Below, in pieces: positions 1 to 64,000 of a stretch of 64,000 bases of DNA. A program made the translations under genes and the position numbers. The DNA is from Jatrophihabitans endophyticus (GTDB lineage: Bacteria; Actinomycetota; Actinomycetes; Mycobacteriales; Jatrophihabitantaceae). The stretch spans positions 930,001 to 994,000 of the forward strand of contig NZ_FQVU01000001.1 in assembly GCF_900129455.1 (NCBI RefSeq). The letters are read 5' to 3'. The notes beneath the pieces are model-generated. The model was given only the letters and a program-made list of their open reading frames with translations, was not told the DNA's origin and ran no database searches. How positions within the stretch are numbered: the stretch's first letter is position 1; each line of letters starts with the position of its first letter.

Positions 1-450
1 CACGTCGACCAGCCGCATGATCACGTCCTCCACCCAGCGACCGACGAATCCGGCGACCAGGCCGAGCGATCCGCCCACCACGAAGGCGACGAGCACGGCG
101 ATCAACGTGGCCTGCAGCGAGAGCTGGGCGCCGTGGACGACGCGCGAGAAGACGTCACGGCCGAGCTCGTCGGTGCCGAACCAGTGCGCGCCGCTCGGAC
201 CCCGGAAGTTCTGCGACGGCGTGCCCAGCAACGGGTCCTGCGAGGTGAACAGCCCCGGCCAGAACGACGCGAGCACGATCAGGACGGCGACGACGACCGC
301 GAGCACGAGCCCGGGCCGGTGCCCCGCGAAGCGCAGCACCCGGCGCGGGTCGACACCTCGGGAGCGGCGGTCACCGGCGGGCGGCTCCGTCTGTCGCGGC
401 ACGTCGGGTTCGACGGCACCGGCGACCTCGCCCACCAGCACCTGGCTCAC
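1..450 (-). CDS. Peptide/nickel-type ABC transporter permease, DppC/OppC family (partial)
   Basis: Inner-membrane subunit of a peptide/nickel-class (PepT) ABC importer. The first 150 codons are present and the 3' end runs off the left edge of the window. Visible are a basic, Pro-rich cytoplasmic N-terminus, one membrane segment (VLAVVVAVLIVLASFWPGLF), and the family signature HWFGTDELGRDVFSRVVHGA with the following LSLQATLIAVLVAFVVG membrane segment. The GTG start lies in a GTGA overlap with the stop of the permease B gene, so translation is probably coupled. The ATPase genes of the system would lie further left and are not seen. The substrate cannot be read from the permease. Confidence 0.93.
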   Translation of the reverse strand, partial: MSQVLVGEVAGAVEPDVPRQTEPPAGDRRSRGVDPRRVLRFAGHRPGLVLAVVVAVLIVLASFWPGLFTSQDPLLGTPSQNFRGPSGAHWFGTDELGRDVFSRVVHGAQLSLQATLIAVLVAFVVGGSLGLVAGFVGRWVEDVIMRLVDV

Positions 451-1406
451 GCCACACCCACCCGGCGGCCGGGAACGGCGACGATGCGCGGATCGAGCAA
501 GGGGTAGAGCAGGTCGACCACGAGGTTCACCAGCACGAAGATCAGCGCGCCGAGCACCACGACGCCCTGCACGAGCGGCAGGTCCTGCGCGGTGACCGCT
601 GCCGCCGTCACGCGTCCCAATCCGTTGCGGGCGAACACCGTCTCGACCACGACCGAGCTGGCCAGCAGCTGGCCGGTGAGCAGGCCGACGATCGTCAACG
701 CGGGCAGCGAGGCGTTGCGCAGTGCGTGCCGCAGGTGGATGCGAATCCGCCCCGCCCCCTTGGCGTGCGCGGTGTCGACGTAGGGCTGGTCGAGAGCGGT
801 GAGCAGGCCCTTGGCGAGCACCTGCGCGACCAGGGCACCGGTGGGGATCGCGAGGGTGACCGCGGGCAGCACGATGCTCGCCACGCCGTCGTTGCCGAAC
901 GCCGGGAACCAGTGCTGCCGGAACGAGAACAGCTGCACCAGCATCAGCCCGATCCAGAACGTCGGCACCGACACCCCCAGCGGCGGCAGCGAGAGCAACA
1001 GCTGCCGCAGCCAGCGATGTCTCGTGTACGTCGCGAGCAGCGCGAGCCCGCCGCCGACGACGACGGCCAGCACGATGGCGGCCGCGGTGAGCTGCAGCGT
1101 CGCGGGCAGCGCGTCGACGATGGTGTCGCGCACCGAACGCCCCGTCGACACCGAGTCGCCGAAGTCGCCCCGCAGCGCCCGGCCGAGGTAGTCGAGGTAC
1201 TGCAGCAGCACGGGCTTGTCGTAGCCGTACTCGTGCCGCAGCGCCGCGAGCTGGGCGGGGTCGACCGGGACCGCGTCCGAGCTCGCCCCGGCCAGCGCCG
1301 AGATGGGGTCGCCGGGCAGGTAGTAGAGCACGAAGAACGACACCGTGTAGGCCGCCCACAGCACGCCGACGGCCTGTCCCACGCGTCGCAGCACGTACCT
1401 GCGCAT
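447..1406 (-). CDS. Peptide/nickel-type ABC transporter permease, DppB/OppB family
   Basis: First permease (319 aa) of the same importer. It opens with the typical MRRYVLRRVGQAVGVLWAAYTVSFFVLYYLPGDP segment, where the LPGDP motif follows the first membrane helix. A periplasmic stretch with KPVLLQYLDYLGRALRGDFGDS follows, then the five-helix permease domain with the ATPase-coupling loop (AHAKGAGRIRIHLRHALRNA), ending near DLLYPLLDPRI. All parts of the family are present at normal length. It starts 38 bp after the receptor gene and overlaps permease C by 4 bp. It is probably co-transcribed with the receptor from the promoter upstream of the leader peptide. Confidence 0.95.
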   Translation of the reverse strand: MRRYVLRRVGQAVGVLWAAYTVSFFVLYYLPGDPISALAGASSDAVPVDPAQLAALRHEYGYDKPVLLQYLDYLGRALRGDFGDSVSTGRSVRDTIVDALPATLQLTAAAIVLAVVVGGGLALLATYTRHRWLRQLLLSLPPLGVSVPTFWIGLMLVQLFSFRQHWFPAFGNDGVASIVLPAVTLAIPTGALVAQVLAKGLLTALDQPYVDTAHAKGAGRIRIHLRHALRNASLPALTIVGLLTGQLLASSVVVETVFARNGLGRVTAAAVTAQDLPLVQGVVVLGALIFVLVNLVVDLLYPLLDPRIVAVPGRRVGVA

Positions 1407-1444
1407 CTGCTACCTCCTCCGGTTCGCGCCCGGACGTCCGGCGG

Positions 1445-3073
1445 TCAGCCGATCCAGGTGTCGTGCAGCTGGATGCGGCTCGACGCCTCGAAGCGCAGGT
1501 CGTGGACCTTCTTGGCGACCCCGAGCTCGGTCTCGAGCTCCACCACCGGGATCGCGTAGGCGTTGCCGACCACGAGTCGCTGCGCCTGCGCCGCGAGCCC
1601 GGCCCGCCGTGCCGGCGTGGTCGCGGCGGCCTGGCCGGCCAGGACCGGGTCGAGCGGGCCGGCGGACAGCCGATAGACGTTGGCCAGCTTCGTGGAGTAG
1701 GACGAGCGCAGGATGTCGGGGTCGGCCCGCGTGATGTTGCCCCAGAGCGCGTCGAAGTTCCCGGACTGCTGGACGGTCGCGATGGACGCGATCGGCGTCT
1801 CCTCGAGCACGAGCTCGACGCCGACGGCCTTGAGCTGCTGTTGCAGCAGTTCGAGAGCGGGCTTGTTGGTGGCGGCGTTGGCGAACCAGCGCACCGACAG
1901 GCTGAGCCGCCGGCCGTCCTTGACGCGGATGCCGCCGCTGCCGACCGTCCACCCGGCCGCCGTGAGCAGCGAACGCGCCTTCGCCTGGTCGTAGCCGAGA
2001 GCCGAGCCGAGGTTCGCGTACTGCGGCGTGGTGTGCGACAGCACGCTCGTGGCCGGTCGGGTGCCCGTGGGGTACACCGCGTCGACGATCTCCTGCCGGT
2101 TCACCGCGACCTGGATCGCCTGCCGCACCCGGACGTCGCGCACCAGCGGCCGCGCGTTGTTGAAGGCGAGGTTGAAGACGATGCCCGGATTCGCGCGTGT
2201 CTGCAGCGCGATCCCGGCGCCCTTGAGCGCGGCCTCGTCGGCCTTGCCCACGCTGCCGATCGCGTCGACCTGCCCCGACTGCAGGCTGCCGGTGCGCACG
2301 CCGGCCTCGGGCACGATCGTGAAGACCAACCGGTCGAGGTAGGCCTCGCCGCGCTTGCGCCACAGCGAGGAACCCCAGTCGTAACCGCGACGCTTGGCCA
2401 GCGTGATCGACTGGTTGGGGACGTACTTCGCGAGCGTGAACGGTCCCGAGGCGACGATGCCCTTGCTGCACCGCTGCTGCGGGGTGCGCTTCACACTCGC
2501 CGACGACTCGATGCCCAGCGAGAACGTCGACGACGCCTGCAGGAACTGCGCGTTGGGCTTCGCGAACGACACCCGCACGGTCAGCGGATCGACCGCGGTC
2601 ACCGACTCGATACCGCTGAGATACCCCTTGGCCAGCACCGCGAGCGGACCCAGATCGGGCACGGCGTCGAAGTTCTCCTTGACCACCTGCGCGGTGAGCT
2701 TGCTGCCGTCGCTGAACGTGACACCCGGACGGAGCTTGAAGGTGAAGGTGGTGGCGTCCTTGCTGACGGTCCAGCTCTTTGCGAGCCACGGCACGATCTT
2801 GCCGGTCGCCGGGTCCTGGTCGGTCAGCGAGTCGACGACCTGCCGCAACGAGTAGATGGTGTCGTTGCTGCCCACCTGCTGCGGGTCGACGCAGCCGGCG
2901 TCCGAGCTCACCGCGAAGCGCAGGGTGCCCCCGCTCCTCGGTGTGCTGCTGCCACCGCCGGTCGTGTCGTCACCGCCGGAGGTGCACGCGGCCAGCAGCA
3001 TCGTCGCGGTGGCCACGGCGACGACGGCCCCGGGCAGGCCACGTCGGGGGCGGGGGGAGGCGGTGATGGTCAC
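1445..3073 (-). CDS. ABC transporter substrate-binding lipoprotein, family 5 (DppA/OppA type)
   Basis: Extracytoplasmic receptor (542 aa) that delivers solute to the two permeases. The N-terminus is a lipoprotein signal (basic MTITASPRPRRG, hydrophobic core, LLAAC lipobox, then a Gly/Ser/Thr linker). The SBP family 5 fold follows, with the GGTLRFAVSSDAGCVDPQ entry, the VVDSLTDQDPATGKIVPWLAKSWTV region and FTFKLRPGVTFSDG. The start is GTG; a GGAGA of the last repeat copy sits 7-8 bases upstream as ribosome site. The substrate is unknown. The Cys-Cys leader peptide and shared 23-bp motif upstream make a sulfur-containing solute (glutathione, Cys- or Met-peptide) the best inference. Confidence 0.93.
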   Translation of the reverse strand: MTITASPRPRRGLPGAVVAVATATMLLAACTSGGDDTTGGGSSTPRSGGTLRFAVSSDAGCVDPQQVGSNDTIYSLRQVVDSLTDQDPATGKIVPWLAKSWTVSKDATTFTFKLRPGVTFSDGSKLTAQVVKENFDAVPDLGPLAVLAKGYLSGIESVTAVDPLTVRVSFAKPNAQFLQASSTFSLGIESSASVKRTPQQRCSKGIVASGPFTLAKYVPNQSITLAKRRGYDWGSSLWRKRGEAYLDRLVFTIVPEAGVRTGSLQSGQVDAIGSVGKADEAALKGAGIALQTRANPGIVFNLAFNNARPLVRDVRVRQAIQVAVNRQEIVDAVYPTGTRPATSVLSHTTPQYANLGSALGYDQAKARSLLTAAGWTVGSGGIRVKDGRRLSLSVRWFANAATNKPALELLQQQLKAVGVELVLEETPIASIATVQQSGNFDALWGNITRADPDILRSSYSTKLANVYRLSAGPLDPVLAGQAAATTPARRAGLAAQAQRLVVGNAYAIPVVELETELGVAKKVHDLRFEASSRIQLHDTWIG

Positions 3074-3080
3074 GAGGATG

Positions 3081-3120
3081 TCTCCACGGCAGGGTCTCCA
3101 CGGCAGGTCTCGACGGCAGG
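3081..3120. repeat. Triplicated 13-bp direct repeat at the receptor ribosome-binding site
   Basis: Three near-identical units, TCTCCACGGCAGG, the same again after one extra G, then TCTCGACGGCAGG. On the coding (minus) strand each reads CCTGCCGTGGAGA (third copy CCTGCCGTCGAGA), so the copy nearest the GTG start supplies the GGAGA ribosome site and the next copy supplies a second one. Probably a slippage product; it could also affect translation initiation or leader RNA folding. Confidence 0.75.
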
Positions 3121-3161
3121 GTCCGGCGCGCGGGCCGGGGCGGAGGGATCGACGGTGCGCC

Positions 3162-3180
3162 GACCGCGAGCGGCGCGGTC
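3162..3180 (-). terminator. Candidate attenuator hairpin between leader peptide and receptor
   Basis: GACCGCG and CGCGGTC form a 7-bp perfect stem with a 5-nt loop, 33 bp downstream of the leader peptide stop and about 90 bp before the receptor gene. No U-tract is visible, so an intrinsic terminator in the strict sense is not shown. Its place makes it the obvious candidate for a leader-controlled structure. Rho-dependent or translational control is equally possible. Confidence 0.35.
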
Positions 3181-3212
3181 TCGCCGGCTGACGGCGGACG
3201 CGACGCAGGCGA

Positions 3213-3323
3213 TCAGCGCGACGATCGACAGCAGCTGGTGCCGACGCGCCGCAGGTCGATGTGGCGTCGCCGGGAGAAGCGTGAGAAGGCCGCCGACGGA
3301 GCCGTCGCGAGGCGGTTGTCCAC
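3213..3323 (-). CDS. Cysteine-rich leader peptide (36 aa) of the peptide-transporter operon
   Basis: A 36-codon reading frame starting with GTG; GGAGGA lies 5 bases upstream, an excellent ribosome site. Its C-terminus reads RRRHIDLRRVGTSCCRSSR. This matches the arrangement of actinobacterial leader peptides found before sulfur-assimilation genes: a run of Arg, then H-(I/V)-D-L-x-R-V, then one or two Cys close to the stop. In such leaders, ribosome stalling at the Cys codons when cysteine is scarce is thought to relieve attenuation. It lies 140 bp before the receptor gene. The longer overlapping frame starting at 3336 has no comparable signature and was not chosen. Confidence 0.8.
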   Translation of the reverse strand: MDNRLATAPSAAFSRFSRRRHIDLRRVGTSCCRSSR

Positions 3324-3388
3324 GCTCGTCCTCCACCCCGTCGAGCCGATGCCTCCGCCGAACGTACGACCGCGGCGCTTATCCGTCA

Positions 3389-3411
3389 ATGTCGATAGAC
3401 GAGATAGGCAA
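3389..3411 (-). promoter_or_regulatory. Candidate sulfur-regulon operator (copy 1)
   Basis: Read on the minus strand the site begins TTGCCTAT and ends TATCGACAT, 23 bp overall. It shares the first seven bases, and the TATCG(A/G)CA tail, with the ssuA site at 55150-55172. It also shares the TTGCCTA head and spacing with the site at 59205-59227. A possible -35 (TTGACG) follows immediately. The order is operator, promoter, Cys leader, receptor operon. The binding protein is not known from the window. Confidence 0.55.
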
Positions 3412-3485
3412 CACGTCCGTGGCGATCGCAGTCGCACGTGCCACGAGGCCGATCGCGGTTGGACACGTCCAGCTCGTCGGCCCGC

Positions 3486-4208
3486 CTAGGACTCCGGCAG
3501 TCGCGTGGCGTCGAGGACGACGCGGGTGTGGTCGCGTCGGTCGACCCGCACCGGGATGCGGGCGCCGGGGTGGCCGATCTGCTGCCGGCGTGCCGGCGTG
3601 CGGAAGCCGAAGCGGGCGAGCACGCGGTAGGTGCCGCCGTCCTCGGCGTCCACGTCGAGTGCCACGTTGGCGATGGATGCACCGGACGGGGTCGTCCCGG
3701 GCAGCGGTGCGAGGAAGTCGATGGCGGCGATGACGGCTTCCGTGGGGCGGCCGTGTCGCTTGATGCGGTCGGCCTCGTCGACGAACACCGGTGCGGTGCC
3801 GTCGGGCAGCAACGCGCCGTTGTGCGACCACATGACCACGGCGTCGCGAGGCCGTGTCCCGGGAGGCACCGGGTCGGCGGTCAGGGTCGCGGGGTCGACG
3901 CCCAGTGCTGCTGCCCTGCGGTCTCGCTCGAGGCGCGCCACGTGGGCGATCATGCCCTCGTCGCTCCAGTCCACCCTGACCCGCCGAGGGCGGTCGCCTC
4001 GCCACCGCGCCGGCACGCGGGTTCCTGGCTGCGGCGGCGAGGTGGCGGCCGTGGTGGTACGCGTGACGGACACGACCGCGGCCCGGCGACCATCGAGCAG
4101 CAACCGGCCGGTCACCGTGTCGGTCCGCGTACCGGCCTCGAGGTCGTACGGCTCGACGCGCATGACCTTGAACTCGCCGTGAGTCCACGATCCACGCCGC
4201 CGCCGCAC
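3486..4208 (-). CDS. Conserved-looking hypothetical protein with two similar segments
   Basis: 240 aa and not recognised. Codon third positions on this strand are overwhelmingly G/C, as in the neighbouring real genes, so the frame is credible. No signal peptide or membrane segment is seen. Two stretches resemble each other: PGTRVPARWRGDRPRRVRVDW (about residues 61-81) and HPGARIPVRVDRRDHTRVVLD (about residues 214-234), which suggests a duplicated small beta domain. Start: GTG at 4208 has GGAG a few bases upstream; the ATG at 4163 (MRVEPYDLEAG) is an alternative. It is divergent from the nitronate monooxygenase gene, with 127 bp between them. Confidence 0.7.
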   Translation of the reverse strand: MRRRRGSWTHGEFKVMRVEPYDLEAGTRTDTVTGRLLLDGRRAAVVSVTRTTTAATSPPQPGTRVPARWRGDRPRRVRVDWSDEGMIAHVARLERDRRAAALGVDPATLTADPVPPGTRPRDAVVMWSHNGALLPDGTAPVFVDEADRIKRHGRPTEAVIAAIDFLAPLPGTTPSGASIANVALDVDAEDGGTYRVLARFGFRTPARRQQIGHPGARIPVRVDRRDHTRVVLDATRLPES

Positions 4209-4335
4209 GCTCCGGTCCTACCAGATCCGACCGGTCGTGGTACCGGTCCGGCCCGAGGTCGTCGAGGGCGCAGGAGCGACACTGCCACACTGGTCGACGC
4301 CGCCGACCACCTCGACGACCGGGAAGGAGCGAGCC

Positions 4336-5358
4336 GTGACCTCGTTGCTCGGCTCGCGCTCGCCGATCGTCGCAGCGCCCATGGCCGGTGGCCCGAGCAC
4401 GGCGGCGCTGGCCGTCGCCGTGGCACGCGCCGGGGGCTTCCCCTTCCTCGCCGCGGGATACCAGCATCCCGACGCGCTCGCGGCGCAGGTCGAAGCGGTC
4501 CGTCGGCACGGCCGGCCCTTCGGCGTGAACCTCTTCGTGCCCTCGCGCGCGGCCGCCGCCGAGCCGGCCGCGCTGCGCGCCTACGCCGCCGCGCTCGCCG
4601 CCGAGGCCGACCGCTACGACGTGACCCTCGATCCGACGCCGGTCGACGACGACGACGGCTGGTCGCAGAAGCTGGACCTGCTCGTCCGGCACCCGGTACC
4701 GGTGGTGTCGCTGACCTTCGGACTCCCCGACGCGGCCGACATCGCCGCCCTGCGCGGGGCGGGCACGCAGGTGCTGGCGAGCGTCACCACCGCGGCCGAG
4801 GCCCATCGCGCCGAGCTGGCCGGCGTCGACGGGCTGGTGGTGCAGGGGCCGGACGCCGGCGGGCACAGCGCGACGCACGAGCCCGCGCGGCCGGTCGCGG
4901 CGATCGCGACGGACGAGCTCGTCCGCCGGGTCCACGCCACGACACGCCTGCCGATCGTCGCGGCCGGCGGCGTGGACGGCCCGGCCGCGGTGCGTCGGCT
5001 GCTGTCCGCCGGCGCCGACGCGGTCGCGGTCGGCACGCTGTTCCTGCTCGCCGACGAGGCCGGCACCTCGGCCACGCACCGGGCCGCGCTCGTCGACGCC
5101 TCCCTTGCCGCGACCACGATCACGCGCGCCTTCACCGGCCGGCCGGCCCGCGCCCTGCGCAACGGCTTCGTCGACCGGCACGACGGCGAGGCTCCGCTCG
5201 GCTACCCGGCCGTGCACCACCTCACGCGCGCACTGCGGCAGGCCGCGAACGCCGCCGGCGACAGCGACGTCGCGCACCTGTGGGCCGGCACCGGCTGGCG
5301 TCACGCACGTCCCGGCCCCACGGCCGACATCGTCGCCTGGCTGTCGGCGGCCACCTGA
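4336..5358 (+). CDS. Nitronate monooxygenase / 2-nitropropane dioxygenase family flavoprotein
   Basis: FMN-dependent TIM-barrel protein (340 aa) of the family that oxidises alkyl nitronates such as propionate-3-nitronate. Seen in order: the N-terminal SPIVAAPMAGGPSTAALAVAVARAGGFPFLAAGY segment, GVNLFVP, the VVSLTFGLP strand, VDGLVVQGPDAGGHSATH (glycine-rich and histidine-bearing flavin/substrate motif), PIVAAGGVDGPAAV, and GADAVAVGTLFLLADEAGTS. All are hallmarks of the family and length is normal. Start GTG at 4336 is chosen because AAGGAG stands 6 bases upstream. An in-frame ATG 99 bp earlier lacks a ribosome site. Cytoplasmic, probably monocistronic. Confidence 0.9.
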   Translation: MTSLLGSRSPIVAAPMAGGPSTAALAVAVARAGGFPFLAAGYQHPDALAAQVEAVRRHGRPFGVNLFVPSRAAAAEPAALRAYAAALAAEADRYDVTLDPTPVDDDDGWSQKLDLLVRHPVPVVSLTFGLPDAADIAALRGAGTQVLASVTTAAEAHRAELAGVDGLVVQGPDAGGHSATHEPARPVAAIATDELVRRVHATTRLPIVAAGGVDGPAAVRRLLSAGADAVAVGTLFLLADEAGTSATHRAALVDASLAATTITRAFTGRPARALRNGFVDRHDGEAPLGYPAVHHLTRALRQAANAAGDSDVAHLWAGTGWRHARPGPTADIVAWLSAAT

Positions 5359-5422
5359 CGCGCACCCTCACCGAGATGCAAGACGTCCCAGCGGCGGCGC
5401 GCACCGCACCGACCGGACGCGG

Positions 5423-5686
5423 TCAGGACCGATCCGCGACTGCCGGCCGGGACACGACGTCCTCGCGATGCCGATCGGTCGGCCCGGTGATCCGCGTGAG
5501 CAGGTCGCGCAGGGACCGCAGCTCCCTTCGAGTGAGGCGACCCCTCAGCTGCTGCCCCTCGACGACGAGCGGACCGGCGAACGAACCGGTGAGCTGGTGG
5601 CCGTGCTCGGTCACGGTCACGAGCACCTGCCGGCGGTTGCTGTCGGCATCCGTGCGCCGCACGAACGGGTGGCCCGTCTCGGGTTC
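5423..5686 (-). pseudogene. Remnant of a MarR-family regulator (C-terminal part)
   Basis: The minus-strand frame encodes GHPFVRRTDADSNRRQVLVTVTEHGHQL, which is the wing and following strand of a MarR winged helix (usual form: RR..D..DRR...V.LT..G). A helical tail (LTRRELRSLRDLLTRI) as at the MarR C-terminus follows. The DNA-recognition helix and everything before it are missing, and the frame closes upstream with a TGA. A functional MarR protein cannot be made from this. It lies in a roughly 900-bp stretch (5359-6261) without an intact gene. Confidence 0.65.
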
Positions 5687-5886
5687 GCCGGTGGTGCGAT
5701 CCGGAGTGCCAGTAGGCCGCGATGATCGGATGGATCCCTCGGCTCACCTCGATCTCGACGTGGCGGTCGTCGGACCAGCTCTCCTGACCACCTACGTTGC
5801 GCGCAGCGCGGCTGGCTGATCGCGCGAGGCCCGCCGAGGACAGGCCGGCGATTCCGGCCTTCGGACCGTGCGCTGCGCGGCGTGGG

Positions 5887-6216
5887 TCAGTTGGCGACAT
5901 ACGCAACGTGTCGAAACAGGTCGGGGCGGTCTCGCGCATCGAGCAGGGCGGTGGCGAGGTCGGCGTAGGTGATGCTGCGGGCTCTCGGCAGGGGCTGGTC
6001 GACCTGAATGCGGTAGCTGTTGCGCCCGGGCCTGTCGAGCAGACGCGGTGGGCGCAGCGATACCCATTGCACGGGAGCGGGCGAGTGGACCAGCACCGTT
6101 TCCATCCGCGCCATGTCTGCGTAGCTGGCGCCGAAGAACCGGTCGAGGACAGGCATGGTGAGGCGACGGTCGAGCCAGGAGTGCCCGTCCCCGCCGAGAG
6201 TCCCATGCTTGTCACG
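5887..6216 (-). pseudogene. Remnant of an NAD(P)-binding (NmrA/SDR-like) protein, C-terminal part
   Basis: About 90 codons matching the end of atypical short-chain NAD(P)-binding proteins. YADMARMETVLVHSPAPVQWVSLRPPRLLDRPG is the usual 'YaDma.mE..L..S.ldWt.vRPp.L.d' segment, followed by RSITYADLATALLDARDRPDLFRHVAYVAN. The Rossmann glycine motif and the whole N-terminal half are absent, and an in-frame stop lies just upstream of 6216. Its broken end abuts the operator of the divergent MarR gene, so it may once have been the target of that regulator. An ATG at 6156 could still allow a short product. Confidence 0.7.
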
Positions 6217-6218
6217 TT

Positions 6219-6233
6219 AGGTGACAATCACCT
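6219..6233. promoter_or_regulatory. Perfect palindrome, likely MarR operator
   Basis: AGGTGA-CAA-TCACCT, a perfect 6+3+6 inverted repeat, 28 bp upstream of the MarR start codon and just before the truncated divergent gene. Size and place fit a MarR dimer site used for autorepression and for control of the former divergent target. Confidence 0.6.
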
Positions 6234-6261
6234 CTTGGTCAAAGGTGGTAGGTTGCCGGTT

Positions 6262-6774
6262 GTGCCGAGCAGAAGTGGCCCCGACCGAGCGGACCGGCCG
6301 GACGCGCAGACCTACGCGTCGTCACTGGCCTTTCTGAGCTCACAGATCGGCGCGCGTTCAGCGGAATTGTTCGCTGACCGGCTGTCCGGACTGGGGATGA
6401 GTCCGCGGGAGTTCGCGGTGCTGTCGAATCTCGACAACTCGCGGCAGCCGCTCAATCAGCAAGCCATCGCCGAGGCGCTCGGCATGCACCGGAACAACGT
6501 GGTCGCCCTGGTTGACGCCCTCGAAGACAAGGGTTGGTTACGGCGCCACCGCGCCAGCGACGACCGGCGCGCGTTCACCCTGCGGCCGACAGCGGCCGGT
6601 CTGCGGGTGTTGCGCCGGGCGCACGGCATCGTCGCCGACCTCGATGCTGTGCTCGCCGCGGACCTGTCCGACACTCAGGTCACTCAACTGCGCAACCTGC
6701 TTCTCGACGTCGCCGCCCACCTCGGTCTCGCCGCCGGCGTACACCCACACCTCGCTGCCCGACGCCGTCGATGA
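6262..6774 (+). CDS. MarR-family transcriptional regulator
   Basis: Winged-helix repressor of 170 aa. Visible are the N-terminal dimer helix (YASSLAFLSSQIGARSAELFADRLSGLGMSPREFAVLSNL), the recognition helix-turn-helix (LNQQAIAEALGMHRNNVVALVDALEDKGWLRRHRA), the wing with SDDRRAFTLRPTAAG, and the long C-terminal dimer helices. Start: the ATG at 6205 would place the palindrome 6219-6233 inside the gene, so the GTG at 6262 is preferred; its ribosome site (GGTAGG) is weak. The ligand is unknown. It is divergent from a truncated NAD(P)-binding gene, the usual pairing for MarR proteins that sense small aromatic or electrophilic compounds. Confidence 0.88.
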   Translation: MPSRSGPDRADRPDAQTYASSLAFLSSQIGARSAELFADRLSGLGMSPREFAVLSNLDNSRQPLNQQAIAEALGMHRNNVVALVDALEDKGWLRRHRASDDRRAFTLRPTAAGLRVLRRAHGIVADLDAVLAADLSDTQVTQLRNLLLDVAAHLGLAAGVHPHLAARRRR

Positions 6775-6971
6775 AGATCAGATGACTCGAGCAACGTGCG
6801 CTACCACGGGAGATGAAGCTCGGCGAGCGGTCGGCGGCACGTCGAACCCCGACCCGGGCGAGACGGCGCCAGCGTCACTGGTCTTCGAGACCTGGCCGGC
6901 CGTCGACCCTTCCCTCTTCGCGACCACGAGAGCGCTCGATCGAGCACTCGCCCATGTAGTTAGGTAGCCCT

Positions 6972-7361
6972 ATGACCATCAGCAAATCGGCCACCGGAAG
7001 CTTCACCATAGACATGACCCCTGCGCCGACCGACCTGCCCGGAGCTGCGCGCTTCGACTTCACCAAGCAGTGGAGCGGCGAGCTCGAGGGAACAGGGCAG
7101 GGCTACATGTTCTCGGCCGGCAACCCTGCCGCTGGTCGAGCTGGCTACGTGGCGCAGGAGGTGTTCGAAGGCAGGATCGACGGCCGCTCGGGCACCCTCA
7201 TCTTCCACCAACTCGGGCAGATGGTGAGCGGTTCGGCCTCACAGCGCTACGAGATAGCACCTGGCTCGGGCACGAGCGAGCTCGAAGGCATCACCGGCAC
7301 CTTGAGCGTGGAAGTGGTCGACGGACAACACCGCGTCACGCTCTCCTACGCAATCGGCTGA
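6972..7361 (+). CDS. DUF3224 domain-containing protein
   Basis: 129 aa, covering the whole DUF3224 domain. It has the alternating beta-strand pattern with conserved pieces F.KQWSGELEGTGQGYMFSAGNP, GYVAQEVFEGRIDGRSGTLIFHQLGQM, and SGTSELEGITGTLSVEVVDGQHRVTLSYAI. This family has an allene-oxide-cyclase-like beta-barrel shape; no enzymatic activity is established. No signal peptide. The ribosome site is weak. It stands alone, with roughly 200 bp without clear features on each side (6775-6971 and 7362-7576). Confidence 0.88.
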   Translation: MTISKSATGSFTIDMTPAPTDLPGAARFDFTKQWSGELEGTGQGYMFSAGNPAAGRAGYVAQEVFEGRIDGRSGTLIFHQLGQMVSGSASQRYEIAPGSGTSELEGITGTLSVEVVDGQHRVTLSYAIG

Positions 7362-7576
7362 CGCCCGGGCATCGAGCTGCGCTGCGACCCGGGCAATCGA
7401 GCCCCGGTCGACCACCACGGCGCGCAGCGCCCACAACACCGCATGCCGGGTCAGTCTCGATCGTGACGCGGCCGCCGAGCCGGTGTCGTGGCGACAGGCG
7501 GGCCCGCAGCGATGACGCCAACAGTCTGACCAGCCGGATCCCGCATGCCGTGGCGGCCACGAATCGTCCCCCCTCG

Positions 7577-7999
7577 CTATCCGCCCGGTGCCCATGGGCC
7601 GACGCCGGTCACCCGGTCGATGCGGTAGCGCAACGTCCAGCCGGCCGCGCGGGGCGCCGGGAACGCCTCCCCCGGCCCGACGTACACCTTCGCGAGCCGG
7701 TCGAGGAGGTCCCATGTGTCCTCTCGCGATTCGATGACGGCGTGGCCGTGCAGCACCGCGTAGTCCTGCATGAACGCGCCGGGCACCGACGGCGCGTCGA
7801 ACGACAGCACGACGCGCGGATCCCTCTCAATATTGCGCAACTTCGCGTAATAGCCGAGGTGACCGCTGACGACGTCGTCGCCGTCCATCCCTATCCAGAT
7901 GACGCTCACCTGCGGGCTGCCGTCGGCGTTGACGGTGGTCAGGTGGGCCATGGGTCCCGACTCGACGAGTCGGCGCAGCTCTCCGTCGACGATGGTCAT
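7577..7999 (-). CDS. PPOX-class flavin/F420-dependent oxidoreductase
   Basis: Split-barrel protein of 140 aa in the pyridoxamine-phosphate-oxidase-like superfamily. The pattern LRRLVESGPMAHLTTVNADGSPQVSVIWIGMDGDDVVSGHLGYYAKLRNIERDPRVVLSFD is characteristic of the actinobacterial subfamily that mostly binds F420 rather than FMN. The later VLHGHAVIESREDTWDLLDRLAKVYVGP and WTLRYRIDRVTGVGPW complete the barrel. Start ATG at 7999 places the protein exactly at domain length. The frame extends to 8128 but would leave only 1 bp to the divergent AraC start. Cofactor choice (F420 or FMN) is inference. Confidence 0.85.
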   Translation of the reverse strand: MTIVDGELRRLVESGPMAHLTTVNADGSPQVSVIWIGMDGDDVVSGHLGYYAKLRNIERDPRVVLSFDAPSVPGAFMQDYAVLHGHAVIESREDTWDLLDRLAKVYVGPGEAFPAPRAAGWTLRYRIDRVTGVGPWAPGG

Positions 8000-8129
8000 G
8001 CGGGGGCCAACCGGCGACGGGACGGCGGCATTCCGTCCCACCGACGACGTCGGCACCGCTGCGTAGGGTCGTTCCCAGCCGGCGAGCCGCGCGGGGTCGG
8101 CCCGACCGGGCAGCGACGGGGAGGACATC

Positions 8130-8852
8130 GTGAGCTACCGCGAGACGCCCGCGCCCGCTCCGCTGCGGCCGTGGGTGGCGTGCCTGTGGCAGCAGCGCGT
8201 GACCGCGCGACGTCACCTCGTCGTGCCCGACGGTTGCGTGGACCTGATCTGGTTCGGCGGCGACCGGTTGCTGCTGGCGGGGGCCGACACCGGCCCGGTG
8301 ATCGAGCAGTTGTGCCCGGACGACGCCGTCACCGGGGTGCGGCTGCGTCCGCAGGCGGCGGGTGCGGTGCTGGGCCGCCCGGCGAACGAGGTCACCGACG
8401 CCCGCCTCGACGCGCGGGACGTCCTCGGGGCCCGCGCCGACCGGCTCGTCGAGACGCTGCGCCACGCCCCCGAGCCGCGACGTCACGCGGTGCTGCTCGC
8501 CGAGATCGCCCGCGCCGGCGCACCCGATCCCGTGGTCACCGAGGCGGTGCGGCTGCTCGCCCGGCCGGCGGCCCGGGTGCACGCCGTCGCGGCCGCGGTC
8601 GGCCTGAGCGAGCGGCAGCTCCACCGCCGGGTGACGGCGGCGGCGGGGCTGTCGCCCAAGATGCTGGCGAGGGTGGCGCGGCTGCAACGACTGACCCGTC
8701 TCGCCGTGCCCGATCTCGCCGATCGCGCGCGGGACGCCGGTTACGCCGGCCAGTCGCACATGAGCGACGAGGTGCGCCGCCTCACCGGGCTGACCGCCGT
8801 CCGATTCCTGGAAGACCGCGGCGCGACCGGCTCGCTAGCGTCGCCCGCATGA
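8130..8852 (+). CDS. AraC-family transcriptional regulator
   Basis: 240 aa. The N-terminal half (APLRPWVACLWQQRV...HLVVPDGCVDLIWFGGDRLLLAGADTG, then TGVRLRPQAAGAVLGRPANEVTDARLDARDVLG) is the sensory domain often seen in short actinobacterial AraC proteins (DUF6597 type). The C-terminal half has the two helix-turn-helix motifs (VHAVAAAVGLSERQLHRRVTAAAGLSPKMLARVARLQR and DLADRARDAGYAGQSHMSDEVRRLTGLTAVRFL). GTG start with GGGGAGGA a few bases upstream. It overlaps the next gene by 4 bp (ATGA), so the two are probably co-expressed. Ligand unknown. Confidence 0.9.
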   Translation: MSYRETPAPAPLRPWVACLWQQRVTARRHLVVPDGCVDLIWFGGDRLLLAGADTGPVIEQLCPDDAVTGVRLRPQAAGAVLGRPANEVTDARLDARDVLGARADRLVETLRHAPEPRRHAVLLAEIARAGAPDPVVTEAVRLLARPAARVHAVAAAVGLSERQLHRRVTAAAGLSPKMLARVARLQRLTRLAVPDLADRARDAGYAGQSHMSDEVRRLTGLTAVRFLEDRGATGSLASPA

Positions 8853-9730
8853 CCGTCGACCTGCCCGGTGCCGACCAGTTCGTGTACCGCCACGCCCGGT
8901 TGCTCGACCGGCACCGGTGGGCGGTGCTGCGCGACGAGCCGGCGCAGCGGCTCGTGGTCGACGCGGTCGTCGCCTACCAGAACGACGACGGCGGGTTCGG
9001 CCACGCGCTGGAACCGGACGTCCGTGATCCCGCGAGCCAGCCGGCGGCGACGCTCACCGGTCTCGACGTCCTGGCCGGGCTCGACGCCGCCGCCGTACCG
9101 CGGTCCGCGGTCGTGCGGGCGCACGACTGGCTCGCGGCCGTCGCGCTGCCGGACGGCTCGGCGCCCTTCGTCCTGCCCTCGGCCGACGCGCACCCCCGCG
9201 CGCCGTGGATGACCGCCGACGACGCGCCGTCGTTCCTGACCTTCTCGCTGGTCGCGGCACTGCTGCGGCTCGGGCACGACGGCGACTGGGTCCGCACCGC
9301 GACGCGGTGGTGCTGGCAGCGGGTGGCCGCACCGGACGCGCTCGACCACTACTGGGTCAAGCACGCCCTCGCCTTCCTCGACGCCGTTCCCGACGACGGA
9401 CCCGACGACGCCCGTGCCCGCGACACGGTCGAGTCGCTGCGCGACCGGATCGCGGCGGACGGCTCCGTCCCCGTCCCGGGCGGCGTCGAGGACGAACGTC
9501 TCACCGCGCTCGACCTGTCACCGCGCCCCGGTGCCCGCAGTCGCGTCCTGTTCGCCGACGACGTCGTCGCCGCCGCGCTCGACGAGCTCGCCCGCGGCCA
9601 GCGCGACGACGGCGGCTGGGACTTCGACTTCCTGCACTGGTCGCCGGCGCAGGAGCTCGAGTGGCGCGGCCGGGTCACCGTCGACGCGGTGGCCACGCTC
9701 ACCGCGCACGACCGGCTGCCCGCGCCGTGA
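8849..9730 (+). CDS. Terpene-cyclase/prenyltransferase-fold hypothetical protein
   Basis: 293 aa, soluble, all-helical. It carries repeated pieces of the kind seen in squalene-cyclase/prenyltransferase alpha-barrel proteins: VVAYQNDDGGFGHALEPDVRDPASQPAATLTGLDVLAGL near the N-terminus and DELARGQRDDGGWDFDFLHWSPAQELEWRGRVTVDAVATL at the end (QNxDGGFG and QRDDGGW are QW-like). No DxDD or other cyclase catalytic motif is evident, so an enzymatic role is not claimed. The ATG is embedded in the AraC stop codon (ATGA), which suggests the AraC protein and this one act together. Confidence 0.8.
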   Translation: MTVDLPGADQFVYRHARLLDRHRWAVLRDEPAQRLVVDAVVAYQNDDGGFGHALEPDVRDPASQPAATLTGLDVLAGLDAAAVPRSAVVRAHDWLAAVALPDGSAPFVLPSADAHPRAPWMTADDAPSFLTFSLVAALLRLGHDGDWVRTATRWCWQRVAAPDALDHYWVKHALAFLDAVPDDGPDDARARDTVESLRDRIAADGSVPVPGGVEDERLTALDLSPRPGARSRVLFADDVVAAALDELARGQRDDGGWDFDFLHWSPAQELEWRGRVTVDAVATLTAHDRLPAP

Positions 9731-9748
9731 CCCCGCTGGGCACGCGCG

Positions 9749-11836
9749 TCAGGCGCGGGAGCGCCAGAGCAGGTAGACGAAGTACGGCACGCCGATCAGC
9801 GCGGTCGTGATGCCGACCGGGATCTGCGAGGGAGCGATGACGGTGCGGCCCACCGCGTCGGCCACGCTCACCAGCAGCGCGCCGATGAGCAGGGCGACCG
9901 GGACGACCCGGGCGTTGCGACTGCCGACGAGCGCCCGCGCCATGTGGGGGGCGACGAGGCCGACGAAGCCGACGACGCCGATGGCGCTCACCGCGGCGGC
10001 GCTGAGCAGCGCGCACGCCGTGAGGACGAGCAGCCGGGTGCGCTCCAGGCCGACCCCGAGCGTGCGGGGCAGGTCGTCGTCCACGGCCAGCAGATCGAGC
10101 TCGCGGCGCCGCCACACCAGGACGGCGACGACCACGACGAGCGCGATCGCCACGGGCACGGCGGAGCCGAAGGTGCGGCCGTAGGTGGTGCCGGCCAGCC
10201 AGGTCAGCGCCAGGTTGGTCTGGTACGGCGCCTTCAACACGATGATGAAGGTGATGACGGCCGCCGCACCCGAGGAGAACGCGAAGCCGATCAGCACCAG
10301 CCGGTCCGAGGCGAGGCCACCGCGCCACGACAGCGCCAGCACGGCGGCGAAGGACAGCAGCGCCCCGATCGAGCCCACCAGCACGAGCAGCCAGATGTTG
10401 GCGTCGGGGCGCACCACCAGCAGCCACACCGCGCCGATGCCGGCCCCGCCGGTGATGCCGAGCAGCCCCGGCTCGGCCAAGGGGTTGCGACAGACCGCCT
10501 GCACGCCGGTACCGGCGACGGCGAGCGCCGCCCCGGCCAGCAGCGCGCAGAGGACCCGCGGCACGCGGGTGTCGAGGACGAAGGTGAGGCCGGGGCCGGT
10601 GGCGCCGCGCACCCAGTTGGCGACGTCGCCCAGCAGCACCGTGGTGTCGCCGACGAGCATCCCGACGAGACCGGACGCGATCACCGCGGCGGCGAGTACG
10701 CCGGTGACGAGCAGGAAGCGGACGCGCCCGGGCGGGTGGGGCGGGCCGCCGCGACCGCGCTGACGCACCGGCACGGCGTCGCGGTACGTCCGCGCCACCT
10801 GCACCAGCACGATCGCCCCGAACACCGTCGTGACGACGCCCGCCGGGATCGTGACACCGCTCTGCGCGCCGAGCGCGGCGCGCAGCGAGACGTCCGCCGC
10901 CAGCACGACGATCATGCCCACCAGCCCGGACAGCGGGATGATCGCCAGGTGCCGCGCCGACGCACCCACCGCGCGCGCGAGCACCCGCGCGAGCACCGGG
11001 GCGGCAAAGCCGACGAACGCGACGGGGCCGGCGACCGCGACCGCCGCGGCGCACAGCAGCACCGACAGCACGACGGCGACGGTGCGGGTGCGGCGCACGC
11101 CGAGCCCGAGCGACGCCGCGGTGTCGTCGCCGAGCGCGAGCAGGTCAAGCCGGGACGACAGCGCCAACGCACCGAGCCCGGCGAGCAGCACGAACGGCGC
11201 CATCTGCTGCACCGACTCGGTGTCGGCCTGCACGAAGGTGCCCTCGCTGAAGGCGTAGAGGCCGACCGTCTGCTGCTCGAACAGGATCAGCAGCAGGAAC
11301 GCGAGCGAGTCCAGCGCGAGCGCGATGGCCGACCCCGCGAGCACCAGCCGCGTCGGGGAGCCGCCCCCGCCGGACGACAGCCCGAGCACGACCGCGGCCG
11401 CGGCGAGACCGCCGAGAAAGGCGACCGAGGCGGCCGGCAGCACCGGCAGCGAGAGCCCCAGCACCGCCGCGCCGACCACGGCCAGGTAGGCCCCGGAGTT
11501 GACGGCGAGGGTGTCGGGCGAGGCCAGCGAGTTCCGCGCGATCGACTGCAGCAGCGCGCCGGACAGACCGAGCGCGAGCCCGACGAACAGTGCCGCGACC
11601 AAGCGCGGCACGCGGGAGCCGACGAGCACGGCGGCGGGTTCGTCGCCGCCCCCGCCGACGACCAGCTTCAGCAGGTCACCCGCGCCCACCCCCGACGTCC
11701 CCTGCGTCAGGTGCACGGCCGACAGCACCAGGATCAAAACGAGCGCGATCCCGTACAGGCCGGTGAGCCGCAGCGGCCGGGTCACGCGACGCGGCGTGAC
11801 CGGGGCCGTCTCCGGGGGTGGGGCGGTGAGCGTCAA
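9749..11836 (-). CDS. Fused double iron-siderophore ABC permease (FecCD x2, FhuB-like)
   Basis: 695 aa holding two complete FecCD permease domains in one chain (about 30-345 and 375-690), as in FhuB. Both halves show the family pieces. First half: LPRLVAAL-like RVPRLVAALFVGLALGLSGALLQSIARNSLASPDTLAVNSGAYL, and the ATPase-coupling SLGLGVRRTR. Second half: RVPRVLCALLAGAALAVAGTGVQAVCRNPLAEPGLLGITGGAGIG and TLGVGLERTR. Ten or so membrane helices per half. It forms the channel for ferric-siderophore uptake with the receptor and ATPase upstream. The frame opens with TTG 1 bp after the receptor stop; a GTG at 11785 is the alternative start. Confidence 0.92.
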   Translation of the reverse strand: MTLTAPPPETAPVTPRRVTRPLRLTGLYGIALVLILVLSAVHLTQGTSGVGAGDLLKLVVGGGGDEPAAVLVGSRVPRLVAALFVGLALGLSGALLQSIARNSLASPDTLAVNSGAYLAVVGAAVLGLSLPVLPAASVAFLGGLAAAAVVLGLSSGGGGSPTRLVLAGSAIALALDSLAFLLLILFEQQTVGLYAFSEGTFVQADTESVQQMAPFVLLAGLGALALSSRLDLLALGDDTAASLGLGVRRTRTVAVVLSVLLCAAAVAVAGPVAFVGFAAPVLARVLARAVGASARHLAIIPLSGLVGMIVVLAADVSLRAALGAQSGVTIPAGVVTTVFGAIVLVQVARTYRDAVPVRQRGRGGPPHPPGRVRFLLVTGVLAAAVIASGLVGMLVGDTTVLLGDVANWVRGATGPGLTFVLDTRVPRVLCALLAGAALAVAGTGVQAVCRNPLAEPGLLGITGGAGIGAVWLLVVRPDANIWLLVLVGSIGALLSFAAVLALSWRGGLASDRLVLIGFAFSSGAAAVITFIIVLKAPYQTNLALTWLAGTTYGRTFGSAVPVAIALVVVVAVLVWRRRELDLLAVDDDLPRTLGVGLERTRLLVLTACALLSAAAVSAIGVVGFVGLVAPHMARALVGSRNARVVPVALLIGALLVSVADAVGRTVIAPSQIPVGITTALIGVPYFVYLLWRSRA

Positions 11837-11837
11837 C

Positions 11838-12887
11838 TCAGGACTGCTCGGTGAGGATGTCCGTCACACGCTCCACGAACTGCACGCCCGACAGCGGGCC
11901 ACCGAAGGGCCAGGTGCCGTCCGGCAGACGCGAGACGTGGTCGGCCTTCACGAACGGCAGGCCCTTCCACACCGCGTTCTTGGCGAGCACGTCGGTGTAC
12001 ACGTCCCCGCCGTCGGCCTTGTTCTGCAGGTACAGGAAGCGGGTGCCGGTGTTCTTGATCTTCGTCAGTCCCTCGACGTCGGTCTGCGCCAGCCCGTACG
12101 ACGGGTCGCCGCCGGTCGTCCACTGGTTCTGCAGTCCGATCGCCTTGGCGAGGCCGCCCCACGTCGAGGTCGGGGTGTACATGCGCAGGCTGACGGCACT
12201 GGCCTCGCGGTAGCCGTCGGAGATCGCCACCGGCGTGTTCGCCAGGTCGGCGGCCGCGAGCTTCTGCTTCGCCGCCGCGATCGCGCCGTCCAGCTTGGCG
12301 GTCACCTGCGTCGCCGCGGCGTCGCGGCCCAGGACCTTGCCGATGAGTGCGATGTTCTTGCGCAGCTGGCCGACCGGGTCCTTGGGGTCGTTGTTCTTGA
12401 CGACCACGACGGGAGCGACCCGCTCCAGCTGCTTGTTGGTCGCCGCGGTCGCGTCCTCGGTCTGGAAGATCACGTCGGGGTCGAGGCCGCCGATGGTGTC
12501 GGTGCTGGGCTCGCCTCGCTGCCCCACGTCCTTGACGCTCGTGGCGACGGTGGCTGCGTGAACCCACGCCTTGTAGCCCTTGACGTCGGAGATGCCGACC
12601 GGCTGCACGCCGACGCTGACGACCTGCTCGATCAGCCCCCACTCGAGGGCGACAGCGCGCGTGGGCGGCTTGTCGAACGTGATCTTCTTGCCGCGCGCGT
12701 CGGTGACCGTGATCGGACCGGACGCCGCGCTCGTGGCCGCGCCGCCCGACGTGCCGGTCGTCGCGTCGGCCCCGTCGTCCTCGGTCGTGCCGCAGGCCGC
12801 GAGCGCGGTCACGGCCGCCGCCGCGGTGGCGAGCAGCACGGTCAGCCGGCGGGCCCGCCGCCGGCGTGCGGGCATGGTGGATCGCAT
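11838..12887 (-). CDS. Iron-siderophore ABC transporter substrate-binding lipoprotein (FepB/FecB type)
   Basis: 349-aa receptor. A basic N-terminus (MPARRRRARR), hydrophobic core and LAAC lipobox show a lipoprotein. The mature part has the helical-backbone receptor pattern: ITVTDARGKKITFDKPPTRAVALEWGLIEQVVSVGVQPVGISDVKGYKAWV, then RGEPSTDTIGGLDPDVIFQTEDATAATNKQLERVAPVVVVK. The SSLAYGLAQTDVEGL-like region comes near the end. ATG at 12887 is chosen because GAGAGG lies 10 bases upstream and the signal peptide then has normal length. The frame itself opens further up, inside the ATPase gene. Probable operon order is ATPase, receptor, permease, all under the iron box at 13772. Confidence 0.92.
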   Translation of the reverse strand: MRSTMPARRRRARRLTVLLATAAAAVTALAACGTTEDDGADATTGTSGGAATSAASGPITVTDARGKKITFDKPPTRAVALEWGLIEQVVSVGVQPVGISDVKGYKAWVHAATVATSVKDVGQRGEPSTDTIGGLDPDVIFQTEDATAATNKQLERVAPVVVVKNNDPKDPVGQLRKNIALIGKVLGRDAAATQVTAKLDGAIAAAKQKLAAADLANTPVAISDGYREASAVSLRMYTPTSTWGGLAKAIGLQNQWTTGGDPSYGLAQTDVEGLTKIKNTGTRFLYLQNKADGGDVYTDVLAKNAVWKGLPFVKADHVSRLPDGTWPFGGPLSGVQFVERVTDILTEQS

Positions 12888-12915
12888 CGTGGTGCTACCT
12901 CTCATCGGTTCGGGC

Positions 12916-13752
12916 TCAGATGGCGAGCCGGAGCCGGTCGGCGTGACGGCCGACCGGGCGGGTGAAGACACGGCCGGAGCGGGGGTCGACGGTGACCTCC
13001 ACGCGAATGCCGTAGGTATCGGTGAGGGCCTCGGCGGTGAGGACGTCCGCGGGACGACCGCTGGCCCGGATCCGCCCGGCGTGCAGCAGCACCACCGTGT
13101 CGGCGATCGCGGCGGCCTGGTCGAGGTCGTGCAGCACCACGCCGACCGCGACGCCGTGGTCGAGCGCGAGGTCGCGGGCCAGGTCGAGGATCTCGACCTG
13201 ATAGCGCAGGTCCAGGTAGGTCGTGGGCTCGTCGAGCAGCAGCACCCCGGTGTCCTGCGCCAGGCAGGTGGCCAGCCAGACGCGCTGCAGCTCGCCGCCG
13301 GACAGGCTGTCGACGTCGCGGTCCGCCATGCGCTGCAGCCCGGTGAGCTCCAGGGCGCGGTCGATGGCGGCGCCGGCCCCCGGGTCGTCCCCTCGGAAGC
13401 GGCTGCGGTGCGGGTGGCGACCGAAGCCGACGACGTCGCGCACGCACATCCCGGCCGGGGTCGGACGGCTCTGCGCGAGCAGGCTCACGTGGCGGGCGAA
13501 GTCACGCGCGGAGAGCGCCAGGGCGGAGCTGCCGTCGGGCAGCCGGAGGTCGCCCCCGCTCGGGGCGTGCAGCCGGGCGAGCGCCCGCAGCAGCGTGGAC
13601 TTGCCGCTGCCGTTCGGACCGACGAGGGCGGTGACCTCGCCGGCGGTCAGCTCGATGGTGGCGTCGCTGACGACCGACGAGCGGCCGTAGCCCAGCTCAA
13701 GGGCCTCGCCGCGCAGTCCGGGCCGCGGACGCGAGCCGCCGTCGTTCGTCAC
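12916..13752 (-). CDS. Iron-siderophore ABC transporter ATP-binding protein (FepC/FecE type)
   Basis: 278-aa ATPase that energises the fused permease. Seen in order: Walker A GPNGSGKSTLL, Q-loop region (HVSLLAQSRPTPAGMCVRDVVGFGRHPHRSRFRG, typical of the FecE group), signature LSGGELQRVWLA, Walker B GVLLLDEPTTYLD followed by the FecE-type LRYQVEILDL, and the switch His in VVLHDLDQA. The GTG at 13752 is chosen because the frame upstream runs through the iron box. First gene of a minus-strand importer operon, divergent from the ABC exporter pair. Confidence 0.93.
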   Translation of the reverse strand: MTNDGGSRPRPGLRGEALELGYGRSSVVSDATIELTAGEVTALVGPNGSGKSTLLRALARLHAPSGGDLRLPDGSSALALSARDFARHVSLLAQSRPTPAGMCVRDVVGFGRHPHRSRFRGDDPGAGAAIDRALELTGLQRMADRDVDSLSGGELQRVWLATCLAQDTGVLLLDEPTTYLDLRYQVEILDLARDLALDHGVAVGVVLHDLDQAAAIADTVVLLHAGRIRASGRPADVLTAEALTDTYGIRVEVTVDPRSGRVFTRPVGRHADRLRLAI

Positions 13753-13771
13753 GGGGACCGACCCTAGACTA

Positions 13772-13790
13772 TGAGGTAAGGCATACCTAA
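13772..13790. promoter_or_regulatory. Iron box for an IdeR/DtxR-family repressor
   Basis: TGAGGTAAGGCATACCTAA fits the 19-bp DtxR/IdeR/DmdR consensus TTAGGTTAGGCTAACCTAA at 15 of 19 positions, with both AGGT/ACCT half-sites intact. It sits 19 bp upstream of the divergent importer ATPase start and 14 bp before the exporter start, so one site can repress both transcription units when iron is sufficient. Confidence 0.85.
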
Positions 13791-13804
13791 GAGAGGCTTT
13801 CCGC

Positions 13805-15508
13805 GTGCGCATGACGGCATGGGCGGTGTTGCGCCGCATGCTCCGGCGCCGCCGCGGCCCCCTGACTGCGTCCTACCTGCTGCACGCGGTGTGGGCGACG
13901 AGCGAGGCGCTGGTCCCCGTCGTCATCGGCGCGGTGATCGACCGCGGCATCCTCACCGGCGACGGCGGTCGGTTCGTGCTGTGGCTCGGCGTGCTGGCCG
14001 CCCTCATGCTCGTGCTCAGCCTCGGGTACCGCTTCGGCGCGCAGATCGGCGCCCGCGCCAGCGAGACCGAGGCGCACGAGCTGCGCGCCGAGATCGCGGG
14101 TCACGTCCTGCACCCGCAGGGCGTGCGGACCGACCGGCTGCCGGGCGAGACGCTGTCGCTGGCCACGTCCGACGCCGACCAGGTGGGATTGCTGCTGCGG
14201 ATCGTCGCGTTCGCGCTCGCGTCCCTCACCGGCGTCGTCGTCGTCGCGGTCTACCTGCTGCGCGTGGATCTCGGGCTGGGCCTGCTCGTGCTCGTCGGGG
14301 TGCCGGTCACCCTCGGCGCGGTCCAGCTCGTCACCCCGCTGGTGTCGCGTCGCACGGACGCCCAGCAGGAGCTCGTCGCCAGTGCCACCGGGGTCGCGAC
14401 CGATCTGCTCGCCGGGTTGCGGCCGCTCAAGGGCATCGGCGGCGAGGCCGCGGCGGTCGCGCGGTACCGCCACGCCAGCCGGGCCGCCCGCGACGCCAGC
14501 ACGAGCACCGCCCGCGCCTACGGCTACCTGTTCGGCCTCTCGACGCTGCTCAGCGGGGTGCTGCTCGCCGTCGTCGCGCTGGTCGCCGGCCGGTTGGCCC
14601 TGCACGGCGAGATGACTCTGGGCGAGCTCATCGCGGTGGTGGGGTTGACGCAGTTCCTCGCCGAGCCGATGAGCGGGCTCGGCCACATCAGCGCGTTCGC
14701 CGCGTCGGCGCACGCGTCCGCCGGCCGGATCGCCGCGTTCCTCGCCGCCCCGCGCCTGGTCGTGGCCGGCGAGACCGACACCCCCGCCGCCGAGGCCGGC
14801 CTCGAGCTGACCGGCCTCGCCGTCGGACCGTTGCGCGAGCTGACGCTGCGGACCGCGCCGGGCCGCTTCACCGCCGTGCACGTCGACGATCCGGCCGCCG
14901 CCGACGCCCTCGTCGACGTGCTGAGCGGCACCCGGCTGCCCGAGGCCGGGTACGTCCGCGTCGGCGGCACCGACCTGCACGCCCTCAGCATCGCCGCGCG
15001 TCGTGCCGCCTACGTCGTCAGCCCGCACCACGCCCACCTGGTCGAGGGCACGCTCCGCTCGACCGTCGACCCCGACGGCCGGCTCGCCCCCGATGCACTG
15101 GCCGACGTCCTGCGCGCCTCGGCAGCCGACGACGTCGTCGCGCTGCACGACCGCGGCCTGGACGCCCCCGTCGCCGCGTCGGGCAGCACGCTGTCCGGCG
15201 GGCAGCGGCAGCGGCTCGCGCTGGCCCGCAGCCTCGGCACCGCCACCCCGCTGCTGGTGCTCCACGACCCCACCAGCGCCGTGGACGCCGTCACCGAGCG
15301 CGACATCGCCGCCGGCGTGCGGGCCCTGCGGCACGGCGCTCCCGGCAGTCACGGTGCGCTCGCCACCGTGGTGATCACCGCGAGCCCCGCCTTCCTCGAC
15401 CAGGCCGACGAGGTGGTGACGGTGCGCGACGGCCGCACGACCGGCCGCGGCACGCACCGCGAGCTGCTCGCCCGCGATCCGGCCTACCGCGCGGCGGTGC
15501 TGCGGTGA
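13805..15508 (+). CDS. ABC exporter half-transporter with degenerate Walker motifs (heterodimer subunit 1)
   Basis: 567 aa: six-helix exporter membrane domain (about 1-300), then an ATPase domain. The ATPase domain keeps a perfect signature (TLSGGQRQRLALARSL), but the Walker A region reads APGRFTAVHVDDPAAADALVDVLSG, with no GxxGxGK(S/T). Walker B reads LLVLHDPTSAVD, with Pro where the catalytic Glu should stand. It therefore cannot hydrolyse ATP alone and must pair with the next gene, which has the opposite defects. The GTGA overlap with that gene and the iron box upstream suggest a siderophore exporter or IrtAB-like transporter. No siderophore-reductase domain is present. Confidence 0.88.
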   Translation: MRMTAWAVLRRMLRRRRGPLTASYLLHAVWATSEALVPVVIGAVIDRGILTGDGGRFVLWLGVLAALMLVLSLGYRFGAQIGARASETEAHELRAEIAGHVLHPQGVRTDRLPGETLSLATSDADQVGLLLRIVAFALASLTGVVVVAVYLLRVDLGLGLLVLVGVPVTLGAVQLVTPLVSRRTDAQQELVASATGVATDLLAGLRPLKGIGGEAAAVARYRHASRAARDASTSTARAYGYLFGLSTLLSGVLLAVVALVAGRLALHGEMTLGELIAVVGLTQFLAEPMSGLGHISAFAASAHASAGRIAAFLAAPRLVVAGETDTPAAEAGLELTGLAVGPLRELTLRTAPGRFTAVHVDDPAAADALVDVLSGTRLPEAGYVRVGGTDLHALSIAARRAAYVVSPHHAHLVEGTLRSTVDPDGRLAPDALADVLRASAADDVVALHDRGLDAPVAASGSTLSGGQRQRLALARSLGTATPLLVLHDPTSAVDAVTERDIAAGVRALRHGAPGSHGALATVVITASPAFLDQADEVVTVRDGRTTGRGTHRELLARDPAYRAAVLR

Positions 15509-17325
15509 CCGCCGTCGTGGCCGACCGGGACGCGACCGGCGAGCCGGTCGGGACCGCCCGAGACATCCTGCGCATCGCGCCGGCCGGCGAGACCGCGCGG
15601 CTGACGTGGCGGCTGCTACGGCGCCGGCCCGGCGCGCTGGTGGTCACCGTCCTCGCGTTCGCCGGGACGGGCCTGGCGGCGCTGGTCGCGCCGTGGGTGC
15701 TCGGTCTCGTCGTCGACGCCGTGCGCGAGCACCGCGACACCGCGACCATCACCCGCTACGCCGTCGTCGTCGCGGCCGCGGCCCTGCTCGGCGGGGTGCT
15801 GACCGCGGTGTCGACGGCGGCACTGGCACGCGCCACCGCCCCGGCGTTGGCCGAGCTGCGCGAGGACGTCCTCGATCGCGCGGTGCACCTCGACACCGCG
15901 CGCCTCGAGGCCGCCGGGGCCGGCGACGTGCTGTCCCGGGTCGGGGACGACGTGCGGACGGTCACGACCTCGCTGAACGACGTCGTGCCGCAGCTGATCA
16001 GCTCGCTGGTCGTCACCGCCTTCACCGGTGTCGGGCTGGTCGCGCTCGACTGGCGGCTCGGCCTCGCCGGCCTCGCCGCCGCGCCCTGCTACGCGCTGGC
16101 GCTGCGGTGGTACCTCGGCCGCTCCGGAGCGCTCTACGCGCGGCAGCGGGTGGCGCAGGGCGAGCGCGCGGAGGCGCTCGTCGCGGGCATCCACGGCGCG
16201 CCGACCCTGCGCGCGTTCGGTCGCGAGGACGCGCAGCTCGCCCGCGTCCGGCACCACTCCCGCCACGCCGCCGATCTCGCCGTCGAGGTGTTCACGGTGA
16301 TGATGCGCTTCGGTGGCCGGTGCAACGCCAGCGAGCTCGCCGGGCTCGTCCTCGTCCTCGGCGCCGGCTTCCTGCTCGTGCGCGCCGGCGCCGGCACCGT
16401 CGGCGAGGCGACGGCGGCCGCGCTGTACTTCCATCGCCTGTTCAACCCGATCTCGGGGCTGCTGTTCGCCTTCGACGAGATCCAGTCCAGCGGCGCCTCG
16501 CTCGCGCGGATGGCCGGCGTGGCGTCGCTGACCACCGCGCGGCGGTCCGCCGACGTCCCGGCACACGACGCGCCGCTGCGGCTGCTGGGGGTCGGGCACT
16601 CCTACGTCGACGGCATCGCGGTGCTGCGCGACATCGACCTCGTCGTCGCACCGGGCGAGCACGTCGCCGTGGTCGGCGCCACCGGCGCGGGCAAGACGAC
16701 GCTGGGCGCGATCGCCGCCGGGCAGCTGACCCCCACCCGGGGCGAGGTGCGTCTCGGCGACGTCGCGGCGGCCGGGATCGACGAGCAGGTGATGCGCCGC
16801 CACATCTGCGTCGTCAGCCAGGAGCTGCACGTCTTCGCCGGGACGCTGGCCGAGAACCTGCGGCTGGCCCGGCCGGCCGCCACCGCCGTCGAACTGCGCG
16901 CCGCGCTGGAGCGCGTCGGTGCGCTCGGCTGGGCCGACGCGCTCACCGACGGGCTCGACACCGTCGTCGGCGAGCACGGCGCGCCGCTCACCCCGGCCCG
17001 GACGCAGCAGCTGGCCCTGGCGCGCGTGGTGCTCGCCGATCCGCCCGCCGTCGTCCTCGACGAGGCCACCGCCGAGGCCGGCTCCTCCGGCGCCCGGCAG
17101 CTGGAGATCGCGGCGCTCGCCACCATCGCCGGGCGGACCGCCATCGTCGTCGCCCACCGGCTGACGCAGGCCGCGGCGTGCGACCGCGTCCTCGTCCTCG
17201 ACGCCGGACGCGTCGTCGAGGAGGGCAGCCACGACGAGCTCGTCGCCGCCGGCGGCGCCTACGCGCGGTTGTGGGGAGCCTGGTCCGGCACCGACGGCAC
17301 CGACGGCACCGACCCGCCGCGCTGA
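15505..17325 (+). CDS. ABC exporter half-transporter with degenerate signature motif (heterodimer subunit 2)
   Basis: 606 aa: cytoplasmic N-terminus of about 40 aa, exporter membrane domain, ATPase domain. Walker A VVGATGAGKTTLGAIAAGQL and Walker B AVVLDEATAEAGS are intact with the catalytic Glu. The switch His is present (IVVAHRLTQAA). The signature is lost: the position of LSGGQ reads LTPARTQQLALARV. Together with subunit 1 this gives one complete composite ATP site (Walker A/B from here, LSGGQ from subunit 1) and one dead site. GTG start inside the GTGA overlap. Its last 67 bp overlap the convergent kdpD gene. Confidence 0.9.
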   Translation: MTAVVADRDATGEPVGTARDILRIAPAGETARLTWRLLRRRPGALVVTVLAFAGTGLAALVAPWVLGLVVDAVREHRDTATITRYAVVVAAAALLGGVLTAVSTAALARATAPALAELREDVLDRAVHLDTARLEAAGAGDVLSRVGDDVRTVTTSLNDVVPQLISSLVVTAFTGVGLVALDWRLGLAGLAAAPCYALALRWYLGRSGALYARQRVAQGERAEALVAGIHGAPTLRAFGREDAQLARVRHHSRHAADLAVEVFTVMMRFGGRCNASELAGLVLVLGAGFLLVRAGAGTVGEATAAALYFHRLFNPISGLLFAFDEIQSSGASLARMAGVASLTTARRSADVPAHDAPLRLLGVGHSYVDGIAVLRDIDLVVAPGEHVAVVGATGAGKTTLGAIAAGQLTPTRGEVRLGDVAAAGIDEQVMRRHICVVSQELHVFAGTLAENLRLARPAATAVELRAALERVGALGWADALTDGLDTVVGEHGAPLTPARTQQLALARVVLADPPAVVLDEATAEAGSSGARQLEIAALATIAGRTAIVVAHRLTQAAACDRVLVLDAGRVVEEGSHDELVAAGGAYARLWGAWSGTDGTDGTDPPR

Positions 17326-19895
17326 CGCCCCGGCAGCGCGACCGGCAGCGCGACGACGGCGGTGAGGCCGCCACCGGGGGTGTCCTCGAGCGAGAGCGTC
17401 CCGCTCATCGCATCGGTGAACCCGCGGGCGATGGCCAGGCCGAGCCCGACACCGGCGCTGTGCGGCGTGGCGTGGTCCTCCCGACGCTGGAACGGCGCGA
17501 AGACGCGGTCCCGGTCCTGCTCGGGGATGCCCGGTCCCGCGTCGGCGATCCGCAGCTCGACGGTGTCGGCGTGGGTGCTCGCGGCGATGCGCACCGGGGC
17601 GCCGGGTGGGCTGTAGCGCAGCGCGTTCTCCACCAGGTTCGCGACGACCCGTTCCAGCAGGCCGGCGTCGGCGGTGACCTCCGGCAGGCCGCCCGGAACG
17701 TCGACGACGACCCGACCCGTGTCCGGGCCGACGCCGCCGGCATCGAGGGCATGGCCCACGACGTCGTCGACGCCGACGGCCGCGAGCCCGATCGGCAGCA
17801 CACCGGCCTGCACGCGGGACAGGTCGAGCAGGTTCGTGACGAGCGCCGTCAGCCGGTCCAACGAGTCCTCGGCGGTCTCGAGGAGCTCGCCACGGTCGGC
17901 CTCGCTCCACCGCACCTCGCGGCTGCGCAGGCTCGACACGGCCGCCTTGGCCGCGGCGATCGGGGTCCGCAGGTCGTGACTGACCGCGTTGAGCAGCGCG
18001 GCGCGCATCCGGTCGGCCGCGGCGAGGGGTGCGGCGGCCGCCGCAGCCGCGGCGAGCTCGCGCTGCCGGTAGGCCAGCGCCACCTGGCCGGCGAACGCCG
18101 CGAGCAGCCGTTGGTCGGCCGCGGCGAGCGTCCGACCGGCGAGCACCAGCATCAGCCCGTCCCCCACCGCCGCCTCGGCGTCGGCGTCGTCGGGACGCAG
18201 GCACGGGTCGACCCCGATGCCCGCGACGTAGGACCACGTTCCCCGGGTGCCGCTCGGCGACGCCGCCCGCCGGCCGCCGTCGCTGGCGGGCGCATCGTCC
18301 TCGCGTCGCAGCAGCGCGACGCTGCGCATCGCGAACGTCTCCTGCACGCGGGTCAGCAACGCGGGCAGCGCCTCCTCGCCGCGCAGCACGCTGCCGGCGA
18401 GCGCGGCCAGCGTCTCGGCCTCGGCGTTGGAGCGGGTCGCCTCGGAGCTGCGGCGGGCCGCGGAGTCGACGACCCGGCTGACGAGCACGGCGATGACCAC
18501 GAAGGCGACGAGCGCGAACGCGTTCTCCGGCTCCGAGATCGTCAGCCGGTGGGTCGGCTCGACGAAGTAGTAGTTGAGCAACAGGCCGGCGGCGAGGGCC
18601 GTGCCCAGGGCCGGGTAGAAGCCGCCGACGAGGCTCACGATCACCACCACCAGCAGGAACAGCAGCAGCTCGGTGCCGAAGCCCAGGTCGTCGCGGACGA
18701 CGGCGCAACCGGGGACGAGCAGCGCGAGCAGCGCGACCGCGGTGAGCACGCCGGCGAGCCGTCGACGGGCGGTCAGGCCGTGCGACGGCACCGGCAGCCG
18801 GCGGCCCTTGCCGACGAAGTCGTGACCGACGACGTGCACGTCGATCGCCCCGGACAGCCGGGTGATGGTCATGCCCGTCCCCGGGCCGCCGAGCCCGGCC
18901 ACGACCGGGTGGCGTCGACTGGCCCCGATGACGATCTGCGTCGCGTTCTTGGCGCGCGCGAAGCCGAGCACCGCCGCGGCGACGTCCTCCCCCGCGACCG
19001 AGTGGTACGAGCCGCCCAGCGACTCGACGAGCAGCCGCTGCCGCTCCAGATCGGCGAGGCTGGCGCCGGCCAGTCCGTCGCTGCGCACGATGTGCACGGC
19101 GAGCAGGTCACCACCGGCGACCCGGGCGGCGATCCGTGCGGCCCGGCGGATCAGCGTCTCGCCCTCGGGGCCGCCGGTCAGCGCGACCACGATCCGCTCG
19201 CGCGTCTCCCACGTGGCGTCGATGCCGTGCTGGTCGCGGTAGCGCTGCAGGCCGTCCTCGACGCTGTCGGCGAGCCAGAGCAGGGCGAGCTCGCGCAGCG
19301 CCGTGAGGTTGCCGTGCCGGAAGTAGTTCGCCAACGCGGCGTCGACCTTGTCGGGCCGGTAGACGTTGCCGTGCGACATCCGGCGGCGCAGCGCCTGCGG
19401 CGTCATGTCGACGAGCTCCACCTGCTCGGCCGCGCGCACCACGGCGTCGGGCACGGTCTCGCGCTGCGGCACGCCGGTGATGGCCTCGACGACGTCGTTG
19501 AGCGACGCGAGGTGCTGCACGTTGACCGTGCTGATGACGTCGATGCCGGCCTCGAGCAGGCGCTCGATGTCCTGCCAGCGCTTCTCGTGCTCGCTGCCGG
19601 GCACGTTGGTGTGGGCCAGCTCGTCGACCAGCGCGACCTCGGGCCGGCGGGCCAGCACGGCGGTGAGGTCGAGTTCGGGCAGCCGCGTCCCGCGGTAGGT
19701 GATCGTGCGGCGCGCGACGACCTCGAGACCGGCGACCCGCGCCGCGGTGTGGGGACGGCCGTGCGTCTCCACGAACGCGACGACGACGTCGGTGCCGCGC
19801 TCGCGCCGCCGGTGCCCCTCGTCGAGCATGGCCACCGTCTTGCCGACGCCGGGCGCGGCCCCGAGGTAGACCCGTAGCGTGCCCCGCCCGGTCAC
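17259..19895 (-). CDS. kdpD: Osmosensitive potassium-channel histidine kinase KdpD
   Basis: 878-aa membrane sensor kinase. Domains in order: KdpD N-terminal domain (LRVYLGAAPGVGKTVAMLDEGHRR, the KdpD-specific Walker-like motif, about 1-210), UspA-like domain (about 235-370), four closely spaced membrane helices (DUF4118, about 385-490), a GAF-like linker, HisKA (LLNAVSHDLRTPIAAAKAAVSSLR with the phospho-His) and HATPase (NLVENALRYS, DAGPGIP, GVGLGLAIARG). GTG start in a GTGA overlap with kdpC. The partner response-regulator gene kdpE normally follows kdpD but is absent here; the next gene is a convergent exporter that overlaps it by 67 bp. Confidence 0.95.
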   Translation of the reverse strand: MTGRGTLRVYLGAAPGVGKTVAMLDEGHRRRERGTDVVVAFVETHGRPHTAARVAGLEVVARRTITYRGTRLPELDLTAVLARRPEVALVDELAHTNVPGSEHEKRWQDIERLLEAGIDVISTVNVQHLASLNDVVEAITGVPQRETVPDAVVRAAEQVELVDMTPQALRRRMSHGNVYRPDKVDAALANYFRHGNLTALRELALLWLADSVEDGLQRYRDQHGIDATWETRERIVVALTGGPEGETLIRRAARIAARVAGGDLLAVHIVRSDGLAGASLADLERQRLLVESLGGSYHSVAGEDVAAAVLGFARAKNATQIVIGASRRHPVVAGLGGPGTGMTITRLSGAIDVHVVGHDFVGKGRRLPVPSHGLTARRRLAGVLTAVALLALLVPGCAVVRDDLGFGTELLLFLLVVVIVSLVGGFYPALGTALAAGLLLNYYFVEPTHRLTISEPENAFALVAFVVIAVLVSRVVDSAARRSSEATRSNAEAETLAALAGSVLRGEEALPALLTRVQETFAMRSVALLRREDDAPASDGGRRAASPSGTRGTWSYVAGIGVDPCLRPDDADAEAAVGDGLMLVLAGRTLAAADQRLLAAFAGQVALAYRQRELAAAAAAAAPLAAADRMRAALLNAVSHDLRTPIAAAKAAVSSLRSREVRWSEADRGELLETAEDSLDRLTALVTNLLDLSRVQAGVLPIGLAAVGVDDVVGHALDAGGVGPDTGRVVVDVPGGLPEVTADAGLLERVVANLVENALRYSPPGAPVRIAASTHADTVELRIADAGPGIPEQDRDRVFAPFQRREDHATPHSAGVGLGLAIARGFTDAMSGTLSLEDTPGGGLTAVVALPVALPGRQRGGSVPSVPSVPDQAPHNRA

Positions 19896-20797
19896 GGCCC
19901 CGACTGTCGAGCGCCGGCGTACGGATAGCGCTCGTCGAGCGCGGCGTTGACCCGCAGCACGTTGACGACCGGTTCGCCCAGGAAGCCGAGATCCCGACCG
20001 GACCGGACGTCGGCGACGACGGCGGCCACCTGCGCCACCGTGATGCCGCGGGCCGCGGCGATGCGGCGTTCCTGCAGCGTCGCGTACGCCGGCGAGATGG
20101 TCGGGTCGACGCCCGACCCGCTCGCGGTGACCGCGTCGGCCGGGACGACGGGATCGGCAGGGGCGTCGCCGCGGATCGGGGTGATCGTGCCCTTCGCGTA
20201 GTCGCCGCCGGCACGGGCGCACTCCACCGGCACGCCACGGTAGGTGCGCAGGAACGGCGTCGCCGGGCAGGCCTCGTTGACGCTCACGACCCGCGTGACG
20301 CGGCCCCGGTGGTCCGCACCGGACCGGAACACCGCGAGCACGGCCCCGACCCCGCCGGGCGTGCAGTACGGCCGCCGGCCGTCGACGTGCTCGAGCATCC
20401 CCACGTCACGACTTCGGGTGCAGACCTGGGTGAGCAGGCTGGGACTGCCCTCGTCCGCCTTCACCGACGGGTCGGGCAGCGTGTCGACGACCGACTCCGG
20501 TCCGAGGTTCGACGCCCCGGTGGCGGTGGGGTCGTAGCCGCCGGCGGAGGGTCGCGGCTGCAGGTACTGCACCAGCGGATCACCGTCCTTCGTGGTGAAG
20601 GCCTGGCCGATCAGCGCCGACCCCACCGGCCTGCCGCCACGCGTGACGACGGAGCCGTCGGCGCGGTGCTGCAGGCCGGGCAGCTGGGCCGCGGCCCAGA
20701 CGGCGAGCGGATAGGCGATGCCCAGGACGACCGTGAACACCAGCAGCATCCGCAGTGCCGCCGAGAGTTGCCGAAGGGTGTTGCCGACAGTGCGCAT
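19892..20797 (-). CDS. kdpC: Potassium-transporting ATPase subunit KdpC, with a ~110-residue insertion
   Basis: Single-span subunit that assists KdpB and K+ binding. 301 aa against a usual 190-210. The normal parts are clear: N-terminal helix (LLVFTVVLGIAYPLAVW), GSALIGQAF, YLQPRPSAGGYDPTATGASNLGP, and after the insertion VPADAVTASGSGVDPTISPAYATLQERRIAAARG and VNVLRVNAALDE. Between about residues 103 and 213 lies extra sequence with four cysteines (126, 145, 177, 193), placed on the extracytoplasmic side, so disulfides are possible. It follows kdpB by 3 bp and overlaps kdpD by 4 bp. Confidence 0.95.
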   Translation of the reverse strand: MRTVGNTLRQLSAALRMLLVFTVVLGIAYPLAVWAAAQLPGLQHRADGSVVTRGGRPVGSALIGQAFTTKDGDPLVQYLQPRPSAGGYDPTATGASNLGPESVVDTLPDPSVKADEGSPSLLTQVCTRSRDVGMLEHVDGRRPYCTPGGVGAVLAVFRSGADHRGRVTRVVSVNEACPATPFLRTYRGVPVECARAGGDYAKGTITPIRGDAPADPVVPADAVTASGSGVDPTISPAYATLQERRIAAARGITVAQVAAVVADVRSGRDLGFLGEPVVNVLRVNAALDERYPYAGARQSGP

Positions 20798-20800
20798 GGT

Positions 20801-22921
20801 TCACCGGATCCCGGGGACGAATTGGACGACGAGGTCGATGGCCTTGATGCCGAGGAACGGCGCGACGATGCCCCCGAGGCCGTAGACCCAGAGGTTGCGG
20901 CGCAGCATCGCGGCCGCACTGGAGGGCGTGTAGCGCACACCGCGGAGCGCGAGCGGGATCAGCGCGACGATCACGAGCGCGTTGAAGACGACCGCGGACA
21001 GGATCGCCGACTGCGGCGAGTGCAGCCGCATGACGTTGAGCGTGTCCAGGCCCGGGTACACGACCGCGAACATCGCCGGGATGATCGCGAAGTACTTCGC
21101 GACGTCGTTGGCGATCGAGAACGTCGTGAGCGCGCCGCGGGTGATGAGCAGCTGCTTGCCGATCTCGACGATCTCGATCAGCTTCGTCGGGTCGGAGTCG
21201 AGGTCGACCATGTTGCCGGCCTCCTTCGCCGCCGAGGTGCCGCTGTTCATGGCCACGCCGACGTCGGCCTGGGCGAGGGCGGGCGCGTCGTTGGTGCCGT
21301 CGCCGGTCATCGCGACGAGCTTGCCGCCCTCCTGCTCGCGTTTGATCAACGCCATCTTGTCCTCGGGCTTGGCCTCGGCGAGGAAGTCGTCCACGCCGGC
21401 CTCGTCGGCGATGGCCCTGGCCGTCATCGGGTTGTCGCCGGTGATCATCACGGTGCGGATGCCCATGCGCCGCAGCTCGGCGAAGCGTTCGCGCATGCCC
21501 TGCTTGACGACGTCCTTGAGGTGGATGACGCCCAGCACCCGCGCCGCTCCACCGGCCGGGCGCTCCGCCACCACGAGCGGCGTCCCGCCGCCGGCGGAGA
21601 TGCCGTCGACGATGCCGCCGACGTCCTCGGCCACCGTGCCGCCGGACTCGCGGACCCACTGCAGCACCGCCCCTGCCGCTCCCTTGCGGATCTCGCGTCC
21701 GTCGACGTCGACGCCGCTCATGCGCGTCTGCGCGGTGAAGGGGACGAACGTGGCGTTCCCGAGCTCCCCGGCCCGCCGCTCGCGCAGGCCGTACGCGGTC
21801 TTGGCGAGCCCGACGACGGAACGTCCCTCGGGGGTCTCGTCGGCGAGGGAGGACAGTTGCGCGGCGTCGGCGAGCTGTTCGTTCGCGACGCCGTCCACGG
21901 GCACGAACTCGGCCGCCTGCCGGTTGCCGAGCGTGATGGTGCCGGTCTTGTCGAGCAGCAGCGTGTCGACGTCACCCGCGGCCTCGACGGCGCGGCCGCT
22001 CATGGCCAGCACGTTGCGCTGGACCAGCCTGTCCATGCCGGCGATGCCGATGGCCGACAGCAGCGCGCCGATCGTGGTGGGGATCAGGCACACGAGCAGC
22101 GAGACCAGCACGATGCCGGTGATGCCGTGCCCGTCGAGGGCGGCACTGTCGGCGATACCGGGCTGGTCGGCCTTGGCATAGATCGCGAGCGGCTGCAGGG
22201 TCACGGTCGCGAGCAGGAAGATGATCGTCAACGAGGCGAGCAGGATGTTCAGCGCGATCTCGTTCGGCGTCCGCTGCCTGCTCGCACCCTCGACGAGGCC
22301 GATCATGCGATCGATGAAGCTCTCCCCCGGCTTCTGGGTGATCTCGACGACGATGCGGTCGGACAGCACGCGGGTGCCGCCGGTGACCGAGCTGCGGTCA
22401 CCCCCGCTCTCGCGGATCACCGGGGCGCTCTCGCCGGTGATGGCGGACTCGTCGACGCTGGCGATGCCGTCGATGACGTCGCCGTCACCGGGGACGAGGT
22501 CGCCCGCCTCGCAGACGACGCGGTCACCCTGGCGCAGTTGCGGTGCCGGCACCTGCTCCTCGCGCCCGTCACCGGTGAGCCGCCGCGCCACGGTGTCGGT
22601 GCGGGCCTTGCGCAGGGCGTCGGCCTGCGCCTTGCCGCGGCCCTCCGCGACGGCCTCGGCGAGGTTGGCGAACAGCGTGGTCAGCCAGAGCCACCCGACG
22701 ATCAGCCAGGCGAACACCGACGGGTCGCCGATCGCGATGACGGTGGTGAACACGGCGCCGACCTCGACGAGGAACATGACCGGGTTGCGGTAGAGCGTCC
22801 GCGGGTCGAGCTTGCCGACCGCGTCCGGCAGCGAGCGCCAGAGCTGCCGCGGGTCGAGCAACCCGCCCTGGACGCGATGGGAGGACGCGGGCTGCGCAGC
22901 CCGCTCGAGCGTTGCGGTCAT
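20801..22921 (-). CDS. kdpB: Potassium-transporting ATPase catalytic subunit KdpB (P-type ATPase)
   Basis: 706 aa, the ATP-hydrolysing subunit. Visible are the actuator motif [14 protein letters not shown] (TGES), the phosphorylation site [16 protein letters not shown] (DKTGT), the nucleotide-binding domain, [32 protein letters not shown], and the hinge [25 protein letters not shown]. The C-terminal membrane helices contain [18 protein letters not shown]. All catalytic residues are present at normal length. The ATG overlaps the kdpA stop (ATGA). Confidence 0.97.
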
Positions 22922-24582
22922 CGGTGCAGGCCTTCTGCGAGCGGCCCGAGGGCCAGGGAGGGGAAGTAGGTGAGGGCGACGACGACGACCGTCACGCCGA
23001 ACAACATGCCGACGAACAGCGTCTTGTGCGTGGGCAGCGTGCCGTCGGAGACCGGGACCGGTCTCTGGCGCGCCAGCGACCCGGCGAGGCCGAGGACGAA
23101 GATGATCGGCAGGAAGCGGCCGAGCAGCATGGCCAGGCCGAGCGCGTAGTTGAACCACACGGTGTTGACGCCGATCCCCGCGAACGCGCTGCCGTTGTTG
23201 TTGCCGGCCGACGTGAACGCGTAGAGCACCTCGGTCAGCCCGTGCGGCCCGGTGTTGAGCATCGCCGCGCGTTGGCCGGGCAGCGCCATGGCGAGGGCGG
23301 TGCCGGTGAGCACGACGGTCGGCGTCGTCAGCAGGTACAGGGACGCGAACTTCATCTCGCGACCGCCCAGCTTCTTGCCCAGGTACTCCGGCGTCCGCCC
23401 CACCATGAGGCCGGCGACGAAGACGGTGACCACCGCGAGGACGAGCATCCCGTACAGCCCGGAACCGGTGCCGCCGGGTGCGATCTCGCCGAGCATCATG
23501 TTCAGCAGCGTCATCGCGCCACCGAGGCTGGTGTAGGAGTCGTGGAAGCTGTTGACCGCGCCCGTCGACGTCAGCGTCGTCGCGGCGCCGAAGACCGCGG
23601 ACTGCCCCACCCCGAAGCGCGATTCGGTGCCCTCCGTCGCGGCGCCCACCGCCGTCGGCACGGTGCCGTGGTGCAGGCCCTGGAACACGACCGTCAACGT
23701 CACGCTGATCACCGCGATCAGCGCCATCACCGCGAGGATCGCGCGGCCCTGGCGGTGGTCGCCGATCAGGTGGCCGAAGGTGCGCGGCAGCGAGAATCCG
23801 ATCACGAGGATCAGGAAGACCTGCAGCCAGTTCGTCCAGGCCGTGGGGTTCTCGAACGGGTGGGCGGAGTTCGCGTTGTAGAAGCCGCCGCCGTTCGTCC
23901 CGAGCTCCTTGATGGCCTCCTGCGAGGCGACGGGCCCACCGGTGAGCGTCTGGGTGCCACCGGTCAGCGTCGTCACGTCCGTGTAGTGGTGCAGGTTCTG
24001 GATCATGCCGGCGCCGACGAAGACGAGCGCGAAGACGACGGAGATCGGCAGCAGCACCCGCAGGTTGATCCGGGTGATGTCGACCCAGAAGTTGCCGAGC
24101 GTGTCGGCGCGGTTGCGGCCGAAGCCGCGGATCAGTGCGGCGACGACGGCGATGCCGACGGATGCCGACACGAAGTTCTGTACCGCGAGACCGGCCATCT
24201 GCACGACGTAGCCGAGCGCGCTCTCCCCCGAGTACGACTGCCAGTTCGTGTTGGTGACGAAGCTGGCCGCGGTGTCGAAAGCCTGGTCCGCCGTCATCTT
24301 CGCGACGCCGAACGGCGGCCAGAAATGCTCCTGCAGCCGGAGGAACAGGTAGAGGAACAGCACGCCGACGACGCTGAAGGCGAGCACCGCGCGCAGGTAG
24401 CGCCACGTCGACTGCTCGGCGTCGGGGTCGACGCCCGAGGCCCGGTAGGCCACCCGCTCCACCGCGAGGTGCCGTGTGCTGGTCAGCACGCGGGCCAGGT
24501 AGTCACCGAGGGGCTTGTGCGCGGCGGCGAGGGCCGCGACGAGGGTGGCGACGAAGAGCACCACCGACAGGCTCTCGGGCAT
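22918..24582 (-). CDS. kdpA: Potassium-transporting ATPase subunit KdpA (K+-selective channel subunit)
   Basis: 554 aa, ten membrane helices, four selectivity-filter-like loops. Recognisable pieces: [11 protein letters not shown] near the N-terminus, [64 protein letters not shown] (filter loop), [15 protein letters not shown], and [18 protein letters not shown] at 24582 with GAGAGG 5 bases upstream. The ATG overlaps the kdpF stop by one base (TGATG). Confidence 0.97.
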
Positions 24583-24671
24583 CAGAACCTCTCGGGGAAC
24601 AGCAGCGCCGCCACCAGGAAGGCGGCGAACAGGAGCGCGAGCACGAGCCCGATCGCGTTGACGGCGTTCAC
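24582..24671 (-). CDS. kdpF: Small potassium-ATPase subunit KdpF
   Basis: A 29-codon gene that encodes a single membrane helix ([24 protein letters not shown]). The ending LLFPERF is the usual KdpF C-terminus, and it lies directly before kdpA. KdpF stabilises the KdpABC complex. GTG start in a GTGA overlap with the small ORF upstream; the kdpA ATG overlaps its stop. Confidence 0.88.
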
Positions 24672-24763
24672 AGCTTCTCGGCCCCCCTCGCGACGAGCGC
24701 CAGCAGCAGGAAGACACCGACCGTCACCAGGACGGCCCACAGGTCGGACACGAATCGCTCCAT
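24668..24763 (-). CDS. Small single-span membrane protein preceding kdpF
   Basis: 31 codons, starting [15 protein letters not shown] and ending [13 protein letters not shown]. It has one membrane helix followed by a short basic tail. It overlaps kdpF by 4 bp (GTGA), which places it as first gene of the kdp operon. Small proteins ending in LVARG.EKL occur at this position in other actinobacterial kdp operons as far as I recall; their function is not established. The ribosome site is poor. The 165 bp upstream (24764-24928) hold the presumed kdp promoter region, and no clear motif was seen there. Confidence 0.7.
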
Positions 24764-24928
24764 CGACACCGAGCCCGACCGCAGCCCTCTCACCGCACGT
24801 CGGGGCCGCCCGGATCGGGCGGCTCAGCCAGTGAACGGCGCGAACCCCGGCTCCCGGGGCCGATCGGGGCCGTCCTCACGCGATCCTCGCGCCACCCTCA
24901 CCGCGTCGACACGACGCGGCGGTGACCG

Positions 24929-25687
24929 TCAGCCGACGGCGGCCGCGAGCGCCGCGCGGGCGACGACGAGCGACGGCCCGTACCAGGTGAGCAGGCGCCC
25001 CTCGACGAGCGGGCACGCGACGCCCGGGAACGCCTCGGGACCGTCGTCGGCGGTGAACCGGTAGGGCTCGTCGGGCAGCAGGACGAGGTCGGGTCGGTGC
25101 GCCCCGATCGCGTCGAGCTCGACGCGTGGGTAGCGCTCGGCCGCCTCGCCGAAGACGTTCACCAGGCCGAGCCGGGCGACGACGTCGCCGGTGAAGGTCT
25201 GCGACCCGACGACGAGCCAGGGGTCGCGCCACACCGGGACGACGGCGCGGCGGCCGGTCACGACCGGCGGCTCGGCCCAGACCGCGTCGGCCTCGCCCAG
25301 CCACGCCGGGACGTCGGTACCCAGCGCCTCGGCGAAGAGCCGGCGCAGCGAGCGGAACGCGTCGTCGAGGGAGCGGATGTCGGTGACCCACACCGCCACG
25401 CCGGACTCCCGCAGCCGCCGCACGTCGAGCTCGCGGTTCTCCTCGCGATTCGCGATCACCAGGTCGGGGCGCAGCGCGCGGATCGCGGCGAGGTCGGGGT
25501 TCTTCGTCCCCCGCACCCGCGTCACGGCGAGGTCGGCGGGGTGCGTGCACCAGTCGGTGGCGCCGACGAGCGCATCGGCGGCGGCCGACGCCGCGATCGC
25601 CTCGGTGAGCGACGGCACCAGGGAGACGAGCCGGTGGGGCGAGCCGACCGTGACAGGCTGGCCCAGGTCGTCGGTGATCCGCACCAT
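24929..25687 (-). CDS. BtuF-like helical-backbone metal/corrinoid receptor without signal peptide
   Basis: 252 aa with the receptor fold of cobalamin/ferric-siderophore binding proteins: VRITDDLGQPVTVGSPHRLVSLVPSLTEAIAASAAADALVGATDWCTHP, then TKNPDLAAIRALRPDLVIANREENRELDVRRLRESGVAVWVTDIRSLDDA. Like BtuF it has the ATDWCTHP and NREEN pieces. No signal peptide or lipobox is seen, so it is predicted cytoplasmic, which is unusual for a transport receptor. It is divergent from icmF, a B12-dependent mutase, with 79 bp between, which supports a role in corrinoid handling; that is inference. Confidence 0.82.
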   Translation of the reverse strand: MVRITDDLGQPVTVGSPHRLVSLVPSLTEAIAASAAADALVGATDWCTHPADLAVTRVRGTKNPDLAAIRALRPDLVIANREENRELDVRRLRESGVAVWVTDIRSLDDAFRSLRRLFAEALGTDVPAWLGEADAVWAEPPVVTGRRAVVPVWRDPWLVVGSQTFTGDVVARLGLVNVFGEAAERYPRVELDAIGAHRPDLVLLPDEPYRFTADDGPEAFPGVACPLVEGRLLTWYGPSLVVARAALAAAVG

Positions 25688-25739
25688 GGGTGGTATCGCT
25701 ACTCCTCGGTAACCATGATCCTGACACCAGCGAGTTTAC

Positions 25740-25751
25740 TAGGACGTCCTA
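25740..25751. promoter_or_regulatory. Palindromic operator before icmF
   Basis: TAGGACGTCCTA, a perfect 12-bp palindrome, framed by ACTA/CTAT. It ends 15 bp before the icmF GTG and about 50 bp from the divergent receptor start. The place between promoter and ribosome site fits a repressor site (TetR-type regulators of acyl-CoA metabolism are the likely class). No such regulator gene is in the window. Confidence 0.55.
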
Positions 25752-25766
25752 CTATTTGGAGGCATC

Positions 25767-28700
25767 GTGTCCGTGCCGCTGCACGTCCCGTCGCGTCCGA
25801 TCCGCGTCGTCACCGCGGCCGCGCTGTTCGACGGCCACGACGCCGCGATCAACATCATGCGACGCATCCTGCAGGCCCAGGGCGCGGAGGTCATCCACCT
25901 CGGCCACAACCGGGGTGTCGACGAGGTCGCGATCGCCGCGGTGCAGGAGGACGCGGACGCCGTCGCGATCAGCTCCTACCAGGGCGGGCACGTCGAGTAC
26001 TTCGAGTACCTCGTGCAGACGCTCGCCGAGCGCGGCGCCGGGCACATCCGGGTGTACGGCGGGGGCGGCGGCACGATCGTGCCCGAGGAGATCGAGCGGC
26101 TGCACCGCGCCGGCGTCGCCCGCATCTTCTCCCCCGAGGACGGCCAGCGCCTCGGCCTCGCCGCCATGGTCAACACCATCCTGCGCGAGAGCGACGTCGC
26201 GCGCCCCCGCGACCTCCCGCCCACCGACGCGATCGCCAGCGGCTCGGTCGACGCGCTCGCGCGGGCGATCTCGGCCATCGAGGCCGGCGCGCGTCCGGGC
26301 GACGAGCTGGTCGCGCAGGCCGCGCGGAGCTCGGCCGCGGTGCTCGGCATTACCGGCACCGGCGGCGCGGGCAAGTCGTCGCTGACCGACGAGCTCGTCC
26401 AGCGGCTACGGCTCGACCAGGCCGACAAGCTGCGGACCGCGGTGCTGGCCATCGACCCGAGCCGCCGACGCGGTGGCGGCGCACTGCTCGGCGACCGCAT
26501 CCGCATGAACAGCCTCGGTGACGACCGCGTCTACTTCCGCTCGCTCGCCACCCGCGACAGCGGCTCCGAGGTCCCGAACGGGCTGCCGGACATGATCACC
26601 GCCTGCAAGGCGGCCGGCTTCGACCTGGTGATCGTCGAGACGCCCGGCATCGGGCAGGGCGACTCCGCCATCCACGACATCGTCGACCTCTCGCTGTACG
26701 TGATGACCGCCGAGTTCGGCGCGGCGTCGCAGCTCGAGAAGATCGAGATGCTCGACATCGCCGACGTCGTCGCCATCAACAAGTTCGAGCGGCGCGGGTC
26801 GGAGGACGCGCGGCGCGACGTCGCGCGTCAGCTGGTGCGCAACCGTGAGGCGTTCGGCAGCAGCTGGGAGGACATGCCCGTCTTCGGCACGTCGGCCGCG
26901 AGCTTCGACGACGACGGCGTCACCGCGCTGTACCTGCACCTGCGCGACGAGCTCGCCGGCCGCGGCCTGCCGGTCACCGAGGGGTTCCTGCGCCCGGTCA
27001 CCGGCCGCACCTCCACCGGCGTGTGGACGGCGGTGCCCGCCGATCGCGTCCGCTACCTCGGCGAGGTGGCCGAGACCGTCCGCGCGTACCACGACCGCAC
27101 CCGGCGCGACGCCGAGCTGGCCGGCCGCTGCGAGCTGCACGACCGCGCGGTGCGCGCCCTCGCCGACCTCGACCCCGACGCGGCCCCGACGGCCGCCGCG
27201 GTCGCCACCACGACGGACGTCCTCGCCACGCTGGCCGACGCCGCGCGGGCGGCGATGTCGCCGGCCTCCGTCGCACTGCTCGACGCGTGGCCCGAGGTGC
27301 GCCGCTCCTACGAGGGCGACGAGCAGGTGGTCGTCGTCCGCGATCGCGAGCTGCACACCACGCTGCGGCGACAGACGCTGTCGGGCAGCTCCGTCCCGCG
27401 CGTCGCGCTGCCCCGCTTCGACGACGCCGGGACGCTGCTGCGCTTCCTGCGCTCGGAGAACCTGCCCGGCCGCTTCCCCTTCACCGCCGGCGTCTTCTCC
27501 TTCAAACGCGACAACGAGGACCCCGCCCGCATGTTCGCCGGCGAGGGCGACGCGTTCCGCACCAATCGTCGCTTCCACCTGTTGTCCGAGGGCCAACCCG
27601 CCACGCGCCTGTCGACCGCCTTCGACTCGGTCACCCTCTACGGCCGCGACCCCGGGGAGCGTCCCGACGTGTACGGCAAGGTCGGCACCTCGGGGGTCTC
27701 GATCGCGACGCTCGACGACATGGCGGCGCTGTACGCCGGCTTCGACCTGATCGCGCCCACGACCTCGGTGTCGATGACCATCAACGGCCCCGCACCGACC
27801 ATCCTGGCGTTCTTCCTCAACGCCGCGATCGACCAGCAGGTCGAGGCGTTCACCGCCGAGCACGATCGCGACCCGGACGGCGCGGAGCGCGAGCAGCTCG
27901 CGGCGCGGGTGCTGTCGACCGTCCGCGGCACGGTGCAGGCCGACATCCTCAAGGAGGACCAGGGTCAGAACACCTGCATCTTCTCCACCGAGTTCAGCCT
28001 GCGCATGATGGCCGACATCCAGCAGTGGTTCATCGAGCACGGCGTGCGCAACTTCTACTCGGTGTCGATCTCGGGCTACCACATCGCCGAGGCGGGAGCG
28101 AACCCCATCACGCAGCTGGCGTTCACGCTCGCGAACGGGTTCACCTACGTCGAGTCCTACCTGGCCCGCGGCATGGCGGTCGACGACTTCGCCCCCAACC
28201 TGTCGTTCTTCTTCTCCAACGGCATGGACGCCGAGTACACCGTCCTCGGCCGGGTGGCGCGCCGCATCTGGGCGGTCGCGATGCGCGACCGGTACGGCGC
28301 GAACGAGCGGTCGCAGAAGCTCAAGTACCACGTGCAGACGTCCGGCCGGTCGCTGCACGCGCAGGAGATGTCCTTCAACGACATCCGGACGACGCTGCAG
28401 GCGCTGTGCGCCCTCTACGACAACGCCAACAGCCTGCACACCAACGCCTACGACGAGGCGGTCACCACGCCGTCGGCCGAGTCGGTGCGTCGCGCGCTGG
28501 CGATCCAGCTCGTCATCAACCGCGAATGGGGCCTCGCGCTCAACGAGAACCCGTTGCAGGGCTCGTTCGTCGTCGACGAGCTCACCGAGCTCGTCGAGGA
28601 CGCCGTGCTCGCCGAGTTCGACCGCATCACCACGCGCGGTGGTGTCCTCGGCGCGATGGAGACCGGCTACCAGCGCGGCCGCATCCAGGACGAGTCGATG

Positions 28701-29024
28701 CTCTACGAGCAGCGCAAGCACGACGGCTCGCTGCCGATCGTCGGGGTCAACACCTTCCTCGCGCCCGAGACCGACGAGCCGCCGCGCGCGCTCGAGCTGG
28801 CCCGCGGCACCGACGCCGAGAAGACGTCGCAGCTGCGGCGGCTCGCCGAGTTCCAGACCGCCCACCGCGACGAGGCCGAGGAGGCGCTCGTGCAGCTGCG
28901 CCGCGTGGTCGTCGACGGCGGCAATGTCTTCGCCGAGCTGATGTCGGCCGCGCGGGTGTGCTCGCTCGGCCAGCTGACCGAGGCGCTGTTCGAGGTCGGC
29001 GGCCGGTACCGGCGCAACGTGTGA
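25767..29024 (+). CDS. icmF: Fused isobutyryl-CoA mutase IcmF (B12-dependent)
   Basis: 1085 aa, the full length of IcmF. It interconverts isobutyryl-CoA and n-butyryl-CoA (some members also pivalyl/isovaleryl-CoA) with adenosylcobalamin. Domains: B12-binding (about 10-145, with the base-off motif VTAAALFDGHDAAINIM and VYGGGGGTIVPEEIE); a MeaI-type G-protein chaperone (about 190-410, P-loop GTGGAGKSS, and AIDPSRRRGGGALLGDRIRM); a linker; and a mutase TIM barrel (about 560-1085, with PFTAGVFSFKRDNEDPARMFAGEG, YGKVGTSGVSIATLDDM, ILKEDQGQNTCIF). GTG start with TTTGGAGG 4 bases upstream. Confidence 0.96.
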   Translation: MSVPLHVPSRPIRVVTAAALFDGHDAAINIMRRILQAQGAEVIHLGHNRGVDEVAIAAVQEDADAVAISSYQGGHVEYFEYLVQTLAERGAGHIRVYGGGGGTIVPEEIERLHRAGVARIFSPEDGQRLGLAAMVNTILRESDVARPRDLPPTDAIASGSVDALARAISAIEAGARPGDELVAQAARSSAAVLGITGTGGAGKSSLTDELVQRLRLDQADKLRTAVLAIDPSRRRGGGALLGDRIRMNSLGDDRVYFRSLATRDSGSEVPNGLPDMITACKAAGFDLVIVETPGIGQGDSAIHDIVDLSLYVMTAEFGAASQLEKIEMLDIADVVAINKFERRGSEDARRDVARQLVRNREAFGSSWEDMPVFGTSAASFDDDGVTALYLHLRDELAGRGLPVTEGFLRPVTGRTSTGVWTAVPADRVRYLGEVAETVRAYHDRTRRDAELAGRCELHDRAVRALADLDPDAAPTAAAVATTTDVLATLADAARAAMSPASVALLDAWPEVRRSYEGDEQVVVVRDRELHTTLRRQTLSGSSVPRVALPRFDDAGTLLRFLRSENLPGRFPFTAGVFSFKRDNEDPARMFAGEGDAFRTNRRFHLLSEGQPATRLSTAFDSVTLYGRDPGERPDVYGKVGTSGVSIATLDDMAALYAGFDLIAPTTSVSMTINGPAPTILAFFLNAAIDQQVEAFTAEHDRDPDGAEREQLAARVLSTVRGTVQADILKEDQGQNTCIFSTEFSLRMMADIQQWFIEHGVRNFYSVSISGYHIAEAGANPITQLAFTLANGFTYVESYLARGMAVDDFAPNLSFFFSNGMDAEYTVLGRVARRIWAVAMRDRYGANERSQKLKYHVQTSGRSLHAQEMSFNDIRTTLQALCALYDNANSLHTNAYDEAVTTPSAESVRRALAIQLVINREWGLALNENPLQGSFVVDELTELVEDAVLAEFDRITTRGGVLGAMETGYQRGRIQDESMLYEQRKHDGSLPIVGVNTFLAPETDEPPRALELARGTDAEKTSQLRRLAEFQTAHRDEAEEALVQLRRVVVDGGNVFAELMSAARVCSLGQLTEALFEVGGRYRRNV

Positions 29025-29055
29025 CCCGCACGCGTCGGTCGGCGCGGGGCGTTCG

Positions 29056-31320
29056 CTACGCGGTGCGCTTGCGGGCCTTGTCGGCGTACATCCGCAGGTC
29101 CGCAGCGTGCAGCAGCGCATCGAAGTCGGCTCCGTCGACCGGGTAGGAGCTCGAGCCGACACTGGCCGACACGTCACGCGAGGCGGTGCCACTGCCCAGT
29201 CGGCGGCGCAGCGCACTCGCGGCGTGGGCCGTGAGCGCGGGTGCGGCGTCGCGGTCCAGGTCGGGCAGGACGACGAGGAACTCGTCACCGCCGACGCGGG
29301 CGTACAGCGCGTCGGGACGGCCACCCTCGCGCAGGCGGTCGGCCACCTCGACGAGGACGACGTCGCCCGCCGCGTGACCGTGGCCGTCGTTGACCCGCTT
29401 GAAGTCGTCGACGTCGACGTACAGCAGGCCGATGCCGGTGCCGGCGGCGCGGCTGCGTTCCAGTGCCTCGGTCAGCAGTTCGGCGACCCGACGCCGGTTC
29501 AGCAGGCCGGTGAGGGGATCACGGAAGGCGAGCAGCTCCATCTCGGCGAGATAGGCCTCGGAGCGGGCCCGTTCCTCGGCCAGCTCCCGCTCGGCCTCCA
29601 CGCGGGCGGTGACGTCGTTCTGGATCCCCACGTACTGCACGAGCCGGCCGGTCTCGTCGAAGATCGGTGCGAGCAGGATCTCGTTCCACCAGGCCTCGCC
29701 GGTGCCGTGGCGGTAGTTCACGAGCGTCTCCCGGCACTCCACGCCCTGCTCGATGGCCGCCCTGATGCGGGCGACGGCGGCGGGATCGGTCTCGACGCCC
29801 TGCAGCACCCGGCAGTTCGCCCCCAGGATCTCGTCCGCCCGCAGGCCGGAGAGCCGCTCGAACGCGGCGTTGACGTAGACCAGCGGGTGGTCGGGTCGGG
29901 TCACGTCCGCGATCGAGACGCCGTTCGTCGTCGCGGCGAGCGCACGACGCAGCACCGACACCGACGCGGCGTTCGTCGGGGCCTCCGCCACGTCCAGCAC
30001 GTCGGTGCGCGCCGGGGGCGTGCCGTCCGTGCCCCGGGGTCGGGCGCCGTCCGGTGCCGGGAGCACGCGGGAGAGCAGGGCCTCGGCGGCGGCCGAGACG
30101 ACCTCGCGCTCGTAGGTGAGGGCGAACTCGAAGCGCCGCTCGTGGTCCGGGCCCCGGTCACCGAGGTCGCGCGCCAGCAGGGCGGCCGAGAAGTGCGGAG
30201 CCATGACGACGATGTCCCACTCGTCGCGCAACCGGTCGTCGCCAGGCAGGTCGGCGCCACGCACCCCCGGCGCAGGTTCGGCCGGCAGCCCGGCGCCGAC
30301 CGCGGCCACGAAACCGACCCGCTCGGCCAGCTCGCGGTAACGCCTCGCGGTGGCGGGGGTGAAATGGTGCGCGTACTGGAACGCCGACACGACCACGCAG
30401 GTGGAGCCGTGCGCGAGGGCCTCCCGCTCCAGGTGCTTGCTCAGCTCCACGAGCAGCGGTTTCGACGACCGTCGCAGCACGACGTCCTCGGGCAGGCAGG
30501 CGAACGGCGAGTCGATGTCGCGCGGCAGGTCGCGTTCGGCGAGCTCGAGCACGCCTCGGGGCAGCGCGTTGCTCGGCTCGGCCGCCGGCCTGCCGAACAG
30601 GAACCCCTGACCCAGTCGGGCGCCGAGCGCTCGCGCGATGTCGAGGTGCTTCTCGTCCTCGATCCCCTCGGCGAGGACGACGGCGCCGGTGCGCTGGGCG
30701 TAGGCGTTGACCGCGTTCATGATCCCGGCGATGGCCGGGCTCGGACGGTCCTGAACCAGCTGGATGTCGAGCTTCACGACGTCCGGGCGCAGCAGCGGCA
30801 TGAAGGCCAGCGACATGTCGTCGGCGCCCACGTCGTCCAGGGCGATCTGCCAGCCCGCGCGACGCAGGGTGCGCACGCAGGCGAGCAGTTCGGCCGGCCG
30901 GGCGGCGATCGCCCGTTCGGTGATCTCCAGGACGACGCGCAACCCCTCGGGGGCCGCGTCCGCGATCTCGATGAGCGCGCCGAGCGGTTCGCTGTCCAGC
31001 ACCTCGGGCTCGACGTTCACGAACACCGCCAGCGGCTCGGCGATGCCCACGGCCACCGCGCTGCGCAACGCCTCCCGCCGGCACAGCACGTCGAGCTCGG
31101 CCAGCGCGCCCTGCGTCCGGGCCGCGGCGAAGAGGGCGTCGGGTCGCTCCCACGGGCCGGCCGGGCCGCGGCTGAGCGCCTCGTAGGCCACCACCGTGCC
31201 CTCGTCGAGGTCGACGATCGGTTGGAACACGGTCCGGACGTCGCCCCGGGCGATCAGGTCCGTCACGCCTGCCGGGTCCGTCCCGGCACCCACCGCCACC
31301 ACCTCGTCCGCAACCGTCAC
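29056..31320 (-). CDS. EAL-DICT-LOV-GGDEF protein (light-sensing c-di-GMP turnover)
   Basis: 754 aa, no membrane segment. Order: EAL phosphodiesterase domain (about 20-255; FQPIVDLDEGTVVAYEALSRG, FVNVEPEVLD, LEITERA, LALDD-type IALDDVGADD, VVKLDIQLV, AEGIEDE, QGFLFGRP); DICT domain (about 270-395); LOV/PAS domain (about 455-565) with the flavin-adduct motif GANCRVLQG and NYRHGTGEAWWNEILLAPI; short coil; GGDEF domain (about 590-750) with LTGLLNRRR and RVGGDEFLVVL. Both catalytic domains look intact. The LOV cysteine codon is 29812-29814. EAL before GGDEF is the reverse of the usual order. GTG start with GGGGAGGA just upstream. Confidence 0.93.
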   Translation of the reverse strand: MTVADEVVAVGAGTDPAGVTDLIARGDVRTVFQPIVDLDEGTVVAYEALSRGPAGPWERPDALFAAARTQGALAELDVLCRREALRSAVAVGIAEPLAVFVNVEPEVLDSEPLGALIEIADAAPEGLRVVLEITERAIAARPAELLACVRTLRRAGWQIALDDVGADDMSLAFMPLLRPDVVKLDIQLVQDRPSPAIAGIMNAVNAYAQRTGAVVLAEGIEDEKHLDIARALGARLGQGFLFGRPAAEPSNALPRGVLELAERDLPRDIDSPFACLPEDVVLRRSSKPLLVELSKHLEREALAHGSTCVVVSAFQYAHHFTPATARRYRELAERVGFVAAVGAGLPAEPAPGVRGADLPGDDRLRDEWDIVVMAPHFSAALLARDLGDRGPDHERRFEFALTYEREVVSAAAEALLSRVLPAPDGARPRGTDGTPPARTDVLDVAEAPTNAASVSVLRRALAATTNGVSIADVTRPDHPLVYVNAAFERLSGLRADEILGANCRVLQGVETDPAAVARIRAAIEQGVECRETLVNYRHGTGEAWWNEILLAPIFDETGRLVQYVGIQNDVTARVEAERELAEERARSEAYLAEMELLAFRDPLTGLLNRRRVAELLTEALERSRAAGTGIGLLYVDVDDFKRVNDGHGHAAGDVVLVEVADRLREGGRPDALYARVGGDEFLVVLPDLDRDAAPALTAHAASALRRRLGSGTASRDVSASVGSSSYPVDGADFDALLHAADLRMYADKARKRTA

Positions 31321-31419
31321 TGTCCTCCCCTCGGCAGCTCGGTCGCCGACCTGAGCCGTACGACGGACGTCGTTCGCGTACCGGCCCGGGCGCGCACGGG
31401 GCGCGGCCGCTCGCGCGGG

Positions 31420-32100
31420 TCAGTCGACGAGCGGGACGTCGAGGCGGGCTGCGAGGTCGGCGACCGAGCTGCCCCACGTCTCGACCACCCGGACGCCGTC
31501 GGGCTCGATCGCGAACAGCGCGTGGTCGGTGTACAGCCGGGTGACGCAGCCGACCCCGGTCAGCGGGTACGAGCACTGCGGCACGAGCTTCGGCGTGCCG
31601 TCCTTCGCGAACAGCGTCATGATCACGTAGATGCGTTTGGCGCCGATGGCGAGGTCCATCGCCCCGCCGACGGCGGGGATCGCGCCCTTCTCCCCCGTGC
31701 TCCAGTTGGCGAGGTCACCGGTCGCCGAGACCTGGAAGGCGCCGAGCACGCAGACGTCCAGGTGCCCGCCACGCATCATGGCGAAGCTGTCGGCGTGGTG
31801 GAAGTAGCTGGCCCCCGGCGTCTCGGTGACCGGCTGCTTGCCCGCGTTGATCAGATCGGGATCGACGACGTCGCCACGCTCGGCGTCGGCGATGCGTCCC
31901 ATTCCGAGCATGCCGTTCTCGGTGTGCAGGGTGACCCCGGCGTCGACGTCGAGGTGGTCGGCGACGCTCGTCGGCTGGCCGATGCCAAGGTTGACGTAGG
32001 CGCCCGCCGGGATGTCGCGGGCGACCCGGGCCGGGATCTCGGCTCGGTCGAGCGGACCGCGGTCGAGGTTCTCGACGGGTCCGTCGTGTGTGCCCGTCAC
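31420..32100 (-). CDS. CoA-transferase subunit B (3-oxoacid/3-oxoadipate type)
   Basis: 226 aa beta subunit of a family I CoA-transferase. The family glutamate that carries the CoA thioester is in LHTENGMLGMG. NLGIGQPT, GASYFHHADSFAMMRGGHLDVCVLGAFQVSATGDLANW and KDGTPKLVPQCSYPLTGVGCVTRLYTDHALF are the typical conserved blocks. It moves CoA between succinyl-CoA and a 3-oxo acid (acetoacetate or 3-oxoadipate); the sequence alone does not decide which. GTG start in a 4-bp overlap with subunit A. Confidence 0.93.
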   Translation of the reverse strand: MTGTHDGPVENLDRGPLDRAEIPARVARDIPAGAYVNLGIGQPTSVADHLDVDAGVTLHTENGMLGMGRIADAERGDVVDPDLINAGKQPVTETPGASYFHHADSFAMMRGGHLDVCVLGAFQVSATGDLANWSTGEKGAIPAVGGAMDLAIGAKRIYVIMTLFAKDGTPKLVPQCSYPLTGVGCVTRLYTDHALFAIEPDGVRVVETWGSSVADLAARLDVPLVD

Positions 32101-32774
32101 GACGCCTCCTCCGCGACGCGCACGATGCGGTCGACGTAGATGCCCGGCGTCACCACGTGTTCGGGGTCCAGCGCGCCGGCCTCGACGATGTCGTCGACCT
32201 CGACGATCGTGTTCGTCGCGGCCGCGGCCATGACCGGCCCGAAGTTTCGCGCGGTCTTGCGATAAACCAGATTGCCGGCCGTGTCGGCGCGGTGGGCCTT
32301 GACGAGCGCGACGTCGCCGCGGATGGGGTACTCGAGGACGTAGTCACGACCGTCGATGGTGCGGGTCTCCTTGCCCTCGGCCAGCGGCGTCCCCACGCCG
32401 GTGGGGCAGAAGAACGCCCCGATCCCGGCGCCGGCGGCACGCATCCGTTCGGCGAGGTTGCCCTGCGGCACGAGCTCGAGCTCGATCCGTCCGTCGCGGT
32501 AGAGCCCGTCGAAGACCCACGAGTCGGTCTGCCGCGGGAAGGAGCAGATGATCCTGCGGACGCAGCCGGCGGCGAGCAGGGCAGCGAGCCCGACGTCACC
32601 GTTGCCGGCGTTGTTGTTGACGACGGTGAGGTCGCGGACACCGGTGCGGCGCAGCGCGTCGACGAGCGCCATCGGCTGCCCGGCCGTGCCGAAGCCGCCG
32701 ACGAGGACGGTCGCGCCGTCCTCGATACCCGCGACCGCCGCGTCGGCGTCGGGGACGATCCGTGCCTTGCCCAC
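32097..32774 (-). CDS. CoA-transferase subunit A (3-oxoacid/3-oxoadipate type)
   Basis: 225 aa alpha subunit of the same enzyme. Visible are GATVLVGGFGTAGQPMALVDAL (the glycine-rich CoA-binding segment), VVNNNAGNG, FPRQTDSWVFDGLYRDGRIELELVPQGNLAERMRAAGAGIGAFFCPTGVGTPLAEGKETR, and RGDVALVKAHRADTAGNLVYRKTARNFGPVMA. GTG start with GGAGGAG 5 bases upstream. It follows the epimerase and alcohol dehydrogenase genes on the same strand (gaps 66 and 49 bp), so the four may form one transcription unit. Confidence 0.94.
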   Translation of the reverse strand: MGKARIVPDADAAVAGIEDGATVLVGGFGTAGQPMALVDALRRTGVRDLTVVNNNAGNGDVGLAALLAAGCVRRIICSFPRQTDSWVFDGLYRDGRIELELVPQGNLAERMRAAGAGIGAFFCPTGVGTPLAEGKETRTIDGRDYVLEYPIRGDVALVKAHRADTAGNLVYRKTARNFGPVMAAAATNTIVEVDDIVEAGALDPEHVVTPGIYVDRIVRVAEEAS

Positions 32775-32840
32775 GTCCGCTCCTCCGTTCGCCGGGCACC
32801 GACCCGACCGTAGCGAACGGGTGGCCGGCGTGTCCGGTGG

Positions 32841-33641
32841 TCAGCGATCGCGCCCGCGTCGGTACAGCAACGGGCCGGGCCGCCCCGCTCCCCGGTGCAG
32901 GGCGTCGACGAAGCGACCGAGGACGTCGGCCGCGTCGTGCTCGGGGGCCCAGCCGAGTGCCCGCAGGCGGCCGGTGTCCAGCAGCGGCGTGCCCGACCCG
33001 AGGTCGACCCAGCCCGGGTCGGTGGGTTGCAGCCGCAGCCGCCACGTCGCGGCGGCCACCGCTCGTAGCGCGGGCACCGGGACGACCGGACCGACGCCGC
33101 CGAGGACGCGGCGGAACACCGCTCGGTCGATGACCGGATCGGCGGCCACGTTGAACGCCCCGCCGCTGCGGGTGGTCAGCACCAGGTCGAGGGCGGCCGC
33201 CACGTCGTCGGCGTGGACGAGCTGGACCGACAGCGCGTCGGAGAACGGGGCGAGGCGCAGCGAGCGCCGACCGACGAGGGCCTTGGGCACGAGCGGGCCG
33301 AGGAAGTAGCGACCGATCTCGCTGGCGGCGGCGTCCTGCAGGATCAGCGCGGGGCGCATCCGGGTGACGGTGGCGTGCTCCTCGACGCGGTTCACCGTGC
33401 GCTCCGCGGCCGCCTTGTCGACGCTGTAGGGCGAGGTGCCGATGCCGGTGGCGGGCCAGTCCTCGGTCACCGGCGTCTTCGCGCCGCGGGCGTAGGCGCC
33501 GATCGAGGACTGGTGCACGAGGTGGGGCACGCTGGCCGCGACGACGGCGTCGGCCACCAGCTCGTGCTCGCCGGTCGCGCCGAGGCGCAGCAGCAGGGCC
33601 GTCCCGACATTGCCGGACGCGCCGGTCACGACTATCCGCAT
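32841..33641 (-). CDS. NAD-dependent epimerase/dehydratase family protein with internal deletion
   Basis: 266 aa where relatives have about 340. It starts MRIVVTGASGNVGTALLLRLGATGEHELV (Rossmann motif GxxGxxG intact) but jumps directly to ADAVVAASVPHLVHQSSIGAYA. The roughly 75 residues with the cofactor-selecting acidic residue, the D-x-x-D strand and the NxxA-type loop are missing. The rest is normal: SVDKAAAER (YSVDK catalytic Tyr-Lys), TRMRPALILQ, VQLVHADDVAAAL, and the substrate-binding part. The frame is open across the joint, so this is a clean in-frame deletion. Activity is doubtful. ATG with a weak ribosome site. Confidence 0.82.
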   Translation of the reverse strand: MRIVVTGASGNVGTALLLRLGATGEHELVADAVVAASVPHLVHQSSIGAYARGAKTPVTEDWPATGIGTSPYSVDKAAAERTVNRVEEHATVTRMRPALILQDAAASEIGRYFLGPLVPKALVGRRSLRLAPFSDALSVQLVHADDVAAALDLVLTTRSGGAFNVAADPVIDRAVFRRVLGGVGPVVPVPALRAVAAATWRLRLQPTDPGWVDLGSGTPLLDTGRLRALGWAPEHDAADVLGRFVDALHRGAGRPGPLLYRRGRDR

Positions 33642-33690
33642 GCCGACTCGGTACCCGAACCGCAGCACTCCGACCGTGCGTCCCGACGTC

Positions 33691-34737
33691 TCAGGAGCGG
33701 GCCGGGTCGATCACCACCGCGCCGGTCGGCGGGGCGTCGCCCATGGTGGCGAGGGCACCGTCGGCGCCGGCGAGCGCGGCCAGCCCGATCTCGCCGGTGA
33801 CGACCCGGTCGGGCCGCAACCGGCCGGCCGCGATCTCGGCCAGCATCGCGGGATAGTCCTGCGCGGCCATGCCGTGGCTGCCGTAGAGCTCGAGCTCCTT
33901 CGCGATGACCGTCGCCATCGGCGTCGCGGTGTCCGCGTCCGCGCCCACCAGGAGCCCGACCTGCACGTGCCGCCCTCGCGGCCGCAGCGCCGCGAGCGCC
34001 GTGCGCAGGATCGTGGCGTCGCCGAGCGCGTCGATCGTGACGTGCGCCCCGCCCCCGGTCAGCTCGGCGAGCCGCGCGGCGGCGTCGGCCGCCGGGATCG
34101 TGTGCCGCGCGCCGACCTCGGCGGCCAGCGCGAGGGCGCGGGCGGAGACGTCGACCGCGACGACCTCCGCACCCCGCGCGGCGGCGATCTGGACGGCCGA
34201 GAGGCCGACCCCGCCGCAGCCGAACACGGCGACGTGGTCGCCCGGACCGACCCGACCGTGCGCGGTGACGGCGCGGTAGGCGGTCGCGAAGCGGCAGCCC
34301 AGTCCCGCGGCGGTGGCGAACGTCAGCTCGTCGGGCAGCGGCACCACGTTGACGTCGGCGCGGGGCACGGCCACCCGCTCGGCGAACGAGCCCCAGCCGG
34401 TGAAGCCCGGTTGGTACTGGTCCTCGCACACCTGCCCGGCGCCGGCCCGGCAGGTCGCGCAGCGGCCGCACGCGCAGACGAACGGGACGGTGACCCGGCT
34501 GCCCACGCGCACGCTGCGGACGTCGGGGCCGACCGCGGCGACGACCCCCGCGAACTCGTGGCCGGGCACGTGCGGCAGGGCGATGTCGGGGTCGTGCCCG
34601 GCCCAGCCGTGCCAGTCGCTGCGACACAGCCCGGTGGCGCGCACCTCGATGACCGCGCCGTCGGCCGGACACGCCGGCTCGGGGACGTCGCGCAGCTGCG
34701 GCGCGGCACCGAACGCCTCGACCAGGACCGCTCTCAT
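33691..34737 (-). CDS. Zinc-dependent alcohol dehydrogenase (MDR family)
   Basis: 348 aa, NAD(P)-dependent medium-chain dehydrogenase. Catalytic zinc ligands: Cys in ATGLCRSDWHGW, GHE in PHVPGHEFAGVV, and a later Cys in TAAGLGCRFATAYRA. Structural zinc cysteines: CACGRCATCRAGAGQVC. Cofactor motif: VAVFGCGGVGLSAVQIAAARGAEVVAVD (GxGGVG, with an acidic residue after the second strand, so NAD is likely). The subgroup resembles the 'GCRFATAYRAV' zinc dehydrogenases. ATG with GGAAGG 7 bases upstream. It is divergent from the amidohydrolase operon, sharing the intergenic region with the 18-bp motif at 34835. Confidence 0.93.
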   Translation of the reverse strand: MRAVLVEAFGAAPQLRDVPEPACPADGAVIEVRATGLCRSDWHGWAGHDPDIALPHVPGHEFAGVVAAVGPDVRSVRVGSRVTVPFVCACGRCATCRAGAGQVCEDQYQPGFTGWGSFAERVAVPRADVNVVPLPDELTFATAAGLGCRFATAYRAVTAHGRVGPGDHVAVFGCGGVGLSAVQIAAARGAEVVAVDVSARALALAAEVGARHTIPAADAAARLAELTGGGAHVTIDALGDATILRTALAALRPRGRHVQVGLLVGADADTATPMATVIAKELELYGSHGMAAQDYPAMLAEIAAGRLRPDRVVTGEIGLAALAGADGALATMGDAPPTGAVVIDPARS

Positions 34738-34806
34738 CACATCGCCTTCCCGCGGGGACTCGCCCGTCGCTCCGCCCGCGGGAACGGGGTACCCGCCGTG
34801 ACCCGG

Positions 34807-34823
34807 CTGCGATACTGTCGCAG
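34807..34823. promoter_or_regulatory. Inverted repeat in the ADH/amidohydrolase divergent promoter
   Basis: CTGCGA-TACTG-TCGCAG, a perfect 6-bp inverted repeat, 12 bp before the 18-bp shared motif. It could be a second regulator site serving the divergent alcohol dehydrogenase gene, or overlap the amidohydrolase promoter (CGATACT looks like a -10). Confidence 0.4.
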
Positions 34824-34834
34824 GTCTTCGCAAC

Positions 34835-34852
34835 TTTCGGAAACCACTGAAA
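34835..34852 (+). promoter_or_regulatory. Shared operator motif, copy A (amidohydrolase operon)
   Basis: TTTCGGAAACCACTGAAA, matching copy B at 45481-45498 (ATTCGGAAGATTCTGAAT) as TTCGGAA-N4-CTGAA with mirrored A/T ends. It ends 19 bp before the chosen amidohydrolase start. Finding the same motif beside a GbsR/MarR gene and in front of the Opp operon suggests one regulator for both operons. Confidence 0.6.
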
Positions 34853-34871
34853 TCTCGTGAAGGGCGTCGTG

Positions 34872-36503
34872 GTGCGGCTCGACCTGGTCCTGCGCAACGC
34901 CGTCGTGCACACCGTCGACCCCGACCGGCCGCGCGCCCACACGGTGGGCGTCCTGCACGGCCGCGTGGTCGCGCTCGACGACGACTGCGCCGGCCTCGCC
35001 GCCCGCACCGAGGTCGACCTCGCCGGCCGGACACTGCTCCCCGGCTTCGTCGACGCCCACAACCACCTCGCGTGGACGGGGCTGGCCGCCGGGTCGGTCG
35101 ACCTCGCCGGCGCCGCCACCGTCGAGGCCGTGCTCGCGCGCATCGGCGACGCCGCGGCGCGCACGAGCACCGACGGCTGGGTGGACGTCGTGGGCTACGA
35201 CCAGCGCCCGCTGGGCCGCCACCTCACCCGGCACGACCTGGACCCCGTCAGCGCCGGGCGGCGCGTGGTCGCGACCCACACGTCCGGTCACGCGAACCTC
35301 GTCAACACCGCCGTGCTGGACACGCTGCCCGCCGAGGTGGCCACCACCGACGACCCCGGCGTCGTCCGCGACGGCGCCGGCCGGCCCACCGGCCTGTTCA
35401 CCGAGGGTGCGACCCGCTTCGTCGCCGCCGTCCGCACGCCGCACGCCCTCGCCGAGCTCACCGACGCGATCGTGACCGCGGCGCGCGGCTGTGCCGCCCA
35501 GGGCGTCACGTTCGTGGCCGAGGCCGGCATCGGCGGCGGGCTGACGTCGCGCTCCCCGCTCGAGGCGCTCGCCTACCAGCGGGCCGTCGAGGAGGGACGC
35601 TTCCGGCTGCGCGCCCAGCTGATGGTCTCGCTCTCGCGGCTCGAGGCCACGAGCGCCCACCCGGCCGACGGCCTCACCCACGCCTTCGCGCTCGGCCTGC
35701 GGACCGGCTTCGGCTCCGACCGGCTCTCCCTCGGCGCCGCGAAGGCGTGGCTGGACGGCGGCATGATGGCGCGTACCGCGGCCCTCACCGAGCCCTACCT
35801 CGACGCCGGCACCGCCACCGCCGCTCGTGGCGAGCTGGCGACCGACCTGGCCGACATCCGCGAACGCGCCCACGCCGCCCACGCCGCGGGCTGGCAGCTC
35901 GCCCTGCACGCCATCGGCGACCGCGCCGTCGACGAGGCCGTCGACATCGTCGAGACCGCGCAACGCGAACGGCCGCGCCCGGACGCGCGGCACCGGATCG
36001 AGCACTGCGGGCTCGTCCGCCCCGACCAGCTCGCCCGCATCGCGGCCGCGGGGATCACCGCGGTCACCCAGCCGACGTTCCTGCACGCCTTCGGCGACGA
36101 CTACGCGGGCATCATGGGTCCGCACCGGGCCCCGTGGCTGTACCGCGGCCGCAGCTACCTCGACGCCGGCGTCCCCGTGGCCGGCAGCTCGGACCGTCCG
36201 GTGGCCGACGGCGCGCCGCTCCGGGGCGTGCAGTTCCTGGTCGACCGTACGACGCACACCGGAAACCGGGTGGGAGAGGACGAGGCGATGACCGTGGCCC
36301 AGGCGATCCACGCGTACACGATGGGCTCGGCGCGGGCGTGCCGGGTCGAGGACCGCGTCGGCAGCATCGCCGTGGGCAAGTACGCCGACCTCGTGGTGCT
36401 CGACGCCGACCCGCACGACGTCGAACCGGCGAGCATCGCGGCGATCCCGATCGCATGCACGGCGGTCGGTGGCGAGGTCGTCCACGGCGGGTGGCCGGCG
36501 TGA
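34872..36503 (+). CDS. YtcJ-type metal-dependent amidohydrolase
   Basis: 543 aa, amidohydrolase family 3. Metal-binding motif DAHNHLAWTG follows GRTLLPGFV; the later conserved pieces are HAIGDRAVDEAVD, RIEHCGLVRPDQLARIAAAGITAVTQPTFL, GSSDRPVADGAPLRGVQ and the C-terminal SIAVGKYADLVVLDADP. Such enzymes hydrolyse N-acyl, amide or imine bonds; the natural substrate is not predictable. Three GTGs compete; 34872 is chosen because GAAGGG stands 7 bases upstream (34869 is next best, and 34857 has no ribosome site). First gene of a three-gene operon with GTGA overlaps. Cytoplasmic. Confidence 0.9.
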   Translation: MRLDLVLRNAVVHTVDPDRPRAHTVGVLHGRVVALDDDCAGLAARTEVDLAGRTLLPGFVDAHNHLAWTGLAAGSVDLAGAATVEAVLARIGDAAARTSTDGWVDVVGYDQRPLGRHLTRHDLDPVSAGRRVVATHTSGHANLVNTAVLDTLPAEVATTDDPGVVRDGAGRPTGLFTEGATRFVAAVRTPHALAELTDAIVTAARGCAAQGVTFVAEAGIGGGLTSRSPLEALAYQRAVEEGRFRLRAQLMVSLSRLEATSAHPADGLTHAFALGLRTGFGSDRLSLGAAKAWLDGGMMARTAALTEPYLDAGTATAARGELATDLADIRERAHAAHAAGWQLALHAIGDRAVDEAVDIVETAQRERPRPDARHRIEHCGLVRPDQLARIAAAGITAVTQPTFLHAFGDDYAGIMGPHRAPWLYRGRSYLDAGVPVAGSSDRPVADGAPLRGVQFLVDRTTHTGNRVGEDEAMTVAQAIHAYTMGSARACRVEDRVGSIAVGKYADLVVLDADPHDVEPASIAAIPIACTAVGGEVVHGGWPA

Positions 36504-37888
36504 CCGCCGGCCCGGCCTCCCGTCACGCCGCCCCCTGGCCCGGGCTCGAGGACTACTACGCGGCGTGGGTCGCGTACCGGCGCTGGTACCAGCGCGTCCC
36601 CGGTGTCCAGCTCGCCCTGCGCCGCCACGGTGACCTCGCGCTGTCGGCCGCCTTCGGCCACGCCGACCTGGCCGCCGGCACCGCGTTGACCGAGGACCAC
36701 CTCTTCCGCATCGCCTCGCACTCCAAGACCCTCGCGGCGGTGCTCGTCCTGCAGCTCGTCGCCGACGGCCGACTGCGCCTCGACGACCGGCTGGGCGAGC
36801 GCGTGCCGGAGCTGGCCGGCGCACCCGTCGCCGACCGCACCGTGGGCGAGCTGCTCGCGCACGGCGGCGGCGTGATCCGCGACAGCGAGGACGGCGACTT
36901 CTGGCAGCTGCACCGTCCCTTCCCCGACCGCGACGAGCTGCTGCGGATCGCGCGGGACGCGAGCGCAGCGACCCTCGACCGCAACGAGCACTTCAAGTAC
37001 TCCAACATCGGCTACGGCCTGCTCGGCCTCGTCCTCGAGGCCGTGACCGGCGAGACCTACCCCGAGCGGCTGGGCAGCCACGTCGCGCGCCCGCTCGGCC
37101 TCGCGAACCTGGGGGGCGAGTTCGACGCCGCCAGGGCCGGCGACTACGCGGCCGGGCACAGCGGTCTGGCGGCCGGCCGGGAACGGCGGGTCATCGAGCA
37201 CGTCGACACCCGCGCGCTCGCCGCCGCCACGGGCAGCTACGCCGACGCGCGGGACCTCACCGCGTTCTTCACCGCCCTGCTGCCCGGGCACCACGACCTG
37301 CTCGACGCCGACTCGCTGCGGCTGCTGCGCCGTCCGCACTGGACGGTCAAGGAGGGCGAGCGACGGTACGCGCTCGGCACCTTCCTCGACCGCATCGCCG
37401 ACACCGACCTGTTCGGCCACACCGGCGGCTACCCCGGTCACATCACGTGCACCTTCGCCGACCCCGCGGCCGGCTGGGTGCTCTCGGTGCTCACCAACGC
37501 GATCGACGGCGCGGCCGGGGCCCTGGCCGGCGGCTTCGTCCGGCTGCGCCGGCTCGCGGCCACCGCCGAGCACGCGACGAGCGACGACGCCGCGGCCCGC
37601 TTCACCGGCCGCTTCGAGTGGCTGTGGGGCGTGCTCGACGTCGCCCGGCTCGACGGTCGGCTGTTCGCGCTGCATCCCGGTGACGCCGATCCGGCCGAGG
37701 GCGCCGCCGCGCTCGAGGTGGTCGACGACCGCACGCTGCGCATCGTCGGCGGTCGCGGCGGCAACTCCTACGGCGAGCTGATGCGCTACGACTTCGCCGC
37801 CGACGGCACGCCGCGCTCGGTCCGCGGTGACAGCGGGATGACGATGACGCCGCTCGACCCGGCGCTGCTCGACCGGCCTGCACAGTGA
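36500..37888 (+). CDS. Serine hydrolase of the beta-lactamase/D-aminopeptidase fold
   Basis: 462 aa. Catalytic triad motifs of the class C/esterase group: S-x-x-K in RIASHSKTLAAVLVLQ, Y-x-N in FKYSNIGYGLLGLVLEAVTGETY, and H-T-G-G in LFGHTGGYPGH. A separate C-terminal domain of about 100 aa (FTGRFEWLWGVLDVARLDGRLFAL... GNSYGELMRYDF) is of the beta-barrel kind found in D-aminopeptidases and related esterases. No signal peptide is seen, so it acts inside the cell on imported or internal amides or esters. GTG start overlapping the amidohydrolase stop. Confidence 0.9.
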   Translation: MTAGPASRHAAPWPGLEDYYAAWVAYRRWYQRVPGVQLALRRHGDLALSAAFGHADLAAGTALTEDHLFRIASHSKTLAAVLVLQLVADGRLRLDDRLGERVPELAGAPVADRTVGELLAHGGGVIRDSEDGDFWQLHRPFPDRDELLRIARDASAATLDRNEHFKYSNIGYGLLGLVLEAVTGETYPERLGSHVARPLGLANLGGEFDAARAGDYAAGHSGLAAGRERRVIEHVDTRALAAATGSYADARDLTAFFTALLPGHHDLLDADSLRLLRRPHWTVKEGERRYALGTFLDRIADTDLFGHTGGYPGHITCTFADPAAGWVLSVLTNAIDGAAGALAGGFVRLRRLAATAEHATSDDAAARFTGRFEWLWGVLDVARLDGRLFALHPGDADPAEGAAALEVVDDRTLRIVGGRGGNSYGELMRYDFAADGTPRSVRGDSGMTMTPLDPALLDRPAQ

Positions 37889-38520
37889 GGCGCAACCGGG
37901 ACTACGCCCCCGACCCGGCACAGCTGGTCGACTGGACCGCCGACCTCGTCCGCGCCCATCCGTTCGTCACGCTCGTGAGCCACCCGGCGAGCGGCCTCGT
38001 CGCGTCCCACTATCCGGTCCTGGTCGAGTCCGCGGGCGAGCGGCTCACGCTGCTCGGTCACGTCGGCCGTCCGGACGACACCGTGCACGAGCTGGGCGCG
38101 CACGAGGTGCTCGTGATCGTGCAGGGGCCGCACGGCTACGTCTCGTCGAGCTGGTACCCCGACCGGTCCCAAGCGGCGGTGCCGACGTGGAACTACGTCA
38201 CCGCGCACCTCACCGGCGTGCCCGAGCTCCTCTCGCCGGAGGAGAACCTGCGCGCCCTCGACCGTCTCGTCGACACCTTCGAGCACCGCGTTTCCGAGCC
38301 CCGCCCCATGGCCGGCACCGAGGTCGACGCCGCCTACGCGGCCCGGATCAGCGCCGGCACCGTCGGCTTCCGCCTCGCCGTCACGCACATCGAGGCCAAG
38401 GACAAGCTCGGCCAGGACAAACCCGCGGCGACCGTCGCCGCGGTGATCGCCGAGCTCGAGGGCGACGGGCCGTACGCCGCTGCGGAGCTCGCCGCACGGA
38501 TGCGCGCCGCCCGCGGGTAG
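37885..38520 (+). CDS. PaiB-like FMN-binding protein
   Basis: 211 aa of the PaiB (FMN-binding negative transcriptional regulator) family, split-barrel fold. Conserved blocks: FVTLVSHPASGLVASHYPVLVE, LLGHVGRPD, VLVIVQGPHGYVSSSWYP, VPTWNYVTAHLTG and GTVGFRLAVTHIEAKDKLGQDKP. In Bacillus PaiB represses degradative genes. Here the last position in a catabolic operon might mean redox chemistry or polyamine-like detoxification instead. GTG start overlapping the previous stop (GTGA). It converges on oppF with 3 bp between stop codons. Confidence 0.9.
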   Translation: MRRNRDYAPDPAQLVDWTADLVRAHPFVTLVSHPASGLVASHYPVLVESAGERLTLLGHVGRPDDTVHELGAHEVLVIVQGPHGYVSSSWYPDRSQAAVPTWNYVTAHLTGVPELLSPEENLRALDRLVDTFEHRVSEPRPMAGTEVDAAYAARISAGTVGFRLAVTHIEAKDKLGQDKPAATVAAVIAELEGDGPYAAAELAARMRAARG

Positions 38521-38523
38521 GGC

Positions 38524-39537
38524 TCACCCCACCGGCGGGGCCGGGTCGGCGAAGTGGCACGCGCTGGGGTGGTCCGAGCCGACCCGCGGTTCGAGCGCGG
38601 GCGCCTCGGTGGCGCAGACGTCCTGCGCCTTCCAGCAGCGGGTGCGGAACGCGCACCCCGACGGCGGGTCGAGCGGGCTCGGCACCTCCCCCTCGAGCAC
38701 GATGCGCCGCCGCGCGCCGCGCGCGCCGGGATCCGGCTCGGCGACGGCCGACAACAGCGCCTGGGTGTACGGGTGGGTGGGCGCGTCGTGCACCTGCTCG
38801 ACCGTCCCGGTCTCGACGATGCGGCCGAGGTACATGACGCCGACGCGGTCGGAGACGTGGCGCACCACCGACAGGTCGTGGGCGATGAACAGGTACGCGA
38901 TGCCGAGGTCGGCCTGGATGTCCTTGAGCAGGTTGACGACCTGCGCCTGCACCGAGACGTCGAGCGCGGACACCGGCTCGTCGAGGACGAGCACGTCCGG
39001 CTGCAGGGCGAGCGCCCGCGCGATGCCGACGCGCTGGCGCTGGCCGCCGGAGAACTGGAACGGGTACCGGCCGGTGTGGGCGGGGTCGAGCCCGACGCGG
39101 GCCATGAGGTCGCGCACCCGGGCCGTCCGCCCGCCCGTCGGAGCGAGATCGGGGTGGATGTCGAGGGGCTCGCCGATGATCTCGCCGATCGTCATGCGCG
39201 GGTTGAGCGAGGTGTAGGGATCCTGCAGCACGATCTGCATGTGCCGGCGGAACGTGCGCAGGTCCGCGCGGCGCAGCCCGAACACGTCGGTCCCCGCGAT
39301 GCTGACGCGGCCGGCGTCCGGCCGGTCCAGGGCGAGGACGAGCTTCGCCAGCGTCGACTTGCCGCAGCCGGACTCCCCCACGAGCCCGAACGTCTCGCCC
39401 CGCCCGATCGACAGGCTGACGCCGTCCACCGCCTTCACCGTGCCGCCGGCACGACGCCGCAGCCCGCCGCCGCGCACCGGGAAGTGACGTACGAGATCGG
39501 CGACCTCGAGCACCGGCTCGCCCCCGGTGGGCGTCAC
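38524..39537 (-). CDS. Oligopeptide ABC transporter ATP-binding protein, OppF/DppF type
   Basis: 337 aa. Walker [19 protein letters not shown]-loop [18 protein letters not shown], signature [15 protein letters not shown], Walker [15 protein letters not shown], switch His [11 protein letters not shown]. The C-terminal cysteine cluster ([20 protein letters not shown]) typical of Opp/Dpp ATPases is present. Last gene of the six-gene minus-strand operon; GTG start overlapping the oppD stop. Confidence 0.96.
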
Positions 39538-40568
39538 GACGCGCCGCCGCGGTGCACCGACTCCGCGAAGTGGCAGGCGCTGCGGTGCCCGGGCGCGATC
39601 GCGCGTGCCGGCGGGTCGTCGTGCGTGCAGACGTCCTGCGCCATCGGGCAGCGGGGGTGGAACGCGCAGCCCGACGGCAGGGCGGCGGGCGACGGCGGGC
39701 TGCCCGCGATCGGGGTGAGCCGGCGGCCGCGGGTCGCGACCCGGGGCACCGACCCGAGCAGACCGGCCGTGTAGGGATGACGCGGCGACGCGTAGACCTC
39801 GCGCGCCGTGCCGGTCTCGACGACCCGGCCGGCGTACATGACGGCGATCCGGTCGGCGAGCTCGGCGCTCGCGGCGAGGTCGTGGGTGATAAACAGCAGC
39901 GCCAGGCCGGTCTCGTCGCGCAGGTCGGCGAGCAGCTGCATGATCTGGGCCTGGACGGTGACGTCCAGCGCGGTCGTCGGCTCGTCGGCGATGAGCAGCT
40001 CGGGGCCGAGCGCGAGCGCCGTCGCGATCATGATGCGCTGCCGCATCCCGCCGGAGAGCTGGTGCGGGTAGCTGTCGAAACGGTGGTCGGGGGCGGGGAT
40101 GCCGACGCGCGCCATCAGCTCGACCGCGCGACCACGCGCGTCGCGACGCGACAGGCCGTCGTGCACGCGCAGGACCTCCGCGATCTGTGCCCCGACGCTC
40201 GCCACCGGGTTCAGCGCGGCGAGCGCGTCCTGGAACACCATCGCGACCCGACGCCCGGGCTCGCGCCGACGCTGCGCGCGGGTCCGGCCGACGAGCTCGG
40301 TCCCGCGGAAGCGGACGGCGCCCCGCACCGTCGCCCGGTGCGGGTCCAGCAACCCCATGATCGCCTGCGCGGTCACGCTCTTGCCCGAGCCCGACTCGCC
40401 GAGGACCGCCAGCGTCTCGCCGGCGGCGAGCTCGAAGGAGACCCCCCGCACGGCACGCACGGCGCCGCCCGGCACCGCGAAGTCGACGTGCAGGTCGTGT
40501 ACGACGAGCAGCGGTGCCGTCCCGGGCAGCGGGCCGGTCGGGTGCTCGGTCGTCGTGTCAGTGCTCAT
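39534..40568 (-). CDS. Oligopeptide ABC transporter ATP-binding protein, OppD/DppD type
   Basis: 344 aa. Walker [20 protein letters not shown]-loop [22 protein letters not shown], signature [15 protein letters not shown], Walker [21 protein letters not shown], switch His [28 protein letters not shown], and C-terminal cysteines ([20 protein letters not shown]). ATG at 40568 gives the normal length; the open frame extends to 40601 but overlaps oppC further. It pairs with OppF to drive the permeases OppB/OppC. Confidence 0.96.
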
Positions 40569-41478
40569 CGCGGCTCGGATCCAGGACGTCCTCCAGGGCA
40601 TCGCCCAGCACGATGAAGCTGAAGACGGTGACGCTCAGGAACAGCGCCGGGAAGACCAGCAGGTGGGGATGCACCTGGAAGTCGCTCTGCGCGTTCGACA
40701 GCTGCAGCCCCCACGAGATCGCGGGCTGCTGCAGGCCGACCCCGAGGAAGGTGAGCGTCGCCTCGGCCGCGATCACCGCTCCCACGTTCAGCGTGCTGAT
40801 CACGACCACGGGGGCGAGCGCGTTCGGGAGCAGGTGCCTGCGGATGAGGCGCCAGTCGCTCGCGCCGAGGCTGCGCGCCGCGAGGACGTAGTCGTGCTCC
40901 TTCGCGCCGAGCATCGACGCGCGCATGAGCCGGGTCAGCGTCGGCCAGGTGAACAGCGCCAGCGTGGCGGACACCGTCGGCACGCTGTGCGAGCGCAGCG
41001 ACGTGAGCAGCACCAGCGCGCCGAGCAGGAACGGGAAACCGAAGAACACGTCGGCGACGCGGCTGACGACCGCGTCGATCCAGCCGAGGTAGAACGCGGC
41101 GACCGAGCCGAGCACGACCGCGACGACGAAACCGAACAGGCTGGCGAGCAGCCCGATGCCGATCGAGTCGCGGGTGCCGTACAGGACGTTGGCGTAGATG
41201 TCGCAGCCCTGCTTGTCGAATCCGAACGGGTGACCGCTGCGCGGCCCGAGCGTGCTGTCGCCCAGCGCGCACGCGCGGGGGTCACCGTGGCCGAACCACC
41301 CCGCGAAGGCCTGCGGGACGACCGCGATCGCCACCATCAGCAGCACGATCGCGACCGAGACCACGAAGCCCGGACGACGCAGCAGCCGCCGCCGGGCGCT
41401 CCGCGCGAGCTCGGCCCGCCGCTCGCCGTCGCCACCGGCGGCGGTGACCCCCTCGGCCACGGCCACGACGTCAGACAA
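40558..41478 (-). CDS. Oligopeptide ABC transporter permease, OppC/DppC type
   Basis: 306 aa. N-terminal helix (FVVSVAIVLLMVAIAVVPQAF), the family segment HPFGFDKQGCDIYANVLYGTRDSIGIGLLASLFGFVV (variant of FGTDxxGRD), five-helix permease core, coupling loop AARSLGASDWRLIRRHLLPNA. The start at 41478 is TTG with GAGGA 6 bases upstream; GTG at 41466 is the alternative. It overlaps both neighbours (8 and 11 bp). Confidence 0.94.
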   Translation of the reverse strand: MSDVVAVAEGVTAAGGDGERRAELARSARRRLLRRPGFVVSVAIVLLMVAIAVVPQAFAGWFGHGDPRACALGDSTLGPRSGHPFGFDKQGCDIYANVLYGTRDSIGIGLLASLFGFVVAVVLGSVAAFYLGWIDAVVSRVADVFFGFPFLLGALVLLTSLRSHSVPTVSATLALFTWPTLTRLMRASMLGAKEHDYVLAARSLGASDWRLIRRHLLPNALAPVVVISTLNVGAVIAAEATLTFLGVGLQQPAISWGLQLSNAQSDFQVHPHLLVFPALFLSVTVFSFIVLGDALEDVLDPSRDEH

Positions 41479-42397
41479 CGCGGATCCTCGGGTCGAGCAG
41501 GCCGTAGAGCAGGTCGACGGCCAGGTTCAGCAGCAGGAAGATCATGACGAGCGCGGTGGCGACCCCGACGACGACCGTCCCCTGCTGCTGCCGGATCGAG
41601 GTGAAGAGCAGCTGCCCCACGCCGGGCAGGTTGAACACGCCCTCGACCACGACCGTCCCGGCGATGAGGTAGCCGAGGTCGATGGCGACGAACGTCAGGA
41701 TCGGGACGAGCGAGTTGCGCAGCGCGTGCCGCACCACGATGCGCGACCACGGCAGGCTCTTGGCGATCGCCGTCCGCACGTAGTCGGCGTGCAGGCTGCG
41801 GATCATGCTCGAGCGGGTGAGCCGCGCGATGGACGCGGCGCCGACGGCGCCCAGCGCGAAGGCGGGCAGGACGTAGCTCGCCGGCCAGCCGGTCTCGTCG
41901 CCGGCGATCGGGAAGATGCCGGCCTTGACGCCGAGCAGCAGCTGCAGGGCGAACGCGCCGACGAAGGCGGGGATCGAGATGACGCCGACGGAGAGCAGCA
42001 GGACGGTGTGGTCGGTCAGTCGACCCCGCCGCAGGGCGGACACCACGCCGGCCCCGACCCCGAGGACGATCTCGAAGAGCCAGGCCAGCGACGCGAGCTG
42101 CAGCGTCACCGGCCAGCCCTGCCGCATGAGGTCCCACACGCTCTCGCCGTAGAAGTCGGTGCCGAAGTCACCGTGCAGCACGCCCACGAGGTAGCGGCCG
42201 AACTGCTGCCAGAACGGGTCGTCCAGGTGGTACTGCGCACGAATCGCGGCCACGGTGTCCGGGGGCAGTTGCTGGCGCCCGGCCAGGTTGCGGATCGGGT
42301 CGCCCGGCAGCGCGAAGACGGCCAGGTAGATCAGCAGCGTCACGCCGACGAAGACCAGCACGAGCTGGGCGATCCGGCTCAGCACGTAGCGACCCAT
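41471..42397 (-). CDS. Oligopeptide ABC transporter permease, OppB/DppB type
   Basis: 308 aa. Typical opening MGRYVLSRIAQLVLVFVGVTLLIYLAVFALPGDPIRN, then the YHLDDPFWQQFGRYLVGVLHGDFGTDFYGESV periplasmic block, permease core, coupling loop AIAKSLPWSRIVVRHALRN, and end LLYGLLDPRI. Complete. Starts 3 bp after the M14 peptidase gene. Confidence 0.95.
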   Translation of the reverse strand: MGRYVLSRIAQLVLVFVGVTLLIYLAVFALPGDPIRNLAGRQQLPPDTVAAIRAQYHLDDPFWQQFGRYLVGVLHGDFGTDFYGESVWDLMRQGWPVTLQLASLAWLFEIVLGVGAGVVSALRRGRLTDHTVLLLSVGVISIPAFVGAFALQLLLGVKAGIFPIAGDETGWPASYVLPAFALGAVGAASIARLTRSSMIRSLHADYVRTAIAKSLPWSRIVVRHALRNSLVPILTFVAIDLGYLIAGTVVVEGVFNLPGVGQLLFTSIRQQQGTVVVGVATALVMIFLLLNLAVDLLYGLLDPRIRVV

Positions 42398-42400
42398 CGG

Positions 42401-43804
42401 CTACCGCCCCGGCCCGTGCCGGCCGCGCGCGTACCCGGCCGCGGCGACGATGGCGCCGAACTGGACCCCGACGAGCGAGCGGATCGGCAGCGTCTCGGCC
42501 GGCGTGACGGCAAGCGCTGCCTCGGCCCACTCCTGGTAGACCCGCGTCATCCGGCGGTACTGCTCGCGGATCGCCGGCGTGCCGTTGCCGGCGCCGATCT
42601 CGGCCTCGAGCAGCCGGAGGGTCATGCCGCCGTACCGCATGCGGAAACCGTGGACGAGATCACCGCCGGTGAAGACCTCGGCGACGGTCGCGGGCCGATC
42701 GTTCTCGGCCAGCTCGGCGCGCCGGCCCTCCTGCTCGCCGTCCAGGACGAAGTGGGGGGCGAACTGGCGCAGCGCGCGCAGGAACGGCGAGTCCAGCGTG
42801 CGCTCCCCCGCCGTCGCCTCGAGCACCGAGAGCACCGTGTACCCGAGCTCGGTGAGACCGTCGGCGCGCCCGCGCAGCACGTCGGGGTAGGACGTCGCGC
42901 TCGGCCGCTCGTCGGCGGCGTCCGGGTGCGACCAGTACGGCAGCTCGCTCACCAGCGACAGCGTGTTGTACCGGGCCGCGTAGGCGGCGCTGGACGTCCC
43001 GCTCGCGAGCCCGCGGGTGGGGTCCATGCCCAGGGAGCTGACGAACTCGTAGTGCGCCTCGACGCCGGTCTCGCCGAAGACGGCGGTCGCGTACCGGGGG
43101 ACGTACGGCACCTCGGGCTCGCCGGAGTCCAGTGGCACGCCGAGGTGCGCGGGGACGGCGTGCAGCTGCGGGTACAGCTCCGCGGCCTCGGTGTTGAGGT
43201 AGTAGTAGACGCCGCCGAGCTCGCCGTTGTGCAGCGAGCACAGGAAGGTGGGACGCACGTCGTCGATGAGCCGCATCAGCGCGAGCGTCTCGGGGATGAC
43301 GCGGTCGAAGTAGAGCTCCTTGTACTCCAGCGGGAACGTCCACTCGACCTGCTCGTCCGACGCCGGGCGGTAGAAGCGGCGGCCGTACTCCGCGCGGTCG
43401 AGGGTGCCGCAGAACCACCCCTCGTTCAGCCGCATCCCGTCCGGGTCGACACAGCCGATGATGTGCCAGGTGTAGCCGAGCGACGTCCGCAGCTCCGCGT
43501 CCTCGACCAGCACGCGGGCCAGGTGCAACGCGGTCGGGCCGCCGATGGGCTCGTTGGGATGGACGCCGCCGACGATGACGGCGTGGTCGTCCCCGTCGCC
43601 GATCGTGAGGCAGTGGATGGCCTCGCCGAGGCGCGAGGAGCCGATGCGCCGGCGCCGCACGAGCGCCGGCGCGCCGGCCGCGAGGTCGTCGAACGCGGCG
43701 ACGAGCTCGTCCACGCTGGGGAAGCGCTCGATCTGCGGTACCTCGTCGACGAGCGCGAGGATACGGTCGAGCGGCAGCGCGGGGTCCGTGTCGGCACGGT
43801 TCAC
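42401..43804 (-). CDS. M14-family zinc carboxypeptidase (cytoplasmic)
   Basis: 467 aa metallopeptidase. First zinc motif HxxE in VGGVHPNEPIGGPTALHLAR, third zinc ligand in SLHNGELGG, and a possible catalytic Glu in SLVSELPYW. The substrate-binding Asn/Arg region (GCVDPDGMRLNEGWF) is also seen. No signal peptide, so it acts on imported peptides. It is encoded between the receptor and the permeases of the Opp system; this strongly links it to processing of the transported compound. GTG start in a GTGA overlap with the receptor stop. Confidence 0.9.
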   Translation of the reverse strand: MNRADTDPALPLDRILALVDEVPQIERFPSVDELVAAFDDLAAGAPALVRRRRIGSSRLGEAIHCLTIGDGDDHAVIVGGVHPNEPIGGPTALHLARVLVEDAELRTSLGYTWHIIGCVDPDGMRLNEGWFCGTLDRAEYGRRFYRPASDEQVEWTFPLEYKELYFDRVIPETLALMRLIDDVRPTFLCSLHNGELGGVYYYLNTEAAELYPQLHAVPAHLGVPLDSGEPEVPYVPRYATAVFGETGVEAHYEFVSSLGMDPTRGLASGTSSAAYAARYNTLSLVSELPYWSHPDAADERPSATSYPDVLRGRADGLTELGYTVLSVLEATAGERTLDSPFLRALRQFAPHFVLDGEQEGRRAELAENDRPATVAEVFTGGDLVHGFRMRYGGMTLRLLEAEIGAGNGTPAIREQYRRMTRVYQEWAEAALAVTPAETLPIRSLVGVQFGAIVAAAGYARGRHGPGR

Positions 43805-45423
43805 CCCTTGGTCACCGCCTCGTAGTCGGTGTCGATCTGGAACGGCCGGGCGTGGACGTTCTTCACCTTGCTCGAGTACACGAACGGGAACGCCTCGTAG
43901 AACATCGGCACGACCGGGAAGTCGCTCTCGATCGCGCGCTCGGCGGCGTGGTACGCGCTCACCGCGGCAGCGGTCGACGTCGCCGCGTCCCCCTTGTCGA
44001 CGAGCGCGGTGACCGCCTTGTTGTCGTAACCGCCGACGGAGAAGTTGTACGACCCGCCCGGCGTGAAGAGCTGGCGCAGCGTGTCCGTCGCGCTCGGGTA
44101 GGCCGAACCCCACTTGCCGCGCCACGGACCACCGGTGACCGACCGCTTCTGCAGGTCGGCGAAGAAGTCGGAGAAGTTCGTCGTCGGCTTCGCGGTGGCG
44201 TCGATGCCGAGGTTGCTGCGCAGCTGGTTGGCGACCGCCTGGAAGGCCTGGTCGTACCCCGCGCCGCCCGGGAAGGTGATCGTCATCGGGCCGGACCAGC
44301 CACCGGCCTCGCGCAGCAGTTGCTTGGCGCGCGTCGCGTCGAAGCGGCAGTACTGGCAGGCGTGGGTCGAGCCGCCGACCATCGTGGTCGCGAGCAGCGA
44401 GTCGGCCGGCGTGTAGAGACCGCCGAAGATCGCCTTGTTGATGGCGGGTCGGTCGACGGCGAGGCTGATCGCCTGGCGCAGCTTGACGTTGCGGAACCGC
44501 TTGTCGAACAGCGGGAAGCCGAGGAACTCGATCGAGGCGCCGCTCGACTTCGCGACCCTGCTGCCGAAGTCCTTCGCGATCTGCGGGAACTTGTCCTGGG
44601 GGGCGAGGGCGATGTCGACGTTGCCGGCGACGGTGTCGGTGTACGCGGTGTCGGGGCTCGTGTACATCCGGAAGACGATGTTGGCGACCTTGCCCTTGTT
44701 CGCGCCCTTGTAGCCGTCGTACTTCTTCAGCTTGACCTGCTGGTTCAGCTTCGCCGGGCCGGCCATCTCGTACGGGCCGTCGCCGATGGGCTTCGTGCGG
44801 AACGCGGCGAGGTTCGCGAGCCCGGCCTTGGGCATCGGGTAGTAGCCGGTCTGCCCCTGGCTCAGCTTGAGCGGGAACTGGCTGTCGGGCTGCGTCAGGT
44901 TCACCCGCAGCGTGTATCGGCCCGTCACCGTGACGCCCGAGAGGGTCTTGGCCGTGGGCTTTCCCTTCGCCGGGTGCACCGCGTCGTAGCCGACCACGTT
45001 CGCCAGCTGGGAGCTGTTGACGTACGCATTGGGCCCGTACGCGGTGAGGTTCCAGCCGTCGGCGTAGCTCTGGGCCGTCACCGGTTCGCCGTTGTGGAAC
45101 GTCCACCCGGGGCGGAACGTGATCGTCCACGTCCGGCTGCCGTTGCTGCCGGTCACGGCGCTGGCCTGGACGTACTTCAGGCTGCCGTCGGGGTTGAACG
45201 ACACGATGGGGCTGAACAGGATCCCGAGCTCGGAGAAGGACAGCGCGGTGTTGCCGGGCACGAGCGTGTCCAGCTCGCTGTTGCCGTCGGCGACGACGAG
45301 CGTTCCGCCGGAGCCGCCGCCCGATCCGCCGCCGCACGCGGCGGTCGCCGCGACGCAGCCGAGCGCGACGATCCCGGCGACGACACGGCTGGTACGGGGG
45401 ACGACGCGACTCGCACGGAACAT
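43801..45423 (-). CDS. Oligopeptide-type ABC transporter substrate-binding lipoprotein
   Basis: 540 aa SBP family 5 receptor. Lipoprotein signal (VVAGIVALGCVAATAACGGG), then GGTLVVADGNSELDTLVPGN, WTITFRPGWTFHNGEPVTAQSYADGWNLTA, LTQPDSQFPLKLSQGQTGYYPMP and KPIGDGPYEM, all typical. ATG at 45423 with GAGGAG 5 bases upstream is chosen over the in-frame start 36 bp earlier. First gene of the operon receptor, M14 peptidase, oppB, C, D, F. The 18-bp motif (copy B) stands 58 bp upstream. The substrate is unknown, probably a peptide or peptide-like compound given its peptidase neighbour. Confidence 0.95.
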   Translation of the reverse strand: MFRASRVVPRTSRVVAGIVALGCVAATAACGGGSGGGSGGTLVVADGNSELDTLVPGNTALSFSELGILFSPIVSFNPDGSLKYVQASAVTGSNGSRTWTITFRPGWTFHNGEPVTAQSYADGWNLTAYGPNAYVNSSQLANVVGYDAVHPAKGKPTAKTLSGVTVTGRYTLRVNLTQPDSQFPLKLSQGQTGYYPMPKAGLANLAAFRTKPIGDGPYEMAGPAKLNQQVKLKKYDGYKGANKGKVANIVFRMYTSPDTAYTDTVAGNVDIALAPQDKFPQIAKDFGSRVAKSSGASIEFLGFPLFDKRFRNVKLRQAISLAVDRPAINKAIFGGLYTPADSLLATTMVGGSTHACQYCRFDATRAKQLLREAGGWSGPMTITFPGGAGYDQAFQAVANQLRSNLGIDATAKPTTNFSDFFADLQKRSVTGGPWRGKWGSAYPSATDTLRQLFTPGGSYNFSVGGYDNKAVTALVDKGDAATSTAAAVSAYHAAERAIESDFPVVPMFYEAFPFVYSSKVKNVHARPFQIDTDYEAVTKG

Positions 45424-45480
45424 CCGAACTCCTCGGGCTGCCGGAAGCGGTGGTGTCACACTCTTGCAGAGGTTTCGAGC

Positions 45481-45498
45481 ATTCGGAAGATTCTGAAT
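45481..45498 (-). promoter_or_regulatory. Shared operator motif, copy B (Opp operon / GbsR-MarR gene)
   Basis: ATTCGGAAGATTCTGAAT, an imperfect palindrome (TTCGGAA / TTCTGAA halves). It lies 58 bp upstream of the receptor gene and 93 bp upstream of the divergent GbsR/MarR gene. Same pattern as copy A at 34835-34852. Confidence 0.6.
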
Positions 45499-45591
45499 GT
45501 TACGAGCAGATCAACGCTTCGGCGTGGACGTGCGAGGCGGACCCCGGGGCCGGGATAGGTTGGGCCGACCCGCCGGAAAGGACATCCGACC

Positions 45592-46125
45592 GTGGCAGCG
45601 AAGTCGACCCGCCCCGCGTCGCGCCCACCGAGGCGACCGCGCCGTGTCAGCGACGAGAAGCGGCACGAGATCATCGACGACATGGGCGTGCTCTGGGAGG
45701 AGCTCGGCATGCCGCGCTCCGAGGGGCGCATCGTCGGCTGCCTGATGATGAGCAACGAGCCCGCGCTGTCGAGCGCCGACCTCATCGAGCAGCTCGGCAT
45801 GAGCGCCGCGAGCGTCTCCACCGGCACCCGCCGGCTCGCCGAGGTCGGCTTCGTCAAGCGTGTGACCCAGCCCGGCCGGCGCGGTCACTTCTTCCGGGTG
45901 GAGGACGACGTGTGGGGCGCGTTCCTCGCCGGCGAGCGCGGCTACCTGGACAAGCGGGTGGCGTTCGCCGAGAGCGTGCTGGAGCTGCTCGGCCCGGACG
46001 ACGAGGGCCCGCGACGCCGGGTGCAGAACATGCGCGACTACATGAGCTGGCTGCGCACCTACCACCGGCAGATGCTCGGCGACTACGAGAAGTTCAAGCG
46101 CGAGCGCGCCGACCCGGGTCGGTGA
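45592..46125 (+). CDS. GbsR/MarR-family transcriptional regulator
   Basis: 177 aa. The helix-turn-helix part reads DDMGVLWEELGMPRSEGRIVGCLMMSNEPALSSADLIEQLGMSAASVSTGTRRLAEVGFVKRVTQPGRRGHFFRVEDDVW, which is the GbsR pattern ('GmPr..GRi.g.Ll.s.p..l...eLae.l..S.gsvS...r.L...g.v.rv..pG.R...y.'). Helical C-terminus for dimerisation. GTG start. Divergent from the Opp operon and adjacent to operator copy B; predicted to sense the transported compound or a product and to control both arms of the locus. Its last 32 bp overlap the convergent hydratase gene. Confidence 0.9.
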   Translation: MAAKSTRPASRPPRRPRRVSDEKRHEIIDDMGVLWEELGMPRSEGRIVGCLMMSNEPALSSADLIEQLGMSAASVSTGTRRLAEVGFVKRVTQPGRRGHFFRVEDDVWGAFLAGERGYLDKRVAFAESVLELLGPDDEGPRRRVQNMRDYMSWLRTYHRQMLGDYEKFKRERADPGR

Positions 46126-47125
46126 GCGCCGCGTCGGCCCGGGGGTAGACCCGGCGCGCGTTGCGGTCGAACAGCTGCGCCCGGCGTGCGACGTCGGCCG
46201 TCGCGGCCTCGACGTAGCGGCGCGTGTCGTCGTAGTGGTGTCCCGTGCGCGGATCGACGCCGCGTACCGCCCCGATCGCCTCGGAACCGAAGAGCACGTT
46301 CCCGGTGGGGACGACGTCCAGCAGCAGGTCCATGCCGGGCTGGTGGTAGACGCAGGTGTCGACGAAGACGTTGCCGAGCACCGCCTCCTCGAGCGGGGGG
46401 CGACCCAGCATCTCGGCGAGCCCCCGGTAGCGGCCCCAGTGGTAGGGCACGGCTCCCCCGCCGTGCGGGATCACGAGGCGCAGTTCCGGCAGGTCGGTGA
46501 ACAGCGAGCTGTCGAGCAGCTGCATGAACGCGGTGGTGTCGGCGTTGAGGTAGTGCGCGCCGGTGGCGTGGAACGCCGGATTCGCTGACGCCGACACGTG
46601 CACCATCGCGGGCACGTCGAGCTCGATCAGCGCCTCGTAGAGCGGGTACCAGGAGCGGTCGGTCAGCGGCGGCGCCGTCCAGTACCCGCCGCTCGGGTCG
46701 GGGTTCAGGTTGCATCCGACGAAGCCGAGCCCGGTGACGCAGCGCCGCAGCTCGGCGACCGCGCCGCCGATCGGGGCGGTCGGGGACTGCGGCAGCTGGG
46801 CGACGGGCAGGAACCGGCCGGGGTGCAGGTCCGCGACCCGGTGCACGAGGTCGTTGCACCGCTCGGCCCACGACCGACTGCTCGCCTCGTCGCCGAGGTG
46901 GTGCCCCATCGCCGAGGCGCGCGGGGAGAAGAGCGTGACGTCCACTCCGCGGGCGTCCATCGCCGCCAGCTGGCCGCCCGCGATCGACGTGCGGATCTCG
47001 TCGTCCGCGATCGTCGGGTAGGGCGGCGGCGCGAGGCCGTCCTCCCACGCCGCGAGCTGTCGCTCGCGCCAGGCGGCGTGCGTGGCGGGCGCCGTCGTGT
47101 AATGGCCGTGACAGTCGACGATCAC
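46094..47125 (-). CDS. 4-oxalomesaconate hydratase-like amidohydrolase (LigJ type)
   Basis: 343 aa, amidohydrolase family 2 (ACMSD-like). Metal motif at the N-terminus: [13 protein letters not shown] (HxH). Further ligands and conserved pieces: MVHVSASANP (His), LRLVIPHGGGAVPYHWGR (His), and FGSEAIGAVRGVDPRTGHHYDDTRRYVE, which is close to LigJ-type hydratases. LigJ adds water to 4-oxalomesaconate to give 4-carboxy-4-hydroxy-2-oxoadipate in gallate/protocatechuate meta-cleavage pathways. GTG start overlapping the tautomerase stop; third gene of the operon LigK/GalC, GalD, LigJ. Confidence 0.85.
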   Translation of the reverse strand: MIVDCHGHYTTAPATHAAWRERQLAAWEDGLAPPPYPTIADDEIRTSIAGGQLAAMDARGVDVTLFSPRASAMGHHLGDEASSRSWAERCNDLVHRVADLHPGRFLPVAQLPQSPTAPIGGAVAELRRCVTGLGFVGCNLNPDPSGGYWTAPPLTDRSWYPLYEALIELDVPAMVHVSASANPAFHATGAHYLNADTTAFMQLLDSSLFTDLPELRLVIPHGGGAVPYHWGRYRGLAEMLGRPPLEEAVLGNVFVDTCVYHQPGMDLLLDVVPTGNVLFGSEAIGAVRGVDPRTGHHYDDTRRYVEAATADVARRAQLFDRNARRVYPRADAALTDPGRRARA

Positions 47126-48210
47126 GGGGCCACTGCCCCCGGCACGAGCACCTCGCCGCGCATCAGGAGCCGTGCCGTGCTGACGATGCCGGCGCGACGC
47201 ACCTCGACGTCGGCGGAGTCCGCGAGCTCCACCACGACCTCGACGCGTCCGCTCGGGTGCTCGACGGCGACCCCCTGGTGATCGCCGTCGGGGCGGCGCG
47301 CGATGCCGTCCGCGACCGAGCCCGGCAGCAGGCACGCCGTCGCCACCGACACGGCGCCGAAGACGCCGACGGCGTCGTGCACGCGGTGCGGGATGAAGGT
47401 GCGGGTGCTGACCAGCCCGCCCGCGCGGGGCGGCGCGAGCAGGCTCACCTTCGGCACCGATCCGGCCCGGACGTCGCCGAGACCCATCGCCGCGCCCGCG
47501 GCGAGCCGCAGCGACTCGACCGCGTCCACCAGCCGCCGGTCGCCCTCCAGCTCGGCCGGCGACTCGTACCCGCCGACCCCCAGCTCGGCGGCGGCGACGC
47601 AGACCACCGGCATGCCGTTGTCCACGCAGGTGACCCGCACGCCGTCGAGAACGTCGAGCCGGTTGCCCGTGGGCAGCAGCGCGCCGCAGCTCGAGCCCGC
47701 GAGCCCTGCGAAGTCGACGGCCACGGCGGCGTGCGTGCCGGGCACCCCGTCGATGCGGGTGTCACCGTCGTAGCGGGCCGCCCCGCCCTCGGTCGGCACG
47801 TGGGCCACGGCGAGGCTCGCCGTGTTCGCCAGCCAGATCCGCACCGGGGTGGTGGCCCCGGCCGCGACGGGGACGAGCCCCTCGTCCACGGCGAACGGCC
47901 CCACGGCGACGAGCATGTTGCCGCAGTTCTGGCTGCCCGACACCTCCCGCCGGTCCGGGCGCACCTGCAGGAACAGGTACTCGACATCGGCGTCCGGTCG
48001 GTCCGACGGCCGCACCACGGCGACCTTGGAGGTGAGCGGGTGCGCCCCGCCGACGCCGTCGATCTGCCGCGGGTCGGGCGAGCCCATCGCAGCGAGCAGC
48101 AGCGCGTCACGCTCGGTCGGGTCGTCGGGCAGCTCGGCCGCGTGCAGGACGAGCCCCTTGGACGTGCCGCCGCGCATCAGCGAGGCCCGGACCGCGCGCT
48201 GCCGCGTCAC
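47122..48210 (-). CDS. 4-oxalomesaconate tautomerase-like PrpF-family isomerase (GalD type)
   Basis: 362 aa PrpF family. N-terminal [17 protein letters not shown] is the PrpF/GalD signature; also [49 protein letters not shown] (catalytic-region Cys) and the second-half [23 protein letters not shown]. GalD converts the keto/enol forms of 4-oxalomesaconate made by gallate cleavage. The assignment over other PrpF isomerases rests on the two flanking pathway genes. GTG start in a GTGA overlap with the aldolase gene. Confidence 0.87.
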
Positions 48211-48911
48211 CGGTCGTCCCGGTCCGCGTCGTCGTCGTAGGGGCGGTAAGTCAGACCTCGCGCCGCGAGCTCGTCACGCATGCCGTCGAGATCGAGGCCG
48301 AGCTCGCCGGCCGCGAGTCGCTCGCGCTTCACCGCCTCGCGGGCCTCCCGTTCGCGCGCGGCCGCGAGCACGCGTCCCGCGTCGCGGCGCGGGACGGCCA
48401 CCACCCCGTCGTCGTCGGCCACGACCACGTCGCCGGGCTCGATACGGACGCCGGCGCACACGATCGGCGTCTGGACGTTGCCGAGGGTCCGCTTGACGGT
48501 CCCCTGCGCGCTGACCGCGGCCGACCACACCGGGAAGCGCAGGTCGGTGAGCTCCGCGGTGTCGCGGACGCCGGCGTCGATCACCAGGCCGCGCACGCCG
48601 TGGGCGCGCAGGCTCGTCGCCAGCAGCTCGCCGAAGTAGCCGTCCTCGCACGGGCTGGTCGGCGTGACGACGAGCAGGTCGCCGGGGCGGGCCTGTTCGA
48701 CGGCGACGTGCAGCATCCAGTTGTCCCCGGGCGCGACCTCGCAGGTCAGGGCGGTCCCGGCGACACGGGCCGGCCGGTACACCGGGCGCAGCCGGCTGGC
48801 GAGCAGGCCGCGCCGGCCCCGCGCCTCGGCGATCGTGGCGACGCCGCACGCCGCGAGCCCGGCCACGAGCTCGGCGTCGGCCCGGGGCGTGCCGGTGACC
48901 ACCGTCGCCAT
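48207..48911 (-). CDS. 4-carboxy-4-hydroxy-2-oxoadipate aldolase / oxaloacetate decarboxylase-like (LigK/GalC, RraA fold)
   Basis: 234 aa. RraA-like class II aldolase: [84 protein letters not shown] (the G-x-x-G-E-L and D-x-x-R-D metal/substrate motif of the aldolases), and [15 protein letters not shown]. LigK/GalC cleaves 4-carboxy-4-hydroxy-2-oxoadipate to oxaloacetate and pyruvate. First gene of the minus-strand pathway operon, directly behind the GntR operators at 48926-48949. ATG. Confidence 0.88.
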
Positions 48912-48925
48912 CGTTCACCTCCATG

Positions 48926-48949
48926 ATTGTTGACGATTTTGTGCACAAT
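48926..48949. promoter_or_regulatory. Tandem GntR (FadR-type) operators before the aldolase operon
   Basis: Two sites with centres 12 bp apart: ATTGTTGACGAT (48926-48937) and TTTGTGCACAAT (48938-48949). Both fit the FadR-subfamily form TNGTNNACNA. They start 15 bp before the aldolase ATG and lie in the divergent region shared with the GntR gene, so control of both is expected. Confidence 0.75.
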
Positions 48950-49047
48950 CAGCGGCCGGACGCAAGGGCGAACGAGCTGCCGGGTTCGCGCGCCGCGCTA
49001 TCGTCGACGGACCCGCGCACCGCCCCCCGCCCGTCGAAAGGCCCGCC

Positions 49048-49716
49048 GTGACCTCGCCCTCCACCGCCGGGAGCGGCAGTGCGGACGGCGTCGCCGAGGC
49101 CATCCGCACGGGGATCGCCGCCGGCGAGTACGTGCCGGGCCAGCGGCTCGTCGAGGCCGACCTCACCGACCGTTTCGGCGCCACCCGCGGCGCGGTCCGC
49201 TCGGCGCTGATCACCCTCGGCCACGAGGGTCTCGTCGAGCGCGTCGCCCACCGCGGCGCGCGTGTCCGGACGGTGTCGACGGCGGAGGCCGTCGCGATCA
49301 CCGAGGTGCGAATGGCCCTGGAGGGCCTGTGTGCCTACAAGGCCGCCGAGCGCATCACCGACGTCGAGATCACCGAGCTGCGAGACCTCGGCCGACGCAT
49401 GCAGACCGCCGTCGCCGGTGGCGACGCCGTCGCCTACGCCGAGCTCAACCAGCGGTTGCACGCGCGCGTCCGCGAGATCAGCGCGCAACCGGTGGCCGCC
49501 GACGTCCTGCTGCGGCTGCGCGCGCAGAACGTGCACCACCAGTTCCGGCTGGCCCGGCGGCCGGGCCGGCCGCAGTCGTCCCTGCCGGAGCACCTCGCCA
49601 TCGTCGACGAGGTCTGCTCGCGCAATCCCGAAGCGGCCGAACGCGCCGCCCGGCGCCACCTGCGCAGCGTCATCGACGCGCTCGCCGAGACCCCGGAGCC
49701 CGAGACCGCCCCGTAA
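49048..49716 (+). CDS. GntR-family regulator, FadR subfamily (FCD domain)
   Basis: 222 aa. N-terminal winged helix: VAEAIRTGIAAGEYVPGQRLVEADLTDRFGATRGAVRSALITLGHEGLVERVAHRGARVRTVS. The C-terminal all-helical FCD ligand domain (about 85-210) has EVRMALEGLCAYKAAER, NQRLHARVREIS and the metal-binding histidine in PEHLAIVDEV. GTG start with GAAAGG upstream. It is flanked on both sides by paired operators (48926-48949 and 49728-49750), so it probably represses the ring-cleavage genes and itself until the aromatic substrate or a product binds. Confidence 0.93.
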   Translation: MTSPSTAGSGSADGVAEAIRTGIAAGEYVPGQRLVEADLTDRFGATRGAVRSALITLGHEGLVERVAHRGARVRTVSTAEAVAITEVRMALEGLCAYKAAERITDVEITELRDLGRRMQTAVAGGDAVAYAELNQRLHARVREISAQPVAADVLLRLRAQNVHHQFRLARRPGRPQSSLPEHLAIVDEVCSRNPEAAERAARRHLRSVIDALAETPEPETAP

Positions 49717-49727
49717 AGCGGTGCCCG

Positions 49728-49750
49728 TCGTTGACGAGATCGTTGACAAT
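49728..49750. promoter_or_regulatory. Tandem GntR operators before the dioxygenase operon
   Basis: TCGTTGACGA (49728-49737) and ATCGTTGACAAT (49739-49750), both of the TNGTNNACNA form and with centres again 12 bp apart, as at 48926-48949. They lie just after the GntR gene and 86 bp before the dioxygenase ATG. Confidence 0.75.
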
Positions 49751-49836
49751 CCTGCGTGACCGCGCTTACGGTCCGGCCGTCCGATTCGACCGTTTCCGAG
49801 GCTCGGCGCGCGCCGGTCGCGCCCACGGGGAGAGCG

Positions 49837-50829
49837 ATGCCGCTCCGTCACGAGATCGCCCATCTGAGTCACGTCGAGCTCTTCACCCCGGTCCCGGAGG
49901 AGACCCTGGCCTTCTGCCGCGGCTTCCTCGGCCTGACCGAGACCGGCCGCAGCGGGGACTCGGTCTTCCTGCGGGCCTGGGACGACTACGAGCGGACGAC
50001 GCTCAAGCTCACCGCCCGCGACACGGCGGGAGTCGGCCGGACGAATCTGCGTGCGGCCAGCGACGCGGCCCTGCACCGCCGGGTCGCCGAGATCGAGGCG
50101 ACGGGCCGAGGCGTGGGCTGGCGCGACGGCGATCCCGGTTACGGCCCGGTCTACGTCTTCCACGACCCGGACGGCCACGAGCTCGGCGTCTACCACGAGA
50201 CCGAGTGGTACCGGCCGCCGCCAGAGCTCGCGCCCGCGTTGAGGAACCAGGCGCAGGCGCTGCCGGGGCACGGCATCCCGGTCCGCCGGCTCGACCACGT
50301 CAACTACCTCGGCGTCGACGTCGAGCGCAACCGCGACTACCTGCGCGACGTGCTCGGGGCGCTCGTCACCGAGCAGATCGTGCTCGACGACGGCTCGGTC
50401 GCCGGCAGCTGGACGACCTTCACCAACAAGGGCTACGACGCCGTCTACACCCGCGACCGCACCGGAACGGCCGGGCGGCTGCACCATCTCGCCTTCGCCG
50501 CCGACGGCCGTCCCGACATCCTGCGCGCCGCCGACCTCGCTCTCGACCAGGGCATCTTCATCGAGACCGGCCCGCACAAGCACGCGATCCAGCAGACGTT
50601 CTTCCTCTACGTCTACGAGCCCGGTGGCAACCGCATCGAGCTGTGCCACGCCGGCGCCCGGCTCGTCCTCGCCCCCGACTGGTCACCGGTCGACTGGACC
50701 GAGGCCGAACGCAGGAAGGGACAGGCCTGGGGGTTGCAGACGATCGAGTCGTTCCACACGCACGGCACCCCGCCCGTCGAGCCCACGGCCGTGTCGGCGA
50801 CGACGCCCGGCCCGACGGTGCAGCGATGA
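49837..50829 (+). CDS. Type I extradiol (catechol 2,3-) dioxygenase, VOC superfamily
   Basis: 330 aa with two VOC modules, as in catechol 2,3-dioxygenases. The second, catalytic module carries the 2-His-1-Glu iron site: His in VRRLDHVNYLGVDVE, His in GRLHHLAFAADG, and Glu in YEPGGNRIELCHAG. GPHKHAIQQTFFLYVYEPGGNRIE matches the family fingerprint including the late Tyr/His region. The N-terminal module (LSHVELFTPVPEETLAFCRGFLGL) is the structural copy. ATG at 49837 is chosen because GGGGAG stands 4 bases upstream and the GTG at 49756 has no ribosome site. Substrate inferred to be a carboxylated catechol/pyrogallol from the pathway neighbours. Confidence 0.9.
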   Translation: MPLRHEIAHLSHVELFTPVPEETLAFCRGFLGLTETGRSGDSVFLRAWDDYERTTLKLTARDTAGVGRTNLRAASDAALHRRVAEIEATGRGVGWRDGDPGYGPVYVFHDPDGHELGVYHETEWYRPPPELAPALRNQAQALPGHGIPVRRLDHVNYLGVDVERNRDYLRDVLGALVTEQIVLDDGSVAGSWTTFTNKGYDAVYTRDRTGTAGRLHHLAFAADGRPDILRAADLALDQGIFIETGPHKHAIQQTFFLYVYEPGGNRIELCHAGARLVLAPDWSPVDWTEAERRKGQAWGLQTIESFHTHGTPPVEPTAVSATTPGPTVQR

Positions 50830-52268
50830 CCGCCGGCACGGCCGAGACGCGCTCACCCGCCCGGCTCGTCGCGCGCATCGACCGGCTGCCGCGGCACGCC
50901 GTGCGCTGGGCGGCGACCGGCATCCTCGGCCTCGCCCTGTTCGTCGTCTTCTACTGCAACTTCGACATCAACGTCTCGTTCATCCAGACCTGCACGCAGA
51001 TCAAGGCCGGCTGCACCCCCGAGAACGCCGGGACGGCGGAGCGCTGGCCGGTCTGCCTGTACCTCGCCGGCTACCTCGTGGGCGGTCTCGTGATCGCGCC
51101 CGTCTCCGACCGGCTCGGGCGGCGGCTGCTCGTCGCCGGCGGCCTGGTCTTCGCCGTCGTCGGATCGGCCCTCACCGCGCTCGCGCAGGACTTCCCGACG
51201 TTCGTCACCGGGCGCGGCGTCACCGGGATCGCGATGGGGGCGCTGCTGGCGGTCGCCAACACCTACATCGGCGAGCTCGCGCCCGCCACCGCCCGTGCGC
51301 GCTACACCGCGGTCACCTTCGTGCTCTGCACCGTCGGCGCCATGGTCGGCATCGGTCTCGGGCTGCTCCTCACCACCGAGTCGGCGAGCTTCCCGCACGG
51401 GCTGCCCGTCGCCCTCGCCGACGAGGGCTTCGACAGCGGCTGGCGGTGGATGTACTGGATCGCGGCCGCGATCGGCGCGCTGGCGCTGCTCGCGTCGCTC
51501 CGGCTGCCCGAGTCGCCGCGCTGGCTCATCGAGCACGGCCACCTCGACCGCGCCGACGCGACGGTGGCGCGGCTCGAGCAGCGCGCCGCCCGCCGCGGAC
51601 CGCTACCCGAACCCGACGTCGCCGCCGCGACGCCGCCCGTGGCCGAGGAGTCGACCGGGCGCGCGTACCGCGAGCTGTTCACGCACGCCCGCTACCGCCG
51701 GCGGACGCTGCTGCTCGTCGCCATGTGGTTCTTCGGCTACGCGACGGTGTTCGCGTACTCGACCAGCTCGACGTCCATCCTCACCGCGCTGCACTTCGAG
51801 CCTCCGGTGGCGGGGATGATCTCCGCCGTGGGCGGGCTCGGCTTCTTCGTCCAGGGATTGTTCTCGGCGCGCTGGTCCGAACGGCTCGAACGCCGCTACT
51901 GGTTGCCGGTGGGCGCGGTGCTCACGCTGGCCGGGGGCGTCGTCATCGCCGAGTTGGGGACGCACATCGCCTGGGCGTTCGTCGGCTCGTTCGTCGTGTT
52001 CTTCGGCTTCAACGTGTGGGTGCCGCCCACGTTCGCCCTCTCGGCCGAGAGCTTCCCCACCCGGGTGCGGTCGGCGGGCTTCGGGCTGGTGGACGGCCTC
52101 GGCGTCAGCGGCGGCGCCGTCGGCGTGCTGGTCATCGCGCCGCTGGTGCCCCAGCTGTCGCCGCTGGCCGCGCTCGTCCTCGTCTCGGCGTTCCTGATCG
52201 TCGCGGCGGTGATCGGACAGTTCGCGCCGCGCGGCCGGGACCGGTCCCTCGAGGTCCTGTCGCCCTGA
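50826..52268 (+). CDS. MFS transporter, aromatic-acid/sugar porter type
   Basis: 480 aa, 12 predicted membrane helices. MFS signatures: APVSDRLGRRLLVAGG between helices 2 and 3, GRGVTGIAMGALLAVANTYIGELAP, and RLPESPRWLIEHGHLDRADATVARLE in the central loop (sugar-porter/AAHS style). The loop after helix 1 has two cysteines (IQTCTQIKAGCTPENA). The ATG overlaps the dioxygenase stop (ATGA). As its partner is a ring-cleavage enzyme, uptake of the aromatic substrate is the natural role. It ends 6 bp before the convergent surface-protein gene. Confidence 0.92.
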   Translation: MTAGTAETRSPARLVARIDRLPRHAVRWAATGILGLALFVVFYCNFDINVSFIQTCTQIKAGCTPENAGTAERWPVCLYLAGYLVGGLVIAPVSDRLGRRLLVAGGLVFAVVGSALTALAQDFPTFVTGRGVTGIAMGALLAVANTYIGELAPATARARYTAVTFVLCTVGAMVGIGLGLLLTTESASFPHGLPVALADEGFDSGWRWMYWIAAAIGALALLASLRLPESPRWLIEHGHLDRADATVARLEQRAARRGPLPEPDVAAATPPVAEESTGRAYRELFTHARYRRRTLLLVAMWFFGYATVFAYSTSSTSILTALHFEPPVAGMISAVGGLGFFVQGLFSARWSERLERRYWLPVGAVLTLAGGVVIAELGTHIAWAFVGSFVVFFGFNVWVPPTFALSAESFPTRVRSAGFGLVDGLGVSGGAVGVLVIAPLVPQLSPLAALVLVSAFLIVAAVIGQFAPRGRDRSLEVLSP

Positions 52269-52274
52269 CGCGTG

Positions 52275-53786
52275 TCAGTGCCGGCGGTGCCGGCCGTCGG
52301 GCCGGGGCGCTCCACCCGCGACGAGGCGGCGACGGCTGCCGGCGACGGTGAGCACCGTGCCGAGCACGACGGCCAGGAGGCCGCCGAACAGCTCGGGCGC
52401 GACCTGGGTCGGGCCACTCGCGGCGAGCGGGGCGTCGCGGTGGCCGGCCGGGCCGGCGGCCGTGCTCGACGCGGCGGCCGCGCGGACCGCGCGCAGCGTG
52501 GCCGTGGCCGCGCCGCACTCGTCGTCGACACCGGGCCCTGCGCTCACGCTGGGAGCGGCGCCGTCCCCGTCGCCGCCGTCCCCGTCGTCGATGTCGCACG
52601 TCGGGTCCTCCACGTCGGCGGTGGCGAAGAAGTAGAGCTCGTCGGTGCCGGCGGAGCGTGCCTTCAGCTCGATGGTCACGGACTCGGTCTCCCCCGCCGC
52701 GATGGTGCCGATGGGCCAGATCCCGCCGGTGAAGTACGGGTTGTCGGCGGCGCGGAGTGTCCGGATGTGCGGCCGCGACGCCACGCCGACGACCGGGACG
52801 GGCGCCGATGCGCTCGCACCCCCGCTCTCGCCACCGTCGCCGCCGTCATCGATCGGGATGGGTGCGTTGGTGACGCGGAAGTGGGCTTCCTCGCCTTCGC
52901 GGCCGCCGTCCAGGGCGATGCCGAAGGTGTTCGGCGCGGCGTCGGGCCCCTCGTTGGTGACGGTCGCCTTGACGCGCACGGTGTCGCCGACGGTGACGGT
53001 CGCCTTCGTCGGCGAGAGCGACAGCGACAGGTGCGCCGTGCCGGTGAACTCGACGGTGCCGGTGACCGAGCTCGGCGCGAAGGCGGCGGGGGCGGTGGGG
53101 GCGGTGGGCTGCAGCGTCACGGTGAAGCTCGCGCGCGTGCCGACCTGTGCGTCGGGCTGCGCGGTGAGCACGATGCCGACGAGGAACGCGGACCCGGCGG
53201 CCACCGGCCCGGTGTGGCAGGTGACGCGCGCGGTCGTGGTGTCGTCGCACACCAGCGCGGTCCCGTCGCCGTCGAGCTCGTCGTAGGACTCGAAGCGCAG
53301 CACCGGGCCGTTCAGGCCGAGCGCGTCGGCGTCGGCGAGGCGGAGCCCGGCGGGCAGGTCGATGACGACCTCGGCGTCGGCCGCCGGGACCGACCCGTGG
53401 TTCACCACCGCGGCGAGGAAGCCGATGCTGTCGCCGGCGGCGAGCGTCGCCGCCTCGTCCTCGTCGAGGTCGGCGGGCAGGCAGACGACCGGGTAGTCCG
53501 TGCCGGGGTCGTCGTCGCAGGTGATCGCGTCGTCGTCGGCGGCCTTGGTGGTGCCGGCCCCCGTTGTCGCCGATCCCGATGTCGATCCCGATGTCGTTGC
53601 CGCCGCCGACGTCGTGGTCGCGGCCGACGTTGCTGCCGACGTCGTCGCCGACGTCGCGGCCGATGTCGTCGCCGCGGACGTCGTGGGGACGTCCGGCGCC
53701 GCCTCGGCCGTGGCCGCCCCTCCCAGGCCGATCGCCCCGCCGAGCAGAACCGCCACGAACCACCGCACCGTCACCGAACGCACCAT
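52275..53786 (-). CDS. Secreted, membrane-anchored surface protein with Ser/Thr/Ala-rich stalk and CARDB/DUF11-like domains
   Basis: 503 aa. Signal peptide (VRWFVAVLLGGAIGLGGAATAEAA), then a low-complexity stalk of about 50 residues (TTSAATSATTSAATSAATTTS type), two to three beta-sandwich segments with the conserved-repeat style (GDSIGFLAAVVNHGSVPAADAEVVIDLPAGLRL; ATVTVGDTVRVKATVTNEGPDAAPNTFG), and six or more cysteines. An acidic Gly/Asp linker, a C-terminal hydrophobic helix (LFGGLLAVVLGTVLTVAG) and a basic tail (SRRRLV...RRH) follow. No LPxTG-like motif was found, so anchoring is by the helix. ATG with GGGGGAGGG 8 bases upstream; a GTG one codon earlier is possible. Function unknown. Confidence 0.85.
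   Translation of the reverse strand: MVRSVTVRWFVAVLLGGAIGLGGAATAEAAPDVPTTSAATTSAATSATTSAATSAATTTSAAATTSGSTSGSATTGAGTTKAADDDAITCDDDPGTDYPVVCLPADLDEDEAATLAAGDSIGFLAAVVNHGSVPAADAEVVIDLPAGLRLADADALGLNGPVLRFESYDELDGDGTALVCDDTTTARVTCHTGPVAAGSAFLVGIVLTAQPDAQVGTRASFTVTLQPTAPTAPAAFAPSSVTGTVEFTGTAHLSLSLSPTKATVTVGDTVRVKATVTNEGPDAAPNTFGIALDGGREGEEAHFRVTNAPIPIDDGGDGGESGGASASAPVPVVGVASRPHIRTLRAADNPYFTGGIWPIGTIAAGETESVTIELKARSAGTDELYFFATADVEDPTCDIDDGDGGDGDGAAPSVSAGPGVDDECGAATATLRAVRAAAASSTAAGPAGHRDAPLAASGPTQVAPELFGGLLAVVLGTVLTVAGSRRRLVAGGAPRPDGRHRRH
53574..53693. repeat. Low-complexity repeat encoding the surface-protein stalk
   Basis: About 120 bp built from variants of GCCGACGT and GATCCCGATGTC, which encode Thr/Ser/Ala repeats on the minus strand. 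Such repeats change length easily by slippage, and the stalk is a likely site for O-glycosylation. Confidence 0.7.
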
Positions 53787-53987
53787 CACGCCGGCCCTCC
53801 CCCGCTGTCGCCCCGCATGAAGTCGCCGAACTGTAGCCGATCACCGACGCCGCCCAGCAACGACACAGCATCGGCACGGCGCGGGGTCACCCGGCGGGGC
53901 CGATGGGGCACCGACGGTCCGTTCGTCGTGGCGGCGGGGTAGGCGACTGCTGTCGGCATCCGACGCCGGCCCCACCGAGGAGGACGC

Positions 53988-54413
53988 ATGCCCGCTCCGT
54001 CGCAGCCCGACCCCCGTGCCGTCGCGAACCGGCTGCGCGACGCGTGGCCGGTGCGCGCCGTCGCGGCACTGACCACGGCGTACGGCGTGGCCATCACGGT
54101 CGCGCCGAAGCTGCTCGCCAAGCCCTGCGGGCTCACCCGCGTCGACGGGTCGGTGCCGACCGACGTCGCCCAGCTCACGCGTTCCATCGGCACCCGCGAC
54201 GCGGCGCTCGCGCTCGCGCTGGCCGTCTCACCGACGGGCTCGCCGATGCAGCTGCTCACCGCGGCCCGCGTCGTCTCGGACGCGGCCGACGCGGCGTACT
54301 TCGCGCGGGTGGTGCCGGCGTCGCAGCGGACGAAGGTCGCCGGTGTCGCTGCCGGCTGGGCCGCGCTGGAACTCGCCGTCGCGGCGTACGCCGCCCGCGC
54401 CCGGTCCCGCTGA
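53988..54413 (+). CDS. Small membrane protein of unknown function
   Basis: 141 aa, not recognised. Three or four hydrophobic stretches (AVAALTTAYGVAITVAPKLLA, RDAALALALAVSP, MQLLTAARVVSDAADAAYFARV, VAGVAAGWAALELAVAAYAARA), so probably membrane-bound. The layout is like DUF4267-type small membrane proteins, but I do not claim the match. ATG preceded by GAGGA. Stands alone between the divergent surface-protein gene and a hairpin at 54498. Confidence 0.72.
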   Translation: MPAPSQPDPRAVANRLRDAWPVRAVAALTTAYGVAITVAPKLLAKPCGLTRVDGSVPTDVAQLTRSIGTRDAALALALAVSPTGSPMQLLTAARVVSDAADAAYFARVVPASQRTKVAGVAAGWAALELAVAAYAARARSR

Positions 54414-54497
54414 CGCATTCGCCGTCGGCCGGGCGGGTCGGCGCGGGGGCCCGGACAGGTGCCTGGCGGTCGTGTCGGACGGCGCGTGTGCGGCGCG

Positions 54498-54534
54498 CAC
54501 ACGGGCCGTATACGGCGCGTGTACGGCCCGTGCG
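54498..54534. terminator. Large hairpin downstream of the small membrane protein gene
   Basis: Arms CACACGGGCCGTATAC and GTGTACGGCCCGTGCG pair at 14 of 16 positions around a 5-nt loop GGCGC. It is 85 bp after the stop at 54413 and has no U-tract. Terminator or RNA-stability element; the 54414-54621 stretch holds no gene. Confidence 0.5.
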
Positions 54535-54621
54535 ACAACCGGTGCGGTCGACCCCGCGCCCCCGACCCGGCACGTCCCGCCCGCACGTGTTCGAGGTCGA
54601 AAGCCCTTGCTGCGTAGGCGA

Positions 54622-54640
54622 TTAGTGCAGGCTTGCCTTG
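54622..54640. promoter_or_regulatory. Possible weak iron box before the DUF1540 gene
   Basis: TTAGTGCAGGCTTGCCTTG agrees with the DtxR/IdeR consensus at 12 of 19 positions, with the central AGGCT and one half-site best kept. It lies 60 bp before the DUF1540 start. Much weaker than the box at 13772. Confidence 0.35.
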
Positions 54641-54700
54641 CTGGACGGCGGCTCCGCGAGCGGTAATGCTGAGATTCCCCGAACGCGAAGGACGATCACC

Positions 54701-54991
54701 ATGACCGCCGTACACGACCTCCCCCAGGTGCACGACTGCGCCGCCGACGACTGCGCCTACAACGCCGACGCCGCGTGCCACGCGGGTGCCATCACCATCG
54801 GTGGCGACCACGCGCACTGCGGCACCTTCATCAACATCGAGGTCCGGGCGGCGAGCGACCGGCAGGGGCTCGTCGGCGCGTGCCACCGCACCGACTGCAC
54901 GCACAACGCGCAGCTCGAGTGCACGGCGCCGACGGTGAGCGTCGGCGCCGGCACCGACGCCGCCGACTGCCTCACCTTCGAGGCGCGCTGA
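54701..54991 (+). CDS. DUF1540 cysteine-rich protein (two repeats)
   Basis: 96 aa, two copies of a cysteine motif: VHDCAADDCAYNADAACHAGAITIGGDHAHCGTF and VGACHRTDCTHNAQLECTAPTVSVGAGTDAADCLTF. The spacing C-x4-C-x7-C-x11-C resembles rubredoxin or zinc-knuckle sites and suggests metal binding by each copy. Cytoplasmic. ATG at 54701 with AAGGA 9 bases upstream. The longer frame starting at 54638 adds unrelated sequence. A strong terminator follows at 55066. Function not established. Confidence 0.88.
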   Translation: MTAVHDLPQVHDCAADDCAYNADAACHAGAITIGGDHAHCGTFINIEVRAASDRQGLVGACHRTDCTHNAQLECTAPTVSVGAGTDAADCLTFEAR

Positions 54992-55065
54992 CCGGCGCGC
55001 TCCGGGGCGCCGACGCCGAGGCGCGCGCCGACAGGACGAGGGGCTGCGCTGCGGCGCGCCCGCAT

Positions 55066-55093
55066 GAGGGCTCCGATGGTTCGCCATCGGAGC
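55066..55093 (+). terminator. Strong UUCG-capped terminator hairpin
   Basis: GGGCTCCGATGG, loop TTCG, CCATCGGAGCCC: a perfect 12-bp stem (13 with the flanking A-T) closed by a UUCG tetraloop. It lies 75 bp after the DUF1540 gene and ahead of the ssu promoter. The tail TTCGTCGTG has only short T runs, as usual in actinobacteria. Confidence 0.85.
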
Positions 55094-55149
55094 CCTTCGT
55101 CGTGTCGTGACCCCCGTCATTCGGTCCGACCGCGGTTTGACGCGTGGCA

Positions 55150-55172
55150 TTGCCTACAGAGATTATCGGCAA
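55150..55172 (+). promoter_or_regulatory. Candidate sulfur-regulon operator (copy 2, ssu operon)
   Basis: Begins TTGCCTAC and ends TATCGGCAA, 23 bp, with TTGCC/GGCAA as inverted ends. 44 bp upstream of the ssuA ATG. A possible -35 (TTGACG, 55135) precedes it, so the site would cover the -10 region. Related sites at 3389-3411 and 59205-59227. Confidence 0.6.
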
Positions 55173-55216
55173 ACTTGCTTTGTCGCCCGTGGCAGCCACC
55201 GAGGAGAACCCCGCCG

Positions 55217-56308
55217 ATGCGTCACCGCTCGTCCCACGTCCCGTCCGCCGCACGACCGCGCCGCGCCCGGGCCACCGGCATCACCGCCGCCGTCCTCGCG
55301 ACCACCGCCGCCCTCACGCTGTCGGCCTGCAACTCGTCCGGGTCGGGCGGGGGTGGCGGTGGCCAGATCGGCATCGGCTACTTCCAGAGCGCGACCATCG
55401 GCACCGAGGTCCTGGTCAAGGGCAACAGCGACCTCGCCGACAAGGTCGGCGCGTCGATCAAGCTGACGCCCATCGACTCCGGCGTCACCGGCCTGGCGAC
55501 GCTGCGCAGCGGCCGCGCCTTCCAGTTCGCCTCCGGGGTGGGCAATCCGCCCGTCACCGGCGCGATCGCCAACGACACCAAGTTGAAGGTGATCTACGCG
55601 GAGTACTACGACGCCGCGCAGCTCATCGTCGGCTCGGACATCAAGACCAACGGCGATCTCGCCGGCAAGACCGTCGGCGACCTGCAGGGGTCGTCCGAGG
55701 ACTACGAGATCCGCGGCTGGCTCAAGACGCAGGGCCTCGAGGGCAAGGTCAAGGTCGCCGGGTTCCCGAGCGAGCAGGCCGTCGAGGCCGCGTACAAGTC
55801 GGGTCGTATCGACGCCGCCTACGTCGAGGTCGCCCAGGCGCAGGACCTGCTCAAGGACAGCGTGAACCGCCAGGTCGTCACCGCCCAGCAGATCGCCAAG
55901 CTCGGCTACGCCTCGCTCAACGTGCTCGTCGTGCTCGACTCCTACGCGACCAGGAACAAGAAGACCGTCCAGAACCTGGTCTGCCAGTTCATGAACGCGC
56001 AGGCCAAGGTCCCCGGGGCGCAGGGCGAGAAGTACATCACCAACGGCTCCAAGCTCGTGGGCGCGACGCCGAAGGTCGCTATCGCCGCGACGAAGGACCT
56101 GCCGTTCGTCTCCAAGCAGGATCAGCTCACCTGGTTCGGCACCTCGGCCGACGCCTCCACGAGCAAGCTCGCCGACTCCTACGTCAAGACCGGCCAGTTC
56201 CTCAAGGAGCAGGGCCGGATCACCACCGTCCCGACAGCCGCGCAGATCGGCTCGCACATCGACCCGACCTACGTCCAGCAGGCGGTCAAGGACGGCTGCG
56301 GCGCATGA
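55217..56308 (+). CDS. Sulfonate-type ABC transporter substrate-binding lipoprotein (SsuA/TauA family)
   Basis: 363 aa. Lipoprotein signal (GITAAVLATTAALTLSACNSS), then the SsuA/TauA receptor pattern: GQIGIGYFQSATIGTEVLVKGN, ITPIDSGVTGLATLRSGRAFQFASGVGNPPVTGAIANDTKLKVIYAEYYDAAQLIV, DLAGKTVGDLQGSSEDYEIRGWLKTQGLEGKVKVAGFPSEQAVEAAYKSGRIDAAYVEVA. ATG with GAGGAG 10 bases upstream. First of four genes ending in an SsuD-like monooxygenase, which points to alkane- or aryl-sulfonates (or a related sulfur ester) as substrate. Confidence 0.93.
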   Translation: MRHRSSHVPSAARPRRARATGITAAVLATTAALTLSACNSSGSGGGGGGQIGIGYFQSATIGTEVLVKGNSDLADKVGASIKLTPIDSGVTGLATLRSGRAFQFASGVGNPPVTGAIANDTKLKVIYAEYYDAAQLIVGSDIKTNGDLAGKTVGDLQGSSEDYEIRGWLKTQGLEGKVKVAGFPSEQAVEAAYKSGRIDAAYVEVAQAQDLLKDSVNRQVVTAQQIAKLGYASLNVLVVLDSYATRNKKTVQNLVCQFMNAQAKVPGAQGEKYITNGSKLVGATPKVAIAATKDLPFVSKQDQLTWFGTSADASTSKLADSYVKTGQFLKEQGRITTVPTAAQIGSHIDPTYVQQAVKDGCGA

Positions 56309-57135
56309 CCTCGGCACCGGAGGCGTCGACAAGGTCGTCGAGCAGGGGACCGGCCGCGCTGGAGGTCAGGGGCGTCCGCAAGCAGTTCGCCGGGCGATCC
56401 CGCCGCTCCGCGGGGCGGCTGGCACTCGACGGGTTCGACCTGACCGTGCGCGAGGGCGAGTTCCTGTGCCTGCTCGGCCCCTCCGGCTGCGGCAAGTCGA
56501 CGCTGCTCAACCTGATCGCCGGCTTCGCCGAGGTCGACGGCGGCGAGATCGTCGTCGGCGGTGGCCGCGTCACGGGCCCGGGCGCCGACCGCGGCGTGCT
56601 GTTCCAGACGCCGATGCTCTTCCCCTGGCTCACTGCGCTCGACAACGTGCTCTACGGCCCGCGGGCCCGGCACGAGAGCGGCAAGGCCGAGCGCGACCGG
56701 GCCGTGGAGATGCTCGAGACGGTGGGGCTCGGCAGCGCCGTGCACTCCTACCCGCACGAGCTCTCCGGTGGCATGCGCCACCGGGCCGCCTTCGCGCGGG
56801 TGCTCATCAACCGGCCGAAGCTGCTGCTCATGGACGAGCCGTTCGGGGCGCTCGACGCCATCACCCGGGTGGCCATGCAGACGTTCCTGCTCGACCTCTG
56901 GCAGCGCGAGCGCATCACGATCGTGTTCGTCACCCACGACGTCGAGGAGGCCGCGCTGCTCGGCGACCGGGTGTGCGTCATGACGGGCAGTCCTGGCCGG
57001 GCGCGGTTGCAGCTCGACATCGACCTGCCGCGACCACGAACGATCGAGACGACCGAGACGCTGGAGTTCGTGCGGATCAAACGCGAGATCCGCGAGGCGT
57101 TGGAGACCACACCGGACGAGGCGGGGCAGCGATGA
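56305..57135 (+). CDS. Sulfonate ABC transporter ATP-binding protein (SsuB/TauB family)
   Basis: 276 aa. Walker [18 protein letters not shown], the nitrate/sulfonate-type GVLFQTPMLFPWLTALDNVLYGP Q-loop, signature LSGGMRHRAAFARVL, Walker B LLLMDEPFGALDAITR, and switch His FVTHDVEEAALLGDRVCVM. The ATG overlaps the receptor stop (ATGA). Confidence 0.95.
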   Translation: MTSAPEASTRSSSRGPAALEVRGVRKQFAGRSRRSAGRLALDGFDLTVREGEFLCLLGPSGCGKSTLLNLIAGFAEVDGGEIVVGGGRVTGPGADRGVLFQTPMLFPWLTALDNVLYGPRARHESGKAERDRAVEMLETVGLGSAVHSYPHELSGGMRHRAAFARVLINRPKLLLMDEPFGALDAITRVAMQTFLLDLWQRERITIVFVTHDVEEAALLGDRVCVMTGSPGRARLQLDIDLPRPRTIETTETLEFVRIKREIREALETTPDEAGQR

Positions 57136-57980
57136 GCGAGATGACCAAGAGTCCGGTCTTCGTCGCCGGCAAGGACGCGCTGCAGCTCGAGGAACAGCGG
57201 CGCGGCCGCAGCATCTCGTGGGCCCGGATCGGGTTCGGCGCGCTCGGGATCGCGTTGTTCCTGGCGGTGTGGGAGGTCACGGCGCTCGTCAAGGACGACC
57301 CGTCGATCCTGCCGACGGTGACCGCGACGGCGAGCACGTTCTGGCACTACCTGTTCCACGACTACCCGTCGGTCAACGGCCACACGCTCGTCGGGCACAC
57401 GATCGCGAGCTCGGAACGGATCCTGTCCGGCTGGGCCATCGGCACCGTGGCGGGCATCGCCCTGGGCGGCGCCATGGCCTCGGCGCGCGCCGTCCGGTTC
57501 ATGGTCGACCCGCTCATCGAGCTCACCCGGCCGTTGCCGCCGCTCGCCTTCCTGCCGCTGCTCATCGTGTGGTTCGGCATCGACAACACGCCGAAGATCG
57601 TCCTCATCGTCATCGGCGTCGTCCCCATCATCACCATCGCGACCATCACCTCGCTCGACGCCGTGCCGGCGGAGCTCGTGCAGGCCAGCCGCAGCCTCGG
57701 GGCGTCCCCGCTCTACGCACTGCTGACCGTGCACCTGCGCGCCGCCCTGCCGACGATCATCACCGGCATGCGGTTGGCGATGGGCGGGGCGTGGACGAGC
57801 GTCGTCGCGGCCGAGCTGATCGCCAGCGACAGCGGCCTGGGGTACCTGATCAACCAGGCCGGTCAGAACCTGCAGATGTCGCTGCTGGTCAGCGGCATCG
57901 TCGCCATCGCCATCGTCGGCATCGTGCTCGACAGCCTGTTGCGGCTGCTGCACCGTCGCACCGACCCCACGAGCCGGTAG
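57132..57980 (+). CDS. Sulfonate ABC transporter permease (SsuC/TauC family)
   Basis: 282 aa, six membrane helices. Family blocks: WEVTALVKDDPSILPTVTATASTFW, RPLPPLAFLPLLIVWFGIDNTPKIVLI, coupling loop ASRSLGASPLYALLTVHLRAALPTIITGMRLAMGGAWTSVVAAELIASDSGLGYLI. The ATG overlaps the ATPase stop (ATGA). Confidence 0.95.
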   Translation: MSEMTKSPVFVAGKDALQLEEQRRGRSISWARIGFGALGIALFLAVWEVTALVKDDPSILPTVTATASTFWHYLFHDYPSVNGHTLVGHTIASSERILSGWAIGTVAGIALGGAMASARAVRFMVDPLIELTRPLPPLAFLPLLIVWFGIDNTPKIVLIVIGVVPIITIATITSLDAVPAELVQASRSLGASPLYALLTVHLRAALPTIITGMRLAMGGAWTSVVAAELIASDSGLGYLINQAGQNLQMSLLVSGIVAIAIVGIVLDSLLRLLHRRTDPTSR

Positions 57981-57984
57981 TCGC

Positions 57985-59121
57985 ATGGCACTGCACCTGC
58001 ACTGGTACCTGCCCACCAACGGCGACGGTCGTGGCATCGTCGGCTCCGGTCGCGCCGGTGACGGCGGGGTCGGCGAGACGTACGCCGTCGAGCGGGCGCC
58101 GAGCGTCGAGTACCTCGGCCAGATCGCCCGCTCGGCCGAGCAGCTCGGCTTCGAGGCGGTCCTGACCCCGACGGGCAGCTGGTGCGAGGACGCGTGGCTC
58201 ACCACCGCCGCGCTCTCGCAGGTCACGAGCCGGCTGAAGTTCCTGGTGGCGTTCCGGCCCGGCTTCATCAGCCCCACCCTCGCCGCCCAGCAGGCGCAGA
58301 CGTTCCAGCGGCTGACCGGCGGCCGACTGCTGCTCAACGTCGTCACCGGCGGCGATCCGAGCGAGCAGCGTCGCTTCGGCGACTTCCTCGCCCACGACGA
58401 GCGGTACGCCCGCACCGCGGAGTTCCTGCAGGTCCTGCGTGGCGCGAGTGGCGGCGAGCCGTTCGACTTCACCGGCGAGCACTACCGCGTCGAGGGCGCG
58501 ACCGCCGCGCAGAGCCGGTGGGGGTTGCCGCCGCTGTTCTTCGGCGGTGCGAGCCCGGCCGCCGAGGACGTCGCCGCGCAGCACGTCGACGTCTACCTCG
58601 CCTGGGGCGAGACCCCGCCGCAGATCAAGGAGCGGCTCGACCGCATGCGCGACAAGGCCGCGGTCGCCGGACGCGAGCTGACGTTCGGCATCCGCCTGCA
58701 CGTGCTCGGCCGCGACACCGCGCAGGAGGCGTGGGACGAGGCGCAGCGCATGGTCGACCAGCTCGACCCTGCCCGCGTCGCGGAGGTGCAGGCGCAGCTC
58801 GCCGCCATGGACTCGGTCGGTCAGCGGCGCATGCAGACACTGCACGGCGGCAGCCGCGACGAACTGGAGATCTACCCCAACCTGTGGGCGGGGTACGGGC
58901 TGGTGCGCGGTGGCGCGGGCACCGCGCTCGTCGGCAGCCACGAGGACGTCGCGGAACGGCTCGAGGAGTACCACGCGTTGGGCATCGACCACGCGATCCT
59001 CTCCGGCCAGCCGCATCTCGAGGAGGCTTACTGGTTCGGCGAGGGCGCGGGCCGGTTGCTTCGTCAGCGCGGTGTCGTCGCCGATCCCGTCGGCGCTCCT
59101 GCGGTGTCGTCGTACGGCTGA
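57985..59121 (+). CDS. FMNH2-dependent alkanesulfonate monooxygenase (SsuD-like, LLM class)
   Basis: 378 aa, LLM-class TIM barrel of normal SsuD length. It releases sulfite from sulfonates with reduced flavin. SsuD pieces: LHWYLPTNGDGR near the start, the active-site Cys region TGSWCEDAW, FRPGFISPTLAAQQAQTFQRLTGGRLLLNVVTGGDPSEQRRFGDFLAHDERYART, PPLFFGGASPAAEDVAAQHVDVYLAWGETP, GIRLHVLGRDTAQEAWDEAQRMVDQLDP, and AGYGLVRGGAGTALVGSHEDVAERL. The flavin reductase SsuE is not in the window. Starts 4 bp after the permease stop. Confidence 0.94.
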   Translation: MALHLHWYLPTNGDGRGIVGSGRAGDGGVGETYAVERAPSVEYLGQIARSAEQLGFEAVLTPTGSWCEDAWLTTAALSQVTSRLKFLVAFRPGFISPTLAAQQAQTFQRLTGGRLLLNVVTGGDPSEQRRFGDFLAHDERYARTAEFLQVLRGASGGEPFDFTGEHYRVEGATAAQSRWGLPPLFFGGASPAAEDVAAQHVDVYLAWGETPPQIKERLDRMRDKAAVAGRELTFGIRLHVLGRDTAQEAWDEAQRMVDQLDPARVAEVQAQLAAMDSVGQRRMQTLHGGSRDELEIYPNLWAGYGLVRGGAGTALVGSHEDVAERLEEYHALGIDHAILSGQPHLEEAYWFGEGAGRLLRQRGVVADPVGAPAVSSYG

Positions 59122-59204
59122 GTGGGACGCCTCACTGCCCGAGTCCGACAATTCCCCACCACTCACGCCAGATCCTGCGTCCGGCCGCATCGCCGTCGCC
59201 CGTT

Positions 59205-59227
59205 TTGCCTACTCTCTCGGTAGGCAA
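59205..59227 (+). promoter_or_regulatory. Candidate sulfur-regulon operator (copy 3, amino-acid transporter)
   Basis: TTGCCTAC, 7 bp, GTAGGCAA: a perfect 8-bp inverted repeat of the same 23-bp overall length as the ssuA site, 88 bp upstream of the receptor ATG and 83 bp after the ssuD stop. As a hairpin it could also end ssu transcription. Sharing its ends and spacing with two other transporter operators favours a protein-binding site. Confidence 0.6.
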
Positions 59228-59315
59228 TGCGCGGGGCTGCCGCCGCACGTCGTTACGATTGAGCGTCAGCCGATCTGCGCCGCGCCCGTGAGGCCGGCAC
59301 GCACCAGGAGCACGC

Positions 59316-60206
59316 ATGCGCCCACGATTGCCCCTCACCGTCCTCACCGCCGTCGCCGCGATCGGCCTGCTCGCCGGGTGCTCGGCCGAGAGCGACGGCG
59401 GCTCCGGCGGCCCGAGCGCCTCGGGCAGTGGCGGTGCGTCGGGTTCGGCCTCGGGCAGCGCCTGCCGGCCCGCGCAGCTGCGCACCTACGCGCAGGGCAA
59501 GCTGACGGTCGCGACCGATTCGCCCGCCTACGCACCCTGGTTCAGCGACAACAAGCCGACCAACGGCAAGGGCTACGAGTCGTCGGTCGTCTACGCGGTC
59601 GCCAAGCGGCTCGGTTTCGCCGCGGCCGACGTGAGCTGGACGAAGGCAACCTTCGACAGCGTCATCGCACCGACCCCCAAGCGGTGGGATTTCGACGCCA
59701 ACCAGTTCTCGATCACCGCGCAGCGCGCCAAGGCGGTCGACTTCTCCTCGCCGTACTACGACGTGACGCAGTCCGTGGTGACGCTGAAGAGCAGCAAGTT
59801 CGCCAAGGCCACCACGATCGCCGCGCTGAAGGGCGCCAAGCTCGGCGCCGAGCGCAACACGACGAGCTACGACGCCATCACCGACCAGATCAAGCCGACC
59901 CGCAGCCCGGCGCCCTACCCGTCCAACGACCTCGCCGTGCAGGCGCTGAAGAACGGCACGATCGACGGACTCGTGGTCGACCTGCCCACCGGCTTCTACG
60001 TCACGTCGGCCCAGCTGGACGACGCGAAGATCGTCGGGCAGCTGCCCGCCGTCGGGAAGACCGAGCAGTTCGGCCTGGTGCTCGCCAAGGGCAGCGCGTT
60101 GACCCGCTGCGTCTCCTCCGCCGTCGACGCGTTGCGCACGGACGGCACCCTCACCCGGTTGCAGCAGAAGTGGCTCGCCGGCGCCGGCGCGCCGAAGCTC
60201 TCCTGA
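59316..60206 (+). CDS. Polar amino-acid-type ABC transporter substrate-binding lipoprotein
   Basis: 296 aa, SBP family 3. Lipoprotein signal with LLAGC lipobox, a Gly/Ser-rich linker of about 30 aa, then GKLTVATDSPAYAPWFSDNKPTNGKGYESSVVYAVAKRLGF, FDANQFSITAQRAKAVDFSSPYYDVTQSVVTLK, LKGAKLGAERNTTSYDAI, NDLAVQALKNGTIDGLVVDLPTGFYV and the closing RTDGTLTRLQQKWL. The substrate class (cystine or another sulfur amino acid) is inferred from the operator shared with ssu. ATG with CAGGAG upstream. Confidence 0.92.
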   Translation: MRPRLPLTVLTAVAAIGLLAGCSAESDGGSGGPSASGSGGASGSASGSACRPAQLRTYAQGKLTVATDSPAYAPWFSDNKPTNGKGYESSVVYAVAKRLGFAAADVSWTKATFDSVIAPTPKRWDFDANQFSITAQRAKAVDFSSPYYDVTQSVVTLKSSKFAKATTIAALKGAKLGAERNTTSYDAITDQIKPTRSPAPYPSNDLAVQALKNGTIDGLVVDLPTGFYVTSAQLDDAKIVGQLPAVGKTEQFGLVLAKGSALTRCVSSAVDALRTDGTLTRLQQKWLAGAGAPKLS

Positions 60207-60208
60207 CG

Positions 60209-61081
60209 GTGTCGACCACGGTGTCGACCACGCCCTGGCAGCCGTCGGCCCGGCAGCTCGAACGGGAGCGCTATCGCCGCAATCGCACCGTGCGCTCGGC
60301 GCTGATCGCGCTCGTGAGCACGGCCGTCGTGCTCGCGGTCGTCGCCTTGGCCGTCGGGTCGAGCTCGGGCTGGCCGCGCATGCGCGACAGCTTCTTCGAC
60401 CTCGGGGCCGGGTTCGGGGACCTGCCCGCGCTGCTGCGGGCGCTGTGGGTCAACGTGCAGATCATGGTGATCGCCGAGGTGTGCGTACTCGTGCTCGGCG
60501 CGCTGCTCGCGATCGTCCGCACGCTGCAGGGGCCGGTGTTCTTCCCACTGCGGTTCCTGGCGACGGCATACGTCGACGTCTTCCGCGGCCTGCCGCTGCT
60601 CATCGTGCTGTACTGCGTCGGCTTCGGCCTGCCGGCGCTGCGCATCCGGCAGTTCCCCGACAGCCCGTTCGTGCTCTGCATCATCGCGCTCGTGCTCACC
60701 TACTCTGCCTACGTCGCCGAGGTGTTCCGCGCGGGCATCGAGTCGGTGCACCCGTCGCAGCGGGCGGCGGCGCGCTCCCTGGGGCTGACCACCGCGCAGA
60801 CCATGCGTCACGTCGTCTTCCCGCAGGCGGTGCGCCGGGTCCTGCCGCCGTTGCTCAACGACTTCGTCAGCCTGCAGAAGGACACCTCGCTGGTGTCGGT
60901 GCTCGCGGTCTCGGAGATGGTGCTGGTGGCCCAGGGCCAGGTGTCGCAGGACTACAAGTTCGTCCACTACCTGATGGCCGGGCTCGTCTTCGTCCTGCTG
61001 GCCGTGCCGCTGACCCGATTGACCGACTGGATCGCCCGGCGCCAGGGCTGGGTCGGCAGCGCCGCGACGGCGATCCGGTGA
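60209..61081 (+). CDS. Polar amino-acid ABC transporter permease
   Basis: 290 aa, HisM/GlnP type. Long basic N-terminus, membrane helices, signature FRGLPLLIVLYCVGFGLPAL and [77 protein letters not shown] start 2 bp after the receptor stop. The first codons are a tandem 12-bp duplication (GTGTCGACCACG twice, giving VSTTVSTT), so the second GTG at 60221 is an equal alternative start. Confidence 0.93.
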   Translation: MSTTVSTTPWQPSARQLERERYRRNRTVRSALIALVSTAVVLAVVALAVGSSSGWPRMRDSFFDLGAGFGDLPALLRALWVNVQIMVIAEVCVLVLGALLAIVRTLQGPVFFPLRFLATAYVDVFRGLPLLIVLYCVGFGLPALRIRQFPDSPFVLCIIALVLTYSAYVAEVFRAGIESVHPSQRAAARSLGLTTAQTMRHVVFPQAVRRVLPPLLNDFVSLQKDTSLVSVLAVSEMVLVAQGQVSQDYKFVHYLMAGLVFVLLAVPLTRLTDWIARRQGWVGSAATAIR

Positions 61082-61851
61082 CCTCGCTCGCGAAGGGCGC
61101 GACGCCACCACCCGTGCTCGACGTCCGCAACCTGCGCAAGGTCTTCGGGTCGACGGTCGTGCTCGACGACCTGTCCCTCGAGGTACCCGAGCACTCCTGC
61201 ACCGTCCTCATCGGCGCATCGGGCTCGGGCAAGTCGACACTGCTGCGCTGCGTCGACCTGCTCGAGGTGGTCGACGACGGCGTGATCACCCTCGACGGTC
61301 GCGACATCACCGATCCGCGGGTCGACACCAACGAGGTGCGCACGTCGATCGGGATCGTGTTCCAGGCGTTCAACCTGTTCCCTCACCTGCGCGTGATCGA
61401 CAACGTGACGCTCGCCCTGCGCCGCGTCCACGGCGTACGGCGCGACGAGGCCGAGCACCGTGCCCTCGAGATGCTCGACCGCGTCGGTTTGCGCGATCGT
61501 GCGCAATCACGTCCGGACGAGCTGTCCGGCGGTCAGCAGCAGCGGGTGGCCATCGCGCGCGCCCTCGTCGTGCGGCCGCGGTTGATGCTCTTCGACGAGG
61601 TCACGAGCGCTCTCGACCCCGAGCTGGTCGGCGAGGTGCTCACCCTCGTGACCGAGCTCAAGCACGACGGCATGACGATGCTGCTCGCCACCCACGAGAT
61701 GGGCTTCGCGCGGCAGGCCGCGGACCAGGTGTGCTTCCTCGACGGCGGCCGCGTCCTGGAGCAGGGGCCGCCCGAGCAGGTGCTCGCCGACCCCCGAGAG
61801 CCGCGCACCCGGCAGTTCCTGCGCCGCATCATCGAGGCCGGCCGGCTCTGA
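61078..61851 (+). CDS. Polar amino-acid ABC transporter ATP-binding protein
   Basis: 257 aa, GlnQ/HisP type. Walker A GASGSGKSTLLRCVDLLE, Q-loop IVFQAFNLFPHLRVIDNVTLAL, signature LSGGQQQRVAIARALV, Walker B LMLFDEVTSALDPELVGEVL (normal for this family, DEVTSALD), and switch His LATHEMGFARQAADQV. GTG start in a GTGA overlap with the permease. Last gene of the transporter operon. Confidence 0.95.
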   Translation: MTSLAKGATPPPVLDVRNLRKVFGSTVVLDDLSLEVPEHSCTVLIGASGSGKSTLLRCVDLLEVVDDGVITLDGRDITDPRVDTNEVRTSIGIVFQAFNLFPHLRVIDNVTLALRRVHGVRRDEAEHRALEMLDRVGLRDRAQSRPDELSGGQQQRVAIARALVVRPRLMLFDEVTSALDPELVGEVLTLVTELKHDGMTMLLATHEMGFARQAADQVCFLDGGRVLEQGPPEQVLADPREPRTRQFLRRIIEAGRL

Positions 61852-61903
61852 CCGGTTCCCGGGCCGCGTACCGATGTCGGTGGCCCGCGTCAGGATGACG
61901 CGC

Positions 61904-62323
61904 ATGACCGAGACGCGTCCGCATTCGTACCCGACGTTCCGGCAGGTGGTCCTCGACACGACCGACGCCCGCGCGTCGGCGGAGTTCTACCGCCTGCTCT
62001 TCGGCTTCACCTACGAACCCGGCCACGAGACGCCCGATCCGGCGGGTGACGACTGGCTGGTGCTGCGCAACGGCGGCACCCGGCTGCTCGCCTTCCAGCA
62101 GGTCCCTTCGCTGACGGCGGCGACGTGGCCCGACGGCGCCGTTCCGCAGCAGCTGCACCTCGACTTCGGCGTGCGCTCGGTCGACGAGCTGCGCGTGCAC
62201 CACGACCGCGTCCTCGCGCACGGCGGCCGGCTGCTGCAGGACCGCATCGACGACCCCGACGAGCCGCTGCGCGTCTACGCCGACCCGGCCGGCCACCCGT
62301 TCTGCCTGTTCGTGCTCGGGTGA
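61904..62323 (+). CDS. VOC-family (glyoxalase-like) protein
   Basis: 139 aa, one VOC domain pair: FRQVVLDTTDARASAEFYRLLFGFTYEPG, WLVLRNGGTRLLAFQQVPSLTAATWPDGAVPQQLHLDFGV, VLAHGGRLLQDRIDDPDEPLRVYADPAGHPFCLFVLG. This is the common actinobacterial small VOC type of unknown substrate. ATG at 61904 with AGGA upstream; frames from 61874 or 61895 add a few codons only. Confidence 0.88.
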   Translation: MTETRPHSYPTFRQVVLDTTDARASAEFYRLLFGFTYEPGHETPDPAGDDWLVLRNGGTRLLAFQQVPSLTAATWPDGAVPQQLHLDFGVRSVDELRVHHDRVLAHGGRLLQDRIDDPDEPLRVYADPAGHPFCLFVLG

Positions 62324-62426
62324 CGCCGCGCCGCCACCGGTCGTGAAGCGGCTGTTTGGGGGCTGTGCGCGCCCGGGTAGGTGAAGATCGCCGCGAGGGA
62401 CGCGGCGGATCTTGGGGAGGGCACAC

Positions 62427-62813
62427 ATGGCTCGGTCGGTCTCGACGTGGATCACGGTCGCGACGCTCACGGCGACGCTCGGTCTCACCGCGGCGTGCGG
62501 CAGTGACAGCGACAGCGGTGGCGGCGGCGGCTCGGTCTCCCAGTCGCAGCTGGAGCAGAAGCTCAAGTCCGACAGCGATCTGAAGACCCAGCTCAGCGGC
62601 AAGATCCCGAGTCAGGCGATGGATCTGACCTACACCTGCGTCGCGAAGGCCATGAAGAAAGACCTCTCCGACAGCGACCTGAAGAACTACGTCGACGACA
62701 AGAAGAGCATCAACTCGATCGGGACCAAGGGTCAGAGCACGAAGCTGGCCACCGATCTGAAGAACTGCCTGCTCAACGGCGTGCGCAAGGGCAGCGCGTC
62801 GCCGTCGAAGTAG
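62427..62813 (+). CDS. Small secreted lipoprotein of unknown function
   Basis: 128 aa. Lipoprotein signal (VATLTATLGLTAACGSD), Gly/Ser linker, then a charged helical domain rich in Lys, Asp and Ser (SQLEQKLKSDSDLKTQLSGK; KAMKKDLSDSDLKNYVDDKK) with two cysteines (YTCVAKA, KNCLLNG) likely to form a disulfide. Many AAG and GAC codons, less GC-rich than neighbours. ATG with GGGGAGGG 5 bases upstream. No family recognised. Confidence 0.85.
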   Translation: MARSVSTWITVATLTATLGLTAACGSDSDSGGGGGSVSQSQLEQKLKSDSDLKTQLSGKIPSQAMDLTYTCVAKAMKKDLSDSDLKNYVDDKKSINSIGTKGQSTKLATDLKNCLLNGVRKGSASPSK

Positions 62814-62828
62814 CCGCGCACCATCCCA

Positions 62829-62859
62829 CCGGCCGGCGCCGCTGCGGCGTCGGCCGGTG
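62829..62859 (+). terminator. Intrinsic-type terminator hairpin
   Basis: ACCGGCCGGCGCCGC and GCGGCGTCGGCCGGT pair over 15 positions with one G-T wobble, around a single T (in practice a loop of 5-7 nt). 15 bp after the lipoprotein stop. No long U-tract. Confidence 0.75.
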
Positions 62860-62910
62860 CGTCGTGACCCGCTGAGCCCGACCGGGTCCTGCACCGAGCA
62901 GACTGCAGCC

Positions 62911-63999
62911 ATGCGCACCGTCGGGGTCGAAGAGGAGTTCCTGCTCGCACGCCGGAGCGGCGCCGGGCTCGCACCCGTGGCCGAGCAGGCGGTGCCCGAC
63001 AGCGCCCCGGGCTCGGTGTACGAACACGAGTTCAAGCGTGAGCAGGCCGAGCTCGCATCCGACCCGGTCACCGGGCTCGCCGATCTCGAACGACAGCTGC
63101 GCGACCGTCGGCGCACCCTCGCCGACCGGGCCGCGACCGCCGGTGCCCGCCTCGTCGCGTCGGGCACGAGCCCCAGCGCCGACGACGCGACCACGGTGGC
63201 GGACGAACGCTACGAGCGGATGCAGGACACCTACGCGCAGGTCGCCGCGGTCCAGCTGGTGTGCGGGATGCACATCCATGTCGCCGTCGACTCGCCCGAC
63301 GAGGGCATCCGGGTCATCGACCGGATCGGGCCGTGGCTTGCGGTGCTGCTCGCGCTGAGCGCCAACTCGCCGTTCTGGGCGGGCCTCGACACCGGGTACG
63401 CCAGCTACCGGACGGTGCTGTGGGGGCAGTGGCCCACGGCCGGACCCACCGCGCCCTTCGGCGACCACGCCCGCTACGAGCAGCTGGTGGCCGACCTCGT
63501 CACCGCCGGGGCCGCCGTCGACACCGGGATGATCTACTTCAACGCCCGGTTGTCGGCGACGTACCCGACCGTCGAGATCCGCGTCGCCGACGTGTGCCCC
63601 CGTGTCGAGGACGCGGTGGTGATCGCCGGGCTGGCCCGCGCGCTGGTCGACACGGCGGCGACGTCGCAGCTCCCGCAGTCCCGACCGGAGCTGCACCGCG
63701 CGGCGTCCTGGCGCGCCGCCCGCTACGGCCTCGACGCCGAGCTGTTCTCCCCCGGTCGCACCGCCCCGGCCCCGGCGTGGGACGTGGTCGCCGAGCTGCT
63801 GCACCTCACGCACGACGCCCTCGTCGCCACCGGCGACCTGGACGTCGTGCGCGAGGGGGTGGCCGCGATCCGCCGCCGCGGGAACGGCGCGGTGCGCCAG
63901 CGCGCGGCCCACGCCCGGACCGGATCACTCGCCGCGGTCTACGACGACCTCGCCGAGCTGACGGCCGCGGGCGGGCGTCAGCTCGACGGCGGGGCGTAG
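62911..63999 (+). CDS. Carboxylate-amine ligase, YbdK/EgtA-like (glutamate-cysteine ligase 2 family)
   Basis: 362 aa. ATP-dependent ligase of the GCS2 family. TVGVEEEFLLA at the N-terminus is the hallmark metal/ATP site, followed by VYEHEFKREQAELAS, ARLVASGTSPSA, VCGMHIHVAVDSPDEGIRVIDRIGPWLAVLLALSANSPFWAGLDTGYASYRTVLWGQWPTAGP, and TVEIRVADVCP. These enzymes join an amino group (often of cysteine) to glutamate or a similar acid and may take part in thiol metabolism. ATG; complete, ending one base before the window edge. Confidence 0.92.
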   Translation: MRTVGVEEEFLLARRSGAGLAPVAEQAVPDSAPGSVYEHEFKREQAELASDPVTGLADLERQLRDRRRTLADRAATAGARLVASGTSPSADDATTVADERYERMQDTYAQVAAVQLVCGMHIHVAVDSPDEGIRVIDRIGPWLAVLLALSANSPFWAGLDTGYASYRTVLWGQWPTAGPTAPFGDHARYEQLVADLVTAGAAVDTGMIYFNARLSATYPTVEIRVADVCPRVEDAVVIAGLARALVDTAATSQLPQSRPELHRAASWRAARYGLDAELFSPGRTAPAPAWDVVAELLHLTHDALVATGDLDVVREGVAAIRRRGNGAVRQRAAHARTGSLAAVYDDLAELTAAGGRQLDGGA

Positions 64000-64000
64000 A

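Follow-up and report, generated by a model that had tools for sequence, protein, structure and literature searches.

A predicted LadC-like light switch and an EAL-DICT unit in one conserved, apparently uncharacterised actinobacterial protein

The locus

The window, a stretch of 64,000 nucleotides from Jatrophihabitans endophyticus, contains a 754-residue open reading frame (ORF) in which EAL, DICT, LOV and GGDEF domains follow one another from the N to the C terminus (Table 1). An earlier note on this DNA had reported the ORF with its strand left unstated; the ORF is real and Pfam-supported, and it is read from the minus strand. On that strand all four domains match Pfam over their cut-offs: EAL at 6e-40, DICT at 1.3e-11 (PF10069; 45.0 bits against a curated cut-off of 23.8), PAS_9/LOV at 1.1e-16 (residues 473–572) and GGDEF at 1.7e-36. 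The single chain and its unusual EAL-first order, both described earlier, are thus borne out. The plus-strand reading of the same interval was dropped, as it gave no Pfam match. A scan for promoters and terminators at the gene found none.

Table 1. Features of the gene in the window, and family genes with a degenerate GGDEF
Feature	Position	Strand	Details
EAL-DICT-LOV-GGDEF gene	29056..31320	-	754 aa, GTG start; ORF list, Pfam
Ribosome-binding GGGGAGG	31330-31324	-	precedes the GTG start
EAL domain	30586..31260	-	residues 21-245; all 11 catalytic-site residues checked are present; atypical loop 6 (DDVGAD)
DICT domain as modelled	30061..30519	-	residues 268-420 (Pfam core 284-385); predicted PLD-like fold, without HKD
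DICT-LOV spacer	29977..30045	-	residues 426-448; low confidence, poorly conserved
LOV domain	29605..29955	-	residues 456-572; PAS_9 match, PDB LOV matches, alignment
Flavin-adduct Cys503 codon	29812..29814 (reads 29814-29812)	-	translation, alignment
Sensor-effector linker D569-L603	29512..29616	-	35 residues, predicted coiled coil, invariant Glu583
GGDEF domain	29065..29529	-	residues 598-752; catalytic motifs intact
Altered inhibitory site RPDA	29308..29319	-	residues 668-671; RxxD in most relatives
Degenerate GGDEF rows			L092, L094, L097, L102, L103, L105-L108, L111-L113, L115, L121, L123, L125; RxxD kept
Degenerate GGDEF rows, Blastococcus second genes	L071 8278-10125; L076 9224-11065; L095 8297-10165; L119 8291-10144		RxxD kept

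A fused protein with B12-binding, MeaB and acyl-CoA mutase parts (IcmF-like) is encoded convergently (25767-29024, plus strand), and two CoA-transferase subunits lie upstream of the gene on its own strand. The neighbourhood was considered as a clue to function and rejected because the arrangement is not conserved: the eight neighbours in the window occur in 0 of 93 related loci, with a positive control at 93 of 93. In Geodermatophilaceae, the gene lies in 28–35 loci near a cluster of genes that, reading the sequences by eye, we take to be tsnR-, rplT- and infC-like; this points to vertical inheritance, not to function.

A LOV domain with a complete flavin site

The adduct cysteine singled out by the earlier note is confirmed as Cys503. 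That note had named loss of key LOV residues as grounds for giving up its reading; in the alignment that we ran, all seven (N502, C503, R504, Q507, N535, N546 and Q567) are present. Among the matches listed, the adduct Cys is kept in 82 of the 84 LOV-bearing family members and the whole set of seven in 81, the window protein included. A mere redox sensor would not need this photochemical set, which argues against a LOV domain that binds flavin but acts as a redox or general PAS sensor, with no physiological light control. Some LOV-like domains do act without the Cys (RmcA, in PMC8846402), and two Kineococcus paralogues (L115 and L123; L numbers are our own handles) have lost it together with most flavin-site residues. 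The same pair has a degenerate GGDEF as well, and the two species that carry it also hold an intact paralogue; we consider the redox reading highly improbable. In PpSB1-LOV, two extra arginines, R61 and R66, reportedly slow dark recovery. Their equivalents in the window LOV, which we take to be T511 and V516, are not arginines, so ordinary recovery times are expected.

A LadC-like C-terminal half

By sequence, the best PDB match of the C-terminal half is 8c05 (4.1e-41), a LOV-activated diguanylate cyclase in its dark state (MsLadC), and the same entry is the best Foldseek match of the full model (2.4e-24). The alignment to 8c05 spans LOV into GGDEF and is gap-free in the linker. The linker, which PMC10396304 defines as running from the Asp of D(I/V)(T/S) as far as the Leu of DxLT, has 35 residues, equal to the long class of LadCs; the same source gives light activation beyond 10,000-fold for that class and about 15-fold for the 21-residue class. 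AlphaFold predicts a single helix over residues 571–598. Among the 77 rows, window included, in which LOV is accompanied by a GGDEF region, the linker is 35 residues long in 74, 21 residues in two and irregular in one. The short class is found in the distant members L041, L042 and L140, the last of them from outside the window's class and found in the DICT survey described below. Among the matches listed, all 74 four-domain rows with the long linker have Glu583. It aligns with the core-polar Glu132 of MsLadC, a placement made by a chain offset with which Asn139 and Arg218 also agree; Glu132 is described as a destabilising core residue (PMC10396304).

The window protein thus shares with LadC the order of LOV then GGDEF, an adduct Cys with its flavin-site residues, a catalytic GGDEF placed directly after LOV through one of the two LadC linker lengths (35 or 21 residues), the predicted coiled coil and the core Glu position. 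It differs in its I-site, which keeps RxxD in MsLadC, and in its N-terminal EAL-DICT, whereas LadCs are LOV-GGDEF proteins without further catalytic domains; because of this N-terminal half we speak of a LadC-like half and not of a LadC. PMC10396304 likewise sets related LOV-GGDEF-EAL proteins apart from the characterised LadCs and reports that LOV-GGDEF fragments of such larger proteins showed no c-di-GMP synthesis in response to light. Taken together, the 8c05 matches, the 35-residue linker and Glu583 favour light activation of the cyclase over other readings: by analogy with LadC, blue light would most likely switch the GGDEF cyclase on.

Active sites of the two enzymes

The GGDEF motif and metal site are intact (DVDDFKRVND and VGGDEF), and in the EAL domain all 11 of the catalytic-site residues checked, metal site included, are present. 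Among the matches listed, 98 of 101 rows keep all 11, and the nine internal ones (NEEDDKEEQ) are kept in 101 of 101; in the three incomplete rows the differences are confined to the N-terminal end, L124 being cut by its contig and those in L048 and L109 being taken for N-terminal truncation or misalignment. Together with the canonical LOV, these catalytic residues support, at the level of sequence, the earlier proposal of a blue-light-responsive c-di-GMP enzyme. The accompanying statement that both active sites look intact holds for the catalytic residues; it needs qualifying for the GGDEF I-site, broken to RPDA in place of RxxD, and for loop 6 of EAL, which reads DDVGAD where the solved EALs compared read DDFGTG. 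Val164 of this loop is found in 101 of 101 rows among the matches listed. Constitutively active EALs have a canonical DFG-type loop 6, which the window EAL lacks, and given this atypical loop its phosphodiesterase activity is probably conditional.

Among the matches listed, the I-site is lost in three of the 61 rows counted as having an intact GGDEF, namely the window protein, L068 and L098. In MsLadC, some alterations of the I-site increase activity in the dark (PMC12805367), and so for RPDA we predict by analogy a leakier dark state, with activity above that of MsLadC, as well as weak product inhibition.

An EAL-DICT family with repeated loss of GGDEF

A scan of named genomes returned 467 relatives, of which the best 80 by similarity were used, so that the set is biased to window-like members. 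The best 80 of 467 come from Motilibacter, Cellulomonas, Kineococcus, Pseudokineococcus, Quadrisphaera, Nocardioides, Blastococcus, Modestobacter, Klenkia and Geodermatophilus, among others; of nine relatives aligned at the outset, seven are 56–63% identical to the window protein and two 43–44%. The final alignment comprises 101 non-redundant EAL-DICT ORFs, counted after removal of rows that did not differ from one another in their last 300 residues. LOV is present in 84 of these 101 among the matches listed: with a GGDEF counted as intact in 61 (including L098, whose GGDAF should be read as altered), with a degenerate GGDEF in 16, and with GGDEF absent or largely deleted in 7. The remainder are EAL-DICT alone (13) or EAL-DICT with a degenerate GGDEF (4). 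Judged by its sequences, EAL-DICT-LOV-GGDEF is an established family.

The unusual domain order makes most sense if a LadC-type LOV-GGDEF unit is added to a fixed EAL-DICT unit. Actinobacterial EAL-DICT proteins (L138 and L142 and, in the window genome, L043 and L044) share the EAL-DICT unit, L043 being about 61% identical to the window protein across it, and, unlike the window protein, are without the LOV-GGDEF unit. A stand-alone LOV-GGDEF donor for the C-terminal half, sought among a few loci, was not found. In a literature search that reached few subscription papers, no paper pairing EAL-DICT or DICT-LOV in a relevant sense was found, which is a weak sign of novelty. On the EAL-DICT tree, a quick search with long branches, L068 is the sister of the window protein (support 93). 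The record names of L060, L110 and L089 look wrong, as sequences labelled 'Melainabacteria' and 'Streptomyces sp. NP160' group with this actinobacterial family, those of NP160 alongside Quadrisphaera.

Conservation along the chain is lowest in GGDEF, with a median pairwise identity of 0.55 against 0.77 for EAL, 0.75 for DICT, 0.67 for LOV and 0.62 for the helix. Among the matches listed, 16 of the 84 LOV-bearing rows have a degenerate GGDEF and 7 lack it, and the EAL-DICT tree requires at least four changes for the degenerate and at least three for the missing state; read by eye, the degenerate rows fall into about five lineages. Downstream of the 7 GGDEF-less and 13 EAL-DICT rows, a search for GGDEF remnants gave a single significant match, in L122 on the other strand. 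RxxD is retained in every one of the 20 degenerate GGDEFs, 16 of them in LOV-bearing rows and 4 in rows that lack LOV, which suggests their conversion to c-di-GMP sensors; the window GGDEF is the reverse case, with catalytic residues kept and the I-site lost.

Because LOV stays where GGDEF is degenerate or missing, it may have a second target in the EAL half, and light may even act mainly there. On that alternative, light controls the EAL phosphodiesterase and GGDEF is mainly regulatory or c-di-GMP-sensing, as in many GGDEF-EAL hybrids. The retention of EAL, DICT and LOV through the GGDEF losses fits such a scheme, as does the c-di-GMP-binding RxxD of the degenerate domains. So does Synechococcus SL2, a LOV-GGDEF-EAL protein with a light-activated EAL (PMC8846402), which like the window protein joins one LOV and opposing c-di-GMP enzymes in one chain; it differs in order, the window protein having EAL-DICT first, and no DICT is described for SL2-type proteins in the available accounts. 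The window protein itself fits less well, since its GGDEF is the opposite of a sensing one. Its LOV-GGDEF linker, moreover, is of LadC length, but the DICT-LOV spacer is disordered and unconserved (AF2 pLDDT under 50; pairwise identity 0.19 over residues 421–450). We regard primary control of EAL as unlikely here, and activation of the cyclase remains the preferred reading.

Four Blastococcus genomes carry, just downstream of the LOV-bearing gene, a second EAL-DICT gene with a degenerate GGDEF and no LOV (Table 1). In Modestobacter (L114, L117, L118, L120 and L126), GGDEF is entirely lost and the proteins share a C-terminal tail like TDSPGARR.

DICT domains and a predicted PLD-like fold

DICT has been predicted to act in the light response (a prediction cited in PMC8612252); a 2022 review counts it as a sensory domain whose purpose cannot be discerned (PMC8846402). 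We found DICT in 25 of 296 actinobacterial genomes surveyed, and annotated 28 of the 31 matching proteins outside the window genome, several of the ORFs being cut by contig or locus ends. These 28 comprise EAL-DICT (10), EAL-DICT-PAS_9-GGDEF (1), GGDEF-EAL-DICT (1), DICT-GGDEF (2), MerR-DICT (5), DICT-histidine kinase (1), DICT-HD (1), a protein with a sub-threshold Usp match (1) and proteins with no other domain (6). The two further DICT proteins of the window genome are EAL-DICT. In the five MerR-DICT regulators (L129 and L131-L134), DICT is likely the ligand domain of one-component transcription factors.

A model of DICT alone, built with 67 diverse sequences, reached a pLDDT of 95.8 and a pTM of 0.90. 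Its nine best Foldseek matches are FAM83A, TrmB, polyphosphate kinase and Zucchini entries (best E 1.5e-3, probability 0.92–1.00), no match reaching an E of 0.001. By VIA-align, the closest structure is the TrmB ligand domain (2f5t; Z 11.0, 121 residues, 3.5 Å), followed by TrmBL2 (Z 10.9), NucT (10.4), PPK1 (10.0), PLD3 (9.7), Nuc (9.5), Zucchini (9.4) and FAM83 (9.3–9.4). The top matches cover 118–135 of 153 residues and exceed the Z of 7–8 that the tool gives as usual for models without a match. From their titles, we take the rows down to Z 8.3 to be PLD-superfamily, TrmB-type, PPK1 or FAM83 proteins, and presume TrmB, TrmBL2, NucT, PPK1, PLD3, Nuc, Zucchini and FAM83 to be one fold class. 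In agreement, hhalign gives 92% for TrmB against PLDc_2, our positive control; for DICT it detects no profile kinship with either family (1.39% for PLDc_2 and 0.38% for TrmB). As sequence profiles link DICT to neither family, it is the model that carries the fold assignment.

DICT would thus resemble the TrmB effector domain, TrmBL2, FAM83, PPK1 and Nuc in fold (Z 9–11), and differ from PLD-fold domains in sequence and in the HKD motif, which is found in 0 of 67 DICT sequences; TrmB, for its part, carries the domain on a DNA-binding protein. The most conserved DICT residues are E298 (67 of 67), W368 (66), R395 (64), F314 (63) and Q315, R327 and E367 (61 each). The TrmB domain binds sugars (title of PDB 2f5t), from which we propose that DICT binds a ligand; the model suggests a PLD-fold domain without HKD, a pseudo-enzyme serving as ligand sensor. 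A search of titles and abstract openings, mostly outside subscription papers, found no relevant work joining any two of DICT, TrmB and phospholipase D. As modelled, this fold is more surprising than the joining of a LadC-like switch to EAL-DICT.

The earlier note had tied DICT to light-sensing proteins and counted two light-linked modules in the chain. Neither claim is upheld: a photosensor occurs in the same chain in 1 of the 28 annotated actinobacterial DICT proteins, and the DICT model is PLD-like. DICT as a photosensor was rejected on these grounds. The possibility that both inputs are light, with DICT itself photosensory, would accord with the published prediction and with the presence of DICT in a LOV protein here; added to the two points above, no Cys is found among the DICT columns conserved at ≥90%, and we give it very little chance. 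We know of no photoreceptor with a PLD fold.

A proposed two-input model

We think it fairly likely that the protein is a two-input c-di-GMP enzyme, in which light drives synthesis through LOV-GGDEF and an internal signal acts through DICT on breakdown. LOV would bind flavin and form the Cys503 adduct in blue light; the adduct would change the register of the coiled coil in the 35-residue linker and so switch on the GGDEF cyclase, as in LadC, against a background of weak product inhibition and raised dark activity from RPDA. EAL would be a c-di-GMP phosphodiesterase whose activity is set by DICT, itself a catalytically dead PLD-fold domain binding a small ligand or a partner and not light. Light would then favour synthesis, and the internal signal would set breakdown. 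In this scheme the domains, their residues, the linker length, the conservation across the family and the predicted fold come from the analysis itself; we infer the photochemistry, the direction of the light effect, ligand sensing by DICT and the coupling between the halves.

A broader proposal, which we put forward tentatively and find slightly doubtful, is that DICT in general is a dead PLD-fold sensor of the TrmB kind, with a putative pocket formed by E298, F314, Q315, R327, E367, W368 and R395, and that the window protein is a coincidence device for light and a metabolite, light reaching both cyclase and phosphodiesterase. As a ligand- or partner-binding pseudo-enzyme, DICT would have a testable identity, one that would bear on every protein with the domain, from c-di-GMP enzymes to histidine kinases and MerR regulators. 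With its natural LadC-type switches, whose I-site differs, and its naturally occurring GGDEF losses, the family is useful for studying how a single LOV governs two opposing enzymes and for making tools that control c-di-GMP by light.

The window genome has 14 GGDEF and 13 EAL matches and no match to PilZ. RsiG, a c-di-GMP-binding anti-sigma factor, is a possible effector in relatives, its twin-motif form being found in 16 of 16 Geodermatophilaceae species (PMC8325347). Two LOV motifs occur in the window genome by pattern, the second in a LOV-GAF-SpoIIE phosphatase (L158 871-3024, G000:C2).
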